DNA from: Anaerophaga thermohalophila DSM 12881
GTDB taxonomy: Bacteria; Bacteroidota; Bacteroidia; Bacteroidales; Marinilabiliaceae
Assembly (NCBI RefSeq): GCF_000191885.1
Contig: NZ_AEWI01000002.1
Coordinates: 1 to 64,000 of the forward strand
Length of the DNA: 64,000 bases
Direction of reading: 5' to 3'
The notes under the pieces were generated by a model. That model made no database searches. It saw only the letters and a list, made by a program, of their open reading frames with translations, and was not told the DNA's origin. Made by a program: the position numbers and the translations under genes. Below, piece after piece: positions 1 through 64,000 of this stretch (the stretch's first letter is position 1; each line of letters starts with the position of its first letter).

Positions 1-1
1 T

Positions 2-121
2 GACTGGAATACAGAATTTTATGATAGCAAGATGACAAGTTGGGTTAAGTTACAGGATGATTCGTATCCCGTTGAAAATCTGCATTTTATCAAAACAGAT
101 CCTTTGGGTATAACCAGCTGA
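2..121 (+). CDS. C-terminal end of an unidentified protein (partial)
   Basis: The reading frame is open from base 2 to the TGA at 119-121 and gives 39 residues ending PLGITS. The composition (DWNTEFYDSKMTSW, then KLQDDSYPVENLHF) looks like real coding sequence, but I do not recognise a family. The gene enters from upstream of the window. The 197 bases between its stop and the next gene are AT-rich. They hold a 13-base inverted repeat (TTAAAATATAGTT near 185 and its complement near 248) and no other gene. Confidence 0.55.
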   Translation, partial: DWNTEFYDSKMTSWVKLQDDSYPVENLHFIKTDPLGITS

Positions 122-318
122 ATATAAGATGCTTACAAAAGTTTAACGGACTATTGACCCTTATTTTAGTAGTTTAATATTTGTTAAAATATAGTTATAA
201 ATGTGGTTTAAATATTGTTAAAAAAAAATACAGCATATAACTACGTTAAACTATATTTTAACCACATATAAACAAATTTCAAGTTGTCATTAAATTCGTG
301 GTAGAACCGACTTGTTTA

Positions 319-2744
319 TCAGAGTGTCATTTTGTTTATTTCCTGAACAGGTGCTAAAGCATGTTGAGTAACTTTCTCCACCACTGTGGTTTCGGGTAAA
401 TAAAAGTTGGCTGTTTGCTCTGTTTGTGTGGAAGATGAACCAATTTTAAGGGTATACTCTCCTTTTTCGGCAATCCATGCACCGGTTTGTTCATCAAATG
501 ATGATATGTCACGTGCATTAATTTCAAACAAAAGGGTTTCACTTTCTCCAGGTAGTAGAAGTTTGGTTTTTCCAAAGTTGATCAATTCAATATTTGGTTT
601 TACCAGATTGCCTTGCGGTGCTGATATATAAACCTGAACCACTTCGCGTCCGGCTACTTCGCCTGTGTTCGTGATTTCAACTGAAGCGGTAAGTTTATCC
701 TTGAACTCATCGGCGGATAATTTAAGGTTATTGTAATCAAAATCGGTATAGGAGAGGCCGTAACCGAATTCATAGGCTGTTTTTTTGTTGAAAGTGTAGT
801 AGTAGCGGTATCCCACAAAAATATCTTCGGTATAGATCACTTCCCATGGGACTCTCTGCATCATCGAGAATCCTGATAAATCATCTGTGTTGCTCGTTTC
901 TCCTTCAATGGCATGGCCCGGGAAGGTTGCTGATGTCGGGGCATCATCGTACGAAACGGGGAAAGTTACGGCCAGCTTACCTGAAGGATTGACTTTTCCG
1001 CTAATCACATCAACCAATGAGTTTCCGGCTTCCTGTCCGGGTTGCCAGGCAAGGAGGACAGCATCCGGGATTTTTGCCCAGGAGGCTGTTTCAACAGGAG
1101 CCCCGATGTTGAGAATGACAATGGCCTTTTTGTCTTTGGCCTGAAATGCTTCAGAAACGTTCCTGATGAGTTGTTTTTCCGTGTCGGTCAGATAAAAATC
1201 GCCCGGTTCTGCTTCCCGGTCTCTGCCTTCACCCGAATTTCGGCCAATGGTAATCAGAGCTGCATCGTTTTTCTCTGCCATTTCGCGGGCCATTGTGGCA
1301 GATACTTCCATTTCAGCAACTGGTTCCCTGCCACCCATCAATGCTGTCAGCCAGTTTTTTGGCGGGCCGGCTTTGGTACGCATCTCTTTGATATAATGAT
1401 TATAAATATCTGAAAGTTCATCGTTGGCTTTAAAGCCGCCATTTTCCAATCCTTCGATAAGTGAAACGATGTAGGCCTCATTAACATCGCCACTACCTGT
1501 TCCGCCCGAAATAAACTCGTAAGATGAATTGCCGAAAACGGCAACTGTTTTAACTTTTTCTGCTGAAATGGGTAGTGCCTGATTGCGGTTTTCAAGCAAT
1601 ACCATCCCATCAGCTGCGGCCCGGCGGGTTATCCGGGCATGGGCCTTCAAATCCGGATTGTTGGAATGTTGATACGCTTTGTATTTCGGGGTTTTCAACA
1701 TGATACTGAGAATACGTTTAATATTCCGGTCAAGAATTTTTTCATCCAGCTTACCTTCTTCAACGGCTGCAATAATCTTCTCAATCTGGTCGGGCAGCCC
1801 CGGCATGATCAGATCATTGCCTGCCTTCATTTGTGCCACGAGGTCATCTCCGGCTCCCCAGTCGGTTACGACATATCCTTCAAATCCCCAGTCGTCACGA
1901 AGAATCTTAGTCAATAAATCATGACTTTCGGAAGCGTATTGTTCGTTGATTTTATTGTAGGCCGACATAACAGTCCATGGCTGCGACTCTTTGACGGCAA
2001 TTTCAAAGCCACGCAGGTAAATTTCCCTCAAAGCGCGTTCACTAACAATGGTATTGACGGAGAGACGATTAGTCTCCTGATTGTTGGCAGCATAATGTTT
2101 GATGGAAGTTCCCACACCATTGGACTGGACACCCTTGACCATCGCTGCAGCCATCTTTCCACTTATCAGGGGGTCTTCCGAATAATATTCAAAGTTTCTT
2201 CCGCAAAGCGGGTCCCGTTGAATATTCAGGGCAGGTGCCAAAAGGACATCGCCACCATATTCCAGGACTTCATTGCCCATGGCTTTTCCGACTTCTTCTA
2301 CGAGGTCTGTGTCCCACGAAGATGCCAGAACCGTGGCAATAGGGAAGGCCGTGCAATAAAAAGTGCTGTCCGTTCCTTCCCTTTCGGGAGCGATACGGAG
2401 TCCGGCGGGGCCGTCGGCCAGCACCTGCGAAGTAATTCCCAGTTCCGGGAATTCGGCAGTAAATCCGGCCGCTCCGGGTAAATATTTACGGATGCGGCGA
2501 ACCATTTTTGCATAAGCTGTATCGCCGTAATTTTTTAGAGGATCTTCGAAAGGTGCTTCAATTGTGTCGGGAAGATCGAAAACCATACCTGTTCCGATCA
2601 CCAGCTGTGCTTTCTGCTCCAGGGTCATTGAGGAGATGATGTCCTGTACTTTTTTCACGTTGTCTTGCTTTTTTTTGTTCGCGTACACTGTACAATAACT
2701 ATTGCAAGTACAAAGAAAAGGATAATTTTTATTGTAGGTTTCAT
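319..2744 (-). CDS. Glycoside hydrolase family 3 beta-glucosidase-like exported protein, with a one-base frameshift near its N terminus
   Basis: The body (about 770 residues) has the GH3 layout. A TIM-barrel domain carries KHYAANN and the catalytic Asp in VVTDWGAG, an alpha/beta sandwich follows, and the end is a fibronectin-III-like domain (NTGEVAGREVVQVYI). Such enzymes release terminal glucose or xylose from beta-linked saccharides. The frame of the body runs upstream into repeat R1 and gives an implausible N terminus. In another frame, ATG at 2742-2744 starts a good signal peptide (MKPTIKIILFFVLAIVIVQC). That frame joins the body only if the A8 run at 2669-2676 is read as nine A. The start chosen is this ATG, which is the last codon of R1. 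The repaired protein has 808 residues and may be a periplasmic or lipid-anchored enzyme; Gln at -1 of the Cys is non-standard for a lipobox. Confidence 0.85.
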
Positions 2745-2835
2745 CCGTATAAAATTTATTTTTAAGGTCGGATGGAACTCGCATGCAAGAACTTATACAT
2801 ATTCTTTTGTGGCAAACCTTGCCATGCTCGTTTCC
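2741..2835 (-). repeat. Repeat R1, copy a
   Basis: About 95 bp of the R1 family, here in sense with the GH3 gene. On the minus strand it ends ATACGGATGAA, and that ATG is the GH3 start codon. The left-half hairpin has the GGCAA/TTGCC version of the stem. The right half has ATCCG paired with CGGAT. Confidence 0.85.
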
Positions 2836-3028
2836 TTGGTAGATGGTTAGATTTTTAAATGCCTGCCTCCTGAAAACAGGGACAACAGAGAGTCAAGGGT
2901 GAATTGAAAATCATTGACAATCAATGTTTTAATATAATTAAGTCGTTAATGTAAACACTTGATTCACGATGTAAGGTGCCGGTATCAAATCTGGAATCTT
3001 TCACGACTAAAGGAACACAAAGCCCGGT

Positions 3029-5002
3029 TTAATATTTGACAAACCGCAGAATGTGCTTTTCATTTTCTTTCCCCGTAATTTCAATGAAATAAAGACCGTT
3101 CTCCAGACCGGAAATGTTTAGTGGTAAGGCAACATTGCTGTTAAATACTTTGACGACTGCCCCGGTAATATTAAAAATCCGGATAAACTGCACATCGTAT
3201 CCATCTATGAATAATTCATTTCTGGCCGGGGTTGGATAGATGGTCGGTTTTGCCTCTTCCGGTTTGTTTATTTTATTAATAATACCAAATTCAACCACTG
3301 CATCAAGATCAGACGAAACAGTACTTTCGGTGTAAGAAAAATAACTGCCCTCATTGACAAGCTGCCCTAAGAAGTCGTCTCCATTGATGTTGAACAAAGC
3401 TGCATCATAACCGGATGCCGGGGTAACAATGAATTCAACACTTTCACCATCAAGAATATTAACCGGACCGGTCGGATCAATAGTTCCGTTTCCTCCGTTC
3501 ACAGTGCCTGTAATGCTGTAATATAATGTTTCATAAGCACCTATGTCTATTGCTGATTTGGTAATTCTTGGATTACCGATAATGTCATCAGACAGAACGG
3601 GCAGTCCCGTTATATCGGGTGTACCTGCATCCAGTAAAGCTGAAGTTAGTCCTGTGCTATAATCACTGTTTAATATTTCATTGAGTTGACTTTCACCGGT
3701 CGGTAATCCTGAAAATGAAACCGTATTCCTGAATTCCGGGTGTGTTCCGCTTCCTGAATTTTCTGCATCCAGGATGACAAGGTTGGTGATGCCATTGGCC
3801 GTTGTTCCGTTTTCAATGGCACAATAATCAGCCGTGGTCGATTCCGTAAGTCTTACAAATTGCGTATTTGTTGTCAGGGATGTTTTGTTACCCCACATAA
3901 CCGTGTTGATTATTTCTCCGCCATTATCTCCGTAAACACCTCCGGCAGCATCTGCTGTGTTGGCAACAATTGTGTTGTTCAATATCAGTCCGCCTTCCTG
4001 TATAAATACACCTCCGCCATTGCCGACAGCTTCATTGTTACTGATAAGATTGTTGATAAGATGACCGCCAAGATAGATGCCAACACCACCACCTTTTTTT
4101 GCCGATAGATTATCCACAATAAAGCAGTTGGAAACAGTTCCGTACTCGCTTAAGTCAGAGGAAAAAAATACGCCTCCACCTTTTCCTCCGGTTTCGTCTG
4201 ATGTTTTATTGCCATGTATAACTGCTGAAGTTACCAATCCGCCCAGGTTTAGGTTGACGCCTCCACCGATAGAATAAGCAACATTATTTTTTATTTCTCC
4301 CGACTCAACTCTTCCACCTTTATAAAGGTAAACACCTCCACCGGCCTCGCCGGCAAAGTTCCCGGTTATCACACAATTTCTGATGATCCCGCCGGATCGG
4401 AGATGAACACCACCTCCACGATAACCAAAATACTGATAATTATTTGCCTGTCCTCCCGTAATATAAACCTCCTGAAGAATGGCTGAATCGTCGCTCCCTT
4501 CAGGAAAGAGAACCACATGAAAGGAATTGTCGGTAGAATCGGCAGGAGTCCCAATGTCGCCCGATAAAACGACTTTATTAGTAGTGCCAAAAAGGTCTTC
4601 GGGGCGTTCGGCGAGGGTTGCTTCATCACCTTCGAATCCTCCGGTAACACTAACGCCGTTTCTCATGACAAAAGTGGTGTGTCGGACATTCCCCGTAGGA
4701 ACGGGGGCTGAGGGATCTGCTGCCAATTCAGTTGTAGGAAGATAGGTTCCGCCTGCCACCCAAACGGAACCACCACCATTCTCGTAGACTAAATCAATGG
4801 CAGTCTGCAGATCATTTGTTGCCGATTCCCATGTGGTATGGTTGGAGATGCTGGTAAAGGGCACTCCGTCATCATCGACCATAATTTGTATCTGTGCCTG
4901 TGCCGAAAAAGAAACTATGGCAAAGAGAAGAATGAACAGACAGGAAAATGGCCTTGTTGCAATGTTTAGATTGGTAAATAATTTACGCATAGTGTTTTTC
5001 AT
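3029..5002 (-). CDS. Secreted parallel beta-helix protein with T9SS type A sorting domain
   Basis: 657 residues. The N terminus is a Sec signal peptide (basic start MKNTMRKLF, hydrophobic stretch, cleavage near SAQAQ at about residue 36). The middle (about 60-480) is rich in Gly/Asn repeats such as GGGVYLYKGG and GGGVFIQEGG, typical of right-handed beta-helix polymorphic-outer-membrane or choice-of-anchor proteins. The last 70 residues (IYPTPARNELFIDG through GLYFIEITGKENEKHILRFVKY) are a type A T9SS C-terminal sorting domain. It is therefore probably carried across the outer membrane and anchored or released. The ligand or substrate is unknown. It sits alone between GH3 and the rhodanese gene; the start could also be the Met four codons downstream. 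Confidence 0.85.
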   Translation of the reverse strand: MKNTMRKLFTNLNIATRPFSCLFILLFAIVSFSAQAQIQIMVDDDGVPFTSISNHTTWESATNDLQTAIDLVYENGGGSVWVAGGTYLPTTELAADPSAPVPTGNVRHTTFVMRNGVSVTGGFEGDEATLAERPEDLFGTTNKVVLSGDIGTPADSTDNSFHVVLFPEGSDDSAILQEVYITGGQANNYQYFGYRGGGVHLRSGGIIRNCVITGNFAGEAGGGVYLYKGGRVESGEIKNNVAYSIGGGVNLNLGGLVTSAVIHGNKTSDETGGKGGGVFFSSDLSEYGTVSNCFIVDNLSAKKGGGVGIYLGGHLINNLISNNEAVGNGGGVFIQEGGLILNNTIVANTADAAGGVYGDNGGEIINTVMWGNKTSLTTNTQFVRLTESTTADYCAIENGTTANGITNLVILDAENSGSGTHPEFRNTVSFSGLPTGESQLNEILNSDYSTGLTSALLDAGTPDITGLPVLSDDIIGNPRITKSAIDIGAYETLYYSITGTVNGGNGTIDPTGPVNILDGESVEFIVTPASGYDAALFNINGDDFLGQLVNEGSYFSYTESTVSSDLDAVVEFGIINKINKPEEAKPTIYPTPARNELFIDGYDVQFIRIFNITGAVVKVFNSNVALPLNISGLENGLYFIEITGKENEKHILRFVKY

Positions 5003-5149
5003 TTCGTTATTTTTTAAGCAAGTTCGGAAAAGAAAACACCAATTGCATCTTTTTTTTTACGTAAATTATTTTAATTTATGTAAACCGGTCGTTATTTGTG
5101 TTCAACGGCCCCTTTTGTGATAGTAGGGTTTCCGATAAGTGAGATTATA

Positions 5150-5752
5150 CTAACTGCATCCGCCCTGTACCCGTGTTATTTTTTTCTTTACCGGTTTTTC
5201 TCTTGAGGCAAGGTTATTTTCAATTTCTTTCATCTTTTCGGCGGCGTGCCTTCTGAAAAGTGCCAATGTTTGTTCTTCTTTGGTAGGATCATCAGGGATT
5301 TCAATATTGCCGTAAAATGTATCTTTGAATTTTTCTGCCGTTACGTTGAGCGCCAGACTTGTCTCATTGCCATGGTAGCGGGCTATGAGACAGGCTTTTT
5401 TTGCCTGTTCGGGAGTTGACCCGTAAAAAACATTGGTGAGGATACGCTGGTTGAGTAATTCGCGATAGGCGGGATTGTGCAGGTCGTAGAGGGGAATGTT
5501 GATGGCCGTGGCAATGTGGAACGCTTCATATTCTTCAGGACTACGTACATCAATGACGTTATATTGGTAATAATTATTCATCAGTTCAAAGGCCAGCTTG
5601 TCAGGGTCGATAAGATGGGGGTTACACTCGCCGGCTGCAGCCCGGGCTTCCAGGTTTTGTATGGTATATTCTTTTCGCGAAGGAGTGGCCATGATAAATA
5701 TTACCATTAATACCGGCAGGGCAGCCGAAAGTGCTTTGTTACGCCAGTTCAT
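5150..5752 (-). CDS. Membrane-anchored rhodanese-like protein lacking the catalytic cysteine
   Basis: From Met at 5752 the protein has 200 residues: MNWRNKALSAALPVLMVIF (one N-terminal membrane or signal segment), then a rhodanese fold at about residues 45-135 (NVIDVRSPEEYEAFHIATAINIPL). Active rhodaneses carry Cys in the loop after this. Here the loop reads NVFYGSTPEQAKKAC without the CxxGxR motif, so sulfur transfer by the usual route is unlikely. The frame extends to an earlier Met at 5806 and beyond, but those residues look like the remnant of another gene (separate entry), so I prefer the internal start. The C terminus is basic (EKPVKKKITRVQGGCS). The function is unknown. Confidence 0.7.
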   Translation of the reverse strand: MNWRNKALSAALPVLMVIFIMATPSRKEYTIQNLEARAAAGECNPHLIDPDKLAFELMNNYYQYNVIDVRSPEEYEAFHIATAINIPLYDLHNPAYRELLNQRILTNVFYGSTPEQAKKACLIARYHGNETSLALNVTAEKFKDTFYGNIEIPDDPTKEEQTLALFRRHAAEKMKEIENNLASREKPVKKKITRVQGGCS

Positions 5753-5917
5753 TTCAGTATTTACGAATTCATAATTTCCGCTGTAGGGTAATCCGATGCG
5801 TTTCATGCCTGCTTCGGCGGCCAGGTTCCAGTCAAATTCTTTCCAGTAGGCGCTGTCCCCTTTTTCAGGAGCCCATAATTTGGGGAGTAGGATACTGAAG
5901 TGACCGTTAAATGATGT
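5753..5917 (-). pseudogene. In-frame scar of an upstream gene, resembling the C-terminal part of an octaheme cytochrome (Otr-like)
   Basis: In frame with the rhodanese gene, 55 residues are open back to a TAA at 5918-5920, with no ATG before codon 38. The peptide (LLPKLWAPEKGDSAYWKEFD, then AAEAGMKRIGLPYSGNYEFV) is not random. It resembles the region before the end of octaheme tetrathionate-reductase-type cytochromes, where a YWKxFDW...GMKxxGLPYSG...FVETEM pattern occurs (from memory of the family, unverified). No CxxCH motif remains. I read it as the scar of a deletion that removed most of a cytochrome gene next to the rhodanese gene. Confidence 0.4.
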
Positions 5918-6109
5918 TTAATTGTTAAAAGCTTTTGAAAATAGTTTGGAGTTGTATTTTTGGTTTATTTCCTTTGTGCTAAGATGTTGATTATTAATTT
6001 ATTTTGCTTTATCTATAAAGATATCGCCGGTTTACTTATATGGAAAATGGTTTTGTGCCGGTGCAGGAATAATTTTTAGAAACCATTTATCATTTAAAGG
6101 AAGAAAGTT

Positions 6110-6595
6110 ATGAAGTCAATTAAGAAAAAAGTAGCGAGTCTGATGATGATTGCCATGTTTCTGGCAACAGGAAATGTTTTTGCACAACAGGACATACTTC
6201 AGCAGCGTCAACAAAAGGAGTATTCCGGTGAGGAGATTGATCTTTTTGCTGAAGCGCTGGTAGAAGCTCTTCCTGTGCAAAGAGAGGCTGAAAAAAAGAT
6301 GATTAAGGAGATTGAGGAGCAAGGTATGGAACTTAACCAGTTCAATACAATTGCCCGCCAGATGCAACAAGGGAACCAACTCCAGGGTGTTTCAGAAGAG
6401 GATATGGAAACATTTAAAAGTATTTCTAAAGAAATTCAGAAAATTCAGATGGACACGCAACGCAAGGTGAATAAGATTGTAACCGATGCAGGAATTAATC
6501 CTGCTCTGTATCAGGAAATGATTGGAGCATACAGTACCAATCCCAAAATTAAGCAGAAGGTGGATCAAAAGCTCGCGGAAGAAGGACAGCAATAG
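6110..6595 (+). CDS. Exported DUF4168-type protein
   Basis: 161 residues with a clear signal peptide (MKSIKKKVASLMMIAMFLATGNVFA, cut before QQD). The mature part is highly charged and helical. It has the DUF4168 pattern: EEIDLFAEALVEALPVQ near the start and INPALYQEMIGAYSTNPKI near the end. Family members are small periplasmic or surface proteins of unknown function. It is the only plus-strand gene in the first 32 kb and stands alone, so it is probably monocistronic. A short spacer separates it tail-to-tail from the thioesterase gene. Confidence 0.8.
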   Translation: MKSIKKKVASLMMIAMFLATGNVFAQQDILQQRQQKEYSGEEIDLFAEALVEALPVQREAEKKMIKEIEEQGMELNQFNTIARQMQQGNQLQGVSEEDMETFKSISKEIQKIQMDTQRKVNKIVTDAGINPALYQEMIGAYSTNPKIKQKVDQKLAEEGQQ

Positions 6596-6661
6596 ACAGA
6601 ATTTTAATGAGTTCACTCCTAAGAGTCTCTTTTTGTCAATTTCATTGCTGCCAGAATTTGG

Positions 6662-7429
6662 TTAAATAAATTTCACCATACCGGAACATCCTGTTTTCGC
6701 CGATTCTGCATGTTCTATATTGAAGATGATGCTGCCTTTCATTTGCTGTGAATTGCCGATTTTGATAATTCCGGTTTCACCTTTTCGAAATTCGCTTGTA
6801 AAATGAATATTGAAAGAAGCGATTTCTTGTTCCCTGATGGTGGCAATGGCATCCATAACCCATTCCATATAGCGGGTGTTGTTGACGTGCCGATTAATGT
6901 CAAGGTCGGAGTATACTACTTCATGGCGGTGTTCTGTCAGTTTGTTTTCAGGTTTAGTTGAAATATATTCCGGGAATTCTCCAAGCGCTTTTAGTTCAGG
7001 AAGAAATGGCATAAATTGCAACCTTTCATTTGGTCTGACAGGTCTTTTGCGTTTTATATCCACCATTATCCATGCCGAGGTTCCTCTGATGAGAATGTTA
7101 TTTTGGGTGTCTTTCAGTAAATAATCGCGAGTAGTATATAGTTTTTGTATGTTCCTGGGCCAGGTTTCCACGGTTACATTTTCGTTCATTTTTGGCCAGC
7201 GGTTCACTTCGACCTGCAGATGTGTGAGTGCCCAGAAAATATTTTCTTTAATAAAATCTTCAAATCCAACCCCAAGCGCTATGGCATGTCTGGCAGCAGC
7301 TTCCTGTAAATGCCTCATAAGGGCCGGCGTTTCGAGGTGTCCTGAAGCCCCCACATCGAAAGAAGAAATGACAAGTTTTTCTTCGTGTATCTTTTTTAGT
7401 TCTTCGTTTACAGGAATATTGTGCACCAT
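6662..7429 (-). CDS. Acyl-ACP thioesterase (double hotdog)
   Basis: 255 residues matching the acyl-ACP thioesterase family, which releases free fatty acids from acyl carrier protein in the cytoplasm. The N-terminal hotdog repeat contains HLQEAAARHAIALGVGF and WALTHLQVEVNRWP. The second repeat contains DLDINRHVNNTRYMEWVMDA, whose Asn and His are the usual catalytic positions. The start ATG at 7429 lies inside the 3' end of the HD-domain gene (22-base overlap), so the two are translated from one mRNA. Confidence 0.88.
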   Translation of the reverse strand: MVHNIPVNEELKKIHEEKLVISSFDVGASGHLETPALMRHLQEAAARHAIALGVGFEDFIKENIFWALTHLQVEVNRWPKMNENVTVETWPRNIQKLYTTRDYLLKDTQNNILIRGTSAWIMVDIKRKRPVRPNERLQFMPFLPELKALGEFPEYISTKPENKLTEHRHEVVYSDLDINRHVNNTRYMEWVMDAIATIREQEIASFNIHFTSEFRKGETGIIKIGNSQQMKGSIIFNIEHAESAKTGCSGMVKFI

Positions 7430-7965
7430 TTCGAGAATTTTTCAACTTTGTCTGTTCCGTATTTTTTAAGGGTTTGCTTCACTTCATCGGGTGTTTTTTC
7501 TCTTTCGGTTTCAATGCCTTTGCTGAAGAATGTATCGGCAAAACAGATAATTTGTTCTTCAATGGATATGGGTACCATATCTCTGTGAGGAAGCGGAAGC
7601 TTTTGCATTCGGATTTCTTCTGCTGACAGTCCGGTACCGGTGTGTCTCTCACAAACCAGTGCATGGTGGGGGAGGCCTTCTTTTTCGAGGATTTCACGGC
7701 CCAGATAACCATGACAAATGTAAGGGTACTCTCCATGACACCCTATTTCCGGGGCATTGGTAAGAAAAATGCCTATATCGTGAAGCATGGCTGCCTCGGA
7801 CAAGAACTGTTGATTGGCGTTTAACTCAGGGTGTTTATCTGCTATTTCAAGAGCCTTATTTCGAACCAGCCGGCTATGCGTCAGAAGAATATTTCTTGCG
7901 GGATGGTTGTCGGAATAATATTTTTCAAAAATAGCGTATGCTAAATCTGTGCTTTTTAAAGACAT
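7408..7965 (-). CDS. HD-domain phosphohydrolase-like protein
   Basis: 185 residues. The HD metal site is visible as LTHSRLVRNKALEIA (first His), then EAAMLHDIGIF (HD pair), with further His in CHGYLGREILEKEGLPHHALVCERHTG. HD-domain proteins of this length are metal-dependent phosphohydrolases; the substrate cannot be read from sequence. It is the first gene of a pair with the overlapping thioesterase gene. Confidence 0.82.
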   Translation of the reverse strand: MSLKSTDLAYAIFEKYYSDNHPARNILLTHSRLVRNKALEIADKHPELNANQQFLSEAAMLHDIGIFLTNAPEIGCHGEYPYICHGYLGREILEKEGLPHHALVCERHTGTGLSAEEIRMQKLPLPHRDMVPISIEEQIICFADTFFSKGIETEREKTPDEVKQTLKKYGTDKVEKFSKWCTIFL

Positions 7966-7984
7966 TTTAAATCAATAGAGGTCA

Positions 7985-8135
7985 ATAGACCGTTAGATTT
8001 TAGATATAAGATATAAGATGATTTGCATGACTTTGGCAGACTGCATTTTAGTGGATATAATCCCTTGATTGTAAATTGTGCCCGCTTGTAAAGTCGGTAA
8101 AAGTTGTAACAAATCATGTGTCTGTTCAGAAAGGT
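7985..8135 (+). repeat. Repeat R3 copy followed by an R4 fragment
   Basis: The 178 bases between hisIE and the HD gene are repeat sequence. Bases 7985-8060 (CCGTTAGATTTTAGATATAAG, then ACTGCATTTTA) match the R3 copy at 35.52 kb. Bases 8086-8135 (GTAAAGTCGGTAAAAG, then TGTGTCTGTTCAGAAAG) are a decayed copy of the R4 arm at 51.17-51.23 kb. Confidence 0.6.
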
Positions 8136-8143
8136 TTATGAAT

Positions 8144-8740
8144 TTATTTGTGTCTTTCCTGGAGCACTTTAACCACATCTTCAATGCGGTAGCTTTTGGC
8201 AGTGAGTAGCACCAGTAAATGGTAGGTCAGGTCGGCCACTTCGTTCAGAAAAAGGTCGTCGTTGTGATCTTTGGCCTCGATAACAGTTTCAACGGCTTCT
8301 TCTCCCACTTTTTGAGCTATTTTGTTGATGCCTTTTTCAAAGAGTGAGGTGGTGTAAGAGCCTTCAGGCATTTCCTGAAGTCGTTGGTCGATCACGTCCT
8401 GAAGATGTACCAGAAATTCGATGTTGCCTTTGTTTATTTCGGCAAAGCAGGTATCGTTGCCGGTGTGACAAACGGGACCGGCAGGATTGGCTTTAATAAG
8501 GATGGTATCATTGTCGCAATCCGGAAGTATTGACACTACTTCCAGGAAATTACCCGATTCTTCACCTTTGGTCCAGAGCCTGTTTTTGGTACGGCTATAG
8601 AATGTTACCTTTCCTTCTTTTTTGGTTTTTTTAAATGCCTCCTCATTCATGAACCCGAGCATAAGAACTACATTGGTTCTTGCATCCTGTATGATGGCAG
8701 GAAGTAACCCGTTTCCTAATTTTGAAAAATCTAATTGCAT
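8144..8740 (-). CDS. hisI: Histidine biosynthesis bifunctional protein HisIE
   Basis: 198 residues carrying steps 2 and 3 of histidine synthesis: phosphoribosyl-ATP diphosphatase and phosphoribosyl-AMP cyclohydrolase. The N-terminal HisI part has YSRTKNRLWTKGEESGN, the metal site PDCDNDTI and NPAGPVCHTGNDTCF. The C-terminal HisE part has GEEAVETVIEAK and DLTYHLLVLL. It is the last gene of the minus-strand his cluster, but a 399-base gap with its own -7 box separates it from hisF. Confidence 0.96.
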   Translation of the reverse strand: MQLDFSKLGNGLLPAIIQDARTNVVLMLGFMNEEAFKKTKKEGKVTFYSRTKNRLWTKGEESGNFLEVVSILPDCDNDTILIKANPAGPVCHTGNDTCFAEINKGNIEFLVHLQDVIDQRLQEMPEGSYTTSLFEKGINKIAQKVGEEAVETVIEAKDHNDDLFLNEVADLTYHLLVLLTAKSYRIEDVVKVLQERHK

Positions 8741-8780
8741 GATTATTAGTTATTTAATATTTTGTTTGATGTTGCCGTTG

Positions 8781-8788
8781 CAAAGATA
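8781..8788 (-). promoter_or_regulatory. Candidate Bacteroidota -7 box for hisIE
   Basis: On the minus strand the sequence reads TATCTTTG, a perfect match to TAnnTTTG, about 40 bases upstream of the hisIE start. It suggests that hisIE can be transcribed independently of hisF. Confidence 0.55.
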
Positions 8789-8926
8789 ACAATAGTCATG
8801 TAAATGGTAATATTTAGTTAGATAGGATTTTGATGTAATGAAGATACAAATTCTGTAGTTCTTTTATTAAATTAATTGACAATGATTTACTGCGCATGTC
8901 CGAACCTTGGATAAATCTAAGAGTAT

Positions 8927-9065
8927 GGTCTAAAAAACATCTTTGTTGCCAAACTCGTTGTTGTTTTAAATTTTTGCATCCTCATTAACAACAAGTTAAC
9001 TGCGGTACAGAAAATTCAAATGCCTTGATTTTGACAAAAATATGCTTTTTTATATTGCACTCAAT
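8927..9065 (+). repeat. Repeat R2, copy 1
   Basis: 139 bp beginning GGTCTAAAAAACATCTTTGT and ending near ATTGCACTCAAT. It is nearly the same as the copies at 10.39 and 46.6 kb. It fills most of the hisIE-hisF gap; nothing else is visible there apart from the hisIE -7 box. Confidence 0.8.
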
Positions 9066-9139
9066 ATTCTATGTTTGTAGTTACACAATAGTTCCTAAAC
9101 CTGTTTTAAACGATCTGTTATTGTGTGGTTAAAGTGGTT

Positions 9140-9895
9140 TTACCTGACTGGTATGCCCTCTTTTTTCAAATAGTTCTTTAGCTCGGGAATGGGTATCTCG
9201 TTGAAATGAAAAATGCTTGCAGCCAGCGCGGCATCGGCTTTTCCAATGGTAAAAACATCCTTGAAATGTTCTTTAGCACCGGCACCGCCCGATGCAATGA
9301 TTGGGATTTGCAGGTCATCCGATAATTTGGCAAGCGCATCATTGGCAAATCCACTTTTTACACCATCGTGGTTCATGCTGGTGAAAAGTATTTCACCGGC
9401 GCCCCGGTCTTCGGCTTCTTTGGCCCACGGGAACAGCCTCTTCTCCGTTGGAATGCGTCCACCGTTGACGGTAACTACCCATTCATCCCCCTGATGTTGT
9501 TTGGCATCTATTGCAACAACAACAAACTGACTACCAAAATTCTTAGCCATGTCGTTGATCAATTGTGGATTGCGAACGGCCGAGGAGTTAATGGATATTT
9601 TATCGGCCCCGGCGCTCAGTAATGCATCTGCATCGCTAAGTTCGCTGATGCCGCCTCCTACAGTGAAGGGAATGTTGATATGTTGTGCAATACGGCGGAC
9701 AAGCTCGAAAAAGGTCTTTCTTTTTTCATGACTGGCCGTGATATCCAGAAATACCAGCTCGTCCGCTCCTTGCCGGGCATACAGGGCTCCCAGTTCTACC
9801 GGGTCACCCACTTCTTTTATATCCAGAAATTTAACGCCTTTAACGGTTTGTCCGTTGCGGATGTCAAGGCATGGTATGATTCGTTTTGCAAGCAT
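9140..9895 (-). CDS. hisF: Imidazole glycerol phosphate synthase cyclase subunit HisF
   Basis: 251 residues, full length. HisF is the (beta-alpha)8 cyclase that takes ammonia from HisH and makes IGP plus AICAR. The catalytic Asp11 is in [16 protein letters not shown], the second Asp is in VVVAIDAKQ, and phosphate-binding loops are GGGI and IASGGAG. Its glutaminase partner hisH and the isomerase hisA lie upstream in the same direction, with one unrelated gene in between. Confidence 0.97.
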
Positions 9896-9987
9896 TTTTA
9901 AGAGTTTATGAGTTTATCAGGCAGAAGGCAGAAGTAATCGTGTTTCTTTTGAAGGTTTGTCTTCCATCTATAACCAGTTCTGCTGTT

Positions 9988-10347
9988 TTACTTTGCATTT
10001 CTTAATTTACTGATCAGAGATGCGAGCATTTTTTCTATTTCATTGCTTAAGCTTTTTGCTTCATCGAAAGCATCATCATTTAAAAAATTCAGGCGATTTG
10101 CTATGTCAATTTGTGTTTGAAACTCGTAAAGAGATCCGGATGCAATTTGTAAGAACCTTATGTAGTCATTTTTGCTATTTCGTCCATATCCTTCCGCAAT
10201 ATTACTTGGAACTGAAATCGCTGCTCTCTTGAGTTGGCTTGTCAATGCAAATATTTCTTCTTTTGGGAAAGATGACGATAATTTATAAACTACACAGACA
10301 AGGTCAATTGCCTTTTGCCAGACAATTAAATCACGGTAAGATTTCAT
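9988..10347 (-). CDS. Four-helix-bundle protein (23S rRNA intervening-sequence / bAvd-like family)
   Basis: 119 residues: KSYRDLIVWQKAIDLVCVVY, FPKEEIFALTSQLKRAAISV, then SNIAEGYGRNSKNDYIRFLQ. This is the hallmark of the S23/IVS-encoded four-helix-bundle family, which is also related to accessory Avd proteins of diversity-generating retroelements. No reverse transcriptase or variable repeat is nearby. Cellular function is not established. It sits between hisA and hisF on the same strand and looks like an insertion into the his operon; R2 copies flank the hisF-plus-this-gene block on both sides. Confidence 0.88.
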   Translation of the reverse strand: MKSYRDLIVWQKAIDLVCVVYKLSSSFPKEEIFALTSQLKRAAISVPSNIAEGYGRNSKNDYIRFLQIASGSLYEFQTQIDIANRLNFLNDDAFDEAKSLSNEIEKMLASLISKLRNAK

Positions 10348-10390
10348 GGTATAGATTTAGTTTATAATGTTTTTGCCAATTCAATTGTTG

Positions 10391-10535
10391 AGACCGGTCT
10401 AAAAAGCATCTTTGTTGCCAAACTTGTTGTTGTTTTAAATTTCTACATCCTCATTAACAACAAGTTAGCTCTGGCACAAAAAATTTAAAACGCCTTGATT
10501 TTGACAAAAATATGCTTTTTATACTGCACTCAATA
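10391..10535 (+). repeat. Repeat R2, copy 2
   Basis: About 145 bp beginning AGACCGGTCTAAAAAGCATC and ending TTTTTATACTGCACTCAATA. Same orientation as copy 1, so the two are direct repeats about 1.46 kb apart that bracket hisF and the four-helix-bundle gene. Confidence 0.8.
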
Positions 10536-10540
10536 ATAAG

Positions 10541-10678
10541 AAAAAGCAGTGGTTTTTATGATTTAATTTGCTATATTTTAAGTAGTTACAAAACAAAAAA
10601 GCAAAATCACCAACAAACCACTGCTTATGTCATCAAAAATAGGGAAATTAAGCGAATTAGAAAACGTTCTATGCCATA
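10541..10678 (+). mobile_element. IS-like end or MITE remnant
   Basis: Bases 10545-10624 form a long imperfect inverted repeat: AAGCAGTGGTTT at one end, AAACCACTGCTT at the other. It is immediately followed by ATG and a short ORF (MSSKIGKLSELENVLCH) that runs into R1. The arrangement (inverted repeat, then start of an ORF) resembles the left end of an insertion sequence cut off by R1. I cannot name the family. Confidence 0.4.
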
Positions 10679-10873
10679 ATGAAACGAGCATGACAAAGTT
10701 TGTCACAAAAGAACAGGTATATAAGCAATCATTCGAGTTCCATTCGACCAATAACTTCGACCAATTTTATACTGATGAAACGAGCATGACAAGCTTTTAC
10801 ACAATAAGAGTATGTATAAGTTCTTGCATGTGAGTTCCATCCGACCTTAATAAATAAATTATATACGGATGAA
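10679..10873 (+). repeat. Repeat R1, copies b1 and b2 in tandem
   Basis: Copy b1 (10679-10774) and copy b2 (10775-10873) abut head to tail. The ATGAA end of the first is the ATGAA start of the second, which shows the unit boundaries. Both are antisense to the his genes. b1 ends ATACTGATGAA and b2 ends ATACGGATGAA. The remaining bases up to hisA (10874-10989) show no gene. Confidence 0.85.
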
Positions 10874-10989
10874 TTTTTGCAGCTTAACAGTTAAAACCTT
10901 TGATTGTGAAGAATTTATTTTAAGCAAATTGCATTTTTACAAATCATTGAAAATTATAATATTGCGAATGCTTCTGCCTTCTGCCTGTC

Positions 10990-11718
10990 TCACTTCTGCC
11001 TTTTTTTTATCTCCTCCATCCCAATCCTTCCCTCATAAATAGCCTTGCCAAAAATTACTGCGGGAACACCGGCCTGCTCCAGGGCATCGATGTCGTCCAT
11101 ATTGCTGACACCGCCACTGGCTATCAGGTAGAGCTCGGGAAATTCCTTCAATATCTCTTTGTACAATTCTATGGACGGACCTTCCAGCATTCCGTCTTTG
11201 CTGATGTCGGTGCAGATGGTTTTGGTTATTCCTTTGTTTATGTATCCGGTAAGGAAGTCGAAGAGGTCGGTTTCTGATGTTTCGGTCCATCCCGATACAG
11301 CTATTTTCCGGTCTTTCGCATCCGATCCGAGAATAATTTTTTCGGGTCCGTATTTCGAAATCCAGCTTTCAAATTCAGAGGGGTTTTTTACGGCAATGCT
11401 GCCGCCTGTAACCATTTTAGCGCCACTTTCGAAGGCAATGCGAAGGTCTTCACCGGTTTTTAGTCCGCCGCCAAAGTCGATAATCAGGTTGGTGCGTGAA
11501 GCGATTCTTTCGAGTACTCTGTAATTAATGATTTTCCCTTGTTTTGCGCCATCCAGATCGACCAGGTGCAATCGCCGGATACCATTATCCTCAAATTGTT
11601 GAGCTACTTCCAGGGGATTTTCGTTGTATATTTTTTTGGTCTCATAATCCCCTTTGCTTAGTCTGACACATTTGCCGCCGATAATGTCAATGGCCGGGAT
11701 GAGTTCGATTGTCTTCAT
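10990..11718 (-). CDS. hisA: ProFAR isomerase HisA
   Basis: 242 residues of a half-symmetric (beta-alpha)8 barrel that isomerises ProFAR to PRFAR. Catalytic Asp is in [15 protein letters not shown], the second in [13 protein letters not shown]. Phosphate sites are [11 protein letters not shown] and [10 protein letters not shown]. It follows hisH by 42 bases on the same strand and is probably co-transcribed with it. Confidence 0.97.
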
Positions 11719-11760
11719 TATATATTGGTTGGATGAAATTCGAATGTAGGGAATTATAGA

Positions 11761-12360
11761 CTATATCATCAGGAAATTTCTTAATATTTTCTCCCCGACT
11801 TTTCCGCTTTTTTCGGGGTGGAACTGGGTAGCGAAGAAATTGTCTTTTTGCAGTGCTGCGCTAAAGGGGTGGATGTAATTGCTTTCAGCTGCTGTGTCGT
11901 GGCCGGTTGGAACATAATAGCTGTGAACAAAATAGACAAACTGATTTTCCAGTGTGGAATCAAACAGAGGCGATTTTACACGGGCGATGTTATTCCACCC
12001 CATGTGCGGAATTTTATACTTTCTGTCAGCTTCTTCCTGCAGGGTGAATTTTCTGACCGGTTCATCAAAAATTCCGAGACATTCGGTATTTCCTTCTTCA
12101 GAAAAGCTGCACATAAGCTGCATTCCAAGGCAAATACCCAGAACCGGCTGTTTTAGTGACGGGATGATCTTATCCAGTCCTTCCTTTTTGAGAAATGCCA
12201 TGGTTGTGCCGGCCTCGCCGACACCGGGGAAAATTACTTTGTCTGCTTTACGGATCGCCTCAGGGTCGCTGGTTATCTCGGGTTTATATCCAAGGCGTTC
12301 AAGAGCAAAGCTGACAGATCTGATGTTACCGGCATTGTATTTGATAATAGCGATACTCAT
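11761..12360 (-). CDS. hisH: Imidazole glycerol phosphate synthase glutaminase subunit HisH
   Basis: 199 residues, class I glutamine amidotransferase: oxyanion and nucleophile site GICLGMQ (Cys77) and the His-Glu pair in QFHPEKSG. It supplies ammonia to HisF. It is the first visible gene of this his cluster; hisG, hisD, hisC and hisB are not in the window. The start ATG (12358-12360) is the right end of repeat R1-c (ATACGAATG), so the repeat provides the start codon and the 5' leader. Confidence 0.96.
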   Translation of the reverse strand: MSIAIIKYNAGNIRSVSFALERLGYKPEITSDPEAIRKADKVIFPGVGEAGTTMAFLKKEGLDKIIPSLKQPVLGICLGMQLMCSFSEEGNTECLGIFDEPVRKFTLQEEADRKYKIPHMGWNNIARVKSPLFDSTLENQFVYFVHSYYVPTGHDTAAESNYIHPFSAALQKDNFFATQFHPEKSGKVGEKILRNFLMI

Positions 12361-12456
12361 TCGTATAAAATTAGTTTAAGTTATTGGTCGAATGGAACTC
12401 GCATGATTGAGTTTATACATGTTTTTTTGTGACAACTTTTGTCATGCTCGTTTCAT
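12358..12456 (-). repeat. Repeat R1, copy c
   Basis: 99 bp in sense with hisH; its last ATG is the hisH start. It carries the third stem variant, ATTCG paired with CGAAT. The left hairpin is TGACAA/TTGTCA. Confidence 0.85.
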
Positions 12457-12543
12457 CTTAAATCTTCTATCTAAAAATCTGTTAATCTGTCATCGCAATT
12501 CTTGTCATGCTTGTTTCATTATTGCTGGTATTTGCTGAATTTC

Positions 12544-13407
12544 TTAAGCAAAAACAACCGTTTTATTTTTGTAAACCAGGGTTTTTCTTTCAAGGTGTGC
12601 TTTCACGGCCCTGGAGAGTACTATTTTTTCGATGTCTTTTCCTTTTTGCACAAGACTTTCCACCGAGTCGTGATGGGAAATCCGTATAACGTCCTGCTCT
12701 ATAATGGGACCTGCATCCAGGTCTGTTGTTACATAGTGACTGGTAGCACCTATGATTTTTACCCCTCTTGAATGGGCAGCATGATAGGGCCGGGCGCCTG
12801 CAAATGCCGGCAGGAAAGAGTGGTGAATATTAATAATGCGGTTGGGATAGTGTTTTACAAATTCGGAAGAAAGGATTTGCATGTATCGGGCCAAAACGAT
12901 AAAGTCTATTTCCTGTTCTTTGAGTATCTTCAATTCATGATTTTCCTGTTCCTGTTTGTTGTTTTTGTTAACGGGGACATAGAAAAACGGAATGTTAAAT
13001 TGTGCGGCAACCTTTCCAAGGTCTTCATGATTACTGAGAATAACCGGAATAACGACCTTCAGTTCGCCAGCCTGATAGCGTGCCAAAATATCGTACAGAC
13101 AATGTGAGCTTTTGGAGACAAAAACAGCCATTCTCGGTATCATATCCGAAAATTTCAGGTCCCAGTTCATTTCAAGCGGTTTTCCCAGAAGAGGGCCAAA
13201 TACCGTTCCTATATCAGCTCTGTCAAGAGAGAAGCCGGCCAGTTCCCACTCCACCCGCATGAAAAAGTGGTTCTCTTCACGATTGGTATATTGGTCAAGG
13301 GCAACAATATTGCCGTTATTTTGGTGTATGAAGTCGGTAACTCTGGCCACGATTCCCCGCCGATCAGGACAATGAATCCTTAATATCGCTGTTACTGTGT
13401 TTTCCAT
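12544..13407 (-). CDS. purU: Formyltetrahydrofolate deformylase PurU
   Basis: 287 residues. It hydrolyses 10-formyl-THF to THF plus formate, which balances one-carbon pools and can feed purine synthesis. The N-terminal ACT domain (about 1-85) begins ILRIHCPDRRGIVARVTDFI. The C-terminal formyltransferase-fold domain has NIHHSFLPAFAGARPYHAAH (catalytic His and Asn region) and GATSHYVTTDLDAGPIIEQD. It has its own -7 box upstream. Confidence 0.94.
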   Translation of the reverse strand: MENTVTAILRIHCPDRRGIVARVTDFIHQNNGNIVALDQYTNREENHFFMRVEWELAGFSLDRADIGTVFGPLLGKPLEMNWDLKFSDMIPRMAVFVSKSSHCLYDILARYQAGELKVVIPVILSNHEDLGKVAAQFNIPFFYVPVNKNNKQEQENHELKILKEQEIDFIVLARYMQILSSEFVKHYPNRIINIHHSFLPAFAGARPYHAAHSRGVKIIGATSHYVTTDLDAGPIIEQDVIRISHHDSVESLVQKGKDIEKIVLSRAVKAHLERKTLVYKNKTVVFA

Positions 13408-13458
13408 ATTACATGATTAATCATTTTCCAACTTATATGTTAATCAGTTTGTAGTCAC

Positions 13459-13466
13459 AAAAGTAA
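13459..13466 (-). promoter_or_regulatory. Candidate -7 box for purU
   Basis: The minus strand reads TACTTTTG, matching TAnnTTTG, about 52 bases upstream of the purU start and just downstream of trpA. It separates purU from the trp operon. Confidence 0.5.
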
Positions 13467-13489
13467 TAATTTATAGCCTGTAAAGCGGA

Positions 13490-14278
13490 TTAAATGTCTG
13501 TTTGTTCTCCGGTTTTGAGGTTTTTTATAAAATTGATAATTGCTTCCTGATCGTGTCCGTAATTTTCAAGATGTTTTATAAAAGCACTTCCTACAATCGC
13601 TCCATGGGCATATTGGCATACCTCTTTAAATGTTTCATGATTGCTGATGCCGAAACCGACCATTCTTGGGGTGGAAAGTTTCATCGAGTTGACTCGCTCG
13701 AAATACCGGATTTGTCTTTTTGACAATCCCTGACGCGTGCCCGTAACAGCGGCCGAAGAGACCATGTAAAGAAATGATGTTGAAGCCTGATCCAGATTTA
13801 AGATTCTTTGCTTTGGCGTTTGCGGGGTAATCAGGAATATGTTGCTGATTTTGTTTTGGGTAAAAACAGGTTCGTATTTTTCAATGTAGGTCTCGTAGGG
13901 AAGATCGGGGATTATTAAACCACTGATGCCTGTTTCTTTGCATTTTTCGATGAATGCATCAAATCCGAATTTTAGTACGGGGTTCAGATAGCCCATCAGT
14001 ATCAGGGGAATGCTGACCTGTTGGTTTATGTCTTTTAGCTGTTCGAAAAGGACTTTCAGGGACATACCATTGGTCAACGCTCTGGAACTGCTGTTTTGAA
14101 TTACCGGTCCGTCTGCCAGCGGATCGGAATAGGGCATTCCTATTTCTACAAAATCAGCACCCCCTTCTTCGAGTGCCTTCAGTATGGGGACTGTACTGTT
14201 TAACTCGGGGAAACCTGCCGTAAAGTAAACCGACAAAAGGTTTCTTTTTTGCTGAAAAAGAGATATGAGTTTTTTCAT
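13490..14278 (-). CDS. trpA: Tryptophan synthase alpha subunit
   Basis: 262 residues. It cleaves indole-3-glycerol phosphate to indole and G3P and passes indole to TrpB. Catalytic Glu45 lies in FVEIGMPYSDPLADGP and the second catalytic Asp is Asp56. It is the last gene of the trp operon. The gap to trpB (14279-14394) is almost entirely repeat R1-d. Confidence 0.97.
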   Translation of the reverse strand: MKKLISLFQQKRNLLSVYFTAGFPELNSTVPILKALEEGGADFVEIGMPYSDPLADGPVIQNSSSRALTNGMSLKVLFEQLKDINQQVSIPLILMGYLNPVLKFGFDAFIEKCKETGISGLIIPDLPYETYIEKYEPVFTQNKISNIFLITPQTPKQRILNLDQASTSFLYMVSSAAVTGTRQGLSKRQIRYFERVNSMKLSTPRMVGFGISNHETFKEVCQYAHGAIVGSAFIKHLENYGHDQEAIINFIKNLKTGEQTDI

Positions 14279-14290
14279 GATGGCTTCATT

Positions 14291-14389
14291 TATCAGTATA
14301 ACTTCAGTTTAAGTTGTTGGTATGGTGTAGTTTGCATGATTAACTTTGACCCTGTTCTTTTGTGACAAACCTTGTCATGCTCGTTTCAT
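14291..14389 (-). repeat. Repeat R1, copy d (diverged)
   Basis: Intercistronic between trpB and trpA, in sense. The left half is well kept (ATGAAACGAGCATGACAAGG, TTGTCA hairpin). The right half is diverged, ending near ACTGATAAATGAAG about 12 bases before the trpA ATG. Confidence 0.75.
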
Positions 14390-14394
14390 TTATT

Positions 14395-15585
14395 CTACCG
14401 GAGTTTCAATTTCTCCATATAAGTTTTCATGTCTTTATCTCCTCTTCCGGAGATAGTGACTATGACGTTCTCTTCCGGTTTCAGTTCAAGCTGGTCAAGG
14501 GCGGCAAGTGCGTGTGCAGATTCCAGGGCAGGAATAATACCTTCTTTGCGGGTAAGTCGCAAAGCGGCATCAAGCGCTTCCTGGTCGGTTACTGATAGAT
14601 ATTTGGCTCTGCCGGTCTGGTTGAGCCAGGCATGTAACGGTCCTATTCCCGGATAGTCGAGACCGGCTGAAATGCTGTAAGGTTCGGTAATTTGTCCGTC
14701 GTCGTTTTGCATCAGGTAGGTCATGCTTCCATGTATGATTCCGGTTTCTCCCAGTGCGATGGATGCAGCTGTTTTCCCCGTAGTTAATCCCTGTCCCGAT
14801 GCTTCGGCTCCAATGAGCTTAACTTCCGGTGTGTCGAGATAATGATAAAACGAGCCGGCCGCGTTGGAGCCTCCTCCGACACATGCAACTACATAATCGG
14901 GTTCGGCTTTTCCTGTTTTGTTACGCAGTTGCCATTGCATTTCGCCGCTAATGACCGATTGTAACCGGGCAACCAGATCGGGATAAGGATGGGGACCAAC
15001 AACCGAGCCAATCAGGTAATAAGTGTTAAGCGGATTGGCAATCCAGTCGCGAAGGGCCTCATTGGTGGCGTCTTTTAATGTTCGGCTGCCCGATATGGCA
15101 GTTTTCACCTCTGCTCCAAGCATTTTCATTCGTGCAACATTGGGAGCCTGCCGTTCAATGTCGGTTTCTCCCATGTAAACCACGCATTTAAGTCCCATCA
15201 GAGCACATACTGTAGCGGTGGCCACACCATGCTGTCCGGCACCCGTTTCTGCAATAATCCGCTTTTTCCCCATTTCCTGGGCCAGCAGTATCTGTCCAAT
15301 GGTGTTGTTGATCTTGTGGCTCCCGGTGTGTGCCAGGTCTTCGCGTTTGAGCCAGATGTTGCTCCCGTAATGTTCCGAAAGCCGGGTAGCATAATAAAGT
15401 GGCGTGGGGCGACCGGCATAATCTTCAAGCAATGTTTTGAAATTCTTCCTGAAACTATCCGAATTCAGAATTTTCAGATATTTCTTTTTCAGATTTTCTA
15501 TGTTCGGAATGAGCATTTCAGGAATGTAGGCACCACCATAGGGGCCGTAAAATCCTTTCTCGTCAGGGTGAAATGAAGTTGACAT
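14395..15585 (-). CDS. trpB: Tryptophan synthase beta subunit
   Basis: 396 residues, the PLP enzyme that joins indole and serine to make tryptophan. PLP lysine is Lys91 in [13 protein letters not shown]; the substrate loop [12 protein letters not shown] and phosphate-binding [10 protein letters not shown] are present. Length and motifs match the TrpB1 type that pairs with TrpA, encoded next to it. Confidence 0.98.
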
Positions 15586-15650
15586 ATCTTTTTATTTTAT
15601 TGATTTGATTGATTGTGTGCACTTTTGAAAGTTTCTCTTTTTGCCTGTTT

Positions 15651-15808
15651 GAGTCCGGTTTAAAAGGCATCTTTGTCGAAAGACTCAAAATTTCACCAGT
15701 ACAAAGTTCTTAAATCCTTATTAAGAATAAGTTGACTTAGGTTCAAAATCTTGTGCTTCAATTCTGGCAAAAACAACTTTTTCAGTAGCGGCTTCACTTG
15801 ATGTCTTG
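15651..15808 (+). repeat. Decayed R2 copy and R1 left-end fragment between trpF and trpB
   Basis: Bases 15651-15780 begin GAGTCCGGTTTAAAAGGCAT and follow R2 loosely (decayed). Beyond them, the last codons of trpF on the minus strand read ATGAAACAACTATGACAAG, very like the R1 left end ATGAAACGAGCATGACAAAG. Confidence 0.5.
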
Positions 15809-16447
15809 TCATAGTTGTTTCATAGCCATCATAAAACGGCGTACCGCTTCAATGTTTTTCAGGCCGGGTGATACTTCAAACCGGCTGTTGATATCTACCG
15901 CATAAGGGCGAAGCGGAAAGTTATTTCTGATGCGCTGAACGTCGGATTCTTCAATGCCCCCGCTTAGGAAATACGGCTTTTCTACATTAAAATTATTTAA
16001 CACCGGCCAGTCGAATTTTTCTCCACTGCCTCCATGTTTGTCGGTTGGTGCATCGAAAAGGAAAAAGTCGCAGGCATCATTGTATTTCAAAGCGTCATCC
16101 AGGTCTGAAGGTTGTTTCAGGCTGAATGCTTTAATGACTTCGTAACCGGCCTGACGAATTTCCATACAAAATTCCGGGGTTTCTTTGCCATGTAGTTGAA
16201 CGACATGCAGATTAAATCTTTGGCAGGTCGCCTTAATTGTTTTTAAATCGGCATTCACAAAAACTCCGGTTTTTTTTATGGTTTCGGGGATGTCCATCGC
16301 TGTTTCAGGGGTAAGGATACTTCCTGCATAACGCGGACTTTTGGAATAGAAAATGAAACCGATGTAGTCGGGTTTCAGTTTAACCAGTTCTTCAATATTT
16401 TGTCGGTCACGCATTCCGCACACTTTTATCTTGATGGGGTTGTCCAT
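15809..16447 (-). CDS. trpF: Phosphoribosylanthranilate isomerase
   Basis: 212 residues. Amadori isomerisation of PRA to CdRP. The catalytic Cys is in KIKVCGMRDRQNIEEL and Asp in FLFDAPTDKHGGSGEKFDW; phosphate loop is FLSGGI. It is separate from trpC here rather than fused. Its last codons (Met-Lys-Gln-Leu-stop) coincide with an R1-like left end, so the stop codon may have come from the repeat. Confidence 0.96.
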   Translation of the reverse strand: MDNPIKIKVCGMRDRQNIEELVKLKPDYIGFIFYSKSPRYAGSILTPETAMDIPETIKKTGVFVNADLKTIKATCQRFNLHVVQLHGKETPEFCMEIRQAGYEVIKAFSLKQPSDLDDALKYNDACDFFLFDAPTDKHGGSGEKFDWPVLNNFNVEKPYFLSGGIEESDVQRIRNNFPLRPYAVDINSRFEVSPGLKNIEAVRRFMMAMKQL

Positions 16448-16461
16448 TTTTTTCAGGCTTT

Positions 16462-16630
16462 TTTATAAAATCAGTCTAAATTATTGATCTGATAGCATGC
16501 CCCGGTTTATCGGGAGGACGCACATGCTTATGCATATTTTTGAAATAGAGTCGTTGGAACATGGTATTCCTTATCATGGTTGCTTTATCTTATAGCTGAT
16601 AATCTATTTTAAAAGCCTTGTCATGCCCGG
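16462..16630 (-). repeat. R1 copy e (decayed) plus R1 left-end/R3 composite
   Basis: The trpC-trpF gap contains an R1 left end at 16606-16630 (minus strand AACCGGGCATGACAAGG, which includes the trpC stop), then AATAGATTATCAG and TATAAG as at 48.24 kb. At 16462-16500 lies the right half of an R1 of the CAG/CTG type. The middle is unrelated sequence. Confidence 0.55.
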
Positions 16631-17424
16631 TTCAATTGTTTTTGGATTAATTCTTTTTTCAATTTCATACAGGCTTGTCCCGGATTTTTGTGTTTCATGA
16701 AATACTCTCCCATCAGAAACCCTCTAAACCCGGCATCTTTCAGAAAAAGAATATCCCCGGTCGAGTGGATTCCGCTTTCAGCAATCGGCAGGATGTCCTC
16801 GGGAAGCGAAGAAGCCAGGCGGGCAGCATGTTCCAGGTTGACTTCAAAGGTTTTCAGATTTCTGTTATTGATTCCTACCATGTCGACATAAGTATTAATC
16901 TTTTCCGTCTCCTGCTCATCATGTAACTCCATCAGTACTTCCATTCCAAGATAATTGGCCAGAGCGGCAAGGTCGCGTGCCTGCTCTTTTTCCAGGATGG
17001 CGGCAATGAGTAATATCGCACTGGCACCAATGGCTCTGGCCTCGTAAACCTGATACGGATCGATGATAAATTCTTTTCGGATAACGGGAAGAGAGGTCAG
17101 ATCGCGGGCTGAACTCAGGTCTTCACTGCTGCCTCCGAAAAAGTGGTGATCGGTTAAAACCGATATCCCCGCCACTCCGGCTTTTTGATAGTCGGGAATG
17201 ACGTCTTTAAGTTTTGCATCGGCATTAATATCTCCCTTGGAGGGTGACCGGCGTTTGAATTCCGCGATAACAGGGAAATCAGGGTTATCGGTCAGACTTT
17301 GTTTAAGCGATGGGACAGGAATGGAAAAATGCCGGTAATACTCCAGCTCTTTGACGGAGACTTTTTGTTTGATGGCTTTTAACTCTTCCTTTTTGTGGGC
17401 CACTATTTTGTCAAGTATATTCAT
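16621..17424 (-). CDS. trpC: Indole-3-glycerol phosphate synthase
   Basis: 267 residues. Ring closure of CdRP to IGP. Catalytic Lys in FPVIAEFKRRSPSKGDI, second Lys in SLPVIRKEFIIDPYQ, Glu in VLMELHDEQE, then GINNRNLKTFEV and AESGI. The C-terminal residues and the TGA stop lie in an R1 left end (Asn-Arg-Ala-stop). Sixteen bases separate it from trpD. Confidence 0.97.
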   Translation of the reverse strand: MNILDKIVAHKKEELKAIKQKVSVKELEYYRHFSIPVPSLKQSLTDNPDFPVIAEFKRRSPSKGDINADAKLKDVIPDYQKAGVAGISVLTDHHFFGGSSEDLSSARDLTSLPVIRKEFIIDPYQVYEARAIGASAILLIAAILEKEQARDLAALANYLGMEVLMELHDEQETEKINTYVDMVGINNRNLKTFEVNLEHAARLASSLPEDILPIAESGIHSTGDILFLKDAGFRGFLMGEYFMKHKNPGQACMKLKKELIQKQLNRA

Positions 17425-17440
17425 AATAGAGGTGGTTGTG

Positions 17441-18436
17441 CTATTGATTTTCCAGTAAAATTTTCATTGCTTTTGCAGCTTTCCCGCCAAACAGCGAATC
17501 TTGAGCTTTTTCCATACTTTGCTCAAATGTGAGATTGTTGTCTATGGTGTTTATTCCCAGGGCAGCATTGGCAAGTACAGCGTTGTTTTGCGCGCTGGTG
17601 CCTTCGCCGGCCAAAACTTTTTTAAAGATGGACGCTGATTCTTCAACGGTATTCCCTCCAAAGATATCTTCGGGTTTGTTTCGGGGAAGATTAATATCCT
17701 GAGGGGTAAGCAACTTTTCGCCTTTTCGGGAAATTACTTTGAAAGCATCGGTCAAAGATACTTCATCATATTCGTCGATACTGTGTACGATGCTGAAGTT
17801 CTTGTCGGAATGCTGATAAATGTATTGAAAAATCCTGGCCAGTTCCAGACTGAAGACACCCACCAGCTGGTTTTGCGGGTCCGACGGGTTAACCAAAGGC
17901 CCCAACATGTTGAAGAAAGTTTTGATGCCCAACTCGTGCCGTATAGGACCTACCGCTTTTAAGGCCGGGTGAAACAGGGGAGCATGCAAGAAGCAGATGC
18001 CTGCTTTGTCGATTTGGCGTTTCAACAGCTCATTATCGGTGGTAAATTTATAACCCATGTATTCCATAACATTGGATGATCCACAGGCCGAACTTACGCC
18101 CGCATTGCCGTGCTTGGCCACTTTGTAACCTGCCCCGGCAACTACCAGCGATGCCAGTGTGGAAATGTTAAATGTGTTTTTAGCATCACCACCGGTACCA
18201 CACATGTCGATGGTTTCAAATTCCGATAAATCGAGTCTTTTACACTGTTCCAGCAATCCGTCGCGAAAGCCGGAGAGTTCCTCTACCGTGACAGGACGCA
18301 TCATGAAGACCGAAAGAAATGCAACAACTTCCGATTTGCTGTAGTTTTCACTGGTAATGTTAACCAGTATTTGCCGGGCTTCTTCTCTTGAAAGGGTATT
18401 GTAGTCGAAAAGCCTTGTCAATGTTGGTTGTAACAT
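17441..18436 (-). CDS. trpD: Anthranilate phosphoribosyltransferase
   Basis: 331 residues. Transfers phosphoribose from PRPP to anthranilate. The PRPP loop is MCGTGGDAKNTFNIST; KHGNAGVSSACGSSNVME and the anthranilate-site region HPALKAVGPIRHELGIKTFF are intact. Stand-alone, not fused to trpG, which precedes it by 31 bases. Confidence 0.97.
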   Translation of the reverse strand: MLQPTLTRLFDYNTLSREEARQILVNITSENYSKSEVVAFLSVFMMRPVTVEELSGFRDGLLEQCKRLDLSEFETIDMCGTGGDAKNTFNISTLASLVVAGAGYKVAKHGNAGVSSACGSSNVMEYMGYKFTTDNELLKRQIDKAGICFLHAPLFHPALKAVGPIRHELGIKTFFNMLGPLVNPSDPQNQLVGVFSLELARIFQYIYQHSDKNFSIVHSIDEYDEVSLTDAFKVISRKGEKLLTPQDINLPRNKPEDIFGGNTVEESASIFKKVLAGEGTSAQNNAVLANAALGINTIDNNLTFEQSMEKAQDSLFGGKAAKAMKILLENQ

Positions 18437-18467
18437 GATTTTAGATATTAGTTAGTGTCCATAGTTA

Positions 18468-19037
18468 TTATCCTTCGAGCCAGTTCTTTATCATTTGTTT
18501 TCCGTGTTCGGTGAGAATTGATTCGGGATGGAACTGTACTGCTCTGACATCATATTTCTCATGCGTGAGCCCCATGATCTGTCCCTGGATATCACGGGCG
18601 GTGACATGAAGCACTTTTGGAAGATCGTTTTCATTAACAACCCACGAGTGATAACGTCCCCCCATGAATGTATCCGGGAGAGTATTGAAGAGCAGCTCGC
18701 TTCTGTCGCAAACAGAGATAGGGGTTGCTATGCCGTGATAGACCCTTGGCAGGTTGTATATACTGCCACCGAACACTTCTGCTATGGCCTGGCAACCAAG
18801 GCAAACGCCCAAAATGGAATGTGTGGGAGCCAGCGCTTTTATGAGCGGCTTCAGAATGCCTGCCTCATCCGGGATTCCGGGACCCGGTGATAATACTATT
18901 TTATCGTAGCCCCGGGCTTCCTCTACCGTAATTTTGTCGTTACGAAAAACATCCACTTCCTGGTCGGCCACCTCTTCTATGTAATGAACCAGGTTGTAAG
19001 TAAATGAGTCGTAATTGTCTATAACAAGTATCTTCAT
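18468..19037 (-). CDS. trpG: Anthranilate synthase glutaminase component
   Basis: 189 residues of class I glutamine amidotransferase: nucleophile Cys79 in GVCLGCQAIAEVFGG, His-Glu in VQFHPESILTEHG. It supplies ammonia to TrpE. In many Bacteroidota the same subunit can also serve PabB; the position directly after trpE indicates the tryptophan role here. Confidence 0.96.
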   Translation of the reverse strand: MKILVIDNYDSFTYNLVHYIEEVADQEVDVFRNDKITVEEARGYDKIVLSPGPGIPDEAGILKPLIKALAPTHSILGVCLGCQAIAEVFGGSIYNLPRVYHGIATPISVCDRSELLFNTLPDTFMGGRYHSWVVNENDLPKVLHVTARDIQGQIMGLTHEKYDVRAVQFHPESILTEHGKQMIKNWLEG

Positions 19038-19063
19038 GAGTTGCTTTTGGTTTAAATGTTATG

Positions 19064-19110
19064 ATGAAATAAGCGTGGCAAAGATTGCCACAACAAGAAT
19101 ATGTATATAC
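19064..19110 (+). repeat. R1 half copy f
   Basis: Left half only (GATGAAATAAGCGTGGCAAA, then GATTGCCACAACAAG), in the trpE-trpG gap and antisense to the operon. The stem variant is TGGCAA/TTGCCA. Confidence 0.65.
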
Positions 19111-19114
19111 TTTT

Positions 19115-20539
19115 TCAAAAATCTCTTGCCATTTCAATTGCCGATTTCAGAGCACCCAGTTTATTATTGACTTCCTGTAACTCTTTTTCTTCCACCGATT
19201 CTGAAACAACGCCTGCGCCTGCCTGATAAAACAGCGTATTGTCCTTGCTGAGAAACGAACGAATCATAATGGCCTGGTTAAAGGAGCCGTCCAGTCCCAG
19301 TTTTCCAATGCAGCCGCCATAATAACCCCGGTTGTGGGGTTCATATTTATTGATCAGTTCCATGGCTTTATATTTGGGAGCGCCTGATAGTGTTCCTGCC
19401 GGAAAAGTGTCGGCCATTACTTTGGCAATATCTTTGGGATTGCGCATTTTTCCGTTGACTTCTGATACAAGGTGTAAAACATGACTGTAGTACTGGATTT
19501 CCTTGTAAGTTTTGACTTCTACTTCGCGGCAGTTGCGTCCCAAATCGTTTCGGGCCAGATCAACAAGCATAACGTGTTCTGCGTTTTCTTTCGGGTCTTT
19601 ACCCAGCTCTTCGGCCAGTTTCATGTCTTTCAGGTCGTCCCCGGTACGGCGGAATGTGCCTGCTATCGGGTTGATGGTGGCCACGCCGTTTTCAATAATG
19701 AGCTGACTTTCGGGTGATGACCCCATGAGTCGATAATTGCCATAATCGAAGTAGAAAAGATAGGGGGAAGGATTTATGTGGCGCAATGCCCTGTAAACAT
19801 TGAATTCGTCGCCTTTGAAAGACTGCTGAAACTGTCTTGATAAAACAATCTGAAAAACATCGCCACGGTGACAGTGTTCTTTGCCCCGTGTAACCATCTG
19901 CATGTAGGTATTGTCATCGAGGGGAGAGCGTTCGTCTTCGACGGGTTGGAACGTGAAGGACGGAACTGACCTGCTTTTCAGTATTTCAAGCGTCTCGTTG
20001 AGCTGCGATTTTTCTTCGGGAAGAAGATGTTCCACCAGAAATAACTGATTGGTAAAATGATTGAAAACAATAACCGAACGATAGAGATGATAGCGAATGT
20101 CAGGGATGGCATGAGGTGCTTCGGTGTTGATGTCGAGTTCCAGGTCTTCGAAATACCGGACAGCATCATAAGCAGTATAACCATATAACCCACAAGCCGG
20201 AACCGGGCAACTTTTTTGTTCTTGTTCGGGAATATCAAAACTGTCGATAAAGTTCTGAATCAAAACCGGCACCGATTTTTCTGACGGAAGCGGAATTTCG
20301 TCAACCGAGCCATCGGTATAACGGCATTTTACGGTTTCGTTTTGGACGATAAAATCGGCCATTGGCTTAAAGCAGATAAACGATAGTGAGTTATGGCCTC
20401 CATGATAGTCAGAGCTTTCCAACAGAATGGTGTTGGGGAAAAGATCGCGCAGCTTCAGGTAGATGCTGACCGGTGTTACAATGTCGCCTACATGGGCAGG
20501 TATGCGACTGCACACGAGGTTTAATTTTTGTTTCTTCAT
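19115..20539 (-). CDS. trpE: Anthranilate synthase component I
   Basis: 474 residues from the ATG at 20539 (MKKQKLNLVCSRIPAH). It converts chorismate to anthranilate with ammonia from TrpG. The frame runs about 34 codons further upstream, but those bases lie over the attenuator, so the internal Met is chosen. The tryptophan feedback site is visible as LLESSDYHGGHNSLSF. The chorismate-binding domain has RNDLGRNCREVEV, FPAGTLSGAPKYKAMELI and GGCIGKLGLDGSFN. First structural gene of trpEGDCFBA, controlled by the leader peptide upstream. Confidence 0.96.
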   Translation of the reverse strand: MKKQKLNLVCSRIPAHVGDIVTPVSIYLKLRDLFPNTILLESSDYHGGHNSLSFICFKPMADFIVQNETVKCRYTDGSVDEIPLPSEKSVPVLIQNFIDSFDIPEQEQKSCPVPACGLYGYTAYDAVRYFEDLELDINTEAPHAIPDIRYHLYRSVIVFNHFTNQLFLVEHLLPEEKSQLNETLEILKSRSVPSFTFQPVEDERSPLDDNTYMQMVTRGKEHCHRGDVFQIVLSRQFQQSFKGDEFNVYRALRHINPSPYLFYFDYGNYRLMGSSPESQLIIENGVATINPIAGTFRRTGDDLKDMKLAEELGKDPKENAEHVMLVDLARNDLGRNCREVEVKTYKEIQYYSHVLHLVSEVNGKMRNPKDIAKVMADTFPAGTLSGAPKYKAMELINKYEPHNRGYYGGCIGKLGLDGSFNQAIMIRSFLSKDNTLFYQAGAGVVSESVEEKELQEVNNKLGALKSAIEMARDF

Positions 20540-20594
20540 AGGTCGGTCTTTAATATTGTTGCAAAATTTGGTTTTTGGTATGTTGGTTGATTTC

Positions 20595-20630
20595 AAAAAA
20601 AAAAGGCTTGCCGGGGTTCGGCAAGCCTTT
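20595..20630 (-). terminator. trp attenuator terminator
   Basis: Minus strand: AAAGGCTTGCC, loop GAACCCC, GGCAAGCCTTT, directly followed by a run of ten T in total. It is a strong intrinsic terminator between the leader peptide stop (20675) and trpE (20539), the expected place for an attenuator. AGCCT just after the leader stop could pair with AGGCT of the 5' arm as part of an antiterminator (inference). Confidence 0.85.
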
Positions 20631-20674
20631 AATGCGATCATCTTATTTACAATATAAGCATGAGGCTGTCACCT

Positions 20675-20737
20675 TCACCCCGTAAGAAGAAGTAAAAAAT
20701 GACGCCACCACCAAATATTGTAAAACGTATTGTTCAT
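20675..20737 (-). CDS. trpL: trp operon leader peptide
   Basis: A 20-residue ORF, MNNTFYNIWWWRHFLLLLTG, with three adjacent TGG codons at positions 9-11. It ends 45 bases before the terminator hairpin that precedes trpE. This is the classical ribosome-mediated attenuation layout: scarcity of Trp-tRNA stalls the ribosome on the Trp codons and should prevent terminator formation. It is too short for routine gene calling. The Trp run, placement and terminator together make it convincing. Confidence 0.88.
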   Translation of the reverse strand: MNNTFYNIWWWRHFLLLLTG

Positions 20738-20760
20738 GTCGGTAAAAATCTGTTTTCTTT

Positions 20761-20786
20761 CCGGGGCATTCATTTTCCTGCCCCGT
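20761..20786 (-). promoter_or_regulatory. GC-rich hairpin in the trp leader RNA
   Basis: CGGGGCA and TGCCCCG form a 7-bp stem with a 10-base loop, 24 bases upstream of the leader ATG and downstream of the candidate promoter. It may stabilise the 5' end or be part of the attenuation fold. Confidence 0.45.
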
Positions 20787-20816
20787 TTTTATGATTTTTG
20801 TTATGTTTTGATTTTG

Positions 20817-20847
20817 CAAGTATAAGGAATGATTTTTTTAAATGCAA
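20817..20847 (-). promoter_or_regulatory. Candidate trp operon promoter
   Basis: The minus strand has TATACTTG (close to TAnnTTTG) at 20817-20824 and TTGC at 20844-20847, spaced as in Bacteroidota -33/-7 promoters. The start of transcription would fall about 75 bases before the leader peptide ATG. Confidence 0.45.
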
Positions 20848-20986
20848 GAGATTTGGTTTTTTTTCGATTCCAATCTTTCAGACAGGCATTGGGGATAGCC
20901 GGCTGGTGTTGTTGTGCTATGAAACAATCATGACGGGAAATTTAATATGTCTGACACTGCGCTTATACGTTGCCGTATCCATTAGA

Positions 20987-21919
20987 CTACCTCCACTTTA
21001 TTTTCTTAACACTCTTGGTCTTCCTGATATTTTCGGGCAAATTATTTTGCACGGACTCTTTGAGGCGGTCGATGAGCAATTGGCGGGTAAAATTCTGGTG
21101 TACCACAATGCTTACTTCCCGCACCGGTTCGGGTTCCGTAAACCGGCGAACAAAAGGCTTGTCTGTCATTGGTTCCACGGAGAGTTCGGGTACCAGAGTG
21201 TAACCGATTCCTTTTCTTACCATGGATTTCAAGGCTTCAATGCTGCCGCTTTCATAGAAAAAACCGAAGGCGTTGTTGTTTTGATTGTTTTTACCACAAA
21301 TATTTAGTGTCTGGTTCCTGAAGCAATGTCCTTCTGTCAGTACGAGTACTTTTGCGGGGTCCAGAAGCTTGTCCTCGATCAGTTCGTTATGCATAAAAGG
21401 ATGGTCATAAGGCGCATAGAAAAGAAACGGTTCGTAGAAAAGGGGTATTTCCCTGATTTGTTTCTCTTCAGCGGGTGTAACCATCAGTCCGATATCAATC
21501 CTGTCGTTGTGCAGGGCTTTTAACAGCTGTTCCGATTCGATTTCTTCAATGCGCAAATGTGTTTTTGGGTTTTCCTCGACGAACTGTGGCAAAAAGCGTG
21601 GAATGAGATAAGGCGCAAGAGTAGGAATAATACCCAGTCTGAACTCACCTTCGATGCTTTTTTGTTCTGTTGATACGTAATTTCGTAAATCATTGATTTC
21701 CCGCAATATATGACGAGCGCGAATAATGATTTCTTCACCTGCCTGGGTGGGTTCAATGGGTTTTTTACCCCTGTTGAATATTTGTACACCAATCTCTTCT
21801 TCCAGTTTTCTCACCTGCATGGTAAGGGTAGGTTGGGTAATGTGGCAACTTTCGGCAGCATCCACGAAATGTCTGTGGTTGTCCAGGGCTACAATGTACT
21901 CGAGTTGTTGAATATTCAT
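20987..21919 (-). CDS. oxyR: LysR-type peroxide sensor OxyR
   Basis: 310 residues. N-terminal winged helix-turn-helix (NIQQLEYIVALDNHRHFVDAAESCHITQPTLTMQVRKLEE, in segments), then the LysR effector domain. The two redox cysteines of OxyR fall at 199 and 208 (TEGHCFRNQT, LNICGKN), so peroxide sensing by a disulfide is expected. It lies upstream of, and in the same direction as, the trp leader. Two SOD genes elsewhere in the window fit an oxidative-defence context but are not adjacent. Confidence 0.93.
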   Translation of the reverse strand: MNIQQLEYIVALDNHRHFVDAAESCHITQPTLTMQVRKLEEEIGVQIFNRGKKPIEPTQAGEEIIIRARHILREINDLRNYVSTEQKSIEGEFRLGIIPTLAPYLIPRFLPQFVEENPKTHLRIEEIESEQLLKALHNDRIDIGLMVTPAEEKQIREIPLFYEPFLFYAPYDHPFMHNELIEDKLLDPAKVLVLTEGHCFRNQTLNICGKNNQNNNAFGFFYESGSIEALKSMVRKGIGYTLVPELSVEPMTDKPFVRRFTEPEPVREVSIVVHQNFTRQLLIDRLKESVQNNLPENIRKTKSVKKIKWR

Positions 21920-22059
21920 GATATTTGAGTATTTGGCGCAAAAGGTATAAAAAAACGGAAACCATTTGATTCCCGTTTTCGAAATAAGTATATATTGATT
22001 TCTCAGCCGTTTTAGCTGCCTCGCGGCATAACTGAAGGCCTCTGAGAAATAATCGTCTG

Positions 22060-23211
22060 CTAAAAGATGTCCTTCATTTTACTGAAAAAACCGTTTTGTT
22101 CCTTACGCGGAGTGAAGGAGTCTGACTCTTTCATTTTTTCCATTAATTTTCTTTCGTCTTTTGAAAGATCGGCTGGTATCCAGACATTTATTCTGACCAA
22201 CAGGTCTCCCTGATGATAACTGTTGACTTCGGGCAGACCTTTTCCGCGTAATCGCAGTATTTTACCGGGTTGTGTTCCGGGTTCTATTTTTACTTTCACT
22301 TTTCCTTCAACGGTTGGAATTTCAGCAGCCGTTCCCAGGATAGCATCCGGAACACTCAGCTGGAGATTGTAGATAAGATTGTTGCCATCCCTGGTAAGTT
22401 CGGGATGCTTTTCTTCTTCAATGTGTACCAGCAAATCACCGTTTATTCCGCCTCGGCGTGCAGCATTCCCCTTACCTGAAACAGAGAGTTGCATCCCTTC
22501 TTCCACACCTGCCGGAATGTTGATGGTGATAATCTCTTCTTTACGGATAACACCGTCACCATTGCAATGTGGGCATTTCTTGGTGATGGTTTTTCCTTCG
22601 CCACCACAAGTCGGGCAGGTAGATCTGGTCTGCATCTGTCCCAGGAGGGTATTGGCAACTCTGGTTACATGCCCGGTTCCTCTACAGGTAGAACATGTGC
22701 TGTAGGCAGTCCCGTTTTCGGCACCTGTACCATTGCAATATTCGCAGGCAACGTATTTCCTGACTTTAATTTTTTTCTCTACGCCGTTGGCAATTTCTTT
22801 CAATGTCAACTTGACTTTTACCCGCAGATTGGAACCTTTATTGACTCTCTGGCCGCCTCTTGAGGAACTGCCAAAACCGCCAAACCCACCAAAGCTGCCA
22901 AAACTGCCGCCGAAAATATCTCCGAAGTGTGAAAAAATGTCTTCCATTGTCATTCCTCCACCTCCAAAGCCACTACCGGAAGCTCCACCAACGCCGGCGT
23001 GCCCGAATTGGTCGTATCTTTGCCTTTTTTCTGCGTTACCGAGTACTTCGTAAGCTTCTGCCGCTTCCTTAAATTTATTTTCTGCCTCTTTGTCACCCGG
23101 ATTTTTATCGGGGTGATATTTTAAGGCCTTTTTGCGGTAAGCTTTTTTTATTTCTTCTGCACTTGCATTTCTCGAAACCTCCAGTACTTCGTAATAGTCT
23201 CTTTTTGACAT
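22060..23211 (-). CDS. dnaJ: Chaperone DnaJ
   Basis: 383 residues, type I Hsp40. J domain with [12 protein letters not shown] (HPD near residue 34), Gly/Phe region about 75-130, and four zinc motifs: [32 protein letters not shown]. The C-terminal substrate-binding domains are present. It stimulates DnaK ATP hydrolysis and delivers unfolded substrates. It starts 15 bases after grpE and is almost certainly co-transcribed with it; dnaK is not in the window. Confidence 0.98.
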
Positions 23212-23226
23212 GATAATGATTGGGTT

Positions 23227-23892
23227 TTATTCGCCTACGACAACTTTTGGATACCTTATTACTTTGTCGTTAAGTTTATAGCCTTTTTGAATACAATCGA
23301 TGATTTTGCCTTTTTTATCTTCAGAAGGAGCAGGTATTTTAGTAACCGCTTCATGCCATTCACTGTCAAATTCCTGCTCTTCGGTCTCTATTTCTGTCAC
23401 CCCATGCTGTTTTAGGAATTCCTGAAATTTATTATATATCAGGTCGATACCTTCTTTTACGGCATCCAGATCGCTGGCAGTACCCAAATGTGCTCTGGCG
23501 CGGTCAAAATCATCTATTACCGGCAGAAGAGCAAGCAACAAACCTTCTCCCGCACTTTTTGAGAGTTCCATTTTTTCTCTTAGCGTCCGTTTGCGGAAGT
23601 TATCGTACTCGGCAATTAATCTCAGGTGTTTGTCATTCAGGTCTTCCAGTTGCCGTTTCAAAAGTTCTATTTCGTCACGGGCGTCTTCCTTTGCTTCCTT
23701 GCATTCCTGCTCCTCCCGGCTTTCTTCTACTACTTCGGTCTTTTTTTCTTGCTCTTCTACTTCTTGCTCTTCTACTTCTTGCCGGTCGGTAGTCTTGGTT
23801 TCGCTTTCTGCTTTTTTGTTACTTTTTTGTTGCCCGGTATTTTGCTTTTCTTCCTGCTTCTTATTTTCTTCTGTTACTTTTTTTTTGCTCAT
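23227..23892 (-). CDS. grpE: Nucleotide exchange factor GrpE
   Basis: 221 residues. The first 75 are low-complexity and very charged (QEVEEQEVEEQEKKTEVVEE), longer than in E. coli GrpE. The coiled coil and head follow: LRLIAEYDNFRKRTLREK, ALLPVIDDFDRARAH and the C-terminal YKLNDKVIRYPKVVVGE. It releases ADP from DnaK. Forms an operon with dnaJ. Confidence 0.97.
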   Translation of the reverse strand: MSKKKVTEENKKQEEKQNTGQQKSNKKAESETKTTDRQEVEEQEVEEQEKKTEVVEESREEQECKEAKEDARDEIELLKRQLEDLNDKHLRLIAEYDNFRKRTLREKMELSKSAGEGLLLALLPVIDDFDRARAHLGTASDLDAVKEGIDLIYNKFQEFLKQHGVTEIETEEQEFDSEWHEAVTKIPAPSEDKKGKIIDCIQKGYKLNDKVIRYPKVVVGE

Positions 23893-23953
23893 ATTCTGAC
23901 ATATTTTTTAATACAACTCCTGGTTAAACTTTTGTAAAGTACTTATAATCAAC

Positions 23954-24052
23954 TTCATCCGTATAAAAATTATTTATTAAGGTCGGATGGAACTCGCATG
24001 ATTGAGTTTTATACATGTTCTTTTGTGACAAACCTTGTCATGCTCGTTTCAT
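23954..24052 (-). repeat. Repeat R1, copy g
   Basis: 99 bp, in sense upstream of grpE, flanked by ATGAA on both sides (ATATGAAACGAGC on the left, ACGGATGAAGTTG on the right). CCG/CGG right stem, TGACAA/TTGTCA left stem. This is the cleanest full-length copy. Confidence 0.85.
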
Positions 24053-24308
24053 ATATCTTAAAGTTTGTTTGGCTCACCATTCAGGATTTCGGCACTGTAC
24101 AGCAATGCTGAGTGGCCGTTTTCTCCTGCACGAACTTAGGTTGTAATAATTAGCCGACAAAAGCATACAATTTCTTTGCCATATTAAAAACCGGGACATT
24201 TTGACACTTTACCGGGCGGTAAAAATGACAAAGACAGCAAAAGAAATTGTTCTTTTACTGCCTTTGTGTCCCTGTAAATAATAAGTTATTCAGGTTTTCA
24301 TGCAACTT
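24053..24308 (-). other. Non-coding stretch with ORF debris and a long imperfect hairpin
   Basis: No intact gene. On the minus strand 24058-24130 reads as a plausible protein tail (GENGHSALLYSAEILNGEPN) ending in TAA but with no start. A 10-codon ORF (MAKKLYAFVG) lies just upstream in another frame. Bases 24218-24275 form a long imperfect hairpin (ACACAAAGGCAGTAAAAGAA against TTCTTTTGCTGTCTTTGT) that may terminate transcription of the TlpA-like locus. Confidence 0.4.
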
Positions 24309-24837
24309 TTATCGTTGCAATCTTGCCAGGTCTTGTTCTATTTCTTCAATGCTTGTTGCGACTGCGACAATACGTCCGTCGCCATCCACCAGATAATCTT
24401 TCATTTTGCCGGTAGCATCAAATTTCCTGGCAATTTCCGAATCTCTGCCTTCGAATGTACAGATATGATACATATCAAATAAACTGTCGCTCTCGATAAC
24501 CTGCATCAAAGGCGTTTTAAATCTGTCGAGAGAAATGCTGACGATAACAAATTTTTCACCGTTCAAAAACGTTTGATTATGAAATTTTTGATATACTTCC
24601 TTTTTTTTGTTAGCTCTCAAGTCTCGACGGTGCATCATAGGATGCCCAGAAATCATAAAGCACCATTTTCCCCCGGAGGCTGTCCGAATGAAACGGAACA
24701 CCGTTGATCAGGGGCCGGTTTATATCAGGAACCTTGTTCCCGACATCTGTTCCTACCCGTGGTTCCGGGGAACCGTTGATGAATGACAGGAATACAATAC
24801 CGGCCAAAATGGTGATTAGTAGTAACTTGTTCCTCAT
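24309..24837 (-). pseudogene. Thioredoxin-like (TlpA-type) exported protein, frameshifted and without the CxxC motif
   Basis: Two overlapping frames make one protein. The first, from ATG at 24837, gives a signal peptide (MRNKLLLITILAGIVFLSFI) and a TlpA-like start ending DFWASYDAPSRLES, then TAA. The second continues NKKKEVYQKF and ends IEEIEQDLARLQR. Removing one base before the TAA near 24612-24640 restores 175 residues. At the place where thioredoxins have WCxxC the sequence is YDAPS, so both cysteines are missing even in the repaired protein. It may be a pseudogene or carry a sequencing error. The 284 bases upstream, to murA, hold no other gene I can see. Confidence 0.7.
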
Positions 24838-25121
24838 AAATAAAATCCTTCCTCTTTTGTTACAGCGCAAAGTTTCAATAAATAATTTGGACTGGTCAAA
24901 GTTTTTCGATGAACAACTATAATTATGTGACCAGTGAACTATTTTTCGAAACAAAACTATGCTGTAAAACAGGAAAAATAAAGATAGGTTTATTTGGTTT
25001 TTTGAAAAATAATGTTAATTTAAGGGCGATCGAAATTAAATTACTGATATACAATAATTTATGTGCAGTTAAAAACCTGTAAAAAAGACAAATATGAGTA
25101 GATTAATAAAGAAAAAATTCT

Positions 25122-26426
25122 TTAAATGCGGCGAATTTCTGCACCAAGGAGTTTTAATCTTTCATCTATTTTTTCGTAACCCCTGTCGATTTGTTCTATG
25201 TTGTGAATAGTACTTTTCCCCTTAGCAGAAAGGGCTGCAATTAACAATGCCACACCTGCCCTGATATCGGGTGAGGTCATTACACTTCCTCTTAACGGTG
25301 TTTCGTGGTTTAGCCCGATTACCGTGGCCCGGTGGGGGTCGCAGAGGATGATACGTGCGCCCATGTCGATTAATTTATCTACGAAAAACAGACGACTCTC
25401 GAACATTTTCTGATGAATAAGAACGCTTCCGTTGGCCTGAGTTGCAACTACCAGGAAAATACTCAGAAGGTCGGGAGTCAGTCCCGGCCAGGGTGCATCC
25501 GAGATGGTCATAATAGAGCCGTCTATGAAAGTTTCGATGGCATATTTTTGTTTTGGAGGGATATATATATTGTTGTCGCTGATATCTATGGTTATCCCCA
25601 TTCTCCTGAAAGCCAGTGGGATGACTCCAAGGTGTTCCGTAGCAGCATCTTTTATGGTAATCTCACTGCCGGTTAATGCAGCCAGACCAATAAAACTTCC
25701 TATTTCAATTATGTCTGGCATCACCCTGTGTTCACATCCTCTTAACCGCGATACTCCTTCTATGGTCAGGAGATTTGAGCCGATACCGCTGATCTGCGCT
25801 CCCATGTTGACCAGCATTTTGCACAATTGCTGAATATAAGGTTCGCAGGCTGCATTATAAATTGTTGTTGTGCCCGGGGTTAGTACAGCAGCCATCACTA
25901 TATTGGCGGTGCCTGTGACGGAAGCCTCATCGAGCAGCATATAGCTGCCCTTTAAATTTTCGGCATGTACGGTATAAAAAATATCTTCAGAGTTAAAATC
26001 GAACGATGCACCCAGCTTCTCAAAACCGTAGAAGTGCGTATCCATTCGCCGTCGTCCTATCTTATCGCCGCCGGGCTTTGGGAAAAAAGCTTTTCCGAAT
26101 CTGGCGAGCAATGGCCCCATTATCATAATAGAGCCCCTGAGGGAAGAGGCTTTTTTTTTGAATTCTTTGGTCTTCAGGTAATCCGGGTTTATATTGACGG
26201 CACTGAAGCTGTATTTCCCCCGGGAGATTTTTTGAATCGAAACGCCGAGCTCGCGTAGAAGTTCTATCAGATTATTGACATCCAGAATATCAGGCAGGTT
26301 GTCGATGGTCACCGTTTCGGGGGTCAATAAGGTGGCGCAAATAACCTGCAGCGCTTCATTTTTGGCTCCCTGGGGAGTAATTTCTCCTTTAAGCGGACGG
26401 CCGCCTGCGACTTCAAAGCTGCTCAT
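25122..26426 (-). CDS. murA: UDP-N-acetylglucosamine 1-carboxyvinyltransferase
   Basis: 434 residues. First committed step of peptidoglycan synthesis: transfer of enolpyruvate from PEP to UDP-GlcNAc. The inside-out barrel motifs are present (GAKNEALQVICATLL, ASSLRGSIMIMGPLLARFG, DGSIMTISDAPWPGLTPDLL). The active-site loop reads PKPGGDKIGRRR: the residue that is Cys in most bacteria is Asp121 here. That change is known to prevent alkylation by fosfomycin in other MurA enzymes. It follows the DUF4290 gene by 30 bases. Confidence 0.97.
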   Translation of the reverse strand: MSSFEVAGGRPLKGEITPQGAKNEALQVICATLLTPETVTIDNLPDILDVNNLIELLRELGVSIQKISRGKYSFSAVNINPDYLKTKEFKKKASSLRGSIMIMGPLLARFGKAFFPKPGGDKIGRRRMDTHFYGFEKLGASFDFNSEDIFYTVHAENLKGSYMLLDEASVTGTANIVMAAVLTPGTTTIYNAACEPYIQQLCKMLVNMGAQISGIGSNLLTIEGVSRLRGCEHRVMPDIIEIGSFIGLAALTGSEITIKDAATEHLGVIPLAFRRMGITIDISDNNIYIPPKQKYAIETFIDGSIMTISDAPWPGLTPDLLSIFLVVATQANGSVLIHQKMFESRLFFVDKLIDMGARIILCDPHRATVIGLNHETPLRGSVMTSPDIRAGVALLIAALSAKGKSTIHNIEQIDRGYEKIDERLKLLGAEIRRI

Positions 26427-26456
26427 AGTTTCTGATGTATTGGGTGGGTTTTGGAA

Positions 26457-27125
26457 TTAGTTGTTTTTACGGACGTACTTTTTTCTCTGGCGACCATGAT
26501 TATTGTTGCTTGGCTGGTGCTCCCTGAAATCCGCAATGCGTGGTTGACCTTCAAATTTGAGCTTCCCGTCTGACAGGCGTTCCATGTCACTCAGTATCCT
26601 GTCGTCTGTTGCGTTATCTTTGTTCCAGTTAGACAGGGATTTTTTCATGTGGTTGCCGATAAGCATTATCAGATGGCGCTTAAGGGGTCCTTCTTCCATT
26701 TTGGCGGCTTCGTGTATCATTTGTTCCACAAGGCGGCCATAATGCTTAAAGGTCATGTTTCCATGATCGTAGTAAATAGGATCCGGTTTTGAGTTAAAAT
26801 TTTCCCTTGCGGGGGGATCGTAAGGATAATCAATGTCGAGTTTGAAATCCGCCATGATAGCCAGATGGTCCCACAATTTGTGCTTGAAATCGCTTACATC
26901 GCGTAAATGAGGAAACAGGTTTCCCATCACGCCGATGATGGCTTTTGCAAAGCGGGTTCTTTCTTCCCGGTCTTCTATGGTACACGCATGGTCTACCATC
27001 TTCTGAATATGGCGTCCATATTCAGGTAAAACCAGTTTTTTTCGGTTTGAATTATAATCCATTGGTTGTAAGAAATGTTTGACTTCGCTGTTGTCGATGG
27101 CGTCAGGAAACAGATATCCGAACAC
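26457..27125 (-). CDS. DUF4290 protein
   Basis: 222 residues of the Bacteroidota-specific DUF4290 family, function unknown. Visible features: NSNRKKLVLPEYGRHIQKMV near the N terminus, FPHLRDVSDFKHKLWDHLAI in the middle, and a short basic tail GRQRKKYVRKNN. Placed directly before murA, with which it is probably transcribed. Confidence 0.88.
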   Translation of the reverse strand: MFGYLFPDAIDNSEVKHFLQPMDYNSNRKKLVLPEYGRHIQKMVDHACTIEDREERTRFAKAIIGVMGNLFPHLRDVSDFKHKLWDHLAIMADFKLDIDYPYDPPARENFNSKPDPIYYDHGNMTFKHYGRLVEQMIHEAAKMEEGPLKRHLIMLIGNHMKKSLSNWNKDNATDDRILSDMERLSDGKLKFEGQPRIADFREHQPSNNNHGRQRKKYVRKNN

Positions 27126-27457
27126 AACAGCATGTTTCTGATATAGAAAAATCTCCGGATTGATCTTTATATTCCGGGGTGTTATCTTAAAAAATAAATT
27201 AAAAACGTTGGCGCTTAATTGGTTAATTCACATCCTGCGATGCAATACAGATTCTTGATTCGGCAGATTGGAGAAACTTCGACTCCATGCTCGTTTCATG
27301 AGTAAGCGTAAAATGGCATTTCGGGTCTGCAAATATCGGCTTTTGTATCGATAAATATTGTATCTGCCTTAAAAAAATCAGCTAAATACAATTTTGGCCG
27401 GTAAGTATGACGAGTTTTCGTGGTCGTAATCCTTTGTAGACTAATTATTTTACAAAG
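27126..27457. other. Gap without gene between uvrD-like gene and DUF4290
   Basis: 332 bases. The only recognisable part is an R1 end fragment at 27283-27298 (CCATGCTCGTTTCATG). No ORF, terminator or promoter stands out. Confidence 0.4.
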
Positions 27458-29767
27458 TTAAGAGATTATTTTTAGTTTGGCAAATTTTAGCAGCAATTGT
27501 TTTTGTCCGGCATTATTAAAAAAGACGGTGGCTTTAACGTTAGGGTGCTCTCCTTCAATATGCAGCACCTTGCCTCGTCCAAAACGTTCGTGTTCTACAA
27601 TAATGCCCGGCTGTATCTCTTTTCCACTGGCCGGAACATAGTCATCGAACTTTTTTGTAGCAGATTGTCTGTTCAATACTTTTCCTGAAAAATTAACTTT
27701 TTGTTTTGGGCCGGGAGGTGTCTTTTCGAAACTGAATGTACGTTTTTCGGGCATTTTTTTACCACTCAATGGTGTTTTCGGCGGAGCGAAACTGTTGGCT
27801 TCCCCGGGAACGTTGAGGTATGACTGATCAATTTCGCCCAGGAAGCGACTGGGGCGGGCAAACGTCAGCTCGCCAAATTTGTAACGGCTTCGCGAAAAGG
27901 TGAGCGTGGCTCTTTCCTGTGCTCTTGTTAACGCCACATAGAACAAACGGCGCTCTTCTTCCAGCCCTGCTTCGCTGGTTGAGGCCATGCCTGACGGGAA
28001 CAATCCTTCTTCAATACCGACAATATAGACGTTTTTGAATTCGAGTCCTTTGGCGGCATGAATGGTCATGAGGGTGACTTTGTTGATGTCGTCAGGTTTT
28101 TCTGTATCCTGGTCTGTTAAAAGAGAGACTTCCTGCAAAAAATCAGCAAGGCCATTATTTTCCCCGCTTTCCTGTCTGTTGTCAGAAAATTCACGAATGG
28201 CGTTAAACAGTTCTTCCAGGTTTTCGAGTCGCGTCTGGCTTTCATGGGTTTTGTCCTGATGCAGCTCTTTTAATATCCCGCTTTGCGTGGCAATTTCATT
28301 TGTGATATCAAATGCCGAAAGGTTTGGTACCTGGCTGATAAAGCCGGAAATAAGCCGGGTAAAACTATTCAGTTTTCTAAGTGTTCCGGCATTGAAGCCG
28401 GTGTTGGGAAGGGCCGGATTGGTGAGAACAGCCCATAAACTAACATTGTTGTGGTTGGCCAGTGCCTCAATTTTATCCATAGTGGTTTTACCGATTCCCC
28501 TGGCCGGATAGTTGATAATTCTTTTCAGGGCTTCATTGTCGTTCGGATTGACCGATACCCTCAGATAGGCTAAAAGGTCCTTTATTTCTTTACGTTGATA
28601 AAAAGAAAGACCGCCATATATTTTATAGGGTATGTTTTTTTTACGCAGCGCTTCTTCAAAAATTCTCGACTGGGCATTGGTTCGATACAAAATTGCAAAA
28701 TCCTGATATTGGTATTGGTGTCTGAGTCGAACTTCGTTAATGTCATTGACAACAATAAAACCCTCGTCAACATCGGAATGAGCCTGAATCAGGTTGATTC
28801 TTGCGCCTTCATCGTTTCGCGAATAGATTTTTTTGTGTATTTGTCCTCTGTTTTTGACAATGATGCTGTTTGCTGCATTGACGATAGTCTGTGTGGATCG
28901 ATAGTTTTGTTCGAGTTTGAAAAGTTTATAGTCGGGATAATCGTTTCTGAAGTTTAGTATGTTCTCAATTTTAGCTCCCCGGAAGCTGTAAATACTCTGG
29001 GCATCATCACCTACCACACAGATGTTTTTATGCTTTTCGGCCAGTTTCCTGGTTATCAGATACTGTGAAAAGTTGGTATCCTGATACTCATCGACCAGGA
29101 TGTATTTGAAGCGTTCCTGATATTTGGCCAATACTTCGGGATGGTCGCGAAAAAGGATGTTTGTATTTAGCAAAAGGTCGTCGAAATCCATGGCTCCTGC
29201 TTTTCTGCATTCGCGCACGTAGTGTTCATAAATTTCGGGCATCATAGGGATATTGGCAGCTGCATCGGCCATGGTTCGTTTTTGATCCTGCGCGTATGCT
29301 GCCGGTACAATGAGGTCATTTTTCGCTGAAGAAATACGCCCGAGAATGGTTCCCGGTTTGTAAGCTTTATTTTTGTTCAGCTTCATATTTCTTAGGATGC
29401 TGTTAATGAGGCTCTTTGAGTCGGTTGTATCATAGATGGTAAAAGTAGGCGGGAAATTGATGTGTTTTGCTTCCATCCTCAGAATTCGGGCAAAGATTGA
29501 GTGAAAGGTACCCATCCAGAGTTTCGATGCCATTTCATGACCTACAATCTGACCAATGCGCTCCTTCATTTCACCGGCGGCTTTATTGGTGAAGGTAAGC
29601 GCCAAAATGGTCCAGGGCGGTACACCATTATTCAACAAATACGCGATTCGATAAGTAAGCACACGCGTTTTTCCCGATCCGGCCCCGGCAATAACCAGTG
29701 CCGGCCCGTCGATATCGACAACTGCTTTGTATTGCGCTTCGTTAAGTTGTTCCAGATAATTCTCCAC
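27458..29767 (-). CDS. ATP-dependent DNA helicase, UvrD/PcrA type
   Basis: 769 residues, SF1A helicase. Q motif LNEAQYKAV, Walker A GAGSGKTRVLTYR, motif II VDEYQDTN, motif III GDDAQSIYSFRGA, motif IV EQNYRS, motif V TIHAAKGLEFKNVYIVG, motif VI ALTRAQERATL. The C terminus carries the PcrA-like small Tudor-like domain (GIIVEHERFGRGKVLHIEGE). It unwinds DNA 3'-5' in repair and removes stalled complexes. Monocistronic as far as visible. Confidence 0.95.
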   Translation of the reverse strand: MENYLEQLNEAQYKAVVDIDGPALVIAGAGSGKTRVLTYRIAYLLNNGVPPWTILALTFTNKAAGEMKERIGQIVGHEMASKLWMGTFHSIFARILRMEAKHINFPPTFTIYDTTDSKSLINSILRNMKLNKNKAYKPGTILGRISSAKNDLIVPAAYAQDQKRTMADAAANIPMMPEIYEHYVRECRKAGAMDFDDLLLNTNILFRDHPEVLAKYQERFKYILVDEYQDTNFSQYLITRKLAEKHKNICVVGDDAQSIYSFRGAKIENILNFRNDYPDYKLFKLEQNYRSTQTIVNAANSIIVKNRGQIHKKIYSRNDEGARINLIQAHSDVDEGFIVVNDINEVRLRHQYQYQDFAILYRTNAQSRIFEEALRKKNIPYKIYGGLSFYQRKEIKDLLAYLRVSVNPNDNEALKRIINYPARGIGKTTMDKIEALANHNNVSLWAVLTNPALPNTGFNAGTLRKLNSFTRLISGFISQVPNLSAFDITNEIATQSGILKELHQDKTHESQTRLENLEELFNAIREFSDNRQESGENNGLADFLQEVSLLTDQDTEKPDDINKVTLMTIHAAKGLEFKNVYIVGIEEGLFPSGMASTSEAGLEEERRLFYVALTRAQERATLTFSRSRYKFGELTFARPSRFLGEIDQSYLNVPGEANSFAPPKTPLSGKKMPEKRTFSFEKTPPGPKQKVNFSGKVLNRQSATKKFDDYVPASGKEIQPGIIVEHERFGRGKVLHIEGEHPNVKATVFFNNAGQKQLLLKFAKLKIIS

Positions 29768-29807
29768 AGAAACTTATGGTTTTCAAAAGTTCGAATATAG
29801 TAATTCT

Positions 29808-31970
29808 TTAATTTTCGGGCACCAGTTCGATAGAAAAGTTGGGCATGTAAATATCTGCGTGGATATTATTTTTGTTCGTCTCCGTTACTTCAATAAATTC
29901 AGGATTTTCAGGTATTTCTACGGGCCGGGTCAGCCATCTGGCTTCGGGCACCGGGGTAAGTGAGAAATGGTCTGCATTTCCCCACCGGTTAAAATTTTTT
30001 ATTAGCAGTATATTTTTCCCTTTCTGCAGATGGAGGACAATCTCACACGTCAGGGGTTTTCCCGTATTGTCATTTCCGGCAAGTAACACTTCCTCCTTGT
30101 TTAGCCAAATCTGAATGCCATCATTCCCGGTTATCCGGTACAGATATTTTTGTGGATTTTCTGAATCGATTTCTACATAATAATAATGATGTGTTAGCGG
30201 TAGTGGTGCCGGCATGTCTTTCTGTCCTGAATTAGCCATCCATGATCCGTGTGAAATTTGCAGGCGATTGTTCGCGTTTGGGTTAACATGAAGGTCTTTG
30301 AAAGCTCCGTAGAAGGGCTTTGACCTGAATATCTGACCGGTCTGAATGGTGTCGTTTTCCGAACGTATCAAATCACCACGATTACCTTTTAGTGTTTCTG
30401 CCATCTCTGATAATGCCGTCCTGATTTTAATGGTTTTTCCTGCTTCGAAGGAAGTAAATTTCAGTAAGGCAGCTGGTTTTTGTCTGATGTCAAGGTTCCA
30501 TCGCAAAGCTGTGTTCGATGGTATCTCAGAAAGTCTGTCTGTTCCGGAAATGCTTCTGAACGGGGTTGCATTATTCAAATTAAGTGAGATTGTATCGTCG
30601 GGAGCGGTATATAATGGTTCAGCGGCAACCGGTTGGATCGTATCTTTCATTGTTATTTCGAGGACAGGAAGTTGCATCGGATCGGCCATGGCAGGAGGCG
30701 TCCATAGGATTTCGTGCCTTTGTCCGCGACTCAAAAACGCCGGTTCAATGCCACTGCCAAGAAACCTCACTTTTTCTATTTCATTGTGGAGCCCTGAGAA
30801 AACAATTTTTTGTGAAGCAGGGACTGCATTGACGAACAGATACAGATGGTTATCTTTCCAGGTAGCCGGCCATGATTCTGAGGTGTTGCCTAGTGGATTC
30901 TTCTGTGTGTGAAAAATAGCATTCCGGTTTACCTTGATCCATCGTCCCATGTGGCTCAAAATCTCTTCTTCCAATTCATCCAGGGAGCCATCTCCTCTGG
31001 GAGCAACGTTGAGAGCATAATTCCCACCCTCCGAAATCACTTTTACCAATTCGCGTATTTTGCTTCGTGCAAGACCAAGTGTATCGACGAATGTTTTATT
31101 CTTTTTGTATCCTAAAGACGGACTGAAGGCAGAATTTCGTTGTACCCATGGAATATCGGGAGTAATCTGCAGTGACTGATTAAAGGGAGAAGCGATGAAA
31201 TCACCCCTATTGTTGCCAATTTCATTGCTGATAAGGCATTGTGGTTGAAGACTTTTTATAAGTTCGCGTAATTCACGGCTTTGGGTTGGTGTATTTAGAC
31301 CTGAATAGAAATAAATGGCAGAAATATCACCGTAATTGGTTAACAATTCCCTGATTTGCCCGAGATTATTTTGATGATGGGCTTCGGTAACCGGTGCTCC
31401 GTGATGGGATGACATGGGCGATGCCGCAGGCAGGTGCCAGTCGGTCAGTGAGAAGTTGATTCCAATACCGATATTGGCATTTTTACATGCTTCGGCTATT
31501 TCTTCCATCAGATCATGACCAAATGAGGTAAAGTCGACGATATTAAAAGGAGTCGTTTCGGTTTTGAAGAGACAAAATCCGTCGTGATGTTTGACCGTGA
31601 AAACGATATTTCTGACACCAAGGTCCCTGGCAAGATTGATGAGCTTTGACGGGTCCCAGTTTTTAGGTGAAAAATCTCTTGCAGTTTGTTCATATTCATC
31701 GGCAAACATTCCGGCTTCGGCCCATATATTTTCTGCTCTTTCAGCTCTGTTGCCTTCCCATTCACCGCCTAAAACGGAATAAACACCAAAATGAACAAAC
31801 AATGAGAGTTTATCAGCATTCCATTGCTGCAGTGGGTCAACAGACAATCCTGCTTCTTTACCGATTTGCTCTTGTTTTGGTGTCTCTTTTTTGGCATCCG
31901 AACACATAGTAGTGACCAATGCAATTGATAGAAGAAGAATCTGTGTGATGAGAGTTGTATATTTTCGCAT
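29808..31970 (-). CDS. GH29 alpha-L-fucosidase-like lipoprotein with non-canonical active site
   Basis: 720 residues. Lipoprotein signal with Cys23 (SIALVTTMCSDAKKE). GH29 barrel about residues 45-370: LSLFVHFGVYSVLGGEWEGN, AEAGMFADEYEQTARDFSP, IVFTVKHHDGFCLFKTETTP. At the strand where fucosidases have the nucleophile (WFDG pattern) this protein reads IYFYSGL, placing Tyr222 where Asp is expected. The C-terminal 300 residues form beta domains of uncertain type. It may have a different substrate, a different nucleophile, or bind sugar without hydrolysis. Confidence 0.85.
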   Translation of the reverse strand: MRKYTTLITQILLLSIALVTTMCSDAKKETPKQEQIGKEAGLSVDPLQQWNADKLSLFVHFGVYSVLGGEWEGNRAERAENIWAEAGMFADEYEQTARDFSPKNWDPSKLINLARDLGVRNIVFTVKHHDGFCLFKTETTPFNIVDFTSFGHDLMEEIAEACKNANIGIGINFSLTDWHLPAASPMSSHHGAPVTEAHHQNNLGQIRELLTNYGDISAIYFYSGLNTPTQSRELRELIKSLQPQCLISNEIGNNRGDFIASPFNQSLQITPDIPWVQRNSAFSPSLGYKKNKTFVDTLGLARSKIRELVKVISEGGNYALNVAPRGDGSLDELEEEILSHMGRWIKVNRNAIFHTQKNPLGNTSESWPATWKDNHLYLFVNAVPASQKIVFSGLHNEIEKVRFLGSGIEPAFLSRGQRHEILWTPPAMADPMQLPVLEITMKDTIQPVAAEPLYTAPDDTISLNLNNATPFRSISGTDRLSEIPSNTALRWNLDIRQKPAALLKFTSFEAGKTIKIRTALSEMAETLKGNRGDLIRSENDTIQTGQIFRSKPFYGAFKDLHVNPNANNRLQISHGSWMANSGQKDMPAPLPLTHHYYYVEIDSENPQKYLYRITGNDGIQIWLNKEEVLLAGNDNTGKPLTCEIVLHLQKGKNILLIKNFNRWGNADHFSLTPVPEARWLTRPVEIPENPEFIEVTETNKNNIHADIYMPNFSIELVPEN

Positions 31971-32121
31971 AGTTATTGTCGGGTTATTTAATAATCGTCT
32001 GAAAAAAGAAAAACGCGGTGATGACAGGACGCAAAGTATTTATTATAAGAGAGTTATTGTCATAGATTTAATTAGTGCCCGTCTGTTCGCCCGCAAAATA
32101 TTGGATGACTTTCTTACGTGT

Positions 32122-32129
32122 CAAAGATA
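32122..32129 (-). promoter_or_regulatory. Candidate -7 box upstream of the GH29 gene
   Basis: The minus strand reads TATCTTTG, a perfect TAnnTTTG, about 150 bases before the GH29 start. The 438-base divergent gap (31971-32409) shows nothing else except AT-rich sequence. Confidence 0.4.
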
Positions 32130-32409
32130 AGAATTCCTGTTCGACGGAGCATAAATTTATAAAAATGCTTAAAACTGTTTGGCACATTCACAATTTAAAA
32201 ATCTGTTGATACGTTAAATAATTGTATTTTTGAGTTTGCTTCTGTAAGAGCTGTTTTTTTGTCAGGATTAAGTTGCAGGAAATTTTTGAACCGGAGTTGA
32301 CTGGTTGTTAATGAGTATTTAAAAGTTTGATTTGACAATGAGATTGGCAAAAAAAGACTTTTAAGAGTGAACTCAGTGAACTCATTTTCACACATTAAAA
32401 TAAACAGGA

Positions 32410-33651
32410 ATGGTTTATTTCCGTTATATCGCAATTTTCGTTTTTTTATTTTCAGGCTTTAAGGTTTCTATTGCTCAATTAACGGCAGATAACCCTGACG
32501 CTTCAGGGGCAAAAATTGATTATTTGTCAGAGACCCCCGGTGATACCGTGTTTTGTTTCCCCCGGAATGCATCTATGATTGTGAGTTATGAAGACGGATT
32601 TAGCGGTTTGTCTTATACATGGTACAGGCATAATCCGGCAGATAACTCCTGGAACTCTGTCATGCAGAGTGGAGGTGAACAATTGATTGTGAATGATGAA
32701 GGAGGTTACCGGCTTGTAGTTGAAGACAACGACAATGTTGTACTTGACCAGCGTTTTTGGGTTTTCAATTCTCAGGCAATAACCGATGTTAAGGCTGAAA
32801 TTGTTTACGACGATTGTTTAGGGGTTGATTTAATGGCATCTGCCGACAGTGTGCCTCTGATTTGTTATGATCCTGTGGATGGTGCTCAAGTCGGGGTTGA
32901 TTATGATTTGTCTTTTCAGTGGACTACATATCCTAAAAGTGACGTTCAGGAAAATGGAAGATATGCCTCTATTGATCCGCCTTATGAAGATTTAAGTTAT
33001 GTGGTAACTGTTACCGACAAATTCGGGAATAGTATTGAAGCCGGTGTGGATTATACTGCGATTGCGGTGAAGGCCGATTTTGAGATTGAGGTGCTTAAAA
33101 ATCCGGCTGAGAATGAAGGACAAGCTCAGAATGAAGGAGCTGAAAATAAACGACCAGATGAAGTCACGGGATCGGCCCCGTTTGAAATTAAGTTTACCGA
33201 TACCTCCATGGGGAAAGTAACAGCGTGGGAGTGGACTTTCGGTAATTCGGGCAGATCCATTGACCAGAACCCCCGTTTTGTCTTTTCCGAAGCAGGTCAG
33301 GATACCGTTTACCTGAAAGTGGTGAACCGGGATTCGGAATGTGAGGATTTGAGTGATCCTTTTGTTGTAAATATCTGGGAATCGCAGCTGGAGGTTCCGA
33401 ATGTGTTTACGCCTAATGACGATGGAATCAATGACGAATTCAGGGTGGCCTACAAATCACTGAAAAAGTTTGAAATGGTGGTTTTCAATCGTTGGGGCAG
33501 AAAAGTTTATGAGAGTACCGATCCTGCTGTAGGGTGGGATGGAGGTGGCCATGCCCCCGGGGTCTATTTTTATTACATCTATGCTGAAGGATACAATGAA
33601 GGAGAAGTCCACAAAAAGGATGGGGCTGTTCATTTGATTAAAGGGAAATAG
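32410..33651 (+). CDS. Secreted protein with PKD domain and T9SS type B (gliding-associated) C-terminal domain
   Basis: 413 residues. Signal peptide MVYFRYIAIFVFLFSGFKVSIAQ. Two Ig-like regions follow, the second a PKD domain at about 255-330 (FEIKFTDTSMGKVTAWEWTF, then FSEAGQDTVYLKVVN). The last 85 residues are the type B T9SS sorting domain: VPNVFTPNDDGINDEF, VVFNRWGRKVYES, GWDGGG, GVYFYYIYAEG. It is exported by T9SS, probably to the surface. No enzyme domain is seen; it may be a structural or adhesive protein. Confidence 0.9.
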   Translation: MVYFRYIAIFVFLFSGFKVSIAQLTADNPDASGAKIDYLSETPGDTVFCFPRNASMIVSYEDGFSGLSYTWYRHNPADNSWNSVMQSGGEQLIVNDEGGYRLVVEDNDNVVLDQRFWVFNSQAITDVKAEIVYDDCLGVDLMASADSVPLICYDPVDGAQVGVDYDLSFQWTTYPKSDVQENGRYASIDPPYEDLSYVVTVTDKFGNSIEAGVDYTAIAVKADFEIEVLKNPAENEGQAQNEGAENKRPDEVTGSAPFEIKFTDTSMGKVTAWEWTFGNSGRSIDQNPRFVFSEAGQDTVYLKVVNRDSECEDLSDPFVVNIWESQLEVPNVFTPNDDGINDEFRVAYKSLKKFEMVVFNRWGRKVYESTDPAVGWDGGGHAPGVYFYYIYAEGYNEGEVHKKDGAVHLIKGK

Positions 33652-33657
33652 TTTGGG

Positions 33658-34245
33658 TTATTCTTTACCGGAACATTTTACAATGATCTCCTCCAGTGAG
33701 CGCTTGGGAACATGGTGCACCTGGTTTTCATCGCGCCAGTATTTAATGTTGCCGTCTTTCACGTCTTCTATGACCACTTCTTCGCGTGGCTTACCAAGCG
33801 CAATGACTTCAATAATTTTCAAGTGACCGGGGAGTTTCAGGGCCTTTTGCAGTTTCAAACGGTCTACCGAACCGATGATGCATCCGCCCAGTCCCTGTTC
33901 TGCTGCACCCAACCGAATGCTTTGCGCTGCAATACCATCGTCACAGAAATAGGTGTCCGAAATGTTTACATCATTCAAAATGACGATGTAAGCCGAAGGA
34001 CGTTCACCCGGTGCCGGCCCGTCCCAGTCTTTCAGATAACCTGCCCATGATAAATGCGGGAATATTAGTTCATTGGTTTTTGCGTCACAAGAAATGAAGT
34101 ATTTCAAAGGTTGTTCATTACGGGCCGAGGGAGAAAGCCTGGCCAGGTCTACGAGGCTCTCCAGTACGTACTCGGGGATTGTGATGTCCTCGTAAAAACG
34201 ACGATAACTACGGTTTCGCCTGACTAAATCTTTTAAGTTGGTCAT
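33658..34245 (-). CDS. Nitroreductase-family FMN-dependent oxidoreductase
   Basis: 195 residues. FMN-binding pattern RRNRSYRRFYEDITIPEYVL at the N terminus, LARLSPSARNEQPLKYFI, then GLGGCIIGSVDR and the C-terminal VIALGKPREEVVIEDVKDG. These proteins reduce nitro groups, quinones or flavins with NAD(P)H. The substrate cannot be read. It lies tail-to-tail with the T9SS type B gene, six bases apart. Confidence 0.9.
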   Translation of the reverse strand: MTNLKDLVRRNRSYRRFYEDITIPEYVLESLVDLARLSPSARNEQPLKYFISCDAKTNELIFPHLSWAGYLKDWDGPAPGERPSAYIVILNDVNISDTYFCDDGIAAQSIRLGAAEQGLGGCIIGSVDRLKLQKALKLPGHLKIIEVIALGKPREEVVIEDVKDGNIKYWRDENQVHHVPKRSLEEIIVKCSGKE

Positions 34246-34484
34246 AATATAAAACGTTAGGTTTTAGTGTCTTACTTCTGATATTCGCGTAAATTTGCAA
34301 AATTGACAACAGCATAATTGATTTTTTAAGGTGTTCTCGAACTCTTTCGAGTCGTTTCGCTGACGACAAAAAAATAATTGCGTAGCAATTAGCTAATCCG
34401 ACAAATTATGACTTTAGCTTTTTAGTTATTTTTGGTTCTGGCTTGTCCAGGTTAGGATGTTAGATGGCTTGTTCTGTTTTTGGG

Positions 34485-34551
34485 CTGTCTTATCCACAAC
34501 TCAAACAACTATCTGAGATCAGGAAAGTTGCTTGAGTTATGTATAAGACAG
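34485..34551. repeat. Long near-perfect 67-bp hairpin
   Basis: CTGTCTTAT at one end pairs with ATAAGACAG at the other. Inside, AACTCAA pairs with TTGAGTT and CAACT with AGTTG, leaving a short loop at GATC. It occupies the SOD-nitroreductase gap (34246-34582). It has no T-run after it on either strand, so it is not a classic terminator. Confidence 0.65.
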
Positions 34552-34582
34552 GTTAGACCTGGCTTCCTATAAGTTCAGAATA

Positions 34583-35158
34583 TTAAAAACGTTTACCTAC
34601 AATATCCCAGTCGACACAATTCCAGAATGCTTCAATATATTCGGGGCGCCTGTTCTGATAATCCAGATAATAGGCATGTTCCCATACATCGCAGGTAAGG
34701 ATTGGAATCATTCCATTACGTATGGGATTACCCGCATTGCTTTCTTTTATGATTTCAAGTTTTCCGTCGCTGTTTTTCACAAGCCATGCCCAGCCTGAGC
34801 CGAAAAGTGTGGTGGCAGCCTGCGAAAATTTTTCCCTGAATGCACCGAAAGAGCCAAATGCTTCATCAATAGCCTGAGCCAGGGGACCTGTTGGCGCATT
34901 GCCGCCGTTGGGCGACAGGGAAGAGAAATAGAACGTGTGGTTCCAAACCTGGGCTCCGTTATTGTATATGTTTCCGTCGGCTTCATTGATGATGGTTTCC
35001 AGATCAGCATTTTCAAATTTGGTGCCCGGCACCAGATTGTTTAAATTATTGACATAAGCCTGATGATGCTTGCCGTAATGGAACTCCAATGTTCGTTTCG
35101 AAATGTGAGGCTCTAGAGCATCCATAGCATAGGGTAATTGAGGAAGTGAAAATTTCAT
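34583..35158 (-). CDS. sodB: Superoxide dismutase, Fe type
   Basis: 191 residues, cytoplasmic, dismutes superoxide. Metal ligands: His in EFHYGKHHQAYVNNLN, His in NNGAQVWNHTFYF, and Asp/His in [19 protein letters not shown]. The active-site Gln is in the AQVWNH segment, the arrangement of iron SODs; there is no NQD motif as in Mn-SOD. A second, Mn-type SOD is encoded 4 kb away. Confidence 0.94.
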   Translation of the reverse strand: MKFSLPQLPYAMDALEPHISKRTLEFHYGKHHQAYVNNLNNLVPGTKFENADLETIINEADGNIYNNGAQVWNHTFYFSSLSPNGGNAPTGPLAQAIDEAFGSFGAFREKFSQAATTLFGSGWAWLVKNSDGKLEIIKESNAGNPIRNGMIPILTCDVWEHAYYLDYQNRRPEYIEAFWNCVDWDIVGKRF

Positions 35159-35737
35159 GATTTTGTGTTTTTGTTTTACAAAAGAGTGTATTAAACTTTT
35201 ACAATCGATTGAATTTTGCTTTTGAGAGAAAGAAGAGCAGCCTGACAGATGCTATTCTGCCTCTCAAAAATTACAAAGCTGTCGTTGCTATCCAAATATA
35301 ATAAAAATACCGATTTTTTCAGGATTATTATTGGAAAAACTTGCTTGGCGGGGGAAAAACGATTTGTTAAAAAATCCGTTTTGGTTATCAATATCCCAAA
35401 CGGAGGGGGTTTGTGTCTATGAATTTTATCAGACTAAATCAATTACAAACGTATTTGTGAGATGTGTCATTTTTTTTATCCCCTGAAAGTGGAATATTTA
35501 CTGATGTTATTTTATGTATTAACAGACCGTTAGACTTCCAGATATAAGATGTCGGATCATCCAAATATAATCTTGGTATACTGCATCTTAAAAGAAAAAA
35601 AAGGTTTTGATTGCAAACAACTGATTTGCAATCCATTGGAAAAATCTAACGGAGTATTGATGTATAAATTACGGCGTTAAACTGGCACTGGTTAACACGC
35701 TTTTTTACACGTTTGAGTCCTTTGGCTTTTTGTTTGT
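35159..35737. other. Gap with R3 copy between Fe-SOD and proline dehydrogenase
   Basis: 579 bases without a gene. Bases 35522-35655 are the second R3 copy: ACAGACCGTTAGAC at one side and TCTAACGGAGT at the other form an inverted CCGTTAGA/TCTAACGG pair. The stretch 35159-35480 is AT-rich and featureless to me. Confidence 0.5.
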
Positions 35738-35836
35738 TTCATCCGTATAAAATTTATTTATTAAGGTCGGATGAAACTCGCATGATTGAGATTTATGCAT
35801 GTCCTTTTGTGACAAACCTTGTCATGCTCGTTTCAT
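35738..35836 (-). repeat. Repeat R1, copy h
   Basis: Full copy, CCG/CGG right stem, TGACAA/TTGTCA left stem. It ends 44 bases before the proline dehydrogenase start, with the left end facing that gene (antisense to it). Confidence 0.85.
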
Positions 35837-35879
35837 TACCAAAGTCCGGATGGATTTTTGGCTCTAATCTTTTTAACGT

Positions 35880-36794
35880 ATGATAAATAAAATAATTGCT
35901 TCGTCACTTCCCTATTTGCCCAAAAAATTTGTGTGGCTTTTTTCCAGGCGTTATATTGCCGGAGAGACAATTGATGATGCGGTGCGTGTTACGAGGGACC
36001 TGGCCGGGAAGGGCATGGTTGCTACCATTGATCATCTGGGGGAATATGTTGCTGATATTAAAGAAGCAAAAGCCGTTCAGCAGATTTATCTGGAAATGAT
36101 TGACCGGTTTGAATCGGAAAAACTGTCGGTCACTTATTCATTAAAGCCTTCAAACTTTGGTCTTCTGATAGATTTTGAGACTTGCTTTGAACTGGTCAGA
36201 AGTGTGGTGGAAAAGGCAAATCGGCACCACTCATTTGTCCGGATTGATATGGAAGACAGCAGCTGCGTGGATGCCGAGCTGGAGCTTTACCGACGGTTGC
36301 ATAAAATATATCCTTTAAATGTTGGTATCGTTATTCAGGCGTATCTGAAGCGTACACCAACCGATATTCAGTTTTTGGCTGAATTACATTCACCATCGAC
36401 TCCTGTTAATGTTCGCCTTTGTAAAGGAATTTATGTTGAACCTCCTGAAATTGCTATTCAGGACAGAAAAGCCATCAATAAACAATTTATCGAGACGCTT
36501 GAATTTTTCTTTGATAAAGGAATCTACGTCGGGATTGCGACACACGACCGGGCATTGACGGATATGGCCCGGCAATTGATAAATAAGTATTCGCTGACGA
36601 CTTCTGCCGACTATGAGTTTCAAATGCTCTATGGTGTTACGCCTGAATTGTGTTCCGAAATTATAGCTGCCGGACATCAAATGAGAGTATATGTGCCTTA
36701 CGGAAAAAAATGGCTGGGCTATTCATCACGCCGGCTGAAAGAAAATCCCAAAATGGTTTTTTATATTATTAAGGCTCTCTTTAAAAGAGGATAA
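35880..36794 (+). CDS. Proline dehydrogenase (monofunctional, PutA-like domain)
   Basis: 304 residues, FAD-dependent (beta-alpha)8 barrel oxidising proline to pyrroline-5-carboxylate. Visible: VSLKPSN-type segment (TYSLKPSNFGLLIDFET), FVRIDMEDSSCVD, VNVRLCKGIYVEPPEIA, IATHDRALTD, FQMLYGV and the YSSRRLKENP end motif that binds proline carboxylate. The P5C dehydrogenase partner is not adjacent. An intrinsic terminator follows. Confidence 0.93.
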   Translation: MINKIIASSLPYLPKKFVWLFSRRYIAGETIDDAVRVTRDLAGKGMVATIDHLGEYVADIKEAKAVQQIYLEMIDRFESEKLSVTYSLKPSNFGLLIDFETCFELVRSVVEKANRHHSFVRIDMEDSSCVDAELELYRRLHKIYPLNVGIVIQAYLKRTPTDIQFLAELHSPSTPVNVRLCKGIYVEPPEIAIQDRKAINKQFIETLEFFFDKGIYVGIATHDRALTDMARQLINKYSLTTSADYEFQMLYGVTPELCSEIIAAGHQMRVYVPYGKKWLGYSSRRLKENPKMVFYIIKALFKRG

Positions 36795-36806
36795 ACCTGT
36801 TTGAAG

Positions 36807-36838
36807 AAAGGGTCGTTTCACGTTCGAAACGACCCTTT
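36807..36838 (+). terminator. Intrinsic terminator of proline dehydrogenase
   Basis: AAAGGGTCGTTTC and GAAACGACCCTTT form a perfect 13-bp stem with a 6-base loop, 13 bases after the stop codon. The stem-end T run is short. Confidence 0.75.
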
Positions 36839-36956
36839 ACACACAGGAATTGTTGGGAGGAAATAAAAAATGTTTCCACGCTTCAAATGTCTTCTTTTAT
36901 TGTCTTTTCTGTGTTATCTCTATGTTATCGCTGTTTTAAATTCTTTACGCAGGCCA

Positions 36957-37069
36957 ATCTTTCAATACTGAAAACAGGTGAAGCTAAAGCTGTTCGGTTC
37001 ACTACTCTTGAAGCAATTTGCAGAGAATTTAAGTGTCAACCTGGTGATATACTTGAGTGGAAAGAATAG
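36957..37069 (+). pseudogene. C-terminal remnant of a small XRE-family (YozG-like) regulator
   Basis: The frame ends with NLSILKTGEAKAVRFTTLEA, ICREFKCQPGDILEWKE, which is the recognition helix and end of the short Cro/CI-type HTH proteins (usual length about 70 residues). The upstream part of the frame (MSSFIVFSVLSLCYRCFKFF) is unrelated, and no HTH N terminus is found in any frame nearby. So the first half of the gene is lost. R4 follows four bases after the stop. Confidence 0.65.
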
Positions 37070-37072
37070 TTT

Positions 37073-37131
37073 AAAAGTGTCTGTCCATAAAGTACCATTT
37101 GCTGTGTTATGCTTGCCGCCAAAATACTCAT
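37073..37131 (+). repeat. Repeat R4, left arm (interrupted element)
   Basis: AGTGTCTGTCCATAAAGTAC, then GCTTGCCGCCAAAATACTCA. It is the inverse of 51318-51376. The matching second arm resumes at 37388, with R1 and R3 copies between them. Confidence 0.75.
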
Positions 37132-37134
37132 TTA

Positions 37135-37252
37135 CGAAACGAGACTGGCATAGTTTGCGACAATAAGAATATGTATAAGTCCTTGCATGCGAGTTCCATC
37201 CGACCTTAATGAATAAATTATATACGGATGAAACGAGCATGACAAAGATTGT
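37135..37252 (+). repeat. Repeat R1, copy i and a fused left-end fragment
   Basis: Copy i (37135-37230, CCG/CGG stem) ends ATACGGATG, and that ATG starts a truncated second unit ATGAAACGAGCATGACAAAG (37228-37252). The fragment runs straight into TAATAGATTTTTAGATTTAA (R3-like). The same fused pattern occurs at 16.6 and 48.2 kb. Confidence 0.8.
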
Positions 37253-37289
37253 AATAGATTTTTAGATTTAAGATGGTAAGATGTAAGAC

Positions 37290-37389
37290 AAAACGGGTCT
37301 GACAAGGCATACCACAACAAGAATATGTATAAAGCCTTGCATTCAAGTTCCATCAGACCAATGACTTAGACTTATTTTATACTGATTAA
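37290..37389 (+). repeat. Repeat R1, copy j
   Basis: Diverged left end (ACGGGTCTGACAAGGC), right half with the CAG/CTG stem (ATCAG paired with CTGAT). Confidence 0.75.
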
Positions 37390-37500
37390 AGGTAAACTCC
37401 GTTTTTGGCGGCTTCGCAAACCTTGCAACCGGCACTTTCTGAACAGATACATTATATTATAAAGTAAGAAACTTTCCCGACTTTACAGATAGGCACTGGA
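37388..37500 (+). repeat. Repeat R4, right arm (interrupted element)
   Basis: TTTTTGGCGGCTTCGCAAAC through GGCACTTTCTGAACAG to CCCGACTTTACAGATAGGCA; inverse of the 51.16-51.26 kb arm. With 37073-37131 it forms one R4 split by about 255 bp of R1/R3. Bases 37501-37684 show no gene and presumably hold the hsp20 promoter. Confidence 0.7.
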
Positions 37501-37684
37501 TAGACAAAGGAAAACCGGATAAAATAGTCGTATTTCTGTCAAAATGACGCTATAACTCTGGTTTGCATGACTTTATGGCGTTTTGAATTTATCGTTTCTG
37601 TCAATTAGGCGCTTGTTTTGTATTGGCATTTCCTTTGATATTCTCTTGGCAGAATGATTAAAAAAGAAATGTCAAACTTAAAAA

Positions 37685-37691
37685 TAGGAGG
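37685..37691 (+). promoter_or_regulatory. Strong Shine-Dalgarno before hsp20
   Basis: TAGGAGG lies 8 bases before the ATG at 37700. Bacteroidota rarely use a Shine-Dalgarno because the anti-SD of 16S rRNA is occluded, so a near-perfect one is notable. Confidence 0.7.
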
Positions 37692-37699
37692 TTATAGCT

Positions 37700-38140
37700 A
37701 TGGCAATTGTAAGAAGATTTAACAACCAGGTACCCGACATCGCCAACATTTTTGATGATTTCTTTGGCGGTGATTTCTTTGACACTCCTGCCCGGAGAAC
37801 TTCTACCCCCGCTGTTAACGTTAAGGAGAACGACGATGAATATGTTATTGAGGTTGCAGCACCGGGAATGAAAAAAGATGATTTTAAAGTTGAAATTGAC
37901 AACGGGGTGCTTAGCATCTCTGCCGAAGTGGAAGAAAAAGACGAGCAAAAAGATGAGGACAAAGGATATACTCGTCGCGAATTCTTTTATTCATCATTCA
38001 ACCGTTCATTCGCCATCCCTAAAGATGAGGTTGATGAAAGCAAAATTGATGCAAAATACAAAGATGGTTTGCTGAGAATTACCTTGCAGAAGCGTGATGA
38101 AGTTAAACCAAAACCTGCTCGTATGATTGAAATTAAGTAA
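37700..38140 (+). CDS. Hsp20 / alpha-crystallin small heat-shock protein
   Basis: 146 residues. Short N-terminal arm (DIANIFDDFFGGDFF), alpha-crystallin domain about 36-130 (PAVNVKENDDEYVIEVAAPG, YTRREFFYSSFNRSFAIP, KYKDGLLRITLQK), and a C-terminal tail KPARMIEIK. ATP-independent holdase for unfolding proteins. Monocistronic, with a strong SD and a bidirectional terminator. Confidence 0.95.
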   Translation: MAIVRRFNNQVPDIANIFDDFFGGDFFDTPARRTSTPAVNVKENDDEYVIEVAAPGMKKDDFKVEIDNGVLSISAEVEEKDEQKDEDKGYTRREFFYSSFNRSFAIPKDEVDESKIDAKYKDGLLRITLQKRDEVKPKPARMIEIK

Positions 38141-38185
38141 GACAGGTTAACGACGATGAACAACTATCCGGATGATGGTAAAAAA

Positions 38186-38219
38186 ATAAATCCCTCTGCT
38201 TTGCAGGGGGATTTTTTTA
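38186..38219. terminator. Bidirectional terminator between hsp20 and ung
   Basis: AAATCCCTCTGC and GCAGGGGGATTT form a stem with a 3-base loop. T runs follow on both strands (TTTTTTT on plus, TTTATTTTTTT on minus). It serves the converging hsp20 and ung genes. Confidence 0.85.
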
Positions 38220-38248
38220 TGTTTGTTCAGGATATGATTCAATTATCA

Positions 38249-38920
38249 TCACCATTCAATTTCTTTTAGTCCGTGATTTTTCAACCATTCGTTGGTTTTG
38301 GAAAAATGTTTACAACCGAAGAAGCCATTATGGGCAGAAAAAGGGGAGGGGTGGGCTGCTTTCAGCACCAGGTGTTTCGATGGATTAATAAGTGCTGCTT
38401 TGTTTTGGGCATATCGTCCCCACAATAAAAAGACGACATTTTCACGTGTTTTCGAGACCACTTTAATAGCAGCATCGGTAAATTGTTCCCATCCTTTGCC
38501 CTGATGCGATCCGGGTGTTCTGGCCCTGACGGTTAATGTAGCATTCAGCAACAGGATGCCCTGGCTGGCCCAACGGGTCAAATCGCCCGAAGGCGGAGGC
38601 GGTGTTCCTATATCGTCAGCAATTTCTTTAAAAATATTCTGTAGCGAAGGTGGCTGACGGATACCATCGGGAACAGAAAAGCAAAGTCCCTGTGCCTGTC
38701 CCGGGCCATGGTAAGGGTCTTGTCCGAGGAGTACCACTTTCACCTTATCAAGTGGCGTATGATTGAAGGCATTAAATATCATCGGGCCGGGGGGGTAAAC
38801 CTGATGCTTCTTTTTTTCATCAACAAGAAATTTCTTTAGCTCTGAAAAATACGGAGCATTAAATTCTTCACTTAGTGCTTCTTTCCAACTTTCTTCTATT
38901 CGGGGATTAATCTGAGACAT
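38249..38920 (-). CDS. ung: Uracil-DNA glycosylase
   Basis: 223 residues, family 1 UDG. Water-activating Asp68 in LLGQDPYHGPGQAQGLCFSV, GILLLNATLTVR, VFLLWGRYAQNK and the leucine-loop motif AHPSPFSAHNGFFGC with the catalytic His. It removes uracil from DNA to start base-excision repair. Confidence 0.97.
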   Translation of the reverse strand: MSQINPRIEESWKEALSEEFNAPYFSELKKFLVDEKKKHQVYPPGPMIFNAFNHTPLDKVKVVLLGQDPYHGPGQAQGLCFSVPDGIRQPPSLQNIFKEIADDIGTPPPPSGDLTRWASQGILLLNATLTVRARTPGSHQGKGWEQFTDAAIKVVSKTRENVVFLLWGRYAQNKAALINPSKHLVLKAAHPSPFSAHNGFFGCKHFSKTNEWLKNHGLKEIEW

Positions 38921-39034
38921 ATTGCATTTTTTAAGGCCTGATGGAACTCGTCCCTGGTAATCGGGACTTGTCTTAACTGGTTTTGCTTCACTGCAAAGAT
39001 AACAAGATCAATAATAATTCACATTAAAATCAGA

Positions 39035-39068
39035 ACACCCGCGAAACACGAGTGGCTTCGCGGGCGTT
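39035..39068 (-). terminator. Terminator-like hairpin downstream of the Mn-type SOD
   Basis: Minus strand CGCCCGCGAA and TTTCGCGGGTG pair around a 10-base loop, followed by TTCTGATTTT. The stem is strong; the T run is modest. Confidence 0.55.
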
Positions 39069-39120
39069 ACATTAACCCGGATAAAATTTAGTTGATTGAA
39101 AAATGGTTAGTGATTCCGGT

Positions 39121-39726
39121 TTATGCTGTTTTAAAACGTTTGGCTACTTCATCCCAATTGACCACATTCCAGAATGCATCAATATATTCGGGACGCTTAT
39201 TCTGATATTTCAGGTAGTAGGCATGTTCCCAAACGTCCAGCCCAAGGATGGGAGTTCCCTTAAGTTCGGAAACATCCATGAGCGGGTTGTCCTGATTTGC
39301 AGTGCTTCCCACTACAAGTTTACCATTGTTTTGTTTAACCAGCCATGCCCATCCCGAGCCGAAGCGGGTAGCTGCCGCATTGTTAAAAGTTTCTTTAAAC
39401 TGATCAAATGAGCCAAAATCTTTTTCAATGGCTGCCAACAGTTCTCCTTCTGGCTTGCCTCCGGCATCGGGAGCCATTACTTTCCAAAAGAGGTTATGGT
39501 TGTAATAACCACCACCGTTGTTGCGCACTGCTGTAGAGTGTTTGGATACATTGGACAGAAGTTCTTCAATGCTTTTCCCCTCGAGGTCGGTACCCTCAAT
39601 GGCTGCATTTAATTTACTGGTATAACCACCATGATGTTTGGTATGGTGAATCTCCATGGTACGAGCATCGATATAAGGTTCGAGTGCATCGTAAGCATAA
39701 TCGAGTTTTGGAAGTTCAAATGCCAT
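39121..39726 (-). CDS. sodA: Superoxide dismutase, Mn type
   Basis: 201 residues from Met at 39726 ([20 protein letters not shown]). The frame opens nine codons earlier, but the family start is this Met. Ligands: [55 protein letters not shown] and the active-site Gln in [11 protein letters not shown] are the manganese-type signature. Some Bacteroidota SODs are cambialistic, so metal specificity should be taken as likely rather than proven. Confidence 0.93.
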
Positions 39727-39935
39727 AATGTTCAAGTTTTTATGATTAGACAATCGATTTAATTCTTATTTCAGATAAACTTGTCCAAAATTAATGCTTA
39801 TTTAAACTTAATCCAAATAATTGGGGCTAAAAATTGTTAAATAACTATAGGAAGACTTTAGACAAAAGTATGCTCAGCCTAATGCATATTAAACTTGAAC
39901 GCGGATGATGAAACCATCAGATGAGCCGGCCTGAT

Positions 39936-40733
39936 CTATTTATCAGTTCTTGTTGAAGCAAGTGAGTGAGTGACTTTTTTGCCACCGGTTCCAACAGTGA
40001 AAAAGTCTTTTAGCGACTCAATTTCTGATTGGCGTGCCTCAGTGAGGGTTCCTTCAAAAGCGATGACTCCGTTGTCAACGAAAAGCACTTTGTCGGCAAT
40101 CCGCAAAATACTTGTCACTTCGTGGGTGACCATCAAAACAGTCATTCCAAGCTGATTGCGAAGTTTCAGGATGAGTTCGTCAAGATTGGCCAGAGAAACA
40201 GGATCGAGTCCTGCTCCCGGTTCATCGCAAAACAAAAGCGGAGGATCCATAATAATGGCTCTGGCCAGAGCAGCTCTTTTTAACATGCCTCCGCTTAATT
40301 GTGAAGGATAGAGATAATAGGCATCTTCGAGATTGACAAGATTGAGTTTGGTGCGAACCAGGTCTTCAATGGCATCTGCAGGCAGGTTGGTATGTTGTTC
40401 CAGTGGCAGGGCTACGTTGTCACCAACGGTCAGGGAATTCAATAATGCACCGTTTTGATAAAAAACGCCGAGTTTTAAATAGAACTTTAGTTCCTGCTCT
40501 TCGTCAAAGGTGACGATGTCCTGCCCGAAAATTGAGATGGTATTCGGAGCTACCGGATAAAGTCCCAGCATGTGCTTCATAATGGTACTTTTTCCCGAAC
40601 CACTTTCTCCAAGTATCACTGTAACATCTCCTTCCTCTATTGAAAAGGACACGTTTTTAAGTACTTCTTTTTCTCCAAATGATACTTTAAGTCCTTTGAC
40701 TTCTATGATCTTTTCTTTACTCATATATGTCAT
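39936..40733 (-). CDS. ABC transporter ATPase of an Mla-type lipid transport system
   Basis: 265 residues. Walker A GESGSGKSTIMKH, signature QLSGGMLKRAALARAI, Walker B LLFCDEPGAGLDP, H-loop MVTHEV. Closest in type to MlaF, which powers phospholipid transport between the membranes. Last of four overlapping or abutting minus-strand genes (MCE protein, lipoprotein, permease, ATPase). The start may be the fourth codon (MSKEKI). Confidence 0.93.
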   Translation of the reverse strand: MTYMSKEKIIEVKGLKVSFGEKEVLKNVSFSIEEGDVTVILGESGSGKSTIMKHMLGLYPVAPNTISIFGQDIVTFDEEQELKFYLKLGVFYQNGALLNSLTVGDNVALPLEQHTNLPADAIEDLVRTKLNLVNLEDAYYLYPSQLSGGMLKRAALARAIIMDPPLLFCDEPGAGLDPVSLANLDELILKLRNQLGMTVLMVTHEVTSILRIADKVLFVDNGVIAFEGTLTEARQSEIESLKDFFTVGTGGKKVTHSLASTRTDK

Positions 40734-40743
40734 GCATTGAAGG

Positions 40744-41871
40744 TCAGTAAAATATCAGTCCCAGGATCAGATCGGCAATAATAACCAATGTAATGGCTGC
40801 CACTACTGCACTGGTAGTAGAACGGCCTACTCCTTCGGCACCCTCTTTTACTCTGAAGCCGAAAAAGGCTCCCGTGATGACAATGATAAAAGCAAAGGCA
40901 ATGCTTTTGATTATTCCTGTAAGGATGTCTTTTTGATAAAGAGCCTCGGACATCCTGTTAAAAAATATTTCGGGTGTTATATCCAGGTAAAGATAGGCAG
41001 CAACGGCGCCTCCGAAAATTCCGGCAACAGAGGCAAGAATGGTCAGGAAAGGTAAAGTGATCAGGCTTCCGTATATTTTGGGAATTACAACAAACCGAAC
41101 GGGATTCAGTCCCATGGTGCGCAGCGCATCAATTTCGGCCGTTACCTTCATTGTTGCAATTTCGGCCGCAATGGAAGAACCGCTCCGGCCTGCAACCATA
41201 ATGGCTGTGATAAGCGGGCCTATTTCAGCCATCATGGCTATTACAGTAAGGTCTACAATATAAATATTAGCGCCAAAATTGCGGAGTTGAGAAGATGACT
41301 GAAGAGCCAGAACCAGCCCGATTATAAAGGCCATTGCCATGACAATGGGCACGGCATTTACACCTATTGAAACGGCCTGGTTAACGAACTCGCCTTTTCT
41401 GCGTTGTTTCGTGTGAAACAGGTCTTTGACTGACCAGAAAAGAACATCCGAAACGAGATAAAAGAATGAAGCTACATATTCGACCAGGAAATGCCCTGCT
41501 TTATCGCCTAATAAATAAAGAATCCCTTCTTTTTTACGCGACTGTTCAGTTTTTTGTTTAACAGGACTGAAAAGTGACAGTTTGTTTTCTATGTCTTTTC
41601 CTGCGTTTTCGATTTTCAGGGAGATGTTATGTCTTCCTGCATTTTGGGGCAGACGATGTATGGCCAGGGCACCCGCGCTATCTATATTTTCCAGGGCGGA
41701 CAGATCGACAGAAAGGTCACTTTCACCGCTTTTCCGAAACAAAAGTTCAATGTCGTCCAGGAATTCGGCAGTATTATGAATGGTCAGGTTTTTTTTAAGC
41801 CTCACCACATTACCGTCGAGGATGAAATGGTTCGATTTATTTGTCCATTTTTTCTTTCTCACGAATATCAT
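40744..41871 (-). CDS. MlaE-type permease fused to an N-terminal STAS domain
   Basis: 375 residues. Residues 1-115 form a STAS domain (LSVDLSALENIDSAGALAIH), which in the Mla system is usually the separate MlaB subunit. The rest is the MlaE permease with about five membrane helices and the hallmark AIMVAGRSGSSIAAEIATMK, VTAEIDALRTMGLNPVRFVV. Such fusions are known in Bacteroidota and plants' relatives. It overlaps the lipoprotein gene by 4 bases (ATGA). Confidence 0.93.
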   Translation of the reverse strand: MIFVRKKKWTNKSNHFILDGNVVRLKKNLTIHNTAEFLDDIELLFRKSGESDLSVDLSALENIDSAGALAIHRLPQNAGRHNISLKIENAGKDIENKLSLFSPVKQKTEQSRKKEGILYLLGDKAGHFLVEYVASFFYLVSDVLFWSVKDLFHTKQRRKGEFVNQAVSIGVNAVPIVMAMAFIIGLVLALQSSSQLRNFGANIYIVDLTVIAMMAEIGPLITAIMVAGRSGSSIAAEIATMKVTAEIDALRTMGLNPVRFVVIPKIYGSLITLPFLTILASVAGIFGGAVAAYLYLDITPEIFFNRMSEALYQKDILTGIIKSIAFAFIIVITGAFFGFRVKEGAEGVGRSTTSAVVAAITLVIIADLILGLIFY

Positions 41872-42488
41872 CTTTGAGCCGAGAGGGTTTCTCTGATTTG
41901 CTGTGCAAAATTTTCAAGTTCCTCATAAAAAAGATCACTGATGCTTTCGGCCATCAGATTCAGATTCCTTTTTTCCAGGGTTGATTTTCTGTTGCTAATG
42001 TGAGTAAGAATGCTTGTTCCGGAACGGGTATCAATCAATTCGAACTTCAAAGTCAGATGCGTCGTAAAATCCTTTTTGCCTTCAGCTGTACCAACCTCTA
42101 TTTCGAAGACAGTTGTGTTGAGACGATATTCAGGCGTATGTTCCCAGAATCTGTCCGAAACTCTTAAAAAAAGATTCTTGGCCGACAAGAAATCTATAAT
42201 CATCGGCGTAAGAACAGTCGATGGTGGAACGGCCCATTCGTGCTCACCAAAATATCGGATCTGGTGTGAGTCATCCCTGCAAACAATTCTCCGACTTGAA
42301 TATGCCGGATATACATTCACATCTCCAACTTCACACCTGGCATTGAAGAGAACCGAATCTTCAACAAAAGGTTTACTTACCTTTTCCGGTTGTTCAAGAG
42401 TATAGTATTTTTTGACAACAGTTTTTTGTGATCCGCATCCTGTGAGGATAATGGTCATGATCAGAATAGGTAATATTTTCTGTTTCAT
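41868..42488 (-). CDS. ABC-type transport auxiliary lipoprotein (PqiC-like)
   Basis: 206 residues. Lipobox MTIILTGCGSQKTV with Cys18. The mature part fits the ABC_trans_aux fold seen in PqiC: YYTLEQPEKV, SVLFNARCEVGDVNVYPAYS, WAVPPSTVLTPMIIDFL. In MCE systems this lipoprotein sits at the outer membrane and probably meets the MCE tunnel. One base separates it from the MCE gene. Confidence 0.82.
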   Translation of the reverse strand: MKQKILPILIMTIILTGCGSQKTVVKKYYTLEQPEKVSKPFVEDSVLFNARCEVGDVNVYPAYSSRRIVCRDDSHQIRYFGEHEWAVPPSTVLTPMIIDFLSAKNLFLRVSDRFWEHTPEYRLNTTVFEIEVGTAEGKKDFTTHLTLKFELIDTRSGTSILTHISNRKSTLEKRNLNLMAESISDLFYEELENFAQQIRETLSAQR

Positions 42489-42489
42489 A

Positions 42490-43494
42490 TTAATCCTTTA
42501 ATTTGTCATCGGGCAGGTTTTTAACTTTGGTTTTGCGGATGAGCACCGATGGATTGTTGTTGATTTTTCGGGATGCTTCTTCAAGATTGCGAAGCGTTGA
42601 TTGCAGCAATTCCTGGGTTTCTACAAGTCCCTTAGTGCCCTTGTTGATATCGTCATCTACCTTTATGAGAAGTTCTTTGGTTTGTGCGACCACTCCTGCC
42701 AAATCGTCAATTAATTGCGTAATATTTGTTTCTTTCAGTTTTTGTGATATTTCCCGGGCATTTCCTATAATGTCATGAATAGAATCGCTTTGAACCAGCT
42801 GGTCTATCCGGGTCATTGTTTCTTCCAGTGTGCTGCTTGTTTCAAGAATTGAGGCACTGATTTTATTGGCATTTTTTATAGTAGAGCCAATATCCTTCTT
42901 GTTTTGGCCGACGATGGTATCAAGTCGTAAAATGGCACGATCGGCATCGTCTGCCATCTTGCTGAATTTCACAAGGGTGGTAGTGATTTTTGCCAGAGTA
43001 TCGGGATGAGTGAACATCTGCAGGTTGTTGAGTACTTTTTCTGCCTTTTCAGCAATTATTTCTGCCTTTCCCGTTATTTCTGATGTCAAAGAAGAACCCG
43101 GTTGTATATATGAACCTGGTTTCAGAAGATTGGACTTATTGGTTCCACCACGTATTTCTATGGCTTTCATGCCGGTAATCCCGAGCGAAACAATATCCGC
43201 TTTTGCGTCTTCTTTAATGGGGGTGCCCTGTTTTAGCGAGAGTTCTGCAATAATACTGGTGATATCCTGTGGGTTAATACGAATGTCCGAAATGGTTCCT
43301 ACGTTGATGCCGAGATATTTTACGGGGCTTCCAATTTCCATTCCGCTTACCGAGACATCGTGAAAATTCACATAATAGGTGTCGGATTTTTCGAACAACT
43401 CCCTGGCTGTAAAATATACGACCAGAAACAAAAGCAGGGCGGAACTGACTATGATAAAAATCCCCAGTCTTATTTTTTTTGATCGGTTGTTCAT
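42490..43494 (-). CDS. MCE/MlaD-family lipid transport protein
   Basis: 334 residues. One N-terminal membrane helix (RLGIFIIVSSALLLFLVVYF), a single MCE domain about 35-115 (YYVNFHDVSVSGMEIGSPVK, YLGINVGTISDIRINPQDIT), and a long helical tail 150-310 likely to oligomerise into a channel. First gene of the Mla-type operon. Its ATG (43492-43494) is the right end of repeat R1-k, so the repeat forms its entire proximal 5' leader. Confidence 0.92.
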   Translation of the reverse strand: MNNRSKKIRLGIFIIVSSALLLFLVVYFTARELFEKSDTYYVNFHDVSVSGMEIGSPVKYLGINVGTISDIRINPQDITSIIAELSLKQGTPIKEDAKADIVSLGITGMKAIEIRGGTNKSNLLKPGSYIQPGSSLTSEITGKAEIIAEKAEKVLNNLQMFTHPDTLAKITTTLVKFSKMADDADRAILRLDTIVGQNKKDIGSTIKNANKISASILETSSTLEETMTRIDQLVQSDSIHDIIGNAREISQKLKETNITQLIDDLAGVVAQTKELLIKVDDDINKGTKGLVETQELLQSTLRNLEEASRKINNNPSVLIRKTKVKNLPDDKLKD

Positions 43495-43586
43495 CCGTAT
43501 GAAATTTATTTATTAAGGTCGGATGGAACTCGCATGATTGAGTTATACATATTCTTTTGAGACAACCCTTGCCATGCTCGTTTCAT
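43491..43586 (-). repeat. Repeat R1, copy k
   Basis: Full copy in sense with the Mla operon. On the minus strand it begins ATGAAACGAGCATGG and ends ATACGGATG, where ATG is the mlaD-type start. The flanks read ATGAA on the left and ATGAA on the right. Confidence 0.88.
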
Positions 43587-43620
43587 TGGTTAATGCTATT
43601 TTATCAAAGATAATTGAATT

Positions 43621-43976
43621 TTATTGTTTTGAAGGAATTTTACGGACAGTTTCTACACCTTCTGAATTCTCGGCACTGAAAGACATTACCAAGGTACCTT
43701 TTGTTCCATCCTTCGCACTGATGCAAGTTGAAGCTGAGAATAGAGTTGCAACTCATAAGTACCTTTTGTTCCATCCTTCGCACTGATGGCATAACAGATC
43801 ATTTCATCTGCCGGATCGGTCATACCTTCGAAACGATAGGATTTTAAGATTATCAGGTCTTCAGGATTATATTTTTTTCTGGTGCCGATGGCTTCAATAA
43901 AATCGCCGGCAGGCCGGAACTCTTCTGTGAAACCCTCTTTGTTAAGGTTTTCCATTGCTTCAGATAATGTATCCAT
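43621..43976 (-). pseudogene. Small Bacteroidota protein gene disrupted by a 65-bp duplication/insertion
   Basis: The N-terminal 75 residues (SEAMENLNKEGFTEEFRPAG, YRFEGMTDPADEMICYAISA) belong to a short Bacteroidota family often annotated as phosphoribosylpyrophosphate-synthetase-like. The family usually has about 95-100 residues. The present frame ends at 43686 with an odd tail. A 30-bp stretch occurs twice, at 43694-43723 and 43759-43788. Removing one 65-bp unit restores AKDGTKGTLVMSFSAENSEG and the stop at 43621, giving 96 residues. The gene is therefore frameshifted by the duplication. Confidence 0.75.
43694..43788. repeat. 30-bp direct duplication with 35-bp spacer
   Basis: GTACCTTTTGTTCCATCCTT through GCACTGATG is present twice, 65 bp apart. 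The spacer (CAAGTTGAAGCTGAGAATAG and on to CTCATAA) has partial internal symmetry (AGTTG / CAACT). It lies inside the broken gene. Confidence 0.85.
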
Positions 43977-43988
43977 GGCATTAAAATT

Positions 43989-44022
43989 AGTAACACAGTA
44001 AATGGTTCTTTAAGGACAGACA
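43989..44022 (-). repeat. R4 end fragment
   Basis: GTAACACAGTAAATGGTTCT, then TTAAGGACAGACACT, matching 51344-51376 (end of R4). No second arm nearby. Confidence 0.6.
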
Positions 44023-44071
44023 CTGATTTATAAAACTCTTTAACTTGTTATAGTGTTCAGAAAACTGCAAT

Positions 44072-44101
44072 AAAAAAGGGCTGCTTTTGCGGCAGCCCTT
44101 G
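44072..44101 (-). terminator. Terminator downstream of the EF-G2 gene
   Basis: Minus strand AAGGGCTGCC, GCAAAA loop, GCAGCCCTT and then TTTTTATT. It is a canonical intrinsic terminator about 117 bases after the EF-G2 stop; R1-l lies in between. Confidence 0.8.
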
Positions 44102-44110
44102 TTCAGAATA

Positions 44111-44212
44111 ATGAAACGAGCATGGCAAAGTTTTCCACAAAAGAACATGTATAAAACGCTTACATGCGAGTTCCATCAGACCAATAACTTAGACTAATTT
44201 TATACTGATGAA
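44111..44212 (+). repeat. Repeat R1, copy l
   Basis: Full copy antisense to EF-G2, flanked by ATGAA on both sides. It carries the CAG/CTG right stem (ATCAG with CTGAT), the compensatory alternative to CCG/CGG. Confidence 0.85.
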
Positions 44213-44217
44213 AAAGC

Positions 44218-46383
44218 TTATTCCTCTTTTTTTGATTTTGTTTCAGCTTCGTAGGCAGCCAAAAGTTCCTGCTGAATTTCAGGTGGAACCTTATCGTATT
44301 TGCTGAACTTCATAGTGTAAAATGCACGGCCACCGGTGAGTGAACTTAATGAAGTGGAATATTTGTTCATTTCCTTCAATGGTACCTTGGCCTTTATTAC
44401 TTCAAAACCTTTTTCACTGTTCATTCCTTCAATGACTGCTCTTCTTCCCTGCAGGTCGCTCATAACGTCACCCATCCGGTCGGAGGGAACACGTACTTCA
44501 ACATCATAAATAGGTTCAAGTATTTTGGGGCCTGCTTCTTTAAAGGCCTGACTAAAGGCATTTCTACCGGCCAGCTTAAAACTGATTTCATTGGAGTCGA
44601 CCGGGTGCATTTTCCCGTCATAGACACAGACTCTGATATCCCGTGCATAAGAACCTGTAAGTGGTCCTTCTTCCATCTTTTCCATCACTCCTTTCAGAAT
44701 GGCAGGCATAAAGCGGCTGTCGATGGCTCCTCCTACGATGCAGTTGCAAAAGACCAGCTTACCGCCCCATGGAAGATCCACCACCTCGGTATTCCTGACG
44801 TTTACTTTATATTCCTGACCGTTAAATTTGTATACGGATGGTTCCGGCATTCCGTCATAATAGGGTTCTATGATGAGATGGACTTCACCAAACTGGCCGG
44901 CTCCTCCCGATTGTTTCTTGTGGCGATAATCTGCTCTGGCCTGCTTTGTAATGGTTTCGCGATAAGGTATTTTTGGCGTGAGAAACTCTATCGGAATTTT
45001 ATCGTTGTTTTCAATCCGCCATTTCATCGTGTTCAGGTGGAACTCACCCTGTCCGTAAACAATAATCTGTTTAAGTTCTTTTGAGTATTCCACTATTATT
45101 GTCGGGTCTTCCTCGTGTATCCGCTGCAAAACTTCTCCCAGTCGTTCATCATCACTTTCGCTCACCGGTTTAATGGCTGTCCGGTATTTGGGCTCTGGAT
45201 ATTTGATCGGTTCAAAAATGTAATTGCATCCTTTTTCATTCAGGGTATGATTGGTTTTTGTTTCTTTAAGCTTGACGGTAGCTCCTATGTCACCGGCCTG
45301 CAGTTCTTCAACTTTATGCCGCGTGTTGCCTGCAACACAATATAATTGCGACAGTCTTTCTTTAGCTTCCCGAGACATATTGATCAAATCCATACCCTCG
45401 GAAACTTTACCCGACATAACTTTAAAAAAGCTAACTTCCCCCAGGTGAGGTTCAATGCTTGTTTTGAAAACAAATATGGATGCCGGCCCATTGGGATCGC
45501 ATGGAACATCTTCACCTTTGCTGGTTTTTTTGGGAGGCATTTGTGATACAAGCGGAATAATGTTGCCAAGGAATTCCATCAGGCGCCTTACGCCCATATC
45601 CTTTGCGGCTGAAACGCAAAATACGGGGAAAAGATCACGGGCTATCAGTCCTTTTCTGATGCCATGACGCATCTCTTCTTCATTCAGAGAACCTTTTTCG
45701 AAGAAAAGTTCCATCAGGTCTTCGTCGTTCTCGGCTGCAGCTTCAACCAGTTCGTTGTGTAACTCTTCGGCACGGGATTTTTCTTCGTCAGGAATATCAA
45801 GAACTTCAGGAACGCCACCATCCGGACCCCACTTGTACATTTTCATTTTCAGAACGTCTATCAAAGCGTTAAAATCGGGACCTACATTAAGCGGGTACTG
45901 AATAATAACTACCTTACGACCAAACACTTCACGGGCAGACTCAAAAGTTGTTTCAAAGTTGGCTTTTTCATGGTCGAGCTGATTGACCACGAAAATAACC
46001 GGTTTGTGATAGGTCTCTGTATATCGGAACAAATTTTCCGTTCCTACCTCCACTCCCTGCGAAGCATTAAGTACCATTAAGGAAGTATCTGTGACATTCA
46101 AAGCAGTGATCGCTCCGCTGATGAAATCGTCTGATCCGGGAGCATCAATAAAATTCAGTTTTTTGTCTTCCCATTCGGTGAATAATACAGACGAAAAAAC
46201 CGAGTAGCCATATTCATGCTCTACCCGGTGATAATCCGATATTGTATTATTATTCTCTACATTTCCTCTGCGTTTGATAACACCACCCTCGAAGAGCATT
46301 GCTTCTGCAAGGGTGGTTTTTCCCGAGCCGCTGTTTCCAAGCAGCGATATGTTTTTGATGTGATCGGCCTGATATACTTTCAT
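44218..46383 (-). CDS. Elongation factor G paralogue (EF-G2 type) with degenerate GTPase motifs
   Basis: 721 residues from Met at 46383 (MKVYQADHIKNISLLGNSGS). The longer frame upstream crosses AT-rich non-coding sequence. Five EF-G domains are recognisable, but G motifs deviate. The P loop is kept (GNSGSGKTTLAE). The G3 motif reads DAPGSDD (residues 80-86) instead of DTPGHVD, so the catalytic His is Ser84. Switch I has YGYSV instead of RGITI, and G4 is NQLD instead of NKMD. It corresponds to Bacteroides EF-G2, reported to support translocation without GTP hydrolysis. The true fusA is in this window at 60.8 kb. Confidence 0.92.
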   Translation of the reverse strand: MKVYQADHIKNISLLGNSGSGKTTLAEAMLFEGGVIKRRGNVENNNTISDYHRVEHEYGYSVFSSVLFTEWEDKKLNFIDAPGSDDFISGAITALNVTDTSLMVLNASQGVEVGTENLFRYTETYHKPVIFVVNQLDHEKANFETTFESAREVFGRKVVIIQYPLNVGPDFNALIDVLKMKMYKWGPDGGVPEVLDIPDEEKSRAEELHNELVEAAAENDEDLMELFFEKGSLNEEEMRHGIRKGLIARDLFPVFCVSAAKDMGVRRLMEFLGNIIPLVSQMPPKKTSKGEDVPCDPNGPASIFVFKTSIEPHLGEVSFFKVMSGKVSEGMDLINMSREAKERLSQLYCVAGNTRHKVEELQAGDIGATVKLKETKTNHTLNEKGCNYIFEPIKYPEPKYRTAIKPVSESDDERLGEVLQRIHEEDPTIIVEYSKELKQIIVYGQGEFHLNTMKWRIENNDKIPIEFLTPKIPYRETITKQARADYRHKKQSGGAGQFGEVHLIIEPYYDGMPEPSVYKFNGQEYKVNVRNTEVVDLPWGGKLVFCNCIVGGAIDSRFMPAILKGVMEKMEEGPLTGSYARDIRVCVYDGKMHPVDSNEISFKLAGRNAFSQAFKEAGPKILEPIYDVEVRVPSDRMGDVMSDLQGRRAVIEGMNSEKGFEVIKAKVPLKEMNKYSTSLSSLTGGRAFYTMKFSKYDKVPPEIQQELLAAYEAETKSKKEE

Positions 46384-46605
46384 GATAGTATATTTAAAAA
46401 AGGTTAAAAATAATTTTAAAACGGATGACCGTAAAATTAATAAATCCTTAATAAGATGCAAGCAATATGCATCATTTTTCGTGAGCATATTTTTTGCCTC
46501 TGATTTAATACAGAGGAATTTGTGTTTTGATTTTGTGTGATAAGACAAAAAAGTAGATTGCTTAGTTGTTGCAATGCTGTAATGGTTTTAAAATGTTCCA
46601 AATAT

Positions 46606-47008
46606 GAGCCCGGCCTGAAAAGCATCTTTATTGTCAAACTCGTTGTTGTTTTAAGTTTTTGCATCCTCAGTAACAATAAGTTAACACCGGTACAAAAATT
46701 AAAACGCCTTGATTTTGACAAAAATATGCTTTTATGCTGTACTTAAATGTGAGTGCAGTATAAAAAGCCTTCAAACTGCTGATTTTTACCATATTTACCC
46801 CTGACCCCTAAAGGGGAACTGCTAAAAATCAGCAGTTTGAAAAAGTCCCCTTTAGGGGATTTAGGGGTCAAAAGACTTTTTATACTGCACTCAAATATTG
46901 AATTTGTCAATTCTATTATGTAAATTGATTTTACTGTTTTGTTTTATACATGAGTGCGGTATAAAAGGCCTTGAGTTTGGCAACAAAGATGCTTTTCAGG
47001 CCGGGCTC
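46606..47008. repeat. Compound repeat: R2 copy, palindromic element and inverted R2 ends
   Basis: Bases 46606-46745 are R2 (GAGCCCGGCCTGAAAAGCAT start). Bases 46751-46891 are a palindromic element ending in GAGTGCAGTATAAAAAG and its exact complement, with AAAATCAGCAGTTTGA inside. Bases 46951-47008 are the two R2 ends fused and inverted. The whole block is flanked by a 37-bp inverted repeat with two mismatches. The gap 46384-47097 contains nothing else that I recognise. Confidence 0.75.
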
Positions 47009-47097
47009 AAACATGTCTTTGCAGACAATTGTATTTGTTCAGTTTGTTTTGCAGTCATAAACAAAATGTCTTATGGCAGAATTATGTACTTACTTAA

Positions 47098-47460
47098 ATG
47101 GGTGAAATTATGAATCTCTCCGGTCACGCCAGAAAGTTGATTATCATTGTAGGGGAATCCGACATTGTTTATCAGCGGCCGCTTTACGAGGCCATTATAT
47201 ATGCAGCAAAAAAGTATAACATAGCCGGTGCTACCGTATCAAAAGGAATACTCTCTTATGGGGCCGAAAGTATGCTGCACAGCAGTAAAACTTTTGCTTT
47301 GTCAGACGATATACCGGTTATAATTGGTCTGGTGGATGTTGATGAGCGATTGTCGGATTTTGCCCAAATCATTAACAGGTTAATGGATAAAGCAGGTTCC
47401 CGGGGATTGATTACAATGGAAGAGGTTGATGTACTCCGATATGGCGAAAGTCATGGCTGA
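47098..47460 (+). CDS. DUF190 domain protein (PII-like fold)
   Basis: 120 residues. LIIIVGESDIVYQRPLYEAI, AKKYNIAGATVSKGILSYG, then DIPVIIGLVDVDERLSDF match DUF190, a ferredoxin-like fold related to PII signal proteins. Often linked with CrcB fluoride channels; none is here. Function unknown. An alternative start is the Met four codons in. It overlaps the GGGP synthase gene tail-to-tail by 10 bases. Confidence 0.85.
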   Translation: MGEIMNLSGHARKLIIIVGESDIVYQRPLYEAIIYAAKKYNIAGATVSKGILSYGAESMLHSSKTFALSDDIPVIIGLVDVDERLSDFAQIINRLMDKAGSRGLITMEEVDVLRYGESHG

Positions 47461-48185
47461 CTGGTAATTTCCATAAATTTGCATAGCAGTTCCGGGTCTT
47501 TTTCTAAAGCATTTCCAACGACCACGATATCGGCACCGCTTCTTAGTGCAGTATGGAATTTTTCTCTCGTGTCGATTCCTCCTCCTATCATAAGAGGTAT
47601 CCGGATGTTTTGTCTGACCGAACGTATCATTTCAGGGGGAACTGGGTTGCGGGCGCCGCTGCCTGCATCCATATAAATCATTTTAAGTCCCAGCATTTCT
47701 CCTGCAAGTGCGGTAGCTGTGGCGATGTCTGTTTTGTCGGATGGAATGGGACTGGTTTGACTGATGTATTCAACCGAGGTGGACACCCCACCATTTATCA
47801 GCATATAACCGGTTGGAATGGTTTCAAGACCTTCCCTGCGAATGGCAGGAGCCGAAGTAACATGTGCTCCGATAAGCAATTCCGGGTTTCGGCCGGATAT
47901 CATGGAAAGAAACAATAATGCATCGGCACTAAAGGATATTTGAGAGGGATGACCGGGATACAATACAACCGGAACATCTGTTTTTTCTTTAAGATATTTC
48001 ACAACATCATCTACCGGATAACTGGTAAGACTGCCTCCGACCAATACTAAATGAGGCCGGTAAGAATTTATTAAACCTGCTTGTTGCGCCAGAATTTTGC
48101 CCCTGCATTTGTCGGGATCGATAAGCAGAGCAAGCATCTTTTTTTTGTCGCGGAGGTGACGTTCTATATAAACTTGTACTTTCAA
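47451..48185 (-). CDS. Geranylgeranylglyceryl phosphate synthase (group II GGGPS-type)
   Basis: 244 residues, TIM barrel that joins sn-glycerol-1-phosphate to a polyprenyl diphosphate. Motifs: LLIDPDKCRGK, LVLVGGSLTS, VPVVLYPGHPSQISFSADAL, YMDAGSGARNPVPPEMI, MIGGGIDTREKFHTALRSGA. Known mainly from archaea but present in Bacteroidota, where the product is not fully settled. Chain length cannot be decided here. Confidence 0.9.
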   Translation of the reverse strand: MKVQVYIERHLRDKKKMLALLIDPDKCRGKILAQQAGLINSYRPHLVLVGGSLTSYPVDDVVKYLKEKTDVPVVLYPGHPSQISFSADALLFLSMISGRNPELLIGAHVTSAPAIRREGLETIPTGYMLINGGVSTSVEYISQTSPIPSDKTDIATATALAGEMLGLKMIYMDAGSGARNPVPPEMIRSVRQNIRIPLMIGGGIDTREKFHTALRSGADIVVVGNALEKDPELLCKFMEITSQP

Positions 48186-48220
48186 AACAACTGTTTAAGG
48201 TATTTTTTCAAAACAAATAT

Positions 48221-48330
48221 ATGAAATGCGCGTGACAAAGATAGCCTTAATAGATTATCAGATTTTTAGATATAAGTAATTTAGTCAGTAGTTTTTAGTC
48301 AGTAGCCAGTAGTGTGGATTATAAACACAA
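48221..48330 (+). repeat. R1 left-end fragment fused to R3-like sequence
   Basis: ATGAAATGCGCGTGACAAAG (R1 left end) continues as TAATAGATTATCAG and TTTTTAGATATAAG, then a short run of TAGTCAGTAG repeats. Same composite as at 16.6 and 37.25 kb. It fills half of the 48186-48536 gap. Confidence 0.6.
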
Positions 48331-48412
48331 CAAACGTCTTTGCGTTTTAGCTTTTTTCACCAACCCCCTGCAACACCACAGTTTGCCCGTATAAAGAAAA
48401 AATATTTATAGT

Positions 48413-48508
48413 GATGAAACGAGCATGACAACGTTTTCCACAACAGAACATGTATAAGTTCTTGCATGCGAGTTCCATCAGACTTTAAAAATAAATTTTA
48501 TACGGATG
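48413..48508 (+). repeat. Repeat R1, copy m
   Basis: Full copy antisense to the phosphopantetheinyl transferase gene. Right stem is ATCAG facing CGGAT, one mismatch, so it looks like a partly decayed intermediate. Confidence 0.82.
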
Positions 48509-48536
48509 ACTATATCAGGTTAAACTCTTTCAAAAA

Positions 48537-49172
48537 TTATTTTGTCCAAACCAAATAAAAGTTTTTGTCTAAAACGTAATTCAAATATATAGTTTTGTTT
48601 GAACCGGAAACAGATAGACTGGCATTAATACTGCCTTGTTGATGAACCGGAGTAAAGGGTGATATTATGATATGGTCTTTAAAAACAAGGCCGGGAATGC
48701 CCGCTGTCTTAAAAATGGCTTCTTTGGAACACCATATCAGCCCCAGTTGAACTTCTGTAAACGGATCTTTAATGAACTTTTTCTCATGCGGGTTAAGAAA
48801 TCGTTTGGATACTTTGCGTATCCGATCCGAAGGATATTCGATGTCTATACCCGGCATGAAGCTGTTGGTTAATACAATGGCAGCATAACTTCTGGTGTGC
48901 GAAATGCTGATATTCTCCCGGCAGTTAGTTACAAAAGGTTGTCCGTTGTCCATGTATCTGGTTTCGGGATAAAGACCTGTCAACCGGTATATTAAGACCC
49001 TTGATGCCAGCCATTCTTTTCGGCGGGGAGCAAACGAAATGCTTTGCAAAAAATCTGTTTCATTTTTTTTAAGGGGTGGGAGCATCAGTTTTAGCGCTTC
49101 TTCGCTCTCTGTAATTTTCCATACTGCGACTCTGGTTTGGTGAGAATTTTCGTTTTCAAAGACAATTGGCAT
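48537..49172 (-). CDS. 4'-phosphopantetheinyl transferase (Sfp type)
   Basis: 211 residues. Mg/CoA-binding motif FMPGIDIEYPSDRI and WCSKEAIFKTAGIPG, plus the N-terminal substrate part FAPRRKEWLASRVLIYRLTG. It transfers phosphopantetheine from CoA to carrier proteins. Last gene of the mutY-ssb-gldE-gldD-ppt run, an order common in Bacteroidota. Confidence 0.9.
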   Translation of the reverse strand: MPIVFENENSHQTRVAVWKITESEEALKLMLPPLKKNETDFLQSISFAPRRKEWLASRVLIYRLTGLYPETRYMDNGQPFVTNCRENISISHTRSYAAIVLTNSFMPGIDIEYPSDRIRKVSKRFLNPHEKKFIKDPFTEVQLGLIWCSKEAIFKTAGIPGLVFKDHIIISPFTPVHQQGSINASLSVSGSNKTIYLNYVLDKNFYLVWTK

Positions 49173-49228
49173 TTGTATAATGTATTAGCATCAGGTATAA
49201 ATCATCTGACTTCCAAACTTCTAAGCAG

Positions 49229-49816
49229 TTATTGCCATTCGATGGTTTCGACTAAATGGGTAATATCATCCTTGATAAACTCAAGTACGGGGGCGATGGA
49301 GTCTTTATTGGGTACAAGATTGAAATACAACGAACCTCTTAAAAAATGCTTTGTACTGTCGGTAACAAAAAACTGGAGGGGGGAGGCTGTATTTCCTTTA
49401 ATTTCATAAAGTATGCCGTAAACATTTTTTTCGGGCGACTCAAACATGCGTTCCCTGATGGCATCGGCTTTAACGGTATGTTTAAAAACAAGCTCACGGT
49501 TATCTTCAAGTAATTGATAAAGATTGTCTTCAACAGGCTTGTAACTGATGTGTACCTGTGCTTTGAATTGTGGAAATTTCAGGTTGATCCAGTAGGGCTC
49601 TTTGTTATATCCATCATCCGGCACTATTTTTGAATACACAGGGCGCTCAAAGCAATAAGGCAGGATGGTGTCGATCGGCACATATTCCTTGGCGGGGAGG
49701 GCTATTCTGAAATAGCCCCTGGGTTTTGGGGGTTGAGCATCATTGCACGACATCATCAGGAAGATGATCATCACAGGGAGTACGAAGTATGGGACGGCAG
49801 TTTTGAGTTCTTTCAT
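49229..49816 (-). CDS. gldD: Gliding motility lipoprotein GldD
   Basis: 195 residues. Lipobox IIFLMMSCNDAQ with Cys24, then PPKPRGYFRIALPAKEYVP, a GldD hallmark, and YWINLKFPQFKAQVHISYKP. Needed for gliding in Flavobacterium and probably tied to T9SS function; in non-gliding relatives it is also kept. Overlaps gldE by 4 bases. Confidence 0.93.
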   Translation of the reverse strand: MKELKTAVPYFVLPVMIIFLMMSCNDAQPPKPRGYFRIALPAKEYVPIDTILPYCFERPVYSKIVPDDGYNKEPYWINLKFPQFKAQVHISYKPVEDNLYQLLEDNRELVFKHTVKADAIRERMFESPEKNVYGILYEIKGNTASPLQFFVTDSTKHFLRGSLYFNLVPNKDSIAPVLEFIKDDITHLVETIEWQ

Positions 49817-51159
49817 AATTTCCCTTTTTGAGCAAATTTGATTTTCTTAATCCGTCGTTTATCGGCTGCCAGTATTGTAAACTTATACGGTCCGATTTCG
49901 ATAATTTCATGCTTTTCGGGGATGACGCCTTTAACTTCGAGAAGGAGCCCGGCCAGTGTTTCGGCTTCTCCTTTTATATCATCAAATGCGTTTTCATCGA
50001 TTCCCGTGATTTTGAAGAAATCTTTCAGAAGTGTTTTTCCTTCAAAAGCCAGTGACCCATCGGGCTGAACAGAGAAAAAATCTTCATCTTCGTCCAGCTC
50101 ATCACTGATTTCGCCTACAATCTCTTCAAGTATGTCCTCCAGTGTTACGATTCCGGATGTTCCACCATATTCATCCACAACAATGGCCATGTGGATTTTG
50201 TTGGCCTGAAATTCAGTCAGAAGGTCATTAATACGCTTTGTTTCGGGTACATAGTAGGCAGGTCTGATCAGGTTTTGCCATCTGAAAGTGTTGTCTTTAC
50301 CAAGGTGGGGCAACAAGTCCTTAACATACAAAATACCTTTTACATTGTCCGGTGTTTCTTCGAAAACCGGTATCCGCGAATAACCGGATTCGACAATAAC
50401 CGAAAGTACTTTGTTGAAGTCGCTTTTTATTTCCAGATCGGTAACATCCACTCTTGCAGTCATTACTTCTCCGGCATTGATGTTTCCGAAAGTGACAATA
50501 CTTTTGAGAATTTGTTTTTCTTCGAACACCTCATCTCCTGTAAGGTCAAGGGCATCGGACAGGTCGTCGAGCGACAGGTTTTTAGTCTTTTGCGCGGCTT
50601 TGTTCTTCACGTATTCCGATGATCGAACGAGAAGCATGCTTGCAGGCTTTAATACTTTTGCTGCATTTCTGAGCGGAAGAGCCATTCGTGAAGCAAATTT
50701 CCGTGGCGACTGCCCTGCAAAAACCTTTGGAAATATTTCTCCGAAAAACAGGATAATGCTGGTGATAATTACAACATCAAAAATGAATTTGAGTGTTGTA
50801 TTCTCTCCAAATGATATTACGGCGGAAGAAATATAAGCGGAAAGGATAACAATCCCGACGTTTATAAAGTTGTTGAGAATTAGTATGGTCGCTAATAGTA
50901 ACTCGGGATTTTCCAGGTGTTTAATGACTTGCTGACTGCGTTTTGAGTTTTCAGTTCTCAGGTGATTTACATCATCCGGCTTTAGAGAAAAAAAAGCAAC
51001 CTCTGAGCCTGAAACAAGGGCAGACCCAGCCAATAACATCAGGGTAGCGATGATGGCAATAATAATACTCGTTGTTGGGGGGTGGAACAGAATATTGGTA
51101 ACCACCACGGGAATATGTGACAGAAATAAGTCAGTTTCCAAAGAATGACAATTTATCAA
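49813..51159 (-). CDS. gldE: Gliding-associated membrane protein GldE (CNNM/CBS family)
   Basis: 448 residues. N-terminal DUF21/CNNM membrane domain with about four helices ([40 protein letters not shown]), a CBS pair about 210-330 ([40 protein letters not shown]) and a C-terminal CorC_HlyC domain. Related to Mg/Co transport modulators; genetically interacts with GldD in Flavobacterium. Followed by gldD with a 4-base overlap. Confidence 0.93.
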
Positions 51160-51161
51160 TT

Positions 51162-51378
51162 AACTGGTGTCCGTCTATAAAGTCGGGAAAGCTCCTTACT
51201 TAATTTATTGTGTCTGTTCAGAAAGTGCCAGTTGCAAGACTTGCGAAGCCGCCAAGAACGGAGTCCCGCGCTTGCTTTTTGTTGGTTTTATTGAAAAAAC
51301 CTTACAAAAACTACCTCGGGATGAGTATTTTGGCGGCAAGCGTAACACAACAAATGGTACTTTAAGGACAGACACTAA
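51162..51378 (-). mobile_element. Repeat R4, complete MITE-like element
   Basis: About 217 bp between GGTGTCCGTCTATAAAGTCG and TTTAAGGACAGACAC. The termini are imperfect inverted repeats (GTGTCyGTCyATAAAGT). TAACT stands just outside both ends, a possible 5-bp target duplication. It lies directly after the ssb stop codon and before gldE. No coding capacity. Confidence 0.7.
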
Positions 51379-51870
51379 CTAAAATGGCAAATCGTCCTCC
51401 TGGGGAGTATCTTCATTGTCACCTGCGCTGAAACCTTCGTTACCCGTTGGTTCGTTTTGTGATTGAGGTGCGAAATTGTTTCCCCCCGGGGGTGATGCTG
51501 TTTGGGCGGTTGACTGGTTGTCATTGACCGCCGGATTATCCGATTTTTTTCCTAACAATTTAAGTGTGTCGGCAATAACTTCTGTAATGTATTTGGTAAC
51601 ACCATCTTGTTCATAGGAACGAGTACGAAGCCGACCTTCAATGTATAGCTGTGTACCTTTCCTGATATACGACTCAGCTACTTTTACAAGTCCGCGACGT
51701 ACGGTTATGTTGTGCCATTCGGTCCTTTCAGGAATTTGCCTCCCATCGCGGGTTGTAAAACCCGGTTCGGTAGTGGCCAAAGGGAAATTGGCAACGCCTT
51801 CGTTGTTGTCGAAATATCTTACATCGGGGTCTTTCCCTACGTTTCCGACTAAGATCACTTTGTTTATCAT
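51379..51870 (-). CDS. ssb: Single-stranded DNA-binding protein
   Basis: 163 residues. OB fold about 1-105 (MINKVILVGNVGKDPDVRYF, TEWHNITVRRGLVKVAESYI), a flexible Gln/Asn/Pro-rich linker, and the acidic tip EDDLPF that recruits repair partners. Coats ssDNA in replication and repair. R4 follows its stop immediately. Confidence 0.96.
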   Translation of the reverse strand: MINKVILVGNVGKDPDVRYFDNNEGVANFPLATTEPGFTTRDGRQIPERTEWHNITVRRGLVKVAESYIRKGTQLYIEGRLRTRSYEQDGVTKYITEVIADTLKLLGKKSDNPAVNDNQSTAQTASPPGGNNFAPQSQNEPTGNEGFSAGDNEDTPQEDDLPF

Positions 51871-51976
51871 TGTAACAGGGTTTTTGGGATTATAATCAGC
51901 TAAAATACTAAACTTTGCTACCGTTTCATAATCAGAAATGAAAATTATTAAGTTCTGTTGTTTAGGATATTGATTT

Positions 51977-53035
51977 TTAAGGCTTAATAAGTTTCGATAA
52001 ATTTTTTTGAATCAGTTGCGGGAAGGGTAATCCTTGAATGTTTTCGTTTTTTATCCATTCGTTTTTGAGTTGATTAAAAGTTTGAGGAATTACAACATTT
52101 TTTGGCCATACTATATTATAAAATGAAGCATCCAACTCCTGATGGGTGAGCAAGTACTTCTCCTGATGTGTTTTTTCAATTATTATTCCGTCAGATAATG
52201 CTTTTCCCAATTTTTTACGAATTGTATCAGAAGAACTGTATTTTTTGGTTTCTATGAGTGGAAACTGATAAAGGCCCTTCCATATATCGTTTTCTATTCT
52301 TTTTTGAACGACCGTTTGTCCGTTTTGTGAAATAATCAGGAAATGGAGCCATCTTTTTTTTCTGCTGATTTTTTTACTTCTGACAGGGAAAAGTGTTTGT
52401 TTCTCTTGTGCAGCGGCTTTACAAAAAACTAAAACGGGGCATTCCCGGCAGAGGGGAGAAGCAGGCCTGCATATCAGAGCCCCTAGTTCCATCATAGCCT
52501 GATTATGCGTTCCCGGATTATTATGGTCCAGGAGTTCCCATGCTCTTTTTTCGAAATATTTTTTACCTTCGGTTCGATCAATAGGAATCCCTGCCATGAA
52601 AAGCCTTGAAAGCACTCTGTATACGTTCCCGTCGACGACTGGTCGTGGTTCACCGAAAGCAATTGAAGCAATTGCTGCTGCAGTATATGGACCTATGCCT
52701 TTTAATTTCAGTATTTTTTTGTATGTTTGTGGAAACAAGCCATTGTGTTCTGTTACAATGGTTTTTGCAGCAAGGTGAAGATTACGGGCCCTGGAATAAT
52801 AACCAAGGCCTTGCCATTGTTGCAGTAGCTGGTTTTCGGAAGCGTTGGCCAATGCCTGTGCATCAGGGAATTTGCTGATAAAATGCTGGTAATAATTTAA
52901 ACCTTGTTTAACCTGTGTTTGTTGAAGTATTATTTCCGATATCCAGATTTTGTAAGGATCATTGGTCTCCCGCCATGGAAGATGTCTTCCATTTTTTTGG
53001 TACCATTTTCTGATTATTGATGGGAAATTGGTCAT
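51977..53035 (-). CDS. mutY: A/G-specific adenine glycosylase
   Basis: 352 residues from ATG at 53035 (MTNFPSIIRKWYQKNGRHLP). The frame begins six codons earlier at a TTG, but a -7 box overlaps that point. HhH-GPD fold with LKGIGPYTAAAIASIAFGEP, VDGNVYRVLSRL; the [4Fe-4S] cluster is CRPASPLCRECPVLVFC (C-x6-C-x2-C-x5-C). The C-terminal NUDIX-like domain recognises 8-oxoG. Removes A opposite 8-oxoG. Confidence 0.95.
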   Translation of the reverse strand: MTNFPSIIRKWYQKNGRHLPWRETNDPYKIWISEIILQQTQVKQGLNYYQHFISKFPDAQALANASENQLLQQWQGLGYYSRARNLHLAAKTIVTEHNGLFPQTYKKILKLKGIGPYTAAAIASIAFGEPRPVVDGNVYRVLSRLFMAGIPIDRTEGKKYFEKRAWELLDHNNPGTHNQAMMELGALICRPASPLCRECPVLVFCKAAAQEKQTLFPVRSKKISRKKRWLHFLIISQNGQTVVQKRIENDIWKGLYQFPLIETKKYSSSDTIRKKLGKALSDGIIIEKTHQEKYLLTHQELDASFYNIVWPKNVVIPQTFNQLKNEWIKNENIQGLPFPQLIQKNLSKLIKP

Positions 53036-53050
53036 TATTAAAAATTTATG

Positions 53051-53058
53051 CAAAAATA
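53051..53058 (-). promoter_or_regulatory. Candidate -7 box for mutY
   Basis: Minus strand TATTTTTG, only 16 bases before the chosen ATG, so the leader would be very short. Confidence 0.45.
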
Positions 53059-53090
53059 AGGGTTTTATTTTTTTTCTTATGGAATTCCTT

Positions 53091-53098
53091 TATCTTTG
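53091..53098 (+). promoter_or_regulatory. Candidate -7 box for the HU gene
   Basis: TATCTTTG, a perfect TAnnTTTG, 60 bases before the HU ATG. It is divergent from the mutY box in the same short gap. Confidence 0.6.
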
Positions 53099-53157
53099 CA
53101 CACTGAAAATGAAAATTTACGTCTAATTAGTTGATAATTAAATAATTTTACAAAGAG

Positions 53158-53442
53158 ATGACAAAGGCTGATATTGTTAACGAAATTTCGAAGAATACTG
53201 GAATTGAGAAGGTTACAGTTCAGAAAACTGTTGAAGCCTTCATGGAAACAGTAAAAGGAAACCTCGTAAAAGGTAAGAATGTATACCTGAGAGGATTTGG
53301 TAGTTTTATCGTGAAAAAGCGTGCAGAGAAGACTGCCCGTAATATTTCGAGAAATACTACCATTATTATTCCCGAGCACTACATTCCTTCGTTCAAACCT
53401 TCAAAAAGTTTTGTTACGAAAGTGAAGAACAACGTTAAGTAA
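53158..53442 (+). CDS. HU/IHF-family nucleoid protein
   Basis: 94 residues: MTKADIVNEISKNTGIEKVT dimer helices, GKNVYLRGFGSFIVKKRAEK, then ARNISRNTTIIIPEHYIPSF (the beta arm region; canonical HU has RNPxTG here) and KPSKSFVTKVKNNVK. Bends and compacts DNA. Probably in one transcript with the small basic protein. Confidence 0.95.
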   Translation: MTKADIVNEISKNTGIEKVTVQKTVEAFMETVKGNLVKGKNVYLRGFGSFIVKKRAEKTARNISRNTTIIIPEHYIPSFKPSKSFVTKVKNNVK

Positions 53443-53471
53443 AAATGTTTAACTTGATAAATTGAATTACT

Positions 53472-53564
53472 ATGCCAAGTGGAAAAAAAAGAAAGCGGCA
53501 TAAAATGGCAACACATAAGCGGAAAAAAAGACTGCGGAAAAACCGCCATAAAAAGAGAAAGTAG
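53472..53564 (+). CDS. Tiny basic COX24/AURKAIP1-type (DUF1713) protein
   Basis: 30 codons: MPSGKKRKRHKMATHKRKKR then LRKNRHKKRK. Half of the residues are Lys or Arg. The KxKRHKMATHKRKKRLRKNRHKK pattern is that of the small mitochondrial-type COX24_C / mS38 domain, which is widely conserved in Bacteroidota and is probably a ribosome-associated peptide. It follows HU by 29 bases and precedes a terminator. It is too short for usual gene calling. Confidence 0.85.
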   Translation: MPSGKKRKRHKMATHKRKKRLRKNRHKKRK

Positions 53565-53589
53565 TCTTTTAACCGCATAAGAAGATACT

Positions 53590-53627
53590 GAAGAACAAAC
53601 AGCCACTGCGTTGTTTGTTCTTTTATT
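53590..53627 (+). terminator. Terminator of the HU operon
   Basis: AAGAACAAAC pairs with GTTTGTTCTT around a 12-base loop, then TTATT. 27 bases after the stop of the small protein. Confidence 0.78.
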
Positions 53628-53679
53628 GTGTCTGTTGAGTCGTTCTTTGAAATAATGTATATTTAACTTAATACATATT

Positions 53680-55239
53680 GTGAGTGCAGAACTATTTGTA
53701 GATGTAACTCCCGGCGAACTTGTCATTGCCTTGCTCGAAGACAGGCGTCTCGTTGAACTGAGGCGTGAGCCCAGCAATGTAAAGTTTGCAGTTGGTGATA
53801 TTTATCTGGGCAAAGTAAAAAAAATAATGCCCGGATTGAATGCAGCGTTTGTGGATGTTGGTTATGAGAAGGATGCATTTTTGCATTATCTCGATTTGGG
53901 ACCACAATTTTTGAGTCTTAACAAATACCTCAAACAGTCAAAAGCCAAAAAGGGAAGTGTCTCATTGCACAAATTCAAACCGGAAAACGATATCAATAAA
54001 AACGGAACCATCTCCGAAGTCCTAACAGGTGGACAGGAAGTACTCGTTCAGGTTGCTAAAGAGCCTATTTCCACTAAAGGACCCAGGCTCACTTCCGAGA
54101 TTTCCATTGCTGGCCGAAACCTTATACTTATTCCTTTCTCCGACCGGGTTTCGGTGAGTCAGAAAATCGAATCTCCGGAAGAACGAAGCCGTCTGAAACG
54201 TTTGCTGCTCAGCATTAAACCCAAAAATTACGGTGTCATTATTCGTACAGTGGCCGAAGGGAAAAGAGTGGCTGAACTGGATAAAGAGCTTCGTACCCTC
54301 GTTAAACGATGGGAAGACTCTATAGCCAGAGTTCGCGATGTTAAGGTTCCCGGACTTGTTCTCGGTGAAATTGGCCGCACCTCTGCTATATTGAGAGATA
54401 TTCTCAATCCTTCTTTTCATTCGGTATATATAAACGATATCGAGATATTCAGGGAGGTCAGGGAATATGTAGAACTTATTGCCCCCGGAAGAGAAAAAAT
54501 TGTAAAACTTTATAAGGGGAATGCTCCTCTTTTCGACCAGTTTGGAATTGAAAAACAAATTAAGGCCCTTTTTGGGCGTACCGTGTCATTCAAAAGCGGC
54601 GCATATCTTATTATAGAACATACCGAAGCGCTGCATGTTATTGACGTAAACAGTGGCAACAGGTCACGCTCGGCATCCGACCAGGAATCAAATGCTGTGG
54701 AAGTAAATCTTGCTGCAGCAGAAGAAATTGCCAGGCAATTAAGGCTTCGCGACATGGGAGGTATCATTGTGGTCGATTTTATTGACATGCAATTATCCGA
54801 ACATCGTCAGCTCGTCTTCGAAAGGATGAAAGAAGCTATGGATGCTGACAGAACCAAGCATAATATTTTGCCGCTGAGTAAATTCGGGCTGATGCAAATT
54901 ACCCGTCAGAGAGTACGTCCCGAAATGCATATCGACACCAGTGAAAAGTGTCCCGTATGTAAAGGGAAGGGAGAAATAGCCCCTTCTATCCTGTTTGCCG
55001 ATACTTTGAATGACAAAATCCGGTTTGTAGTGCAAGAGCTGAATAAGAAGAAGTTGACCCTGTGGGTTCATCCTTATATTTATGCCTATCTTAAGCAGGG
55101 ATTTCCATCTCAGATTTTAAAATGGAAGTTTGACCTTGGGCTTGGCATAAAGGTGAAACCCTCCGATTCTCTTGCGTTTCTTGAATATAAATTTTTTGAC
55201 GACAATACTCAGAAACAGATTATTCATCCCGGTGTGTAA
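53680..55239 (+). CDS. rng: Ribonuclease E/G
   Basis: 519 residues with GTG start (MSAELFVDVTPGELVIALLE). S1 domain about 35-125 with the usual insertion (GDIYLGKVKKIMPGLNAAFV, DVGYEKDAFLHYLDLG). Catalytic part: IDVNSGN and DFIDMQ supply the Mg-binding Asp residues; CPVCKGKGE is the zinc link. The size fits RNase G rather than RNase E. Endonuclease of mRNA and 16S 5' processing. Confidence 0.95.
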   Translation: MSAELFVDVTPGELVIALLEDRRLVELRREPSNVKFAVGDIYLGKVKKIMPGLNAAFVDVGYEKDAFLHYLDLGPQFLSLNKYLKQSKAKKGSVSLHKFKPENDINKNGTISEVLTGGQEVLVQVAKEPISTKGPRLTSEISIAGRNLILIPFSDRVSVSQKIESPEERSRLKRLLLSIKPKNYGVIIRTVAEGKRVAELDKELRTLVKRWEDSIARVRDVKVPGLVLGEIGRTSAILRDILNPSFHSVYINDIEIFREVREYVELIAPGREKIVKLYKGNAPLFDQFGIEKQIKALFGRTVSFKSGAYLIIEHTEALHVIDVNSGNRSRSASDQESNAVEVNLAAAEEIARQLRLRDMGGIIVVDFIDMQLSEHRQLVFERMKEAMDADRTKHNILPLSKFGLMQITRQRVRPEMHIDTSEKCPVCKGKGEIAPSILFADTLNDKIRFVVQELNKKKLTLWVHPYIYAYLKQGFPSQILKWKFDLGLGIKVKPSDSLAFLEYKFFDDNTQKQIIHPGV

Positions 55240-55271
55240 TTTTTATACACCAGGTGTCTGTTTTAGTAAGT

Positions 55272-55394
55272 ATGAAACGAACATGAATTTTGGAATGCCA
55301 AATACTCAAAAAGGCATGAACAAAATTGGCTAACGCCGATCTTACGATTCATCGTGAGTTTCATCCGACTAATAACTTAGACTATACTGATGAA
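55272..55394 (+). repeat. Repeat R1, copy n (diverged)
   Basis: Begins ATGAAACGAACATG and ends ACTATACTGATGAA, but the middle is changed and longer (123 bp). In sense between rng and the PEP-binding gene. Confidence 0.65.
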
Positions 55395-55428
55395 ATTTTA
55401 AATTCATAAAGCACAGACAGACAATCAG

Positions 55429-55466
55429 AAAGCCGTTCTTTCGTTTCGAGAGAATGGCTTTTTTTG
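55429..55466 (+). terminator. Terminator of rng
   Basis: AAAGCCGTTCTTTC and GAGAGAATGGCTTT pair (one bulge) around a short loop, then TTTTTGTTTT. It is about 190 bases after the rng stop, beyond R1-n. Confidence 0.75.
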
Positions 55467-55533
55467 TTTTTGGCCGATTTCTTCAGTAAATTTATCTCAT
55501 AAAGTCAGCCGGAGAAAATTAAATCAAAACACT

Positions 55534-55599
55534 ATGACCAATTCTCCTTTAAATCGCCGCAATTTTCTGAAGTTGAGAAAAGCTGCTACTAATTTGTAA
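55534..55599 (+). CDS. Possible 21-residue leader ORF with a twin-arginine motif
   Basis: MTNSPLNRRNFLKLRKAATN plus Leu, then TAA five bases before the next start codon. NRRNFLK matches the Tat consensus, but the hydrophobic core is missing. It is either the remnant of a Tat-exported protein or a short upstream ORF. Low confidence that it is translated. Confidence 0.3.
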   Translation: MTNSPLNRRNFLKLRKAATNL

Positions 55600-55604
55600 G
55601 TATT

Positions 55605-58586
55605 ATGAGCAATGGAAATCACTATGTTGAGCTTTCCAAAATATACAAACGTAAAAAGTCCGACCAGGATATTTTTCAGGAACTGATGTCTTTCAAAGTA
55701 ACCGAGGTTCTTTTGGTTGCTACCTATTATGATTCTTATTCGATTGTCAGAGAAGGACGGTTTTTCGACAAAATTTTCGGGGAATATCTCCAACTCAATC
55801 TTTTTTCTGCACCACGAATTACCAGCGTTGCTACTTATGATGAGGCTTTGTCGCTTATGTCAGAGCGTAAATTCGATATGGTTATTCTGATGGCCGGTCT
55901 CGACAAAAAGATGCCTATATCATTAAGTCGGGAGATCCGAAAATATTATCCCGATCTGCCTGTTCTTCTGATGGTGAATAATAATGAAGATCTTAAGTAT
56001 TTTGATGAAGCTTCTTCGCCGGGGGGAAGCATTGATAAGGTATTTGTGTGGAACGGCGATTCACGCGTGTTTCTTGCAATGATAAAATATGTAGAGGATA
56101 AGCTCAACGCCGAAAACGATGTAAGGGTGGGCGATGTTCGCGTTATTCTTCTGGTTGAGGACTCTCAACGGTATTACAGCCGGTATCTTCCGATGCTCTA
56201 TTCCATTATAATGACGCAAACACAGAATATTCTCACGGAAGAAATTTCGGACCAGACACATAAGATACTCAAAATGAGAGTTCGCCCCAAAGTTCTTTTA
56301 GTGAGTACCTACGAAGAAGCAGTGGAAATAGTGGATAAATATCTGGACAATCTTATCTGTGTTATTTCTGATGTTAAATATTCACGCGAGGGGCAACAGG
56401 ATGAAAATGCCGGTGTTGATCTGATTCGCTATGTGAAAAGTAAGGTCAATCTTCCCACACTTTTGCAGTCGTCTGATCCCGGGAATGCGGGAAAAGCTGA
56501 GGAAGTGGGGGCCGATTTTATTGACAAAAATTCCGATACCCTGAGTATGGATATTTATAATTTCATTCATCAGAAATTAGGCTTCGGAAATTTCGTGTTT
56601 ACCAATTCACGCGGAGTAACCCTGGCTACAGCAAGAAACCTGAAAGAGTTTATTCGTTGCCTGAAGGAAGTACCCCCGGAGTCGCTTTTATATCATGCCC
56701 GCCGAAACGGGATTTCTACCTGGCTCATGGCGCGTGGAGAGATTTCTATAGCCAAGCGACTGCGACCATATAGAATTGAAGATTTTGAAAGCACAACAAA
56801 ATTACGACAGAAAATTCTTGATGTATTTGAAGAAGCCAGGATTGAGCGCATGAGGGGCCGTGTCGTTCAGTTCGATCCGTCTATGGTAAATATGGATCGT
56901 TTCGTTATGCGCATCGGCGATGGTTCTTTCGGTGGAAAAGGAAGGGGACTGGCATTTCTCAGTAACTTTATCGAGAATATTGATTTTGCTTCCATTGTTC
57001 CTGACCTGAATATTAAAATTCCGCCTACAACAATTGTCGGGGCCGCAGAGTTTACCACATTTCTTGAGAAAAATAATCTTTTAAAGTCTATCTATGAAGA
57101 AAAGGATTTTGATCAGATAAAACAGAAAATAATAAAGGCCAAACTGAGTAATGAAGTTGAAAGAAAGCTGCGCCAGTATATCGAGTATATGGATGTACCG
57201 ATTGCTGTAAGATCATCAGGACTTTTTGAGGACAGTCTTTTACAACCTTTTGCCGGTGTTTTTTCTACTTATGTCCTTCCGAATAATGATCCCAATCCCG
57301 AGGTGCGATTTAACCAGCTTGCAACGGCCGTAAAATTGGTTTATGCTTCTATTTTCAGTCCTACTGCCCGTGCTTATTTCGATGCGGTTCATTATAAAAT
57401 TGATGAAGAAAAAATGGCGGTTATTATTCAGAAACTGGTGGGACAAAAAGCGCACAACCGGTTTTATCCTCACGTTAGCGGCGTGGCACAGTCTTTCAAT
57501 TACTATCCGTTTTCCTACATGAAACCCGACGACGGCTTTGCTGTAATTTGTGTCGGACTTGGGAAGTATGTTGTCGGCGGTGAAAAATCATGGCGCTTTT
57601 GTCCGCGTTATCCGGGTCTTGAACTGAGTTCACTGAGCGACCAGATCAAAGACTCGCAGGAATATTTTTATGCAGTGGATATGGAAGAAGAAAATGCCGA
57701 TTTATTGAATGACGGGGAAGATGCGTTTATCAGGAAATTAGATATTAGTGAGGCTGAAGAAGACGGAAATCTGAAACATTGTGCCACTGTTTATGATATT
57801 AATAACGATCGCTTGGTCAACGATTTTTCCATTCGTGGCCCAAGAGTATTGAATTTCGCCGATATTTTAAAATATGATTTGGTGCCTTTGCCACGCACAC
57901 TCGACATGTTGTTACGATACTTGAGAGAGGCAATGGGGGCTCCTGTTGAGATTGAGTTTGCTTTAGACCTGGATGAGGGAGATAAAGGCAATCCGACATT
58001 GTGGTTGTTGCAGATAAAACCCCTGATTCGCCTTGAAAAACATTTGGATGTGGATTTTTCTGAGGTTGAAGATGAACGTGTCATCCTGAAATCCGAGAAA
58101 GGAATGGGAAATGGCCGATACAATCATATCAGCGATGTTATTTTTATGAATGTGGATAAATTCGACAGGACAAAGACCCGCGAAATGGCGGCTGAGATGG
58201 CCAGACTCAACAAAAAGATGGAAAAAGAAGAACGCGAATATGTGTTAATAGGTCCCGGAAGATGGGGAACACGCGATCCCTTTACCGGCATCCCTGTATA
58301 TTGGTCACAAATTTCTCATGCCCGCGTAATTGTTGAGATGGGACTCCCGGATTTTCCTCTGGATGCTTCTCTGGGTTCACATTTTTTTCATAATGTGACT
58401 TCAATGAATGTCGGTTATTTTTCAGTGCACACCAAAAACAAAAATGAGTTTGTCGACCTCGAATTTTTAAGTAATCAGCAGGTGGTTGATAATACAGGTT
58501 ATTTTGTTCACGTAAGATTTAATAAACCCTTGACGATTTTGATGGATGGCAAACAACAAAAAGCTGTGGTGATGTGGAATAAATAA
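55605..58586 (+). CDS. Receiver-like / PEP-synthase-type ATP-grasp multidomain protein
   Basis: 993 residues. Residues about 33-150 and 180-330 look like two response-regulator receiver folds. In the first, the acceptor position is Met97 (FDMVILM). The second keeps VEDS (Glu186, Asp187), Asp256 (LICVISD) and Lys308. From about 435 a PEP-synthase/PPDK N-terminal ATP-grasp follows (GDGSFGGKGRGLAFL, VAVRSSG-type AVRSSGLFEDSLLQPFAGVF, IEFALDLDEG). The swivelling phospho-His domain and the PEP-binding barrel of true PEP synthases are absent; instead there is a C-terminal domain with LIGPGRWGTRDPFTGIPVYW. A kinase-like signalling or regulatory role is inference. Similar large proteins occur across Bacteroidota. 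Confidence 0.8.
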   Translation: MSNGNHYVELSKIYKRKKSDQDIFQELMSFKVTEVLLVATYYDSYSIVREGRFFDKIFGEYLQLNLFSAPRITSVATYDEALSLMSERKFDMVILMAGLDKKMPISLSREIRKYYPDLPVLLMVNNNEDLKYFDEASSPGGSIDKVFVWNGDSRVFLAMIKYVEDKLNAENDVRVGDVRVILLVEDSQRYYSRYLPMLYSIIMTQTQNILTEEISDQTHKILKMRVRPKVLLVSTYEEAVEIVDKYLDNLICVISDVKYSREGQQDENAGVDLIRYVKSKVNLPTLLQSSDPGNAGKAEEVGADFIDKNSDTLSMDIYNFIHQKLGFGNFVFTNSRGVTLATARNLKEFIRCLKEVPPESLLYHARRNGISTWLMARGEISIAKRLRPYRIEDFESTTKLRQKILDVFEEARIERMRGRVVQFDPSMVNMDRFVMRIGDGSFGGKGRGLAFLSNFIENIDFASIVPDLNIKIPPTTIVGAAEFTTFLEKNNLLKSIYEEKDFDQIKQKIIKAKLSNEVERKLRQYIEYMDVPIAVRSSGLFEDSLLQPFAGVFSTYVLPNNDPNPEVRFNQLATAVKLVYASIFSPTARAYFDAVHYKIDEEKMAVIIQKLVGQKAHNRFYPHVSGVAQSFNYYPFSYMKPDDGFAVICVGLGKYVVGGEKSWRFCPRYPGLELSSLSDQIKDSQEYFYAVDMEEENADLLNDGEDAFIRKLDISEAEEDGNLKHCATVYDINNDRLVNDFSIRGPRVLNFADILKYDLVPLPRTLDMLLRYLREAMGAPVEIEFALDLDEGDKGNPTLWLLQIKPLIRLEKHLDVDFSEVEDERVILKSEKGMGNGRYNHISDVIFMNVDKFDRTKTREMAAEMARLNKKMEKEEREYVLIGPGRWGTRDPFTGIPVYWSQISHARVIVEMGLPDFPLDASLGSHFFHNVTSMNVGYFSVHTKNKNEFVDLEFLSNQQVVDNTGYFVHVRFNKPLTILMDGKQQKAVVMWNK

Positions 58587-58614
58587 AACGGGTGGCTTAT
58601 GCGCACCCGTTTTT
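58586..58614. terminator. Bidirectional terminator between the PEP-binding gene and fabD
   Basis: AAACGGGTG and CACCCGTTT pair around GCTTATGCG, with T/A runs on both sides; the two converging genes share it. Confidence 0.82.
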
Positions 58615-58620
58615 CTGAAA

Positions 58621-59508
58621 TTACTGAAGCTGACTAATACCTTCCGTTGTTACACTTCTGTCAATTTTTTTGATCAGGCCCTGTAGTACCTTTCCGGGAC
58701 CGATTTCCGTGAAATGATCGGCGCCGTCGGCAAGCATATTCTGAACCGTCTGTGTCCACCTGACAGGTGCGGTGAGCTGTGCAATCAGGTTCTGTTTAAT
58801 GTTAGCAGGATCGGTTTGGGGTTTGGCATCCACGTTTTGATAAACCGGGCAAACCGGGATGTTGAATTGTGTATTGTTAATGGCGTCGGCAAGTTCGGCA
58901 CGTGCAGGTTCCATCAGAGGGGAGTGAAAGGCTCCGCCAACGGGTAATTTAAGTGCTCTTTTGGCTCCTTTTTCTTTCAATAGCTCGCATGCCTTATCAA
59001 CACCTTCGAAGGTGCCGGAGATTACCAGCTGCCCCGGGCAATTATAGTTGGCGGCCACGACAATATCATCAACCGAATCGCAGACTTCTTCTACAATGTT
59101 GTCATCCAACCCGACAATTGCTGCCATTGTTGACGGTTTTATCTCACAGGCTTTTTGCATGGCCAGGGCCCTCTGGTAAACCAGCTTTAAACCATCTTCA
59201 AAGGTTAATGCTCCGGCAGCTACCAGTGCCGAAAATTCTCCTAAAGAGTGGCCGGCTGTCATTTCGGGTTGAAACGACGTTCCAAGTGTTTTGGCCAGAA
59301 TTACCGAATGTAAGAAAATCGCAGGTTGTGTTACTTTTGTTTGTTTCAGGTCTTCCTCCGTTCCTTCAAACATAAGGTCGGTGATGCGGAAACCTAAAAT
59401 CTCGTTGGCCTCTTCGAAAAGTTTTTTGGCTATGGGATCGTTCTCATAAACATCTTTTCCCATTCCAACGTATTGGGCGCCTTGCCCGGGAAATACGTAT
59501 GCCTTCAT
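58621..59508 (-). CDS. fabD: Malonyl-CoA:ACP transacylase
   Basis: 295 residues. Nucleophile Ser88 in AGHSLGEFSALVAAG, N-terminal FPGQGAQYVGMGKD, Arg in QRALAMQKAC, His in GGAFHSPLM. Loads malonate onto ACP for fatty acid elongation. Single gene with its own -7 box, convergent with the PEP-binding gene. Confidence 0.96.
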   Translation of the reverse strand: MKAYVFPGQGAQYVGMGKDVYENDPIAKKLFEEANEILGFRITDLMFEGTEEDLKQTKVTQPAIFLHSVILAKTLGTSFQPEMTAGHSLGEFSALVAAGALTFEDGLKLVYQRALAMQKACEIKPSTMAAIVGLDDNIVEEVCDSVDDIVVAANYNCPGQLVISGTFEGVDKACELLKEKGAKRALKLPVGGAFHSPLMEPARAELADAINNTQFNIPVCPVYQNVDAKPQTDPANIKQNLIAQLTAPVRWTQTVQNMLADGADHFTEIGPGKVLQGLIKKIDRSVTTEGISQLQ

Positions 59509-59550
59509 TGTTTGTTGGTTTTAATAAATTTACATTGATTTTCGGGGTTG

Positions 59551-59558
59551 CAAATATA
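59551..59558 (-). promoter_or_regulatory. Candidate -7 box for fabD
   Basis: Minus strand TATATTTG, perfect TAnnTTTG, about 43 bases before the fabD ATG. Confidence 0.6.
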
Positions 59559-59653
59559 CAATTTGTTCCGGTCTTTTAAGGTTAAATTCCGGGCTCACCA
59601 ATTCTTTACAATAAAAAGTCAGGTGTTGTTAGGATTTTTCAATTGAAAATTAG

Positions 59654-59661
59654 TACTTTTG
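59654..59661 (+). promoter_or_regulatory. Candidate distal -7 box of the ribosomal protein cluster
   Basis: TACTTTTG matches TAnnTTTG, 119 bases before the rpsL ATG. Confidence 0.5.
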
Positions 59662-59726
59662 CACCGCTTTTTTGTGCAAAGAGGTGAAAAATATTGAGAA
59701 TCAATGAGATTTTAATTGAAAAACAC

Positions 59727-59734
59727 TACCTTTG
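59727..59734 (+). promoter_or_regulatory. Candidate proximal -7 box of the ribosomal protein cluster
   Basis: TACCTTTG, 46 bases before the rpsL ATG. Two tandem promoters would suit a highly expressed cluster. Confidence 0.6.
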
Positions 59735-59779
59735 CAACCCATTTTAAAAGAGTATTTTAAGTTTAAAATAGTTGTATAT

Positions 59780-60154
59780 ATGCCAACAATTCATCAGTTA
59801 GTAAAGAAAGGACGGAAGAAACAGGTTGATAAAAGTAAGTCGCCTGCATTAAATGCTTGTCCGCAACGTCGTGGTGTTTGTGTGAGGGTTTACACAACAA
59901 CACCTAAGAAACCGAACTCAGCCATGCGCAAAGTAGCTCGTGTGAGATTGACCAACGGAAAAGAGGTAAACGCCTATATCCCCGGTGAAGGTCATAACCT
60001 TCAGGAGCACTCTATTGTTCTTGTACGCGGTGGCAGGGTAAAAGATTTACCGGGTGTTCGTTACCACCTTGTCAGGGGAGCATTGGATGCATCAGGCGTT
60101 GAAGGACGGACTCAGCGTCGATCCAAGTATGGAACTAAACGTCCTAAAAAGTAA
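59780..60154 (+). CDS. rpsL: 30S ribosomal protein S12
   Basis: 124 residues from ATG at 59780 ([14 protein letters not shown]); the 16 codons before it in frame overlap the promoter. [20 protein letters not shown] carries the wild-type Lys region at which streptomycin-resistance substitutions occur, and [14 protein letters not shown] the other. Decoding-centre protein. First gene of the cluster. Confidence 0.98.
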
Positions 60155-60273
60155 TTAATGTTTCACAGTTTGGTTTTGTTTATTTGGTTTGTAAACAAAG
60201 GTTGAGTAAATGACCATGGGTCGTTGAAGACACGGATACAGCCAATAAAAAGGCTAATAAACAAAAAGAAGAG

Positions 60274-60750
60274 ATGAGAAAAAGTAAACCAAAAAAGAGA
60301 ATTATTCTTCCCGATCCAAAGTTTAATGACACTTTGGTAACTCAGTTTGTAAATAACCTGATGTTCGATGGTAAAAAGTCTGTTGCATACGGTATTTTCT
60401 ATGATGCTATGGATCGTATTGCAGACAAAGCAGAGAAAGAAGGTAAATCACCACTCGAGGTATTCAAAAAGGCATTGGAAAATATTACCCCGGCAGTAGA
60501 GGTCAAAAGTCGCCGCGTTGGTGGGGCTACATTTCAGGTTCCCACGGAGATCCGTCCCGACAGAAAGGTGTCGGTCAGTATGAAAAACCTGATTGCTTAT
60601 GCCCGTAAGCGCAGTGGTAAGTCAATGGCCGAAAAGCTGGCTGCTGAAATTGTTGCGGCATATAACCAGGAAGGCGGAGCCTTCAAAAGAAAAGAAGATA
60701 TGCACAAGATGGCTGAAGCCAACCGTGCGTTCGCTCATTTTAGATTTTAA
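60274..60750 (+). CDS. rpsG: 30S ribosomal protein S7
   Basis: 158 residues, full length: [60 protein letters not shown]. Nucleates the 30S head and contacts the E-site tRNA. Lies between rpsL and fusA as in most bacteria. Confidence 0.98.
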
Positions 60751-60785
60751 ACTTAATTAAATAAAGAAGAGGATACCTTAATATT

Positions 60786-62903
60786 ATGGCAAAGGCAGAC
60801 TTGAAATATACCAGAAACATCGGAATTATGGCTCACATTGATGCCGGAAAAACAACCGCTACCGAGCGGATTCTGTTTTATACCGGTATGACCCACAAGA
60901 TTGGTGAGACGCACGATGGTTCTGCTACGATGGACTGGATGGAGCAGGAGCAGGAGAGAGGTATTACCATTACTTCCGCTGCCATTACCACTCAATGGAA
61001 ATATAACAACGAAGAATATAAAATTAATATTATTGACACCCCCGGCCACGTTGACTTTACTGTTGAAGTAGAACGTTCACTCAGGGTACTCGATGGTGCC
61101 GTTGCTGTATTTTGTGCTGTAGGAGGGGTTGAACCTCAATCAGAAACAGTGTGGCGTCAGGCCAACAAATATGGTGTACCCCGCCTGGGCTTCGTCAACA
61201 AAATGGACCGTTCCGGCGCCAACTTTTTTGAAGTGGTTCGTCAGGTGAAAGAGGTTCTTGGTGCCAATCCGGTACCTGTTCAGATCCCTATTGGAGCCGA
61301 AGATGACTTCCGGGGCGTCGTCGATCTGATTGAAAACAAGGCTGTTGTATGGTTCGACGACGATGTTTTGGGAACAAATTATGCACTCCAGGATGTACCT
61401 GCCGATATGGCCGATGAGGTTGAAGAGTGGCGTGGAAAGCTTATCGAGTCTGTGGCAGAGTACGATGATGAACTGATGGAACGTTACTTTGAAGATCCCG
61501 ATTCCATCACAAAAGAGCAGCTGATTGAAGTCTTGCGAAAGGCTACTATTGATATGAAGGTAGTGCCCATGCTTTGTGGCTCGGCTTTCAAAAATAAGGG
61601 TGTTCAACGATTGATTGATGCCATTGTTGCTTTCCTTCCCTCACCTGTTGATGTGGCCGAGATTGAAGGTGTCAATCCCAATACCGGTAAGGTAGAATCT
61701 CGTCCGCACGATGAGAACGCTCCCTTTACCGCTCTTGCCTTTAAAATTGCCACCGATCCTTTTGTGGGACGACTGGCTTTCATGCGTGTTTATTCCGGAA
61801 AAATTGAAGCTGGTTCTCAGGTTTGGAATTCGCGAACTCAAAAAAAGGAGAGAATTTCCCGGCTTTACCAAATGAGGTCTAATAAACAGTTGCCCAAAGA
61901 TGTCATATCTGCCGGAGATATTTGTGGCGGAGTGGGATTTAAAGACATCAGAACCGGTGATACGCTTTGTGACGAAAAACACCCCATTGCACTCGAATCT
62001 ATGGAATTCCCTGATCCTGTGATTGGTATTGCCGTTGAGCCCAAAAGTCAGAAAGATATGGACAAGCTGAGTAACGGGCTTTCAAAGCTGGCTGAAGAAG
62101 ATCCGACATTCCGTGTAGAAACGGATGAAGAAAGCGGACAAACTGTGATTAGCGGAATGGGGGAATTGCATCTTGAAATCATTATTGACCGGTTGAGACG
62201 CGAATTCAAGGTTGAATGTAATCAGGGGCGTCCGCAGGTTAACTACAAAGAGGCCATTACGAAAACCGTCGAACATCGTGAAGTATTTAAGAAACAGACC
62301 GGTGGTCGTGGTAAGTATGCCGATATTATTGTTCGTGTCGGTCCCGCCGACGAAGAGGCAGGGAAAGACGGTCTTCAGTTCATTGATCTTGTAAAAGGTG
62401 GTAATATTCCCAAAGAATTTATTCCCTCGGTAGAGAAAGGCTTCAGAGAAGCCATGAAAAATGGAGTCCTGGCAGGTTTTAATGTCGACAGTCTTAAAGT
62501 TGAACTGCTTGATGGTTCATTCCACCCTGTCGACTCTGACCAGCTTTCCTTTGAGATTGCTGCTCGTCAGGCGTTTAAGGCAGCCTGCATGAAAGCAAAG
62601 CCGGTATTACTGGAGCCTATTATGAGGGTTGAAGTGGTTACTCCCGAAGAATATATGGGCGACATAATATCTGATTTCAACAAGCGTCGCGGTCAGGTGG
62701 AAGGAATGGAATCCAAGGCCGGTGCCAGGGTTGTCAAAGCTAAAGTACCGCTTGCAGAAATGTTTGGTTATGTGACTGCTTTACGAACCATTTCATCCGG
62801 CAGGGCAACATCTTCGATGGAATTCAGCCATTTTGAAGAAGTGGCCAGGAATATTGCCATAGAAGTTGTAAAAGAGGCAAAAGGTAAAGTTGAATTATTA
62901 TAG
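60786..62903 (+). CDS. fusA: Elongation factor G
   Basis: 705 residues with all G motifs intact: [51 protein letters not shown]. It drives GTP-dependent translocation and ribosome recycling. Its intact motifs contrast with the EF-G2 paralogue at 44.2 kb. Confidence 0.98.
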
Positions 62904-62924
62904 AAACAGTTCTCATCAACGATT

Positions 62925-63230
62925 ATGAATCAAAAAATAAGAATCAAACTGAAGTCGTACGATCACAATTTGGTGGATAAATCTGCCGAGAAGATCGTGA
63001 AGACGGTAAAGACTACCGGGGCTGTCGTTAGCGGCCCCATTCCGCTTCCCACGCATAAGCGGATTTTTACAGTTTTGCGCTCCACCTTCGTTAACAAGAA
63101 GGCCCGTGAGCAGTTTGAGCTGGCATCCTACAAACGGCTGATTGATATTTACAGTTCAACAGCCAAAACCATTGATGCCCTCATGAAACTGGAACTTCCC
63201 AGCGGCGTGGAAGTTGAAATTAAAGTGTGA
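62925..63230 (+). CDS. rpsJ: 30S ribosomal protein S10
   Basis: 101 residues: [60 protein letters not shown]. Starts the S10 operon directly after fusA (21-base gap). Confidence 0.98.
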
Positions 63231-63254
63231 TCTGAATTTTTAAATCTTTAAGCA

Positions 63255-63872
63255 ATGCCAGGATTAATTGGAAAAAAAATCGGAATGACTTCCGTTTTCA
63301 GTGCCGAGGGAAAAAATATTCCATGCACTGTTATCGAAGCTGGTCCTTGCGTCGTCACCCAGGTCAAAAACAATGAGACCGACGGGTATGAAGCCGTTCA
63401 GTTGGCTTTTGACGAAAAAAGAGAGAAGAGTACCACCAATCCCATGAAAGGGCATTTTAAGAAGGCTGGTACCACTCCCAAGGCCAAGCTGGTTGAATTG
63501 AAAGATTTTGAACAGGAACTGAAACTCGGTGATGTTTTAACTGTGGATATCTTTGATGAAGATACTTTTGTCGATATCACCGGGGTCTCCAAAGGGAAAG
63601 GATTTCAGGGTGTTGTAAAACGTCACGGTTTTGGTGGCGTAGGTGATCAGACCCATGGTCAGCACAACCGCCTCAGGGCCCCCGGATCATTGGGTGCGTC
63701 TTCTTTCCCGTCCAGAGTGTTCAAAGGCATGAGAATGGCCGGCCGTACAGGCGGCGACCGAGTTAAAGTTGAAAACCTGAGAGTAATTAAAGTAATTCCC
63801 GAAAATAACCTGTTGATGGTTAAAGGGTCTGTTCCTGGACCTAAGGGTTCATATCTAATTATCGAAAAGTAA
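63255..63872 (+). CDS. rplC: 50S ribosomal protein L3
   Basis: 205 residues: [32 protein letters not shown]-type [20 protein letters not shown], then [20 protein letters not shown]. Its tip reaches the peptidyl-transferase centre. Confidence 0.98.
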
Positions 63873-64000
63873 TGGAACTGAACGTAGTTAACATACAAGG
63901 ACAGGAAACCGGCAGGAAAGTGCAATTGCCCGACTCTGTTTTCGGTATTGAGCCCAATGATCATGCCATCTATCTTGATGTAAAACAGTATCTGGCCAAT
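63872..64000 (+). CDS. rplD: 50S ribosomal protein L4 (partial, runs off the window)
   Basis: The first 43 codons: [20 protein letters not shown], then [20 protein letters not shown]. Its ATG overlaps the last base of the rplC stop codon. Position and sequence fit L4. Confidence 0.95.

Follow-up and report, generated by a model that had tools for sequence, protein, structure and literature searches.

R1 copies and genes of the window

The window, i.e. the whole stretch of 64,000 nt of DNA that was analysed, contains three genes whose 5' ends adjoin a repeat named R1: a gene of the mlaD type, a hisH-like gene, and a GH3 gene. R1 is an asymmetric repeat of about 97 nt; the consensus is TGAAACGAGCATGACAAGGTTTGTCACAAAAGAACATGTATAAAnTCAATCATGCGAGTTCCATCCGACCTTAATAAATAAATTTTATACGGATGAA. 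At positions 2744, 12360, and 43494 its right end reads ATACGGATG or ATACGAATG. The left end differs from the right end; consequently, R1 has no terminal inverted repeats. We found 12 near-full copies on both strands of the window plus fragments (Table 1), and head-to-tail neighbours may share a single ATGAA, as the pair at 10680-10873 does.

Table 1. Features of the R1 copies and of the adjoining genes in the window.
Feature	Position	Strand	Remark
R1 copy before mlaD-type gene, including the last five bases ATGAA (43494-43490)	43490..43581	-	profile match, E 5.8e-27
ATGAA to the left of this R1 copy: target, probably also the old start codon	43582..43586	-	in R1-less relatives the same leader runs into their ATG
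ATG start codon of mlaD-type gene, from R1	43492..43494	-	orthologues begin at the same residue; in-frame stop 18 nt upstream
mlaD-type gene, 334 aa, PF02470	42490..43494	-	
Left subterminal hairpin of the mlaD R1 copy	43561..43573	-	in 48 copies, helix 1 has three pairs with both partners altered
Internal guide CATGCGAGTTCCATCCG, complementary to both R1 ends	43520..43536	-	right end covarying; left end complementary without covariation
CGGATG, start codon inside stem, partner CATCCG at 43520-43525	43492..43497	-	96.5% of cells paired; two pairs altered on both sides
TATCTTTG box in displaced mlaD leader	43605..43612	-	same box in G005, G018, G023, G032
R1 copy before hisH-like gene, ends ATGAG	12356..12451	-	left flank ATGAA 12452-12456
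hisH-like class-I glutamine amidotransferase, 199 aa	11761..12360	-	
R1 copy before GH3 gene	2740..2830	-	left flank AGGAA 2831-2835
GH3 ORF holding the GH3 domains	319..2784	-	out of frame with R1 ATG at 2744
R1 pair, head to tail, common ATGAA	10680..10873	+	
R1 copy, diverged, terminal ATAAA	14292..14388	-	
R1 copy	23955..24051	-	ORF from terminal ATG 16 aa
R1 copy	35739..35835	-	ORF from terminal ATG 16 aa
R1 copy, left-end fragment, and diverged R1 copy, all in the same direction	37136..37386	+	
R1 copy pointing at a gene end	44112..44211	+	ORF from terminal ATG 32 aa
R1 copy	48415..48509	+	ORF from terminal ATG 5 aa

The preliminary description had claimed that in all three cases the terminal ATG of R1 is the exact start codon of a recognised protein. 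This holds for 43494 and 12360, where the ORFs begin with this ATG and an in-frame stop codon 18 nt upstream makes an earlier in-frame start impossible. At 2744 the frame closes after 29 codons, and the start is assigned by orthology only: the ATG aligns with the congener's start of the GH3 lipoprotein signal (MKPTTKIILFF). Past the signal peptide and ahead of the enzyme part, a stretch with an A-run (near 2670-2685) has one base fewer than its counterpart in the congener, which closes the frame; this break may be either a real frameshift or an assembly error. The tally of the window is thus two exact start cases plus one by orthology among the 12 near-full copies.

In the congener G001, R1 is present before mlaD and its terminal stem reads CATTCG/CGAATG, compared to CATCCG/CGGATG in the window. 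G018 apparently possesses a worn R1 copy at this gene; in G005, G023, and G032, R1 is absent and a leader with TATCTTTG runs into the ATG. The TATCTTTG box of the window is similar to the -7 element of Bacteroidota. At the hisH start, the congener has worn R1-family copies; an inspection of this start in more distant relatives by eye did not reveal R1. The congener's GH3 gene has no R1 directly before its start, and an R1-like remnant was seen by eye about 30 nt further upstream.

For a census, we used a sample of 1,169,416 nt of the window's genome (GC content 41.8%), whose contigs were chosen without regard to R1 loci: C211, C205, C199, and C192 as a whole, C200 minus its last 27 bases, C175 minus its last 1,748 bases, and 84,000 of the 84,715 bases of C210. 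A profile built on 48 copies gave 185 matches, namely 118 full copies, 45 left ends only, 19 right ends only, and 3 others, which extrapolates to about 435 full copies per genome. Direct searches of the same genome found at least 53 and at least 150 R1 places, respectively. In the sample, tandems with a common ATGAA account for 21 of 163 left ends. Among 138 right ends, 33 are directed towards a gene end.

Insertion next to ATGAA-like pentanucleotides

The left flanks of 142 non-tandem copies are ATGAA (94), TTGAA (13), ACGAA (11), ATAAA (8), GTGAA (4), and others (12). The right pentanucleotide is ATGAA in 118 of 138 right ends. For 31 full copies the left flank is not ATGAA; in none of them does the right pentanucleotide equal the left one, and in 25 it is ATGAA. 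Since the right pentanucleotide is independent of the left, the right ATGAA belongs to R1, and the model of a target-site duplication was rejected. The 28 full copies that stand at a gene start (start copies) are preceded by ATGAA (24), ATAAA (2), GTGAA (1), and ATGCA (1).

All 37 start copies of the sample (see below) were compared with 732 kb of the congener G001: 27 genes had no orthologue, five orthologues had R1, and five did not. These 10 orthologues begin at the same codon as the R1-led genes, whether R1 is present or absent. The five R1-less starts are ATGAA (three), GTGAA (one), and ATGTA (one); note that two of these five cases are right-end-only copies in the window's genome. The cleanest empty site belongs to C175:100263, where the congener reads TTTTTTTTGAAGGT-ATGAAT; in the window's genome this leader is followed by ATGAA, R1, and ATGAAT. 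The reverse comparison, which started from 28 start copies of G001, gave 17 genes without orthologue, five orthologues with R1, and six that were scored as lacking it; on visual inspection, three or more of the six retain a worn right end of R1, so absence is overcounted here. In one of the orthologues scored as lacking R1, the ATG lies two codons further upstream.

Flanks and empty sites agree with the earlier proposal that R1 enters at ATGAA and regenerates it, except that the target is ATGAA-like and not strictly ATGAA. The further proposal that entry at a start codon spares the protein is borne out by the five R1-less congener orthologues, which begin at the same codon. In our view R1 is a non-autonomous mobile element. 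Flanks and empty sites show that it sits precisely 3' of an ATGAA-like pentanucleotide that is kept on the left, and that its right terminus is an ATGAA of its own. When R1 enters at a start codon with ATGAA, the upstream DNA stays upstream and R1 becomes an additional leader of about 97 nt; its terminal ATGAA stands in for the first five bases of the gene such that start and frame are preserved, as the five orthologue pairs show. Copies landing within genes would be lost, leaving survivors between genes or exactly at starts. That R1 inserts 3' of an ATGAA-like site and supplies the start codon with its own terminal ATGAA we consider highly probable. If the target includes the start codon and the end of the element restores it, insertion could rewire 100 or more gene leaders without cost to the protein.

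Excess of R1 ends at start codons

The frequency of R1 at gene starts was determined by means of a frame test. A right end was included if its ATGA was intact, if 330 nt or more followed, and if the next sequence was not another R1; ORFs of at least 100 codons were scored for each frame. Before removal of tandems, 121 right ends of the sample qualified, and 96 remained afterwards. Such an ORF follows the R1 ATG in frame 0 in 37 of these 96 cases, in frame +1 in none, and in frame +2 in one; 59 of the 96 open no long ORF. With copies placed at random, chance would give far fewer in frame 0. For the sampled part of the congener, whose stretches were picked from contigs already known to hold R1, the values are 28 of 54 in frame 0, and 0 and 1 in the shifted frames. 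Among the matches listed in a pattern scan of named loci from Marinilabilia, Thermophagus, Breznakibacter, and Carboxylicivirga (Valhall loci excluded, identical ends counted once), 10 of 29 are in frame 0, and none in either shifted frame. An excess of R1 ends at start codons, which the preliminary description had named as a check, was thus found in three sets, which have some ancestral insertions in common and are not fully independent.

A home-made gene caller likewise placed 37 right ends in frame with a gene, and 35 of these are common to both lists. As the gene caller puts starts too far downstream for signal peptides, we took the frame test as the main count. Two ORFs of the frame test (106 and 171 aa) have no gene model; conversely, the gene caller added one worn copy with ATAAA and one copy with an 81-aa ORF. 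Ten R1-led proteins were scanned for Pfam domains: the domain begins at residue 1 in a phosphoglycerate mutase, at residue 3 in a biotin carboxylase, and at residues 4 and 6 in two epimerases. In these proteins the R1 ATG is therefore very probably the true start.

How much of the excess is due to the target itself can be estimated from the ATGAA sites outside gene bodies, of which 20.5% (197 of 962) to 27.3% (243 of 891) are gene starts; the latter is an upper figure, as several candidate starts per gene were counted. Most of the effect is thus expected if R1 occurs at starts no more often than these sites do, and to call the insertion at start codons an unusual strategy, as had been done, is too strong. 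The observed 38.5% (37 of 96) exceeds the expectation with P = 0.011 versus 27.3%, P = 0.0013 versus ATGAA[AT] sites, and P = 1e-8 versus the relaxed motif [ATG]TGAA; however, the requirement of an intact ATGA could by itself enrich for copies that selection has kept as start codons. Given these P-values and the even higher proportion in the congener (28 of 54), we consider it rather unlikely that target choice accounts for the excess alone; regardless of how large the surplus is, insertion at starts does occur. We regard target choice in combination with loss from gene bodies as the main cause of the excess, and any extra preference is unproven.

With respect to retention, 5 start copies were shared with the congener, 6 were absent there, and 27 lacked an orthologue; for other copies, these numbers were 9, 41, and 50. 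Many of the other copies match only repeats and some loci scored as absent hold worn R1 ends; therefore, this tally gives no conclusion.

The old leader and the predicted new one

R1 had been proposed to replace the 5' leader of its genes. Where the old leader is recognisable, it is displaced instead: the mlaD leader of the relatives, including TATCTTTG, lies directly upstream of R1, and at C175:100263 the congener leader TTTTTTTTGAAGGT-ATGAA is unchanged to the left of R1. For about 10 start copies, the sequence on the left is, by eye, the end of another R1-family copy; as the left neighbour of many start copies is another repeat, the fate of the leader is unreadable there. In a search of the 120 nt upstream, the promoter box TANNTTTG was found for 2 of 28 start copies, 4 of 57 other copies, and 17 of 130 ATGAA genes without R1 (29 of 130 within 217 nt). 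Due to this rarity before start copies, the box seen at mlaD is not a general feature, which says nothing on promoters at large.

A second part of the earlier proposal, that the genes come under a new, structured leader, is in line with computed folds and stands as a prediction. Upon folding of positions -110 to +50, the median probability that the ATG is unpaired was 0.08 for 28 R1-led genes and 0.48 for 100 of the 130 R1-less ATGAA genes (P = 1.2e-6), i.e. the start codon is predicted to be buried. The region from -12 to +6 hardly differs (0.49 versus 0.52, P = 0.07). The base at position -3 is a C in 34 of 35 R1-led genes outside the window. For Flavobacterium johnsoniae, PMC6847099 reports that an A at -3 favours initiation and that secondary structure tunes it. 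Both the C at -3 and the predicted burial of the ATG would point to weaker initiation. A complete terminal stem occurs in 18 of 26 start copies and in 39 of 50 others; this similarity gives no sign that selection at starts breaks or keeps the stem.

These folds, and a conserved structure that includes the start codon, are what one would expect if R1 were a conserved cis-regulatory RNA leader, similar to a riboswitch, that has spread with the genes it controls and is not mobile. We regard this explanation as very improbable: 59 of 96 right ends are not followed by a long ORF, 33 of 138 face a gene end, copies occur as head-to-tail tandems, the R1 loci have no Rfam match at the gathering score, and the presence of R1 varies between congeners at orthologous genes, so that the empty sites already contradict it. 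R1 might also be a self-dispersing translational switch whose guide CATGCGAGTTYCATYCG has two alternative partners, the displaced ATGAA plus left end and, at the right end, the new start codon. The common leader would conceal the AUG, which would be released by the switch to the other pairing or by translation of a short upstream ORF from the old start. We give this idea a small probability; if true, it would affect about 140 genes per genome (37 in 1.17 Mb, extrapolated to 4.3 Mb), including those for biotin carboxylase and DAHP synthase.

According to the same paper (PMC6847099), Bacteroidota lack Shine-Dalgarno sequences; hence a shift of the leader by 97 nt need not remove a ribosome site. 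Tolerance of insertions at starts is perhaps helped by this, because nothing essential beside the AUG would be pushed away, as one may conclude from PMC6847099. Orthologues of sister species with and without the same 97-nt leader are a natural experiment on translation start without Shine-Dalgarno sequences in this phylum.

Structure of R1 and proposed mode of transposition

Covariation was found for the left hairpin and for the terminal stem CATCCG/CGGATG: 25 double-change cells were counted, compared to a mean of 10 after shuffling, and none of 500 shuffles was as high; as the R1 copies are related, these cells are not independent events. Sliding the partner strand destroyed the signal. The guide is complementary to the left end too if a tandem G.A mismatch and, for the majority of copies, an A.C mismatch are allowed, and shows no covariation with it. 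The columns of the left end hardly vary; therefore, pairing of guide and left end is neither supported nor refuted. A separate right hairpin appeared in some single folds only.

The asymmetric ends, the lack of a target duplication, and the covariation of CGGATG with the CATCCG guide argue for a single-stranded, guided mechanism. Transposition may thus proceed via single strands and be guided by base pairs as in IS200/IS605 elements, driven by a putative transposing enzyme; we hold mobility of this kind for quite possible, though only tentatively. IS608 keeps a pentanucleotide/tetranucleotide on its left, has hairpins, and uses a guide that pairs with the right cleavage site (PMC5934647). R1 resembles IS200/IS605 elements such as IS608 and ISDra2 in inserting 3' of a specific tetra- or pentanucleotide, which it leaves on its left side, in its subterminal hairpin, in the pairing of a guide with the right cleavage site, and in having neither inverted repeats nor a target duplication. 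In contrast to these elements, R1 has no linked TnpA and no visible strand bias, its stem of guide and right terminus has six canonical pairs, a single guide fits both ends, and the consensus of the left and the right pentanucleotide is identical.

Coupling to the lagging strand would predict an orientation bias. With 86 of 185 matches on the strand of positive GC skew, which for draft contigs is a weak test, no such bias was detected, and this counts against the IS200/IS605 mechanism. R1 seems to work like an IS200/IS605-type element; it is not filed as a member of this family, because the enzyme is missing and the strand bias is lacking.

In the window's genome no R1-linked transposase was found. 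It has two Y1_Tnp genes, one in L031 near R1 pieces and one inside a large ORF. The former (1405-1857, minus strand) is of the type of RAYT (REP-associated tyrosine transposase), and three R1 pieces lie in the 600 nt or so upstream of it, which would fit an R1 that is a REP-like element moved by this resident enzyme. However, the gene is flanked by its own CGCCCCTTTGGGGC palindromes, R1 ends do not enclose any of the 30 loci inspected among 50 Y1_Tnp matches of relatives (a weak R1 match stands near one of them), and R1 is 97 nt long and asymmetric, which makes the proposal improbable. Two R1-bearing genomes, one of them 76% complete, gave no Y1_Tnp match. The second Y1_Tnp domain of the window's genome is part of a large ORF (L032, 808-3252, minus strand), which by eye is similar to restriction-modification genes and has repeated SSLSEN(PPT) motifs; a long frame similar to it occurs in the congener (L282).

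No coding element with R1 ends was recognised in the sampled DNA. When left ends were paired with right ends over distances of at most 4 kb, the window's genome gave mostly variants of 213-384 nt with sizes near 215 and 345; most of these contain an inner AGAATGACA palindrome, which applies to 21 of the 45 left-end-only matches. Elements of about 215/345 nt in which R1 ends surround a AGAATGACA..TGTCATTCTGA palindrome were seen at L014, L021, L030, and 21 places of the sample; a few 67-nt forms end with AGATTTAAGATGAA. A pair of R1 ends 2.5 kb apart in the congener was considered as an autonomous partner and is taken for chance, its left match being weak (E 0.047). The preferred reading of R1 as a guided single-stranded element points to a mobilising enzyme with a six-base-pair guide.

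Comparison with other small elements

REP/REPIN sequences, which are associated with RAYT (TnpA-REP), share with R1 hundreds of short, mostly intergenic copies, hairpins, and a presumed trans-acting Y1 enzyme; R1 differs from what PMC8266576 describes in being 97 nt long and directional, in lacking a GTAG tag, and in ending with ATGAA. An REP is a palindrome of 20-40 nt tagged GTAG or CGTC, and by eye the 97-nt consensus of R1 has neither tag. MITEs are similar to R1 in being small, non-coding, and present in many copies; unlike them, R1 has neither terminal inverted repeats nor a target duplication.

HEARO elements use ATGAA or GTGAA as insertion site. This common pentanucleotide raises the question whether R1 is a short relative of HEARO/IscB elements and their omega-RNA, but R1 has about half the length of the HEARO model (211 positions) and no match to it, and its loci remain without an Rfam match at the gathering score also in this respect. 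No HEARO was found above threshold in the window's genome, and none at E ≤ 0.01 in 26 relatives, which is a weak negative as no control genome gave a signal in the search of the relatives; for the same reason, the absence of an RRXRR domain from the window's genome is a weak negative. A kinship with HEARO/IscB elements is therefore very improbable. A permissive Rfam search with one array of R1 copies yielded a chance microRNA match only. A literature search, which covered titles and starts of abstracts of licensed papers, found neither R1 nor an element that restores a start codon.

Distribution and neighbouring repeats

By strict filters, R1 matches at E ≤ 0.001 occur in at least 26 of 61 genomes (the window's own included), that is in at least 23 of 37 of the same family and in at least 3 of 24 others of the order. 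Searches of plasmids with one tandem array and of viral contigs with one right-half pattern gave no R1 match.

The window contains a second repeat family of about 94 nt, D3 (GGTCTAAAAA..TTAACAACAAGTTAAC), at 8927-9020, 10396-10489, and 46612-46705. Elsewhere in the genome, R1 lies within D3 repeats at TTTTTGAA|TCCTC, where the repeats of the congener read TTTTGCATCCTC. In L006 a gene for a small protein (860-1222), whose product we take to be of the four-helix-bundle type, has GAGTAGGC tandem repeats behind it and then an R1-carrying repeated block, which is also found in L002, L026, and L027. A further block, TAACAATTCTAACAGCCGTAACAATTTATTAA.TGTAAG, ends with ATGAA/ATAAA directly before R1 at C175:41462, C211:19176, C205:49100, and C211:58661. 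Several kinds of repeat may thus stack on one start codon.
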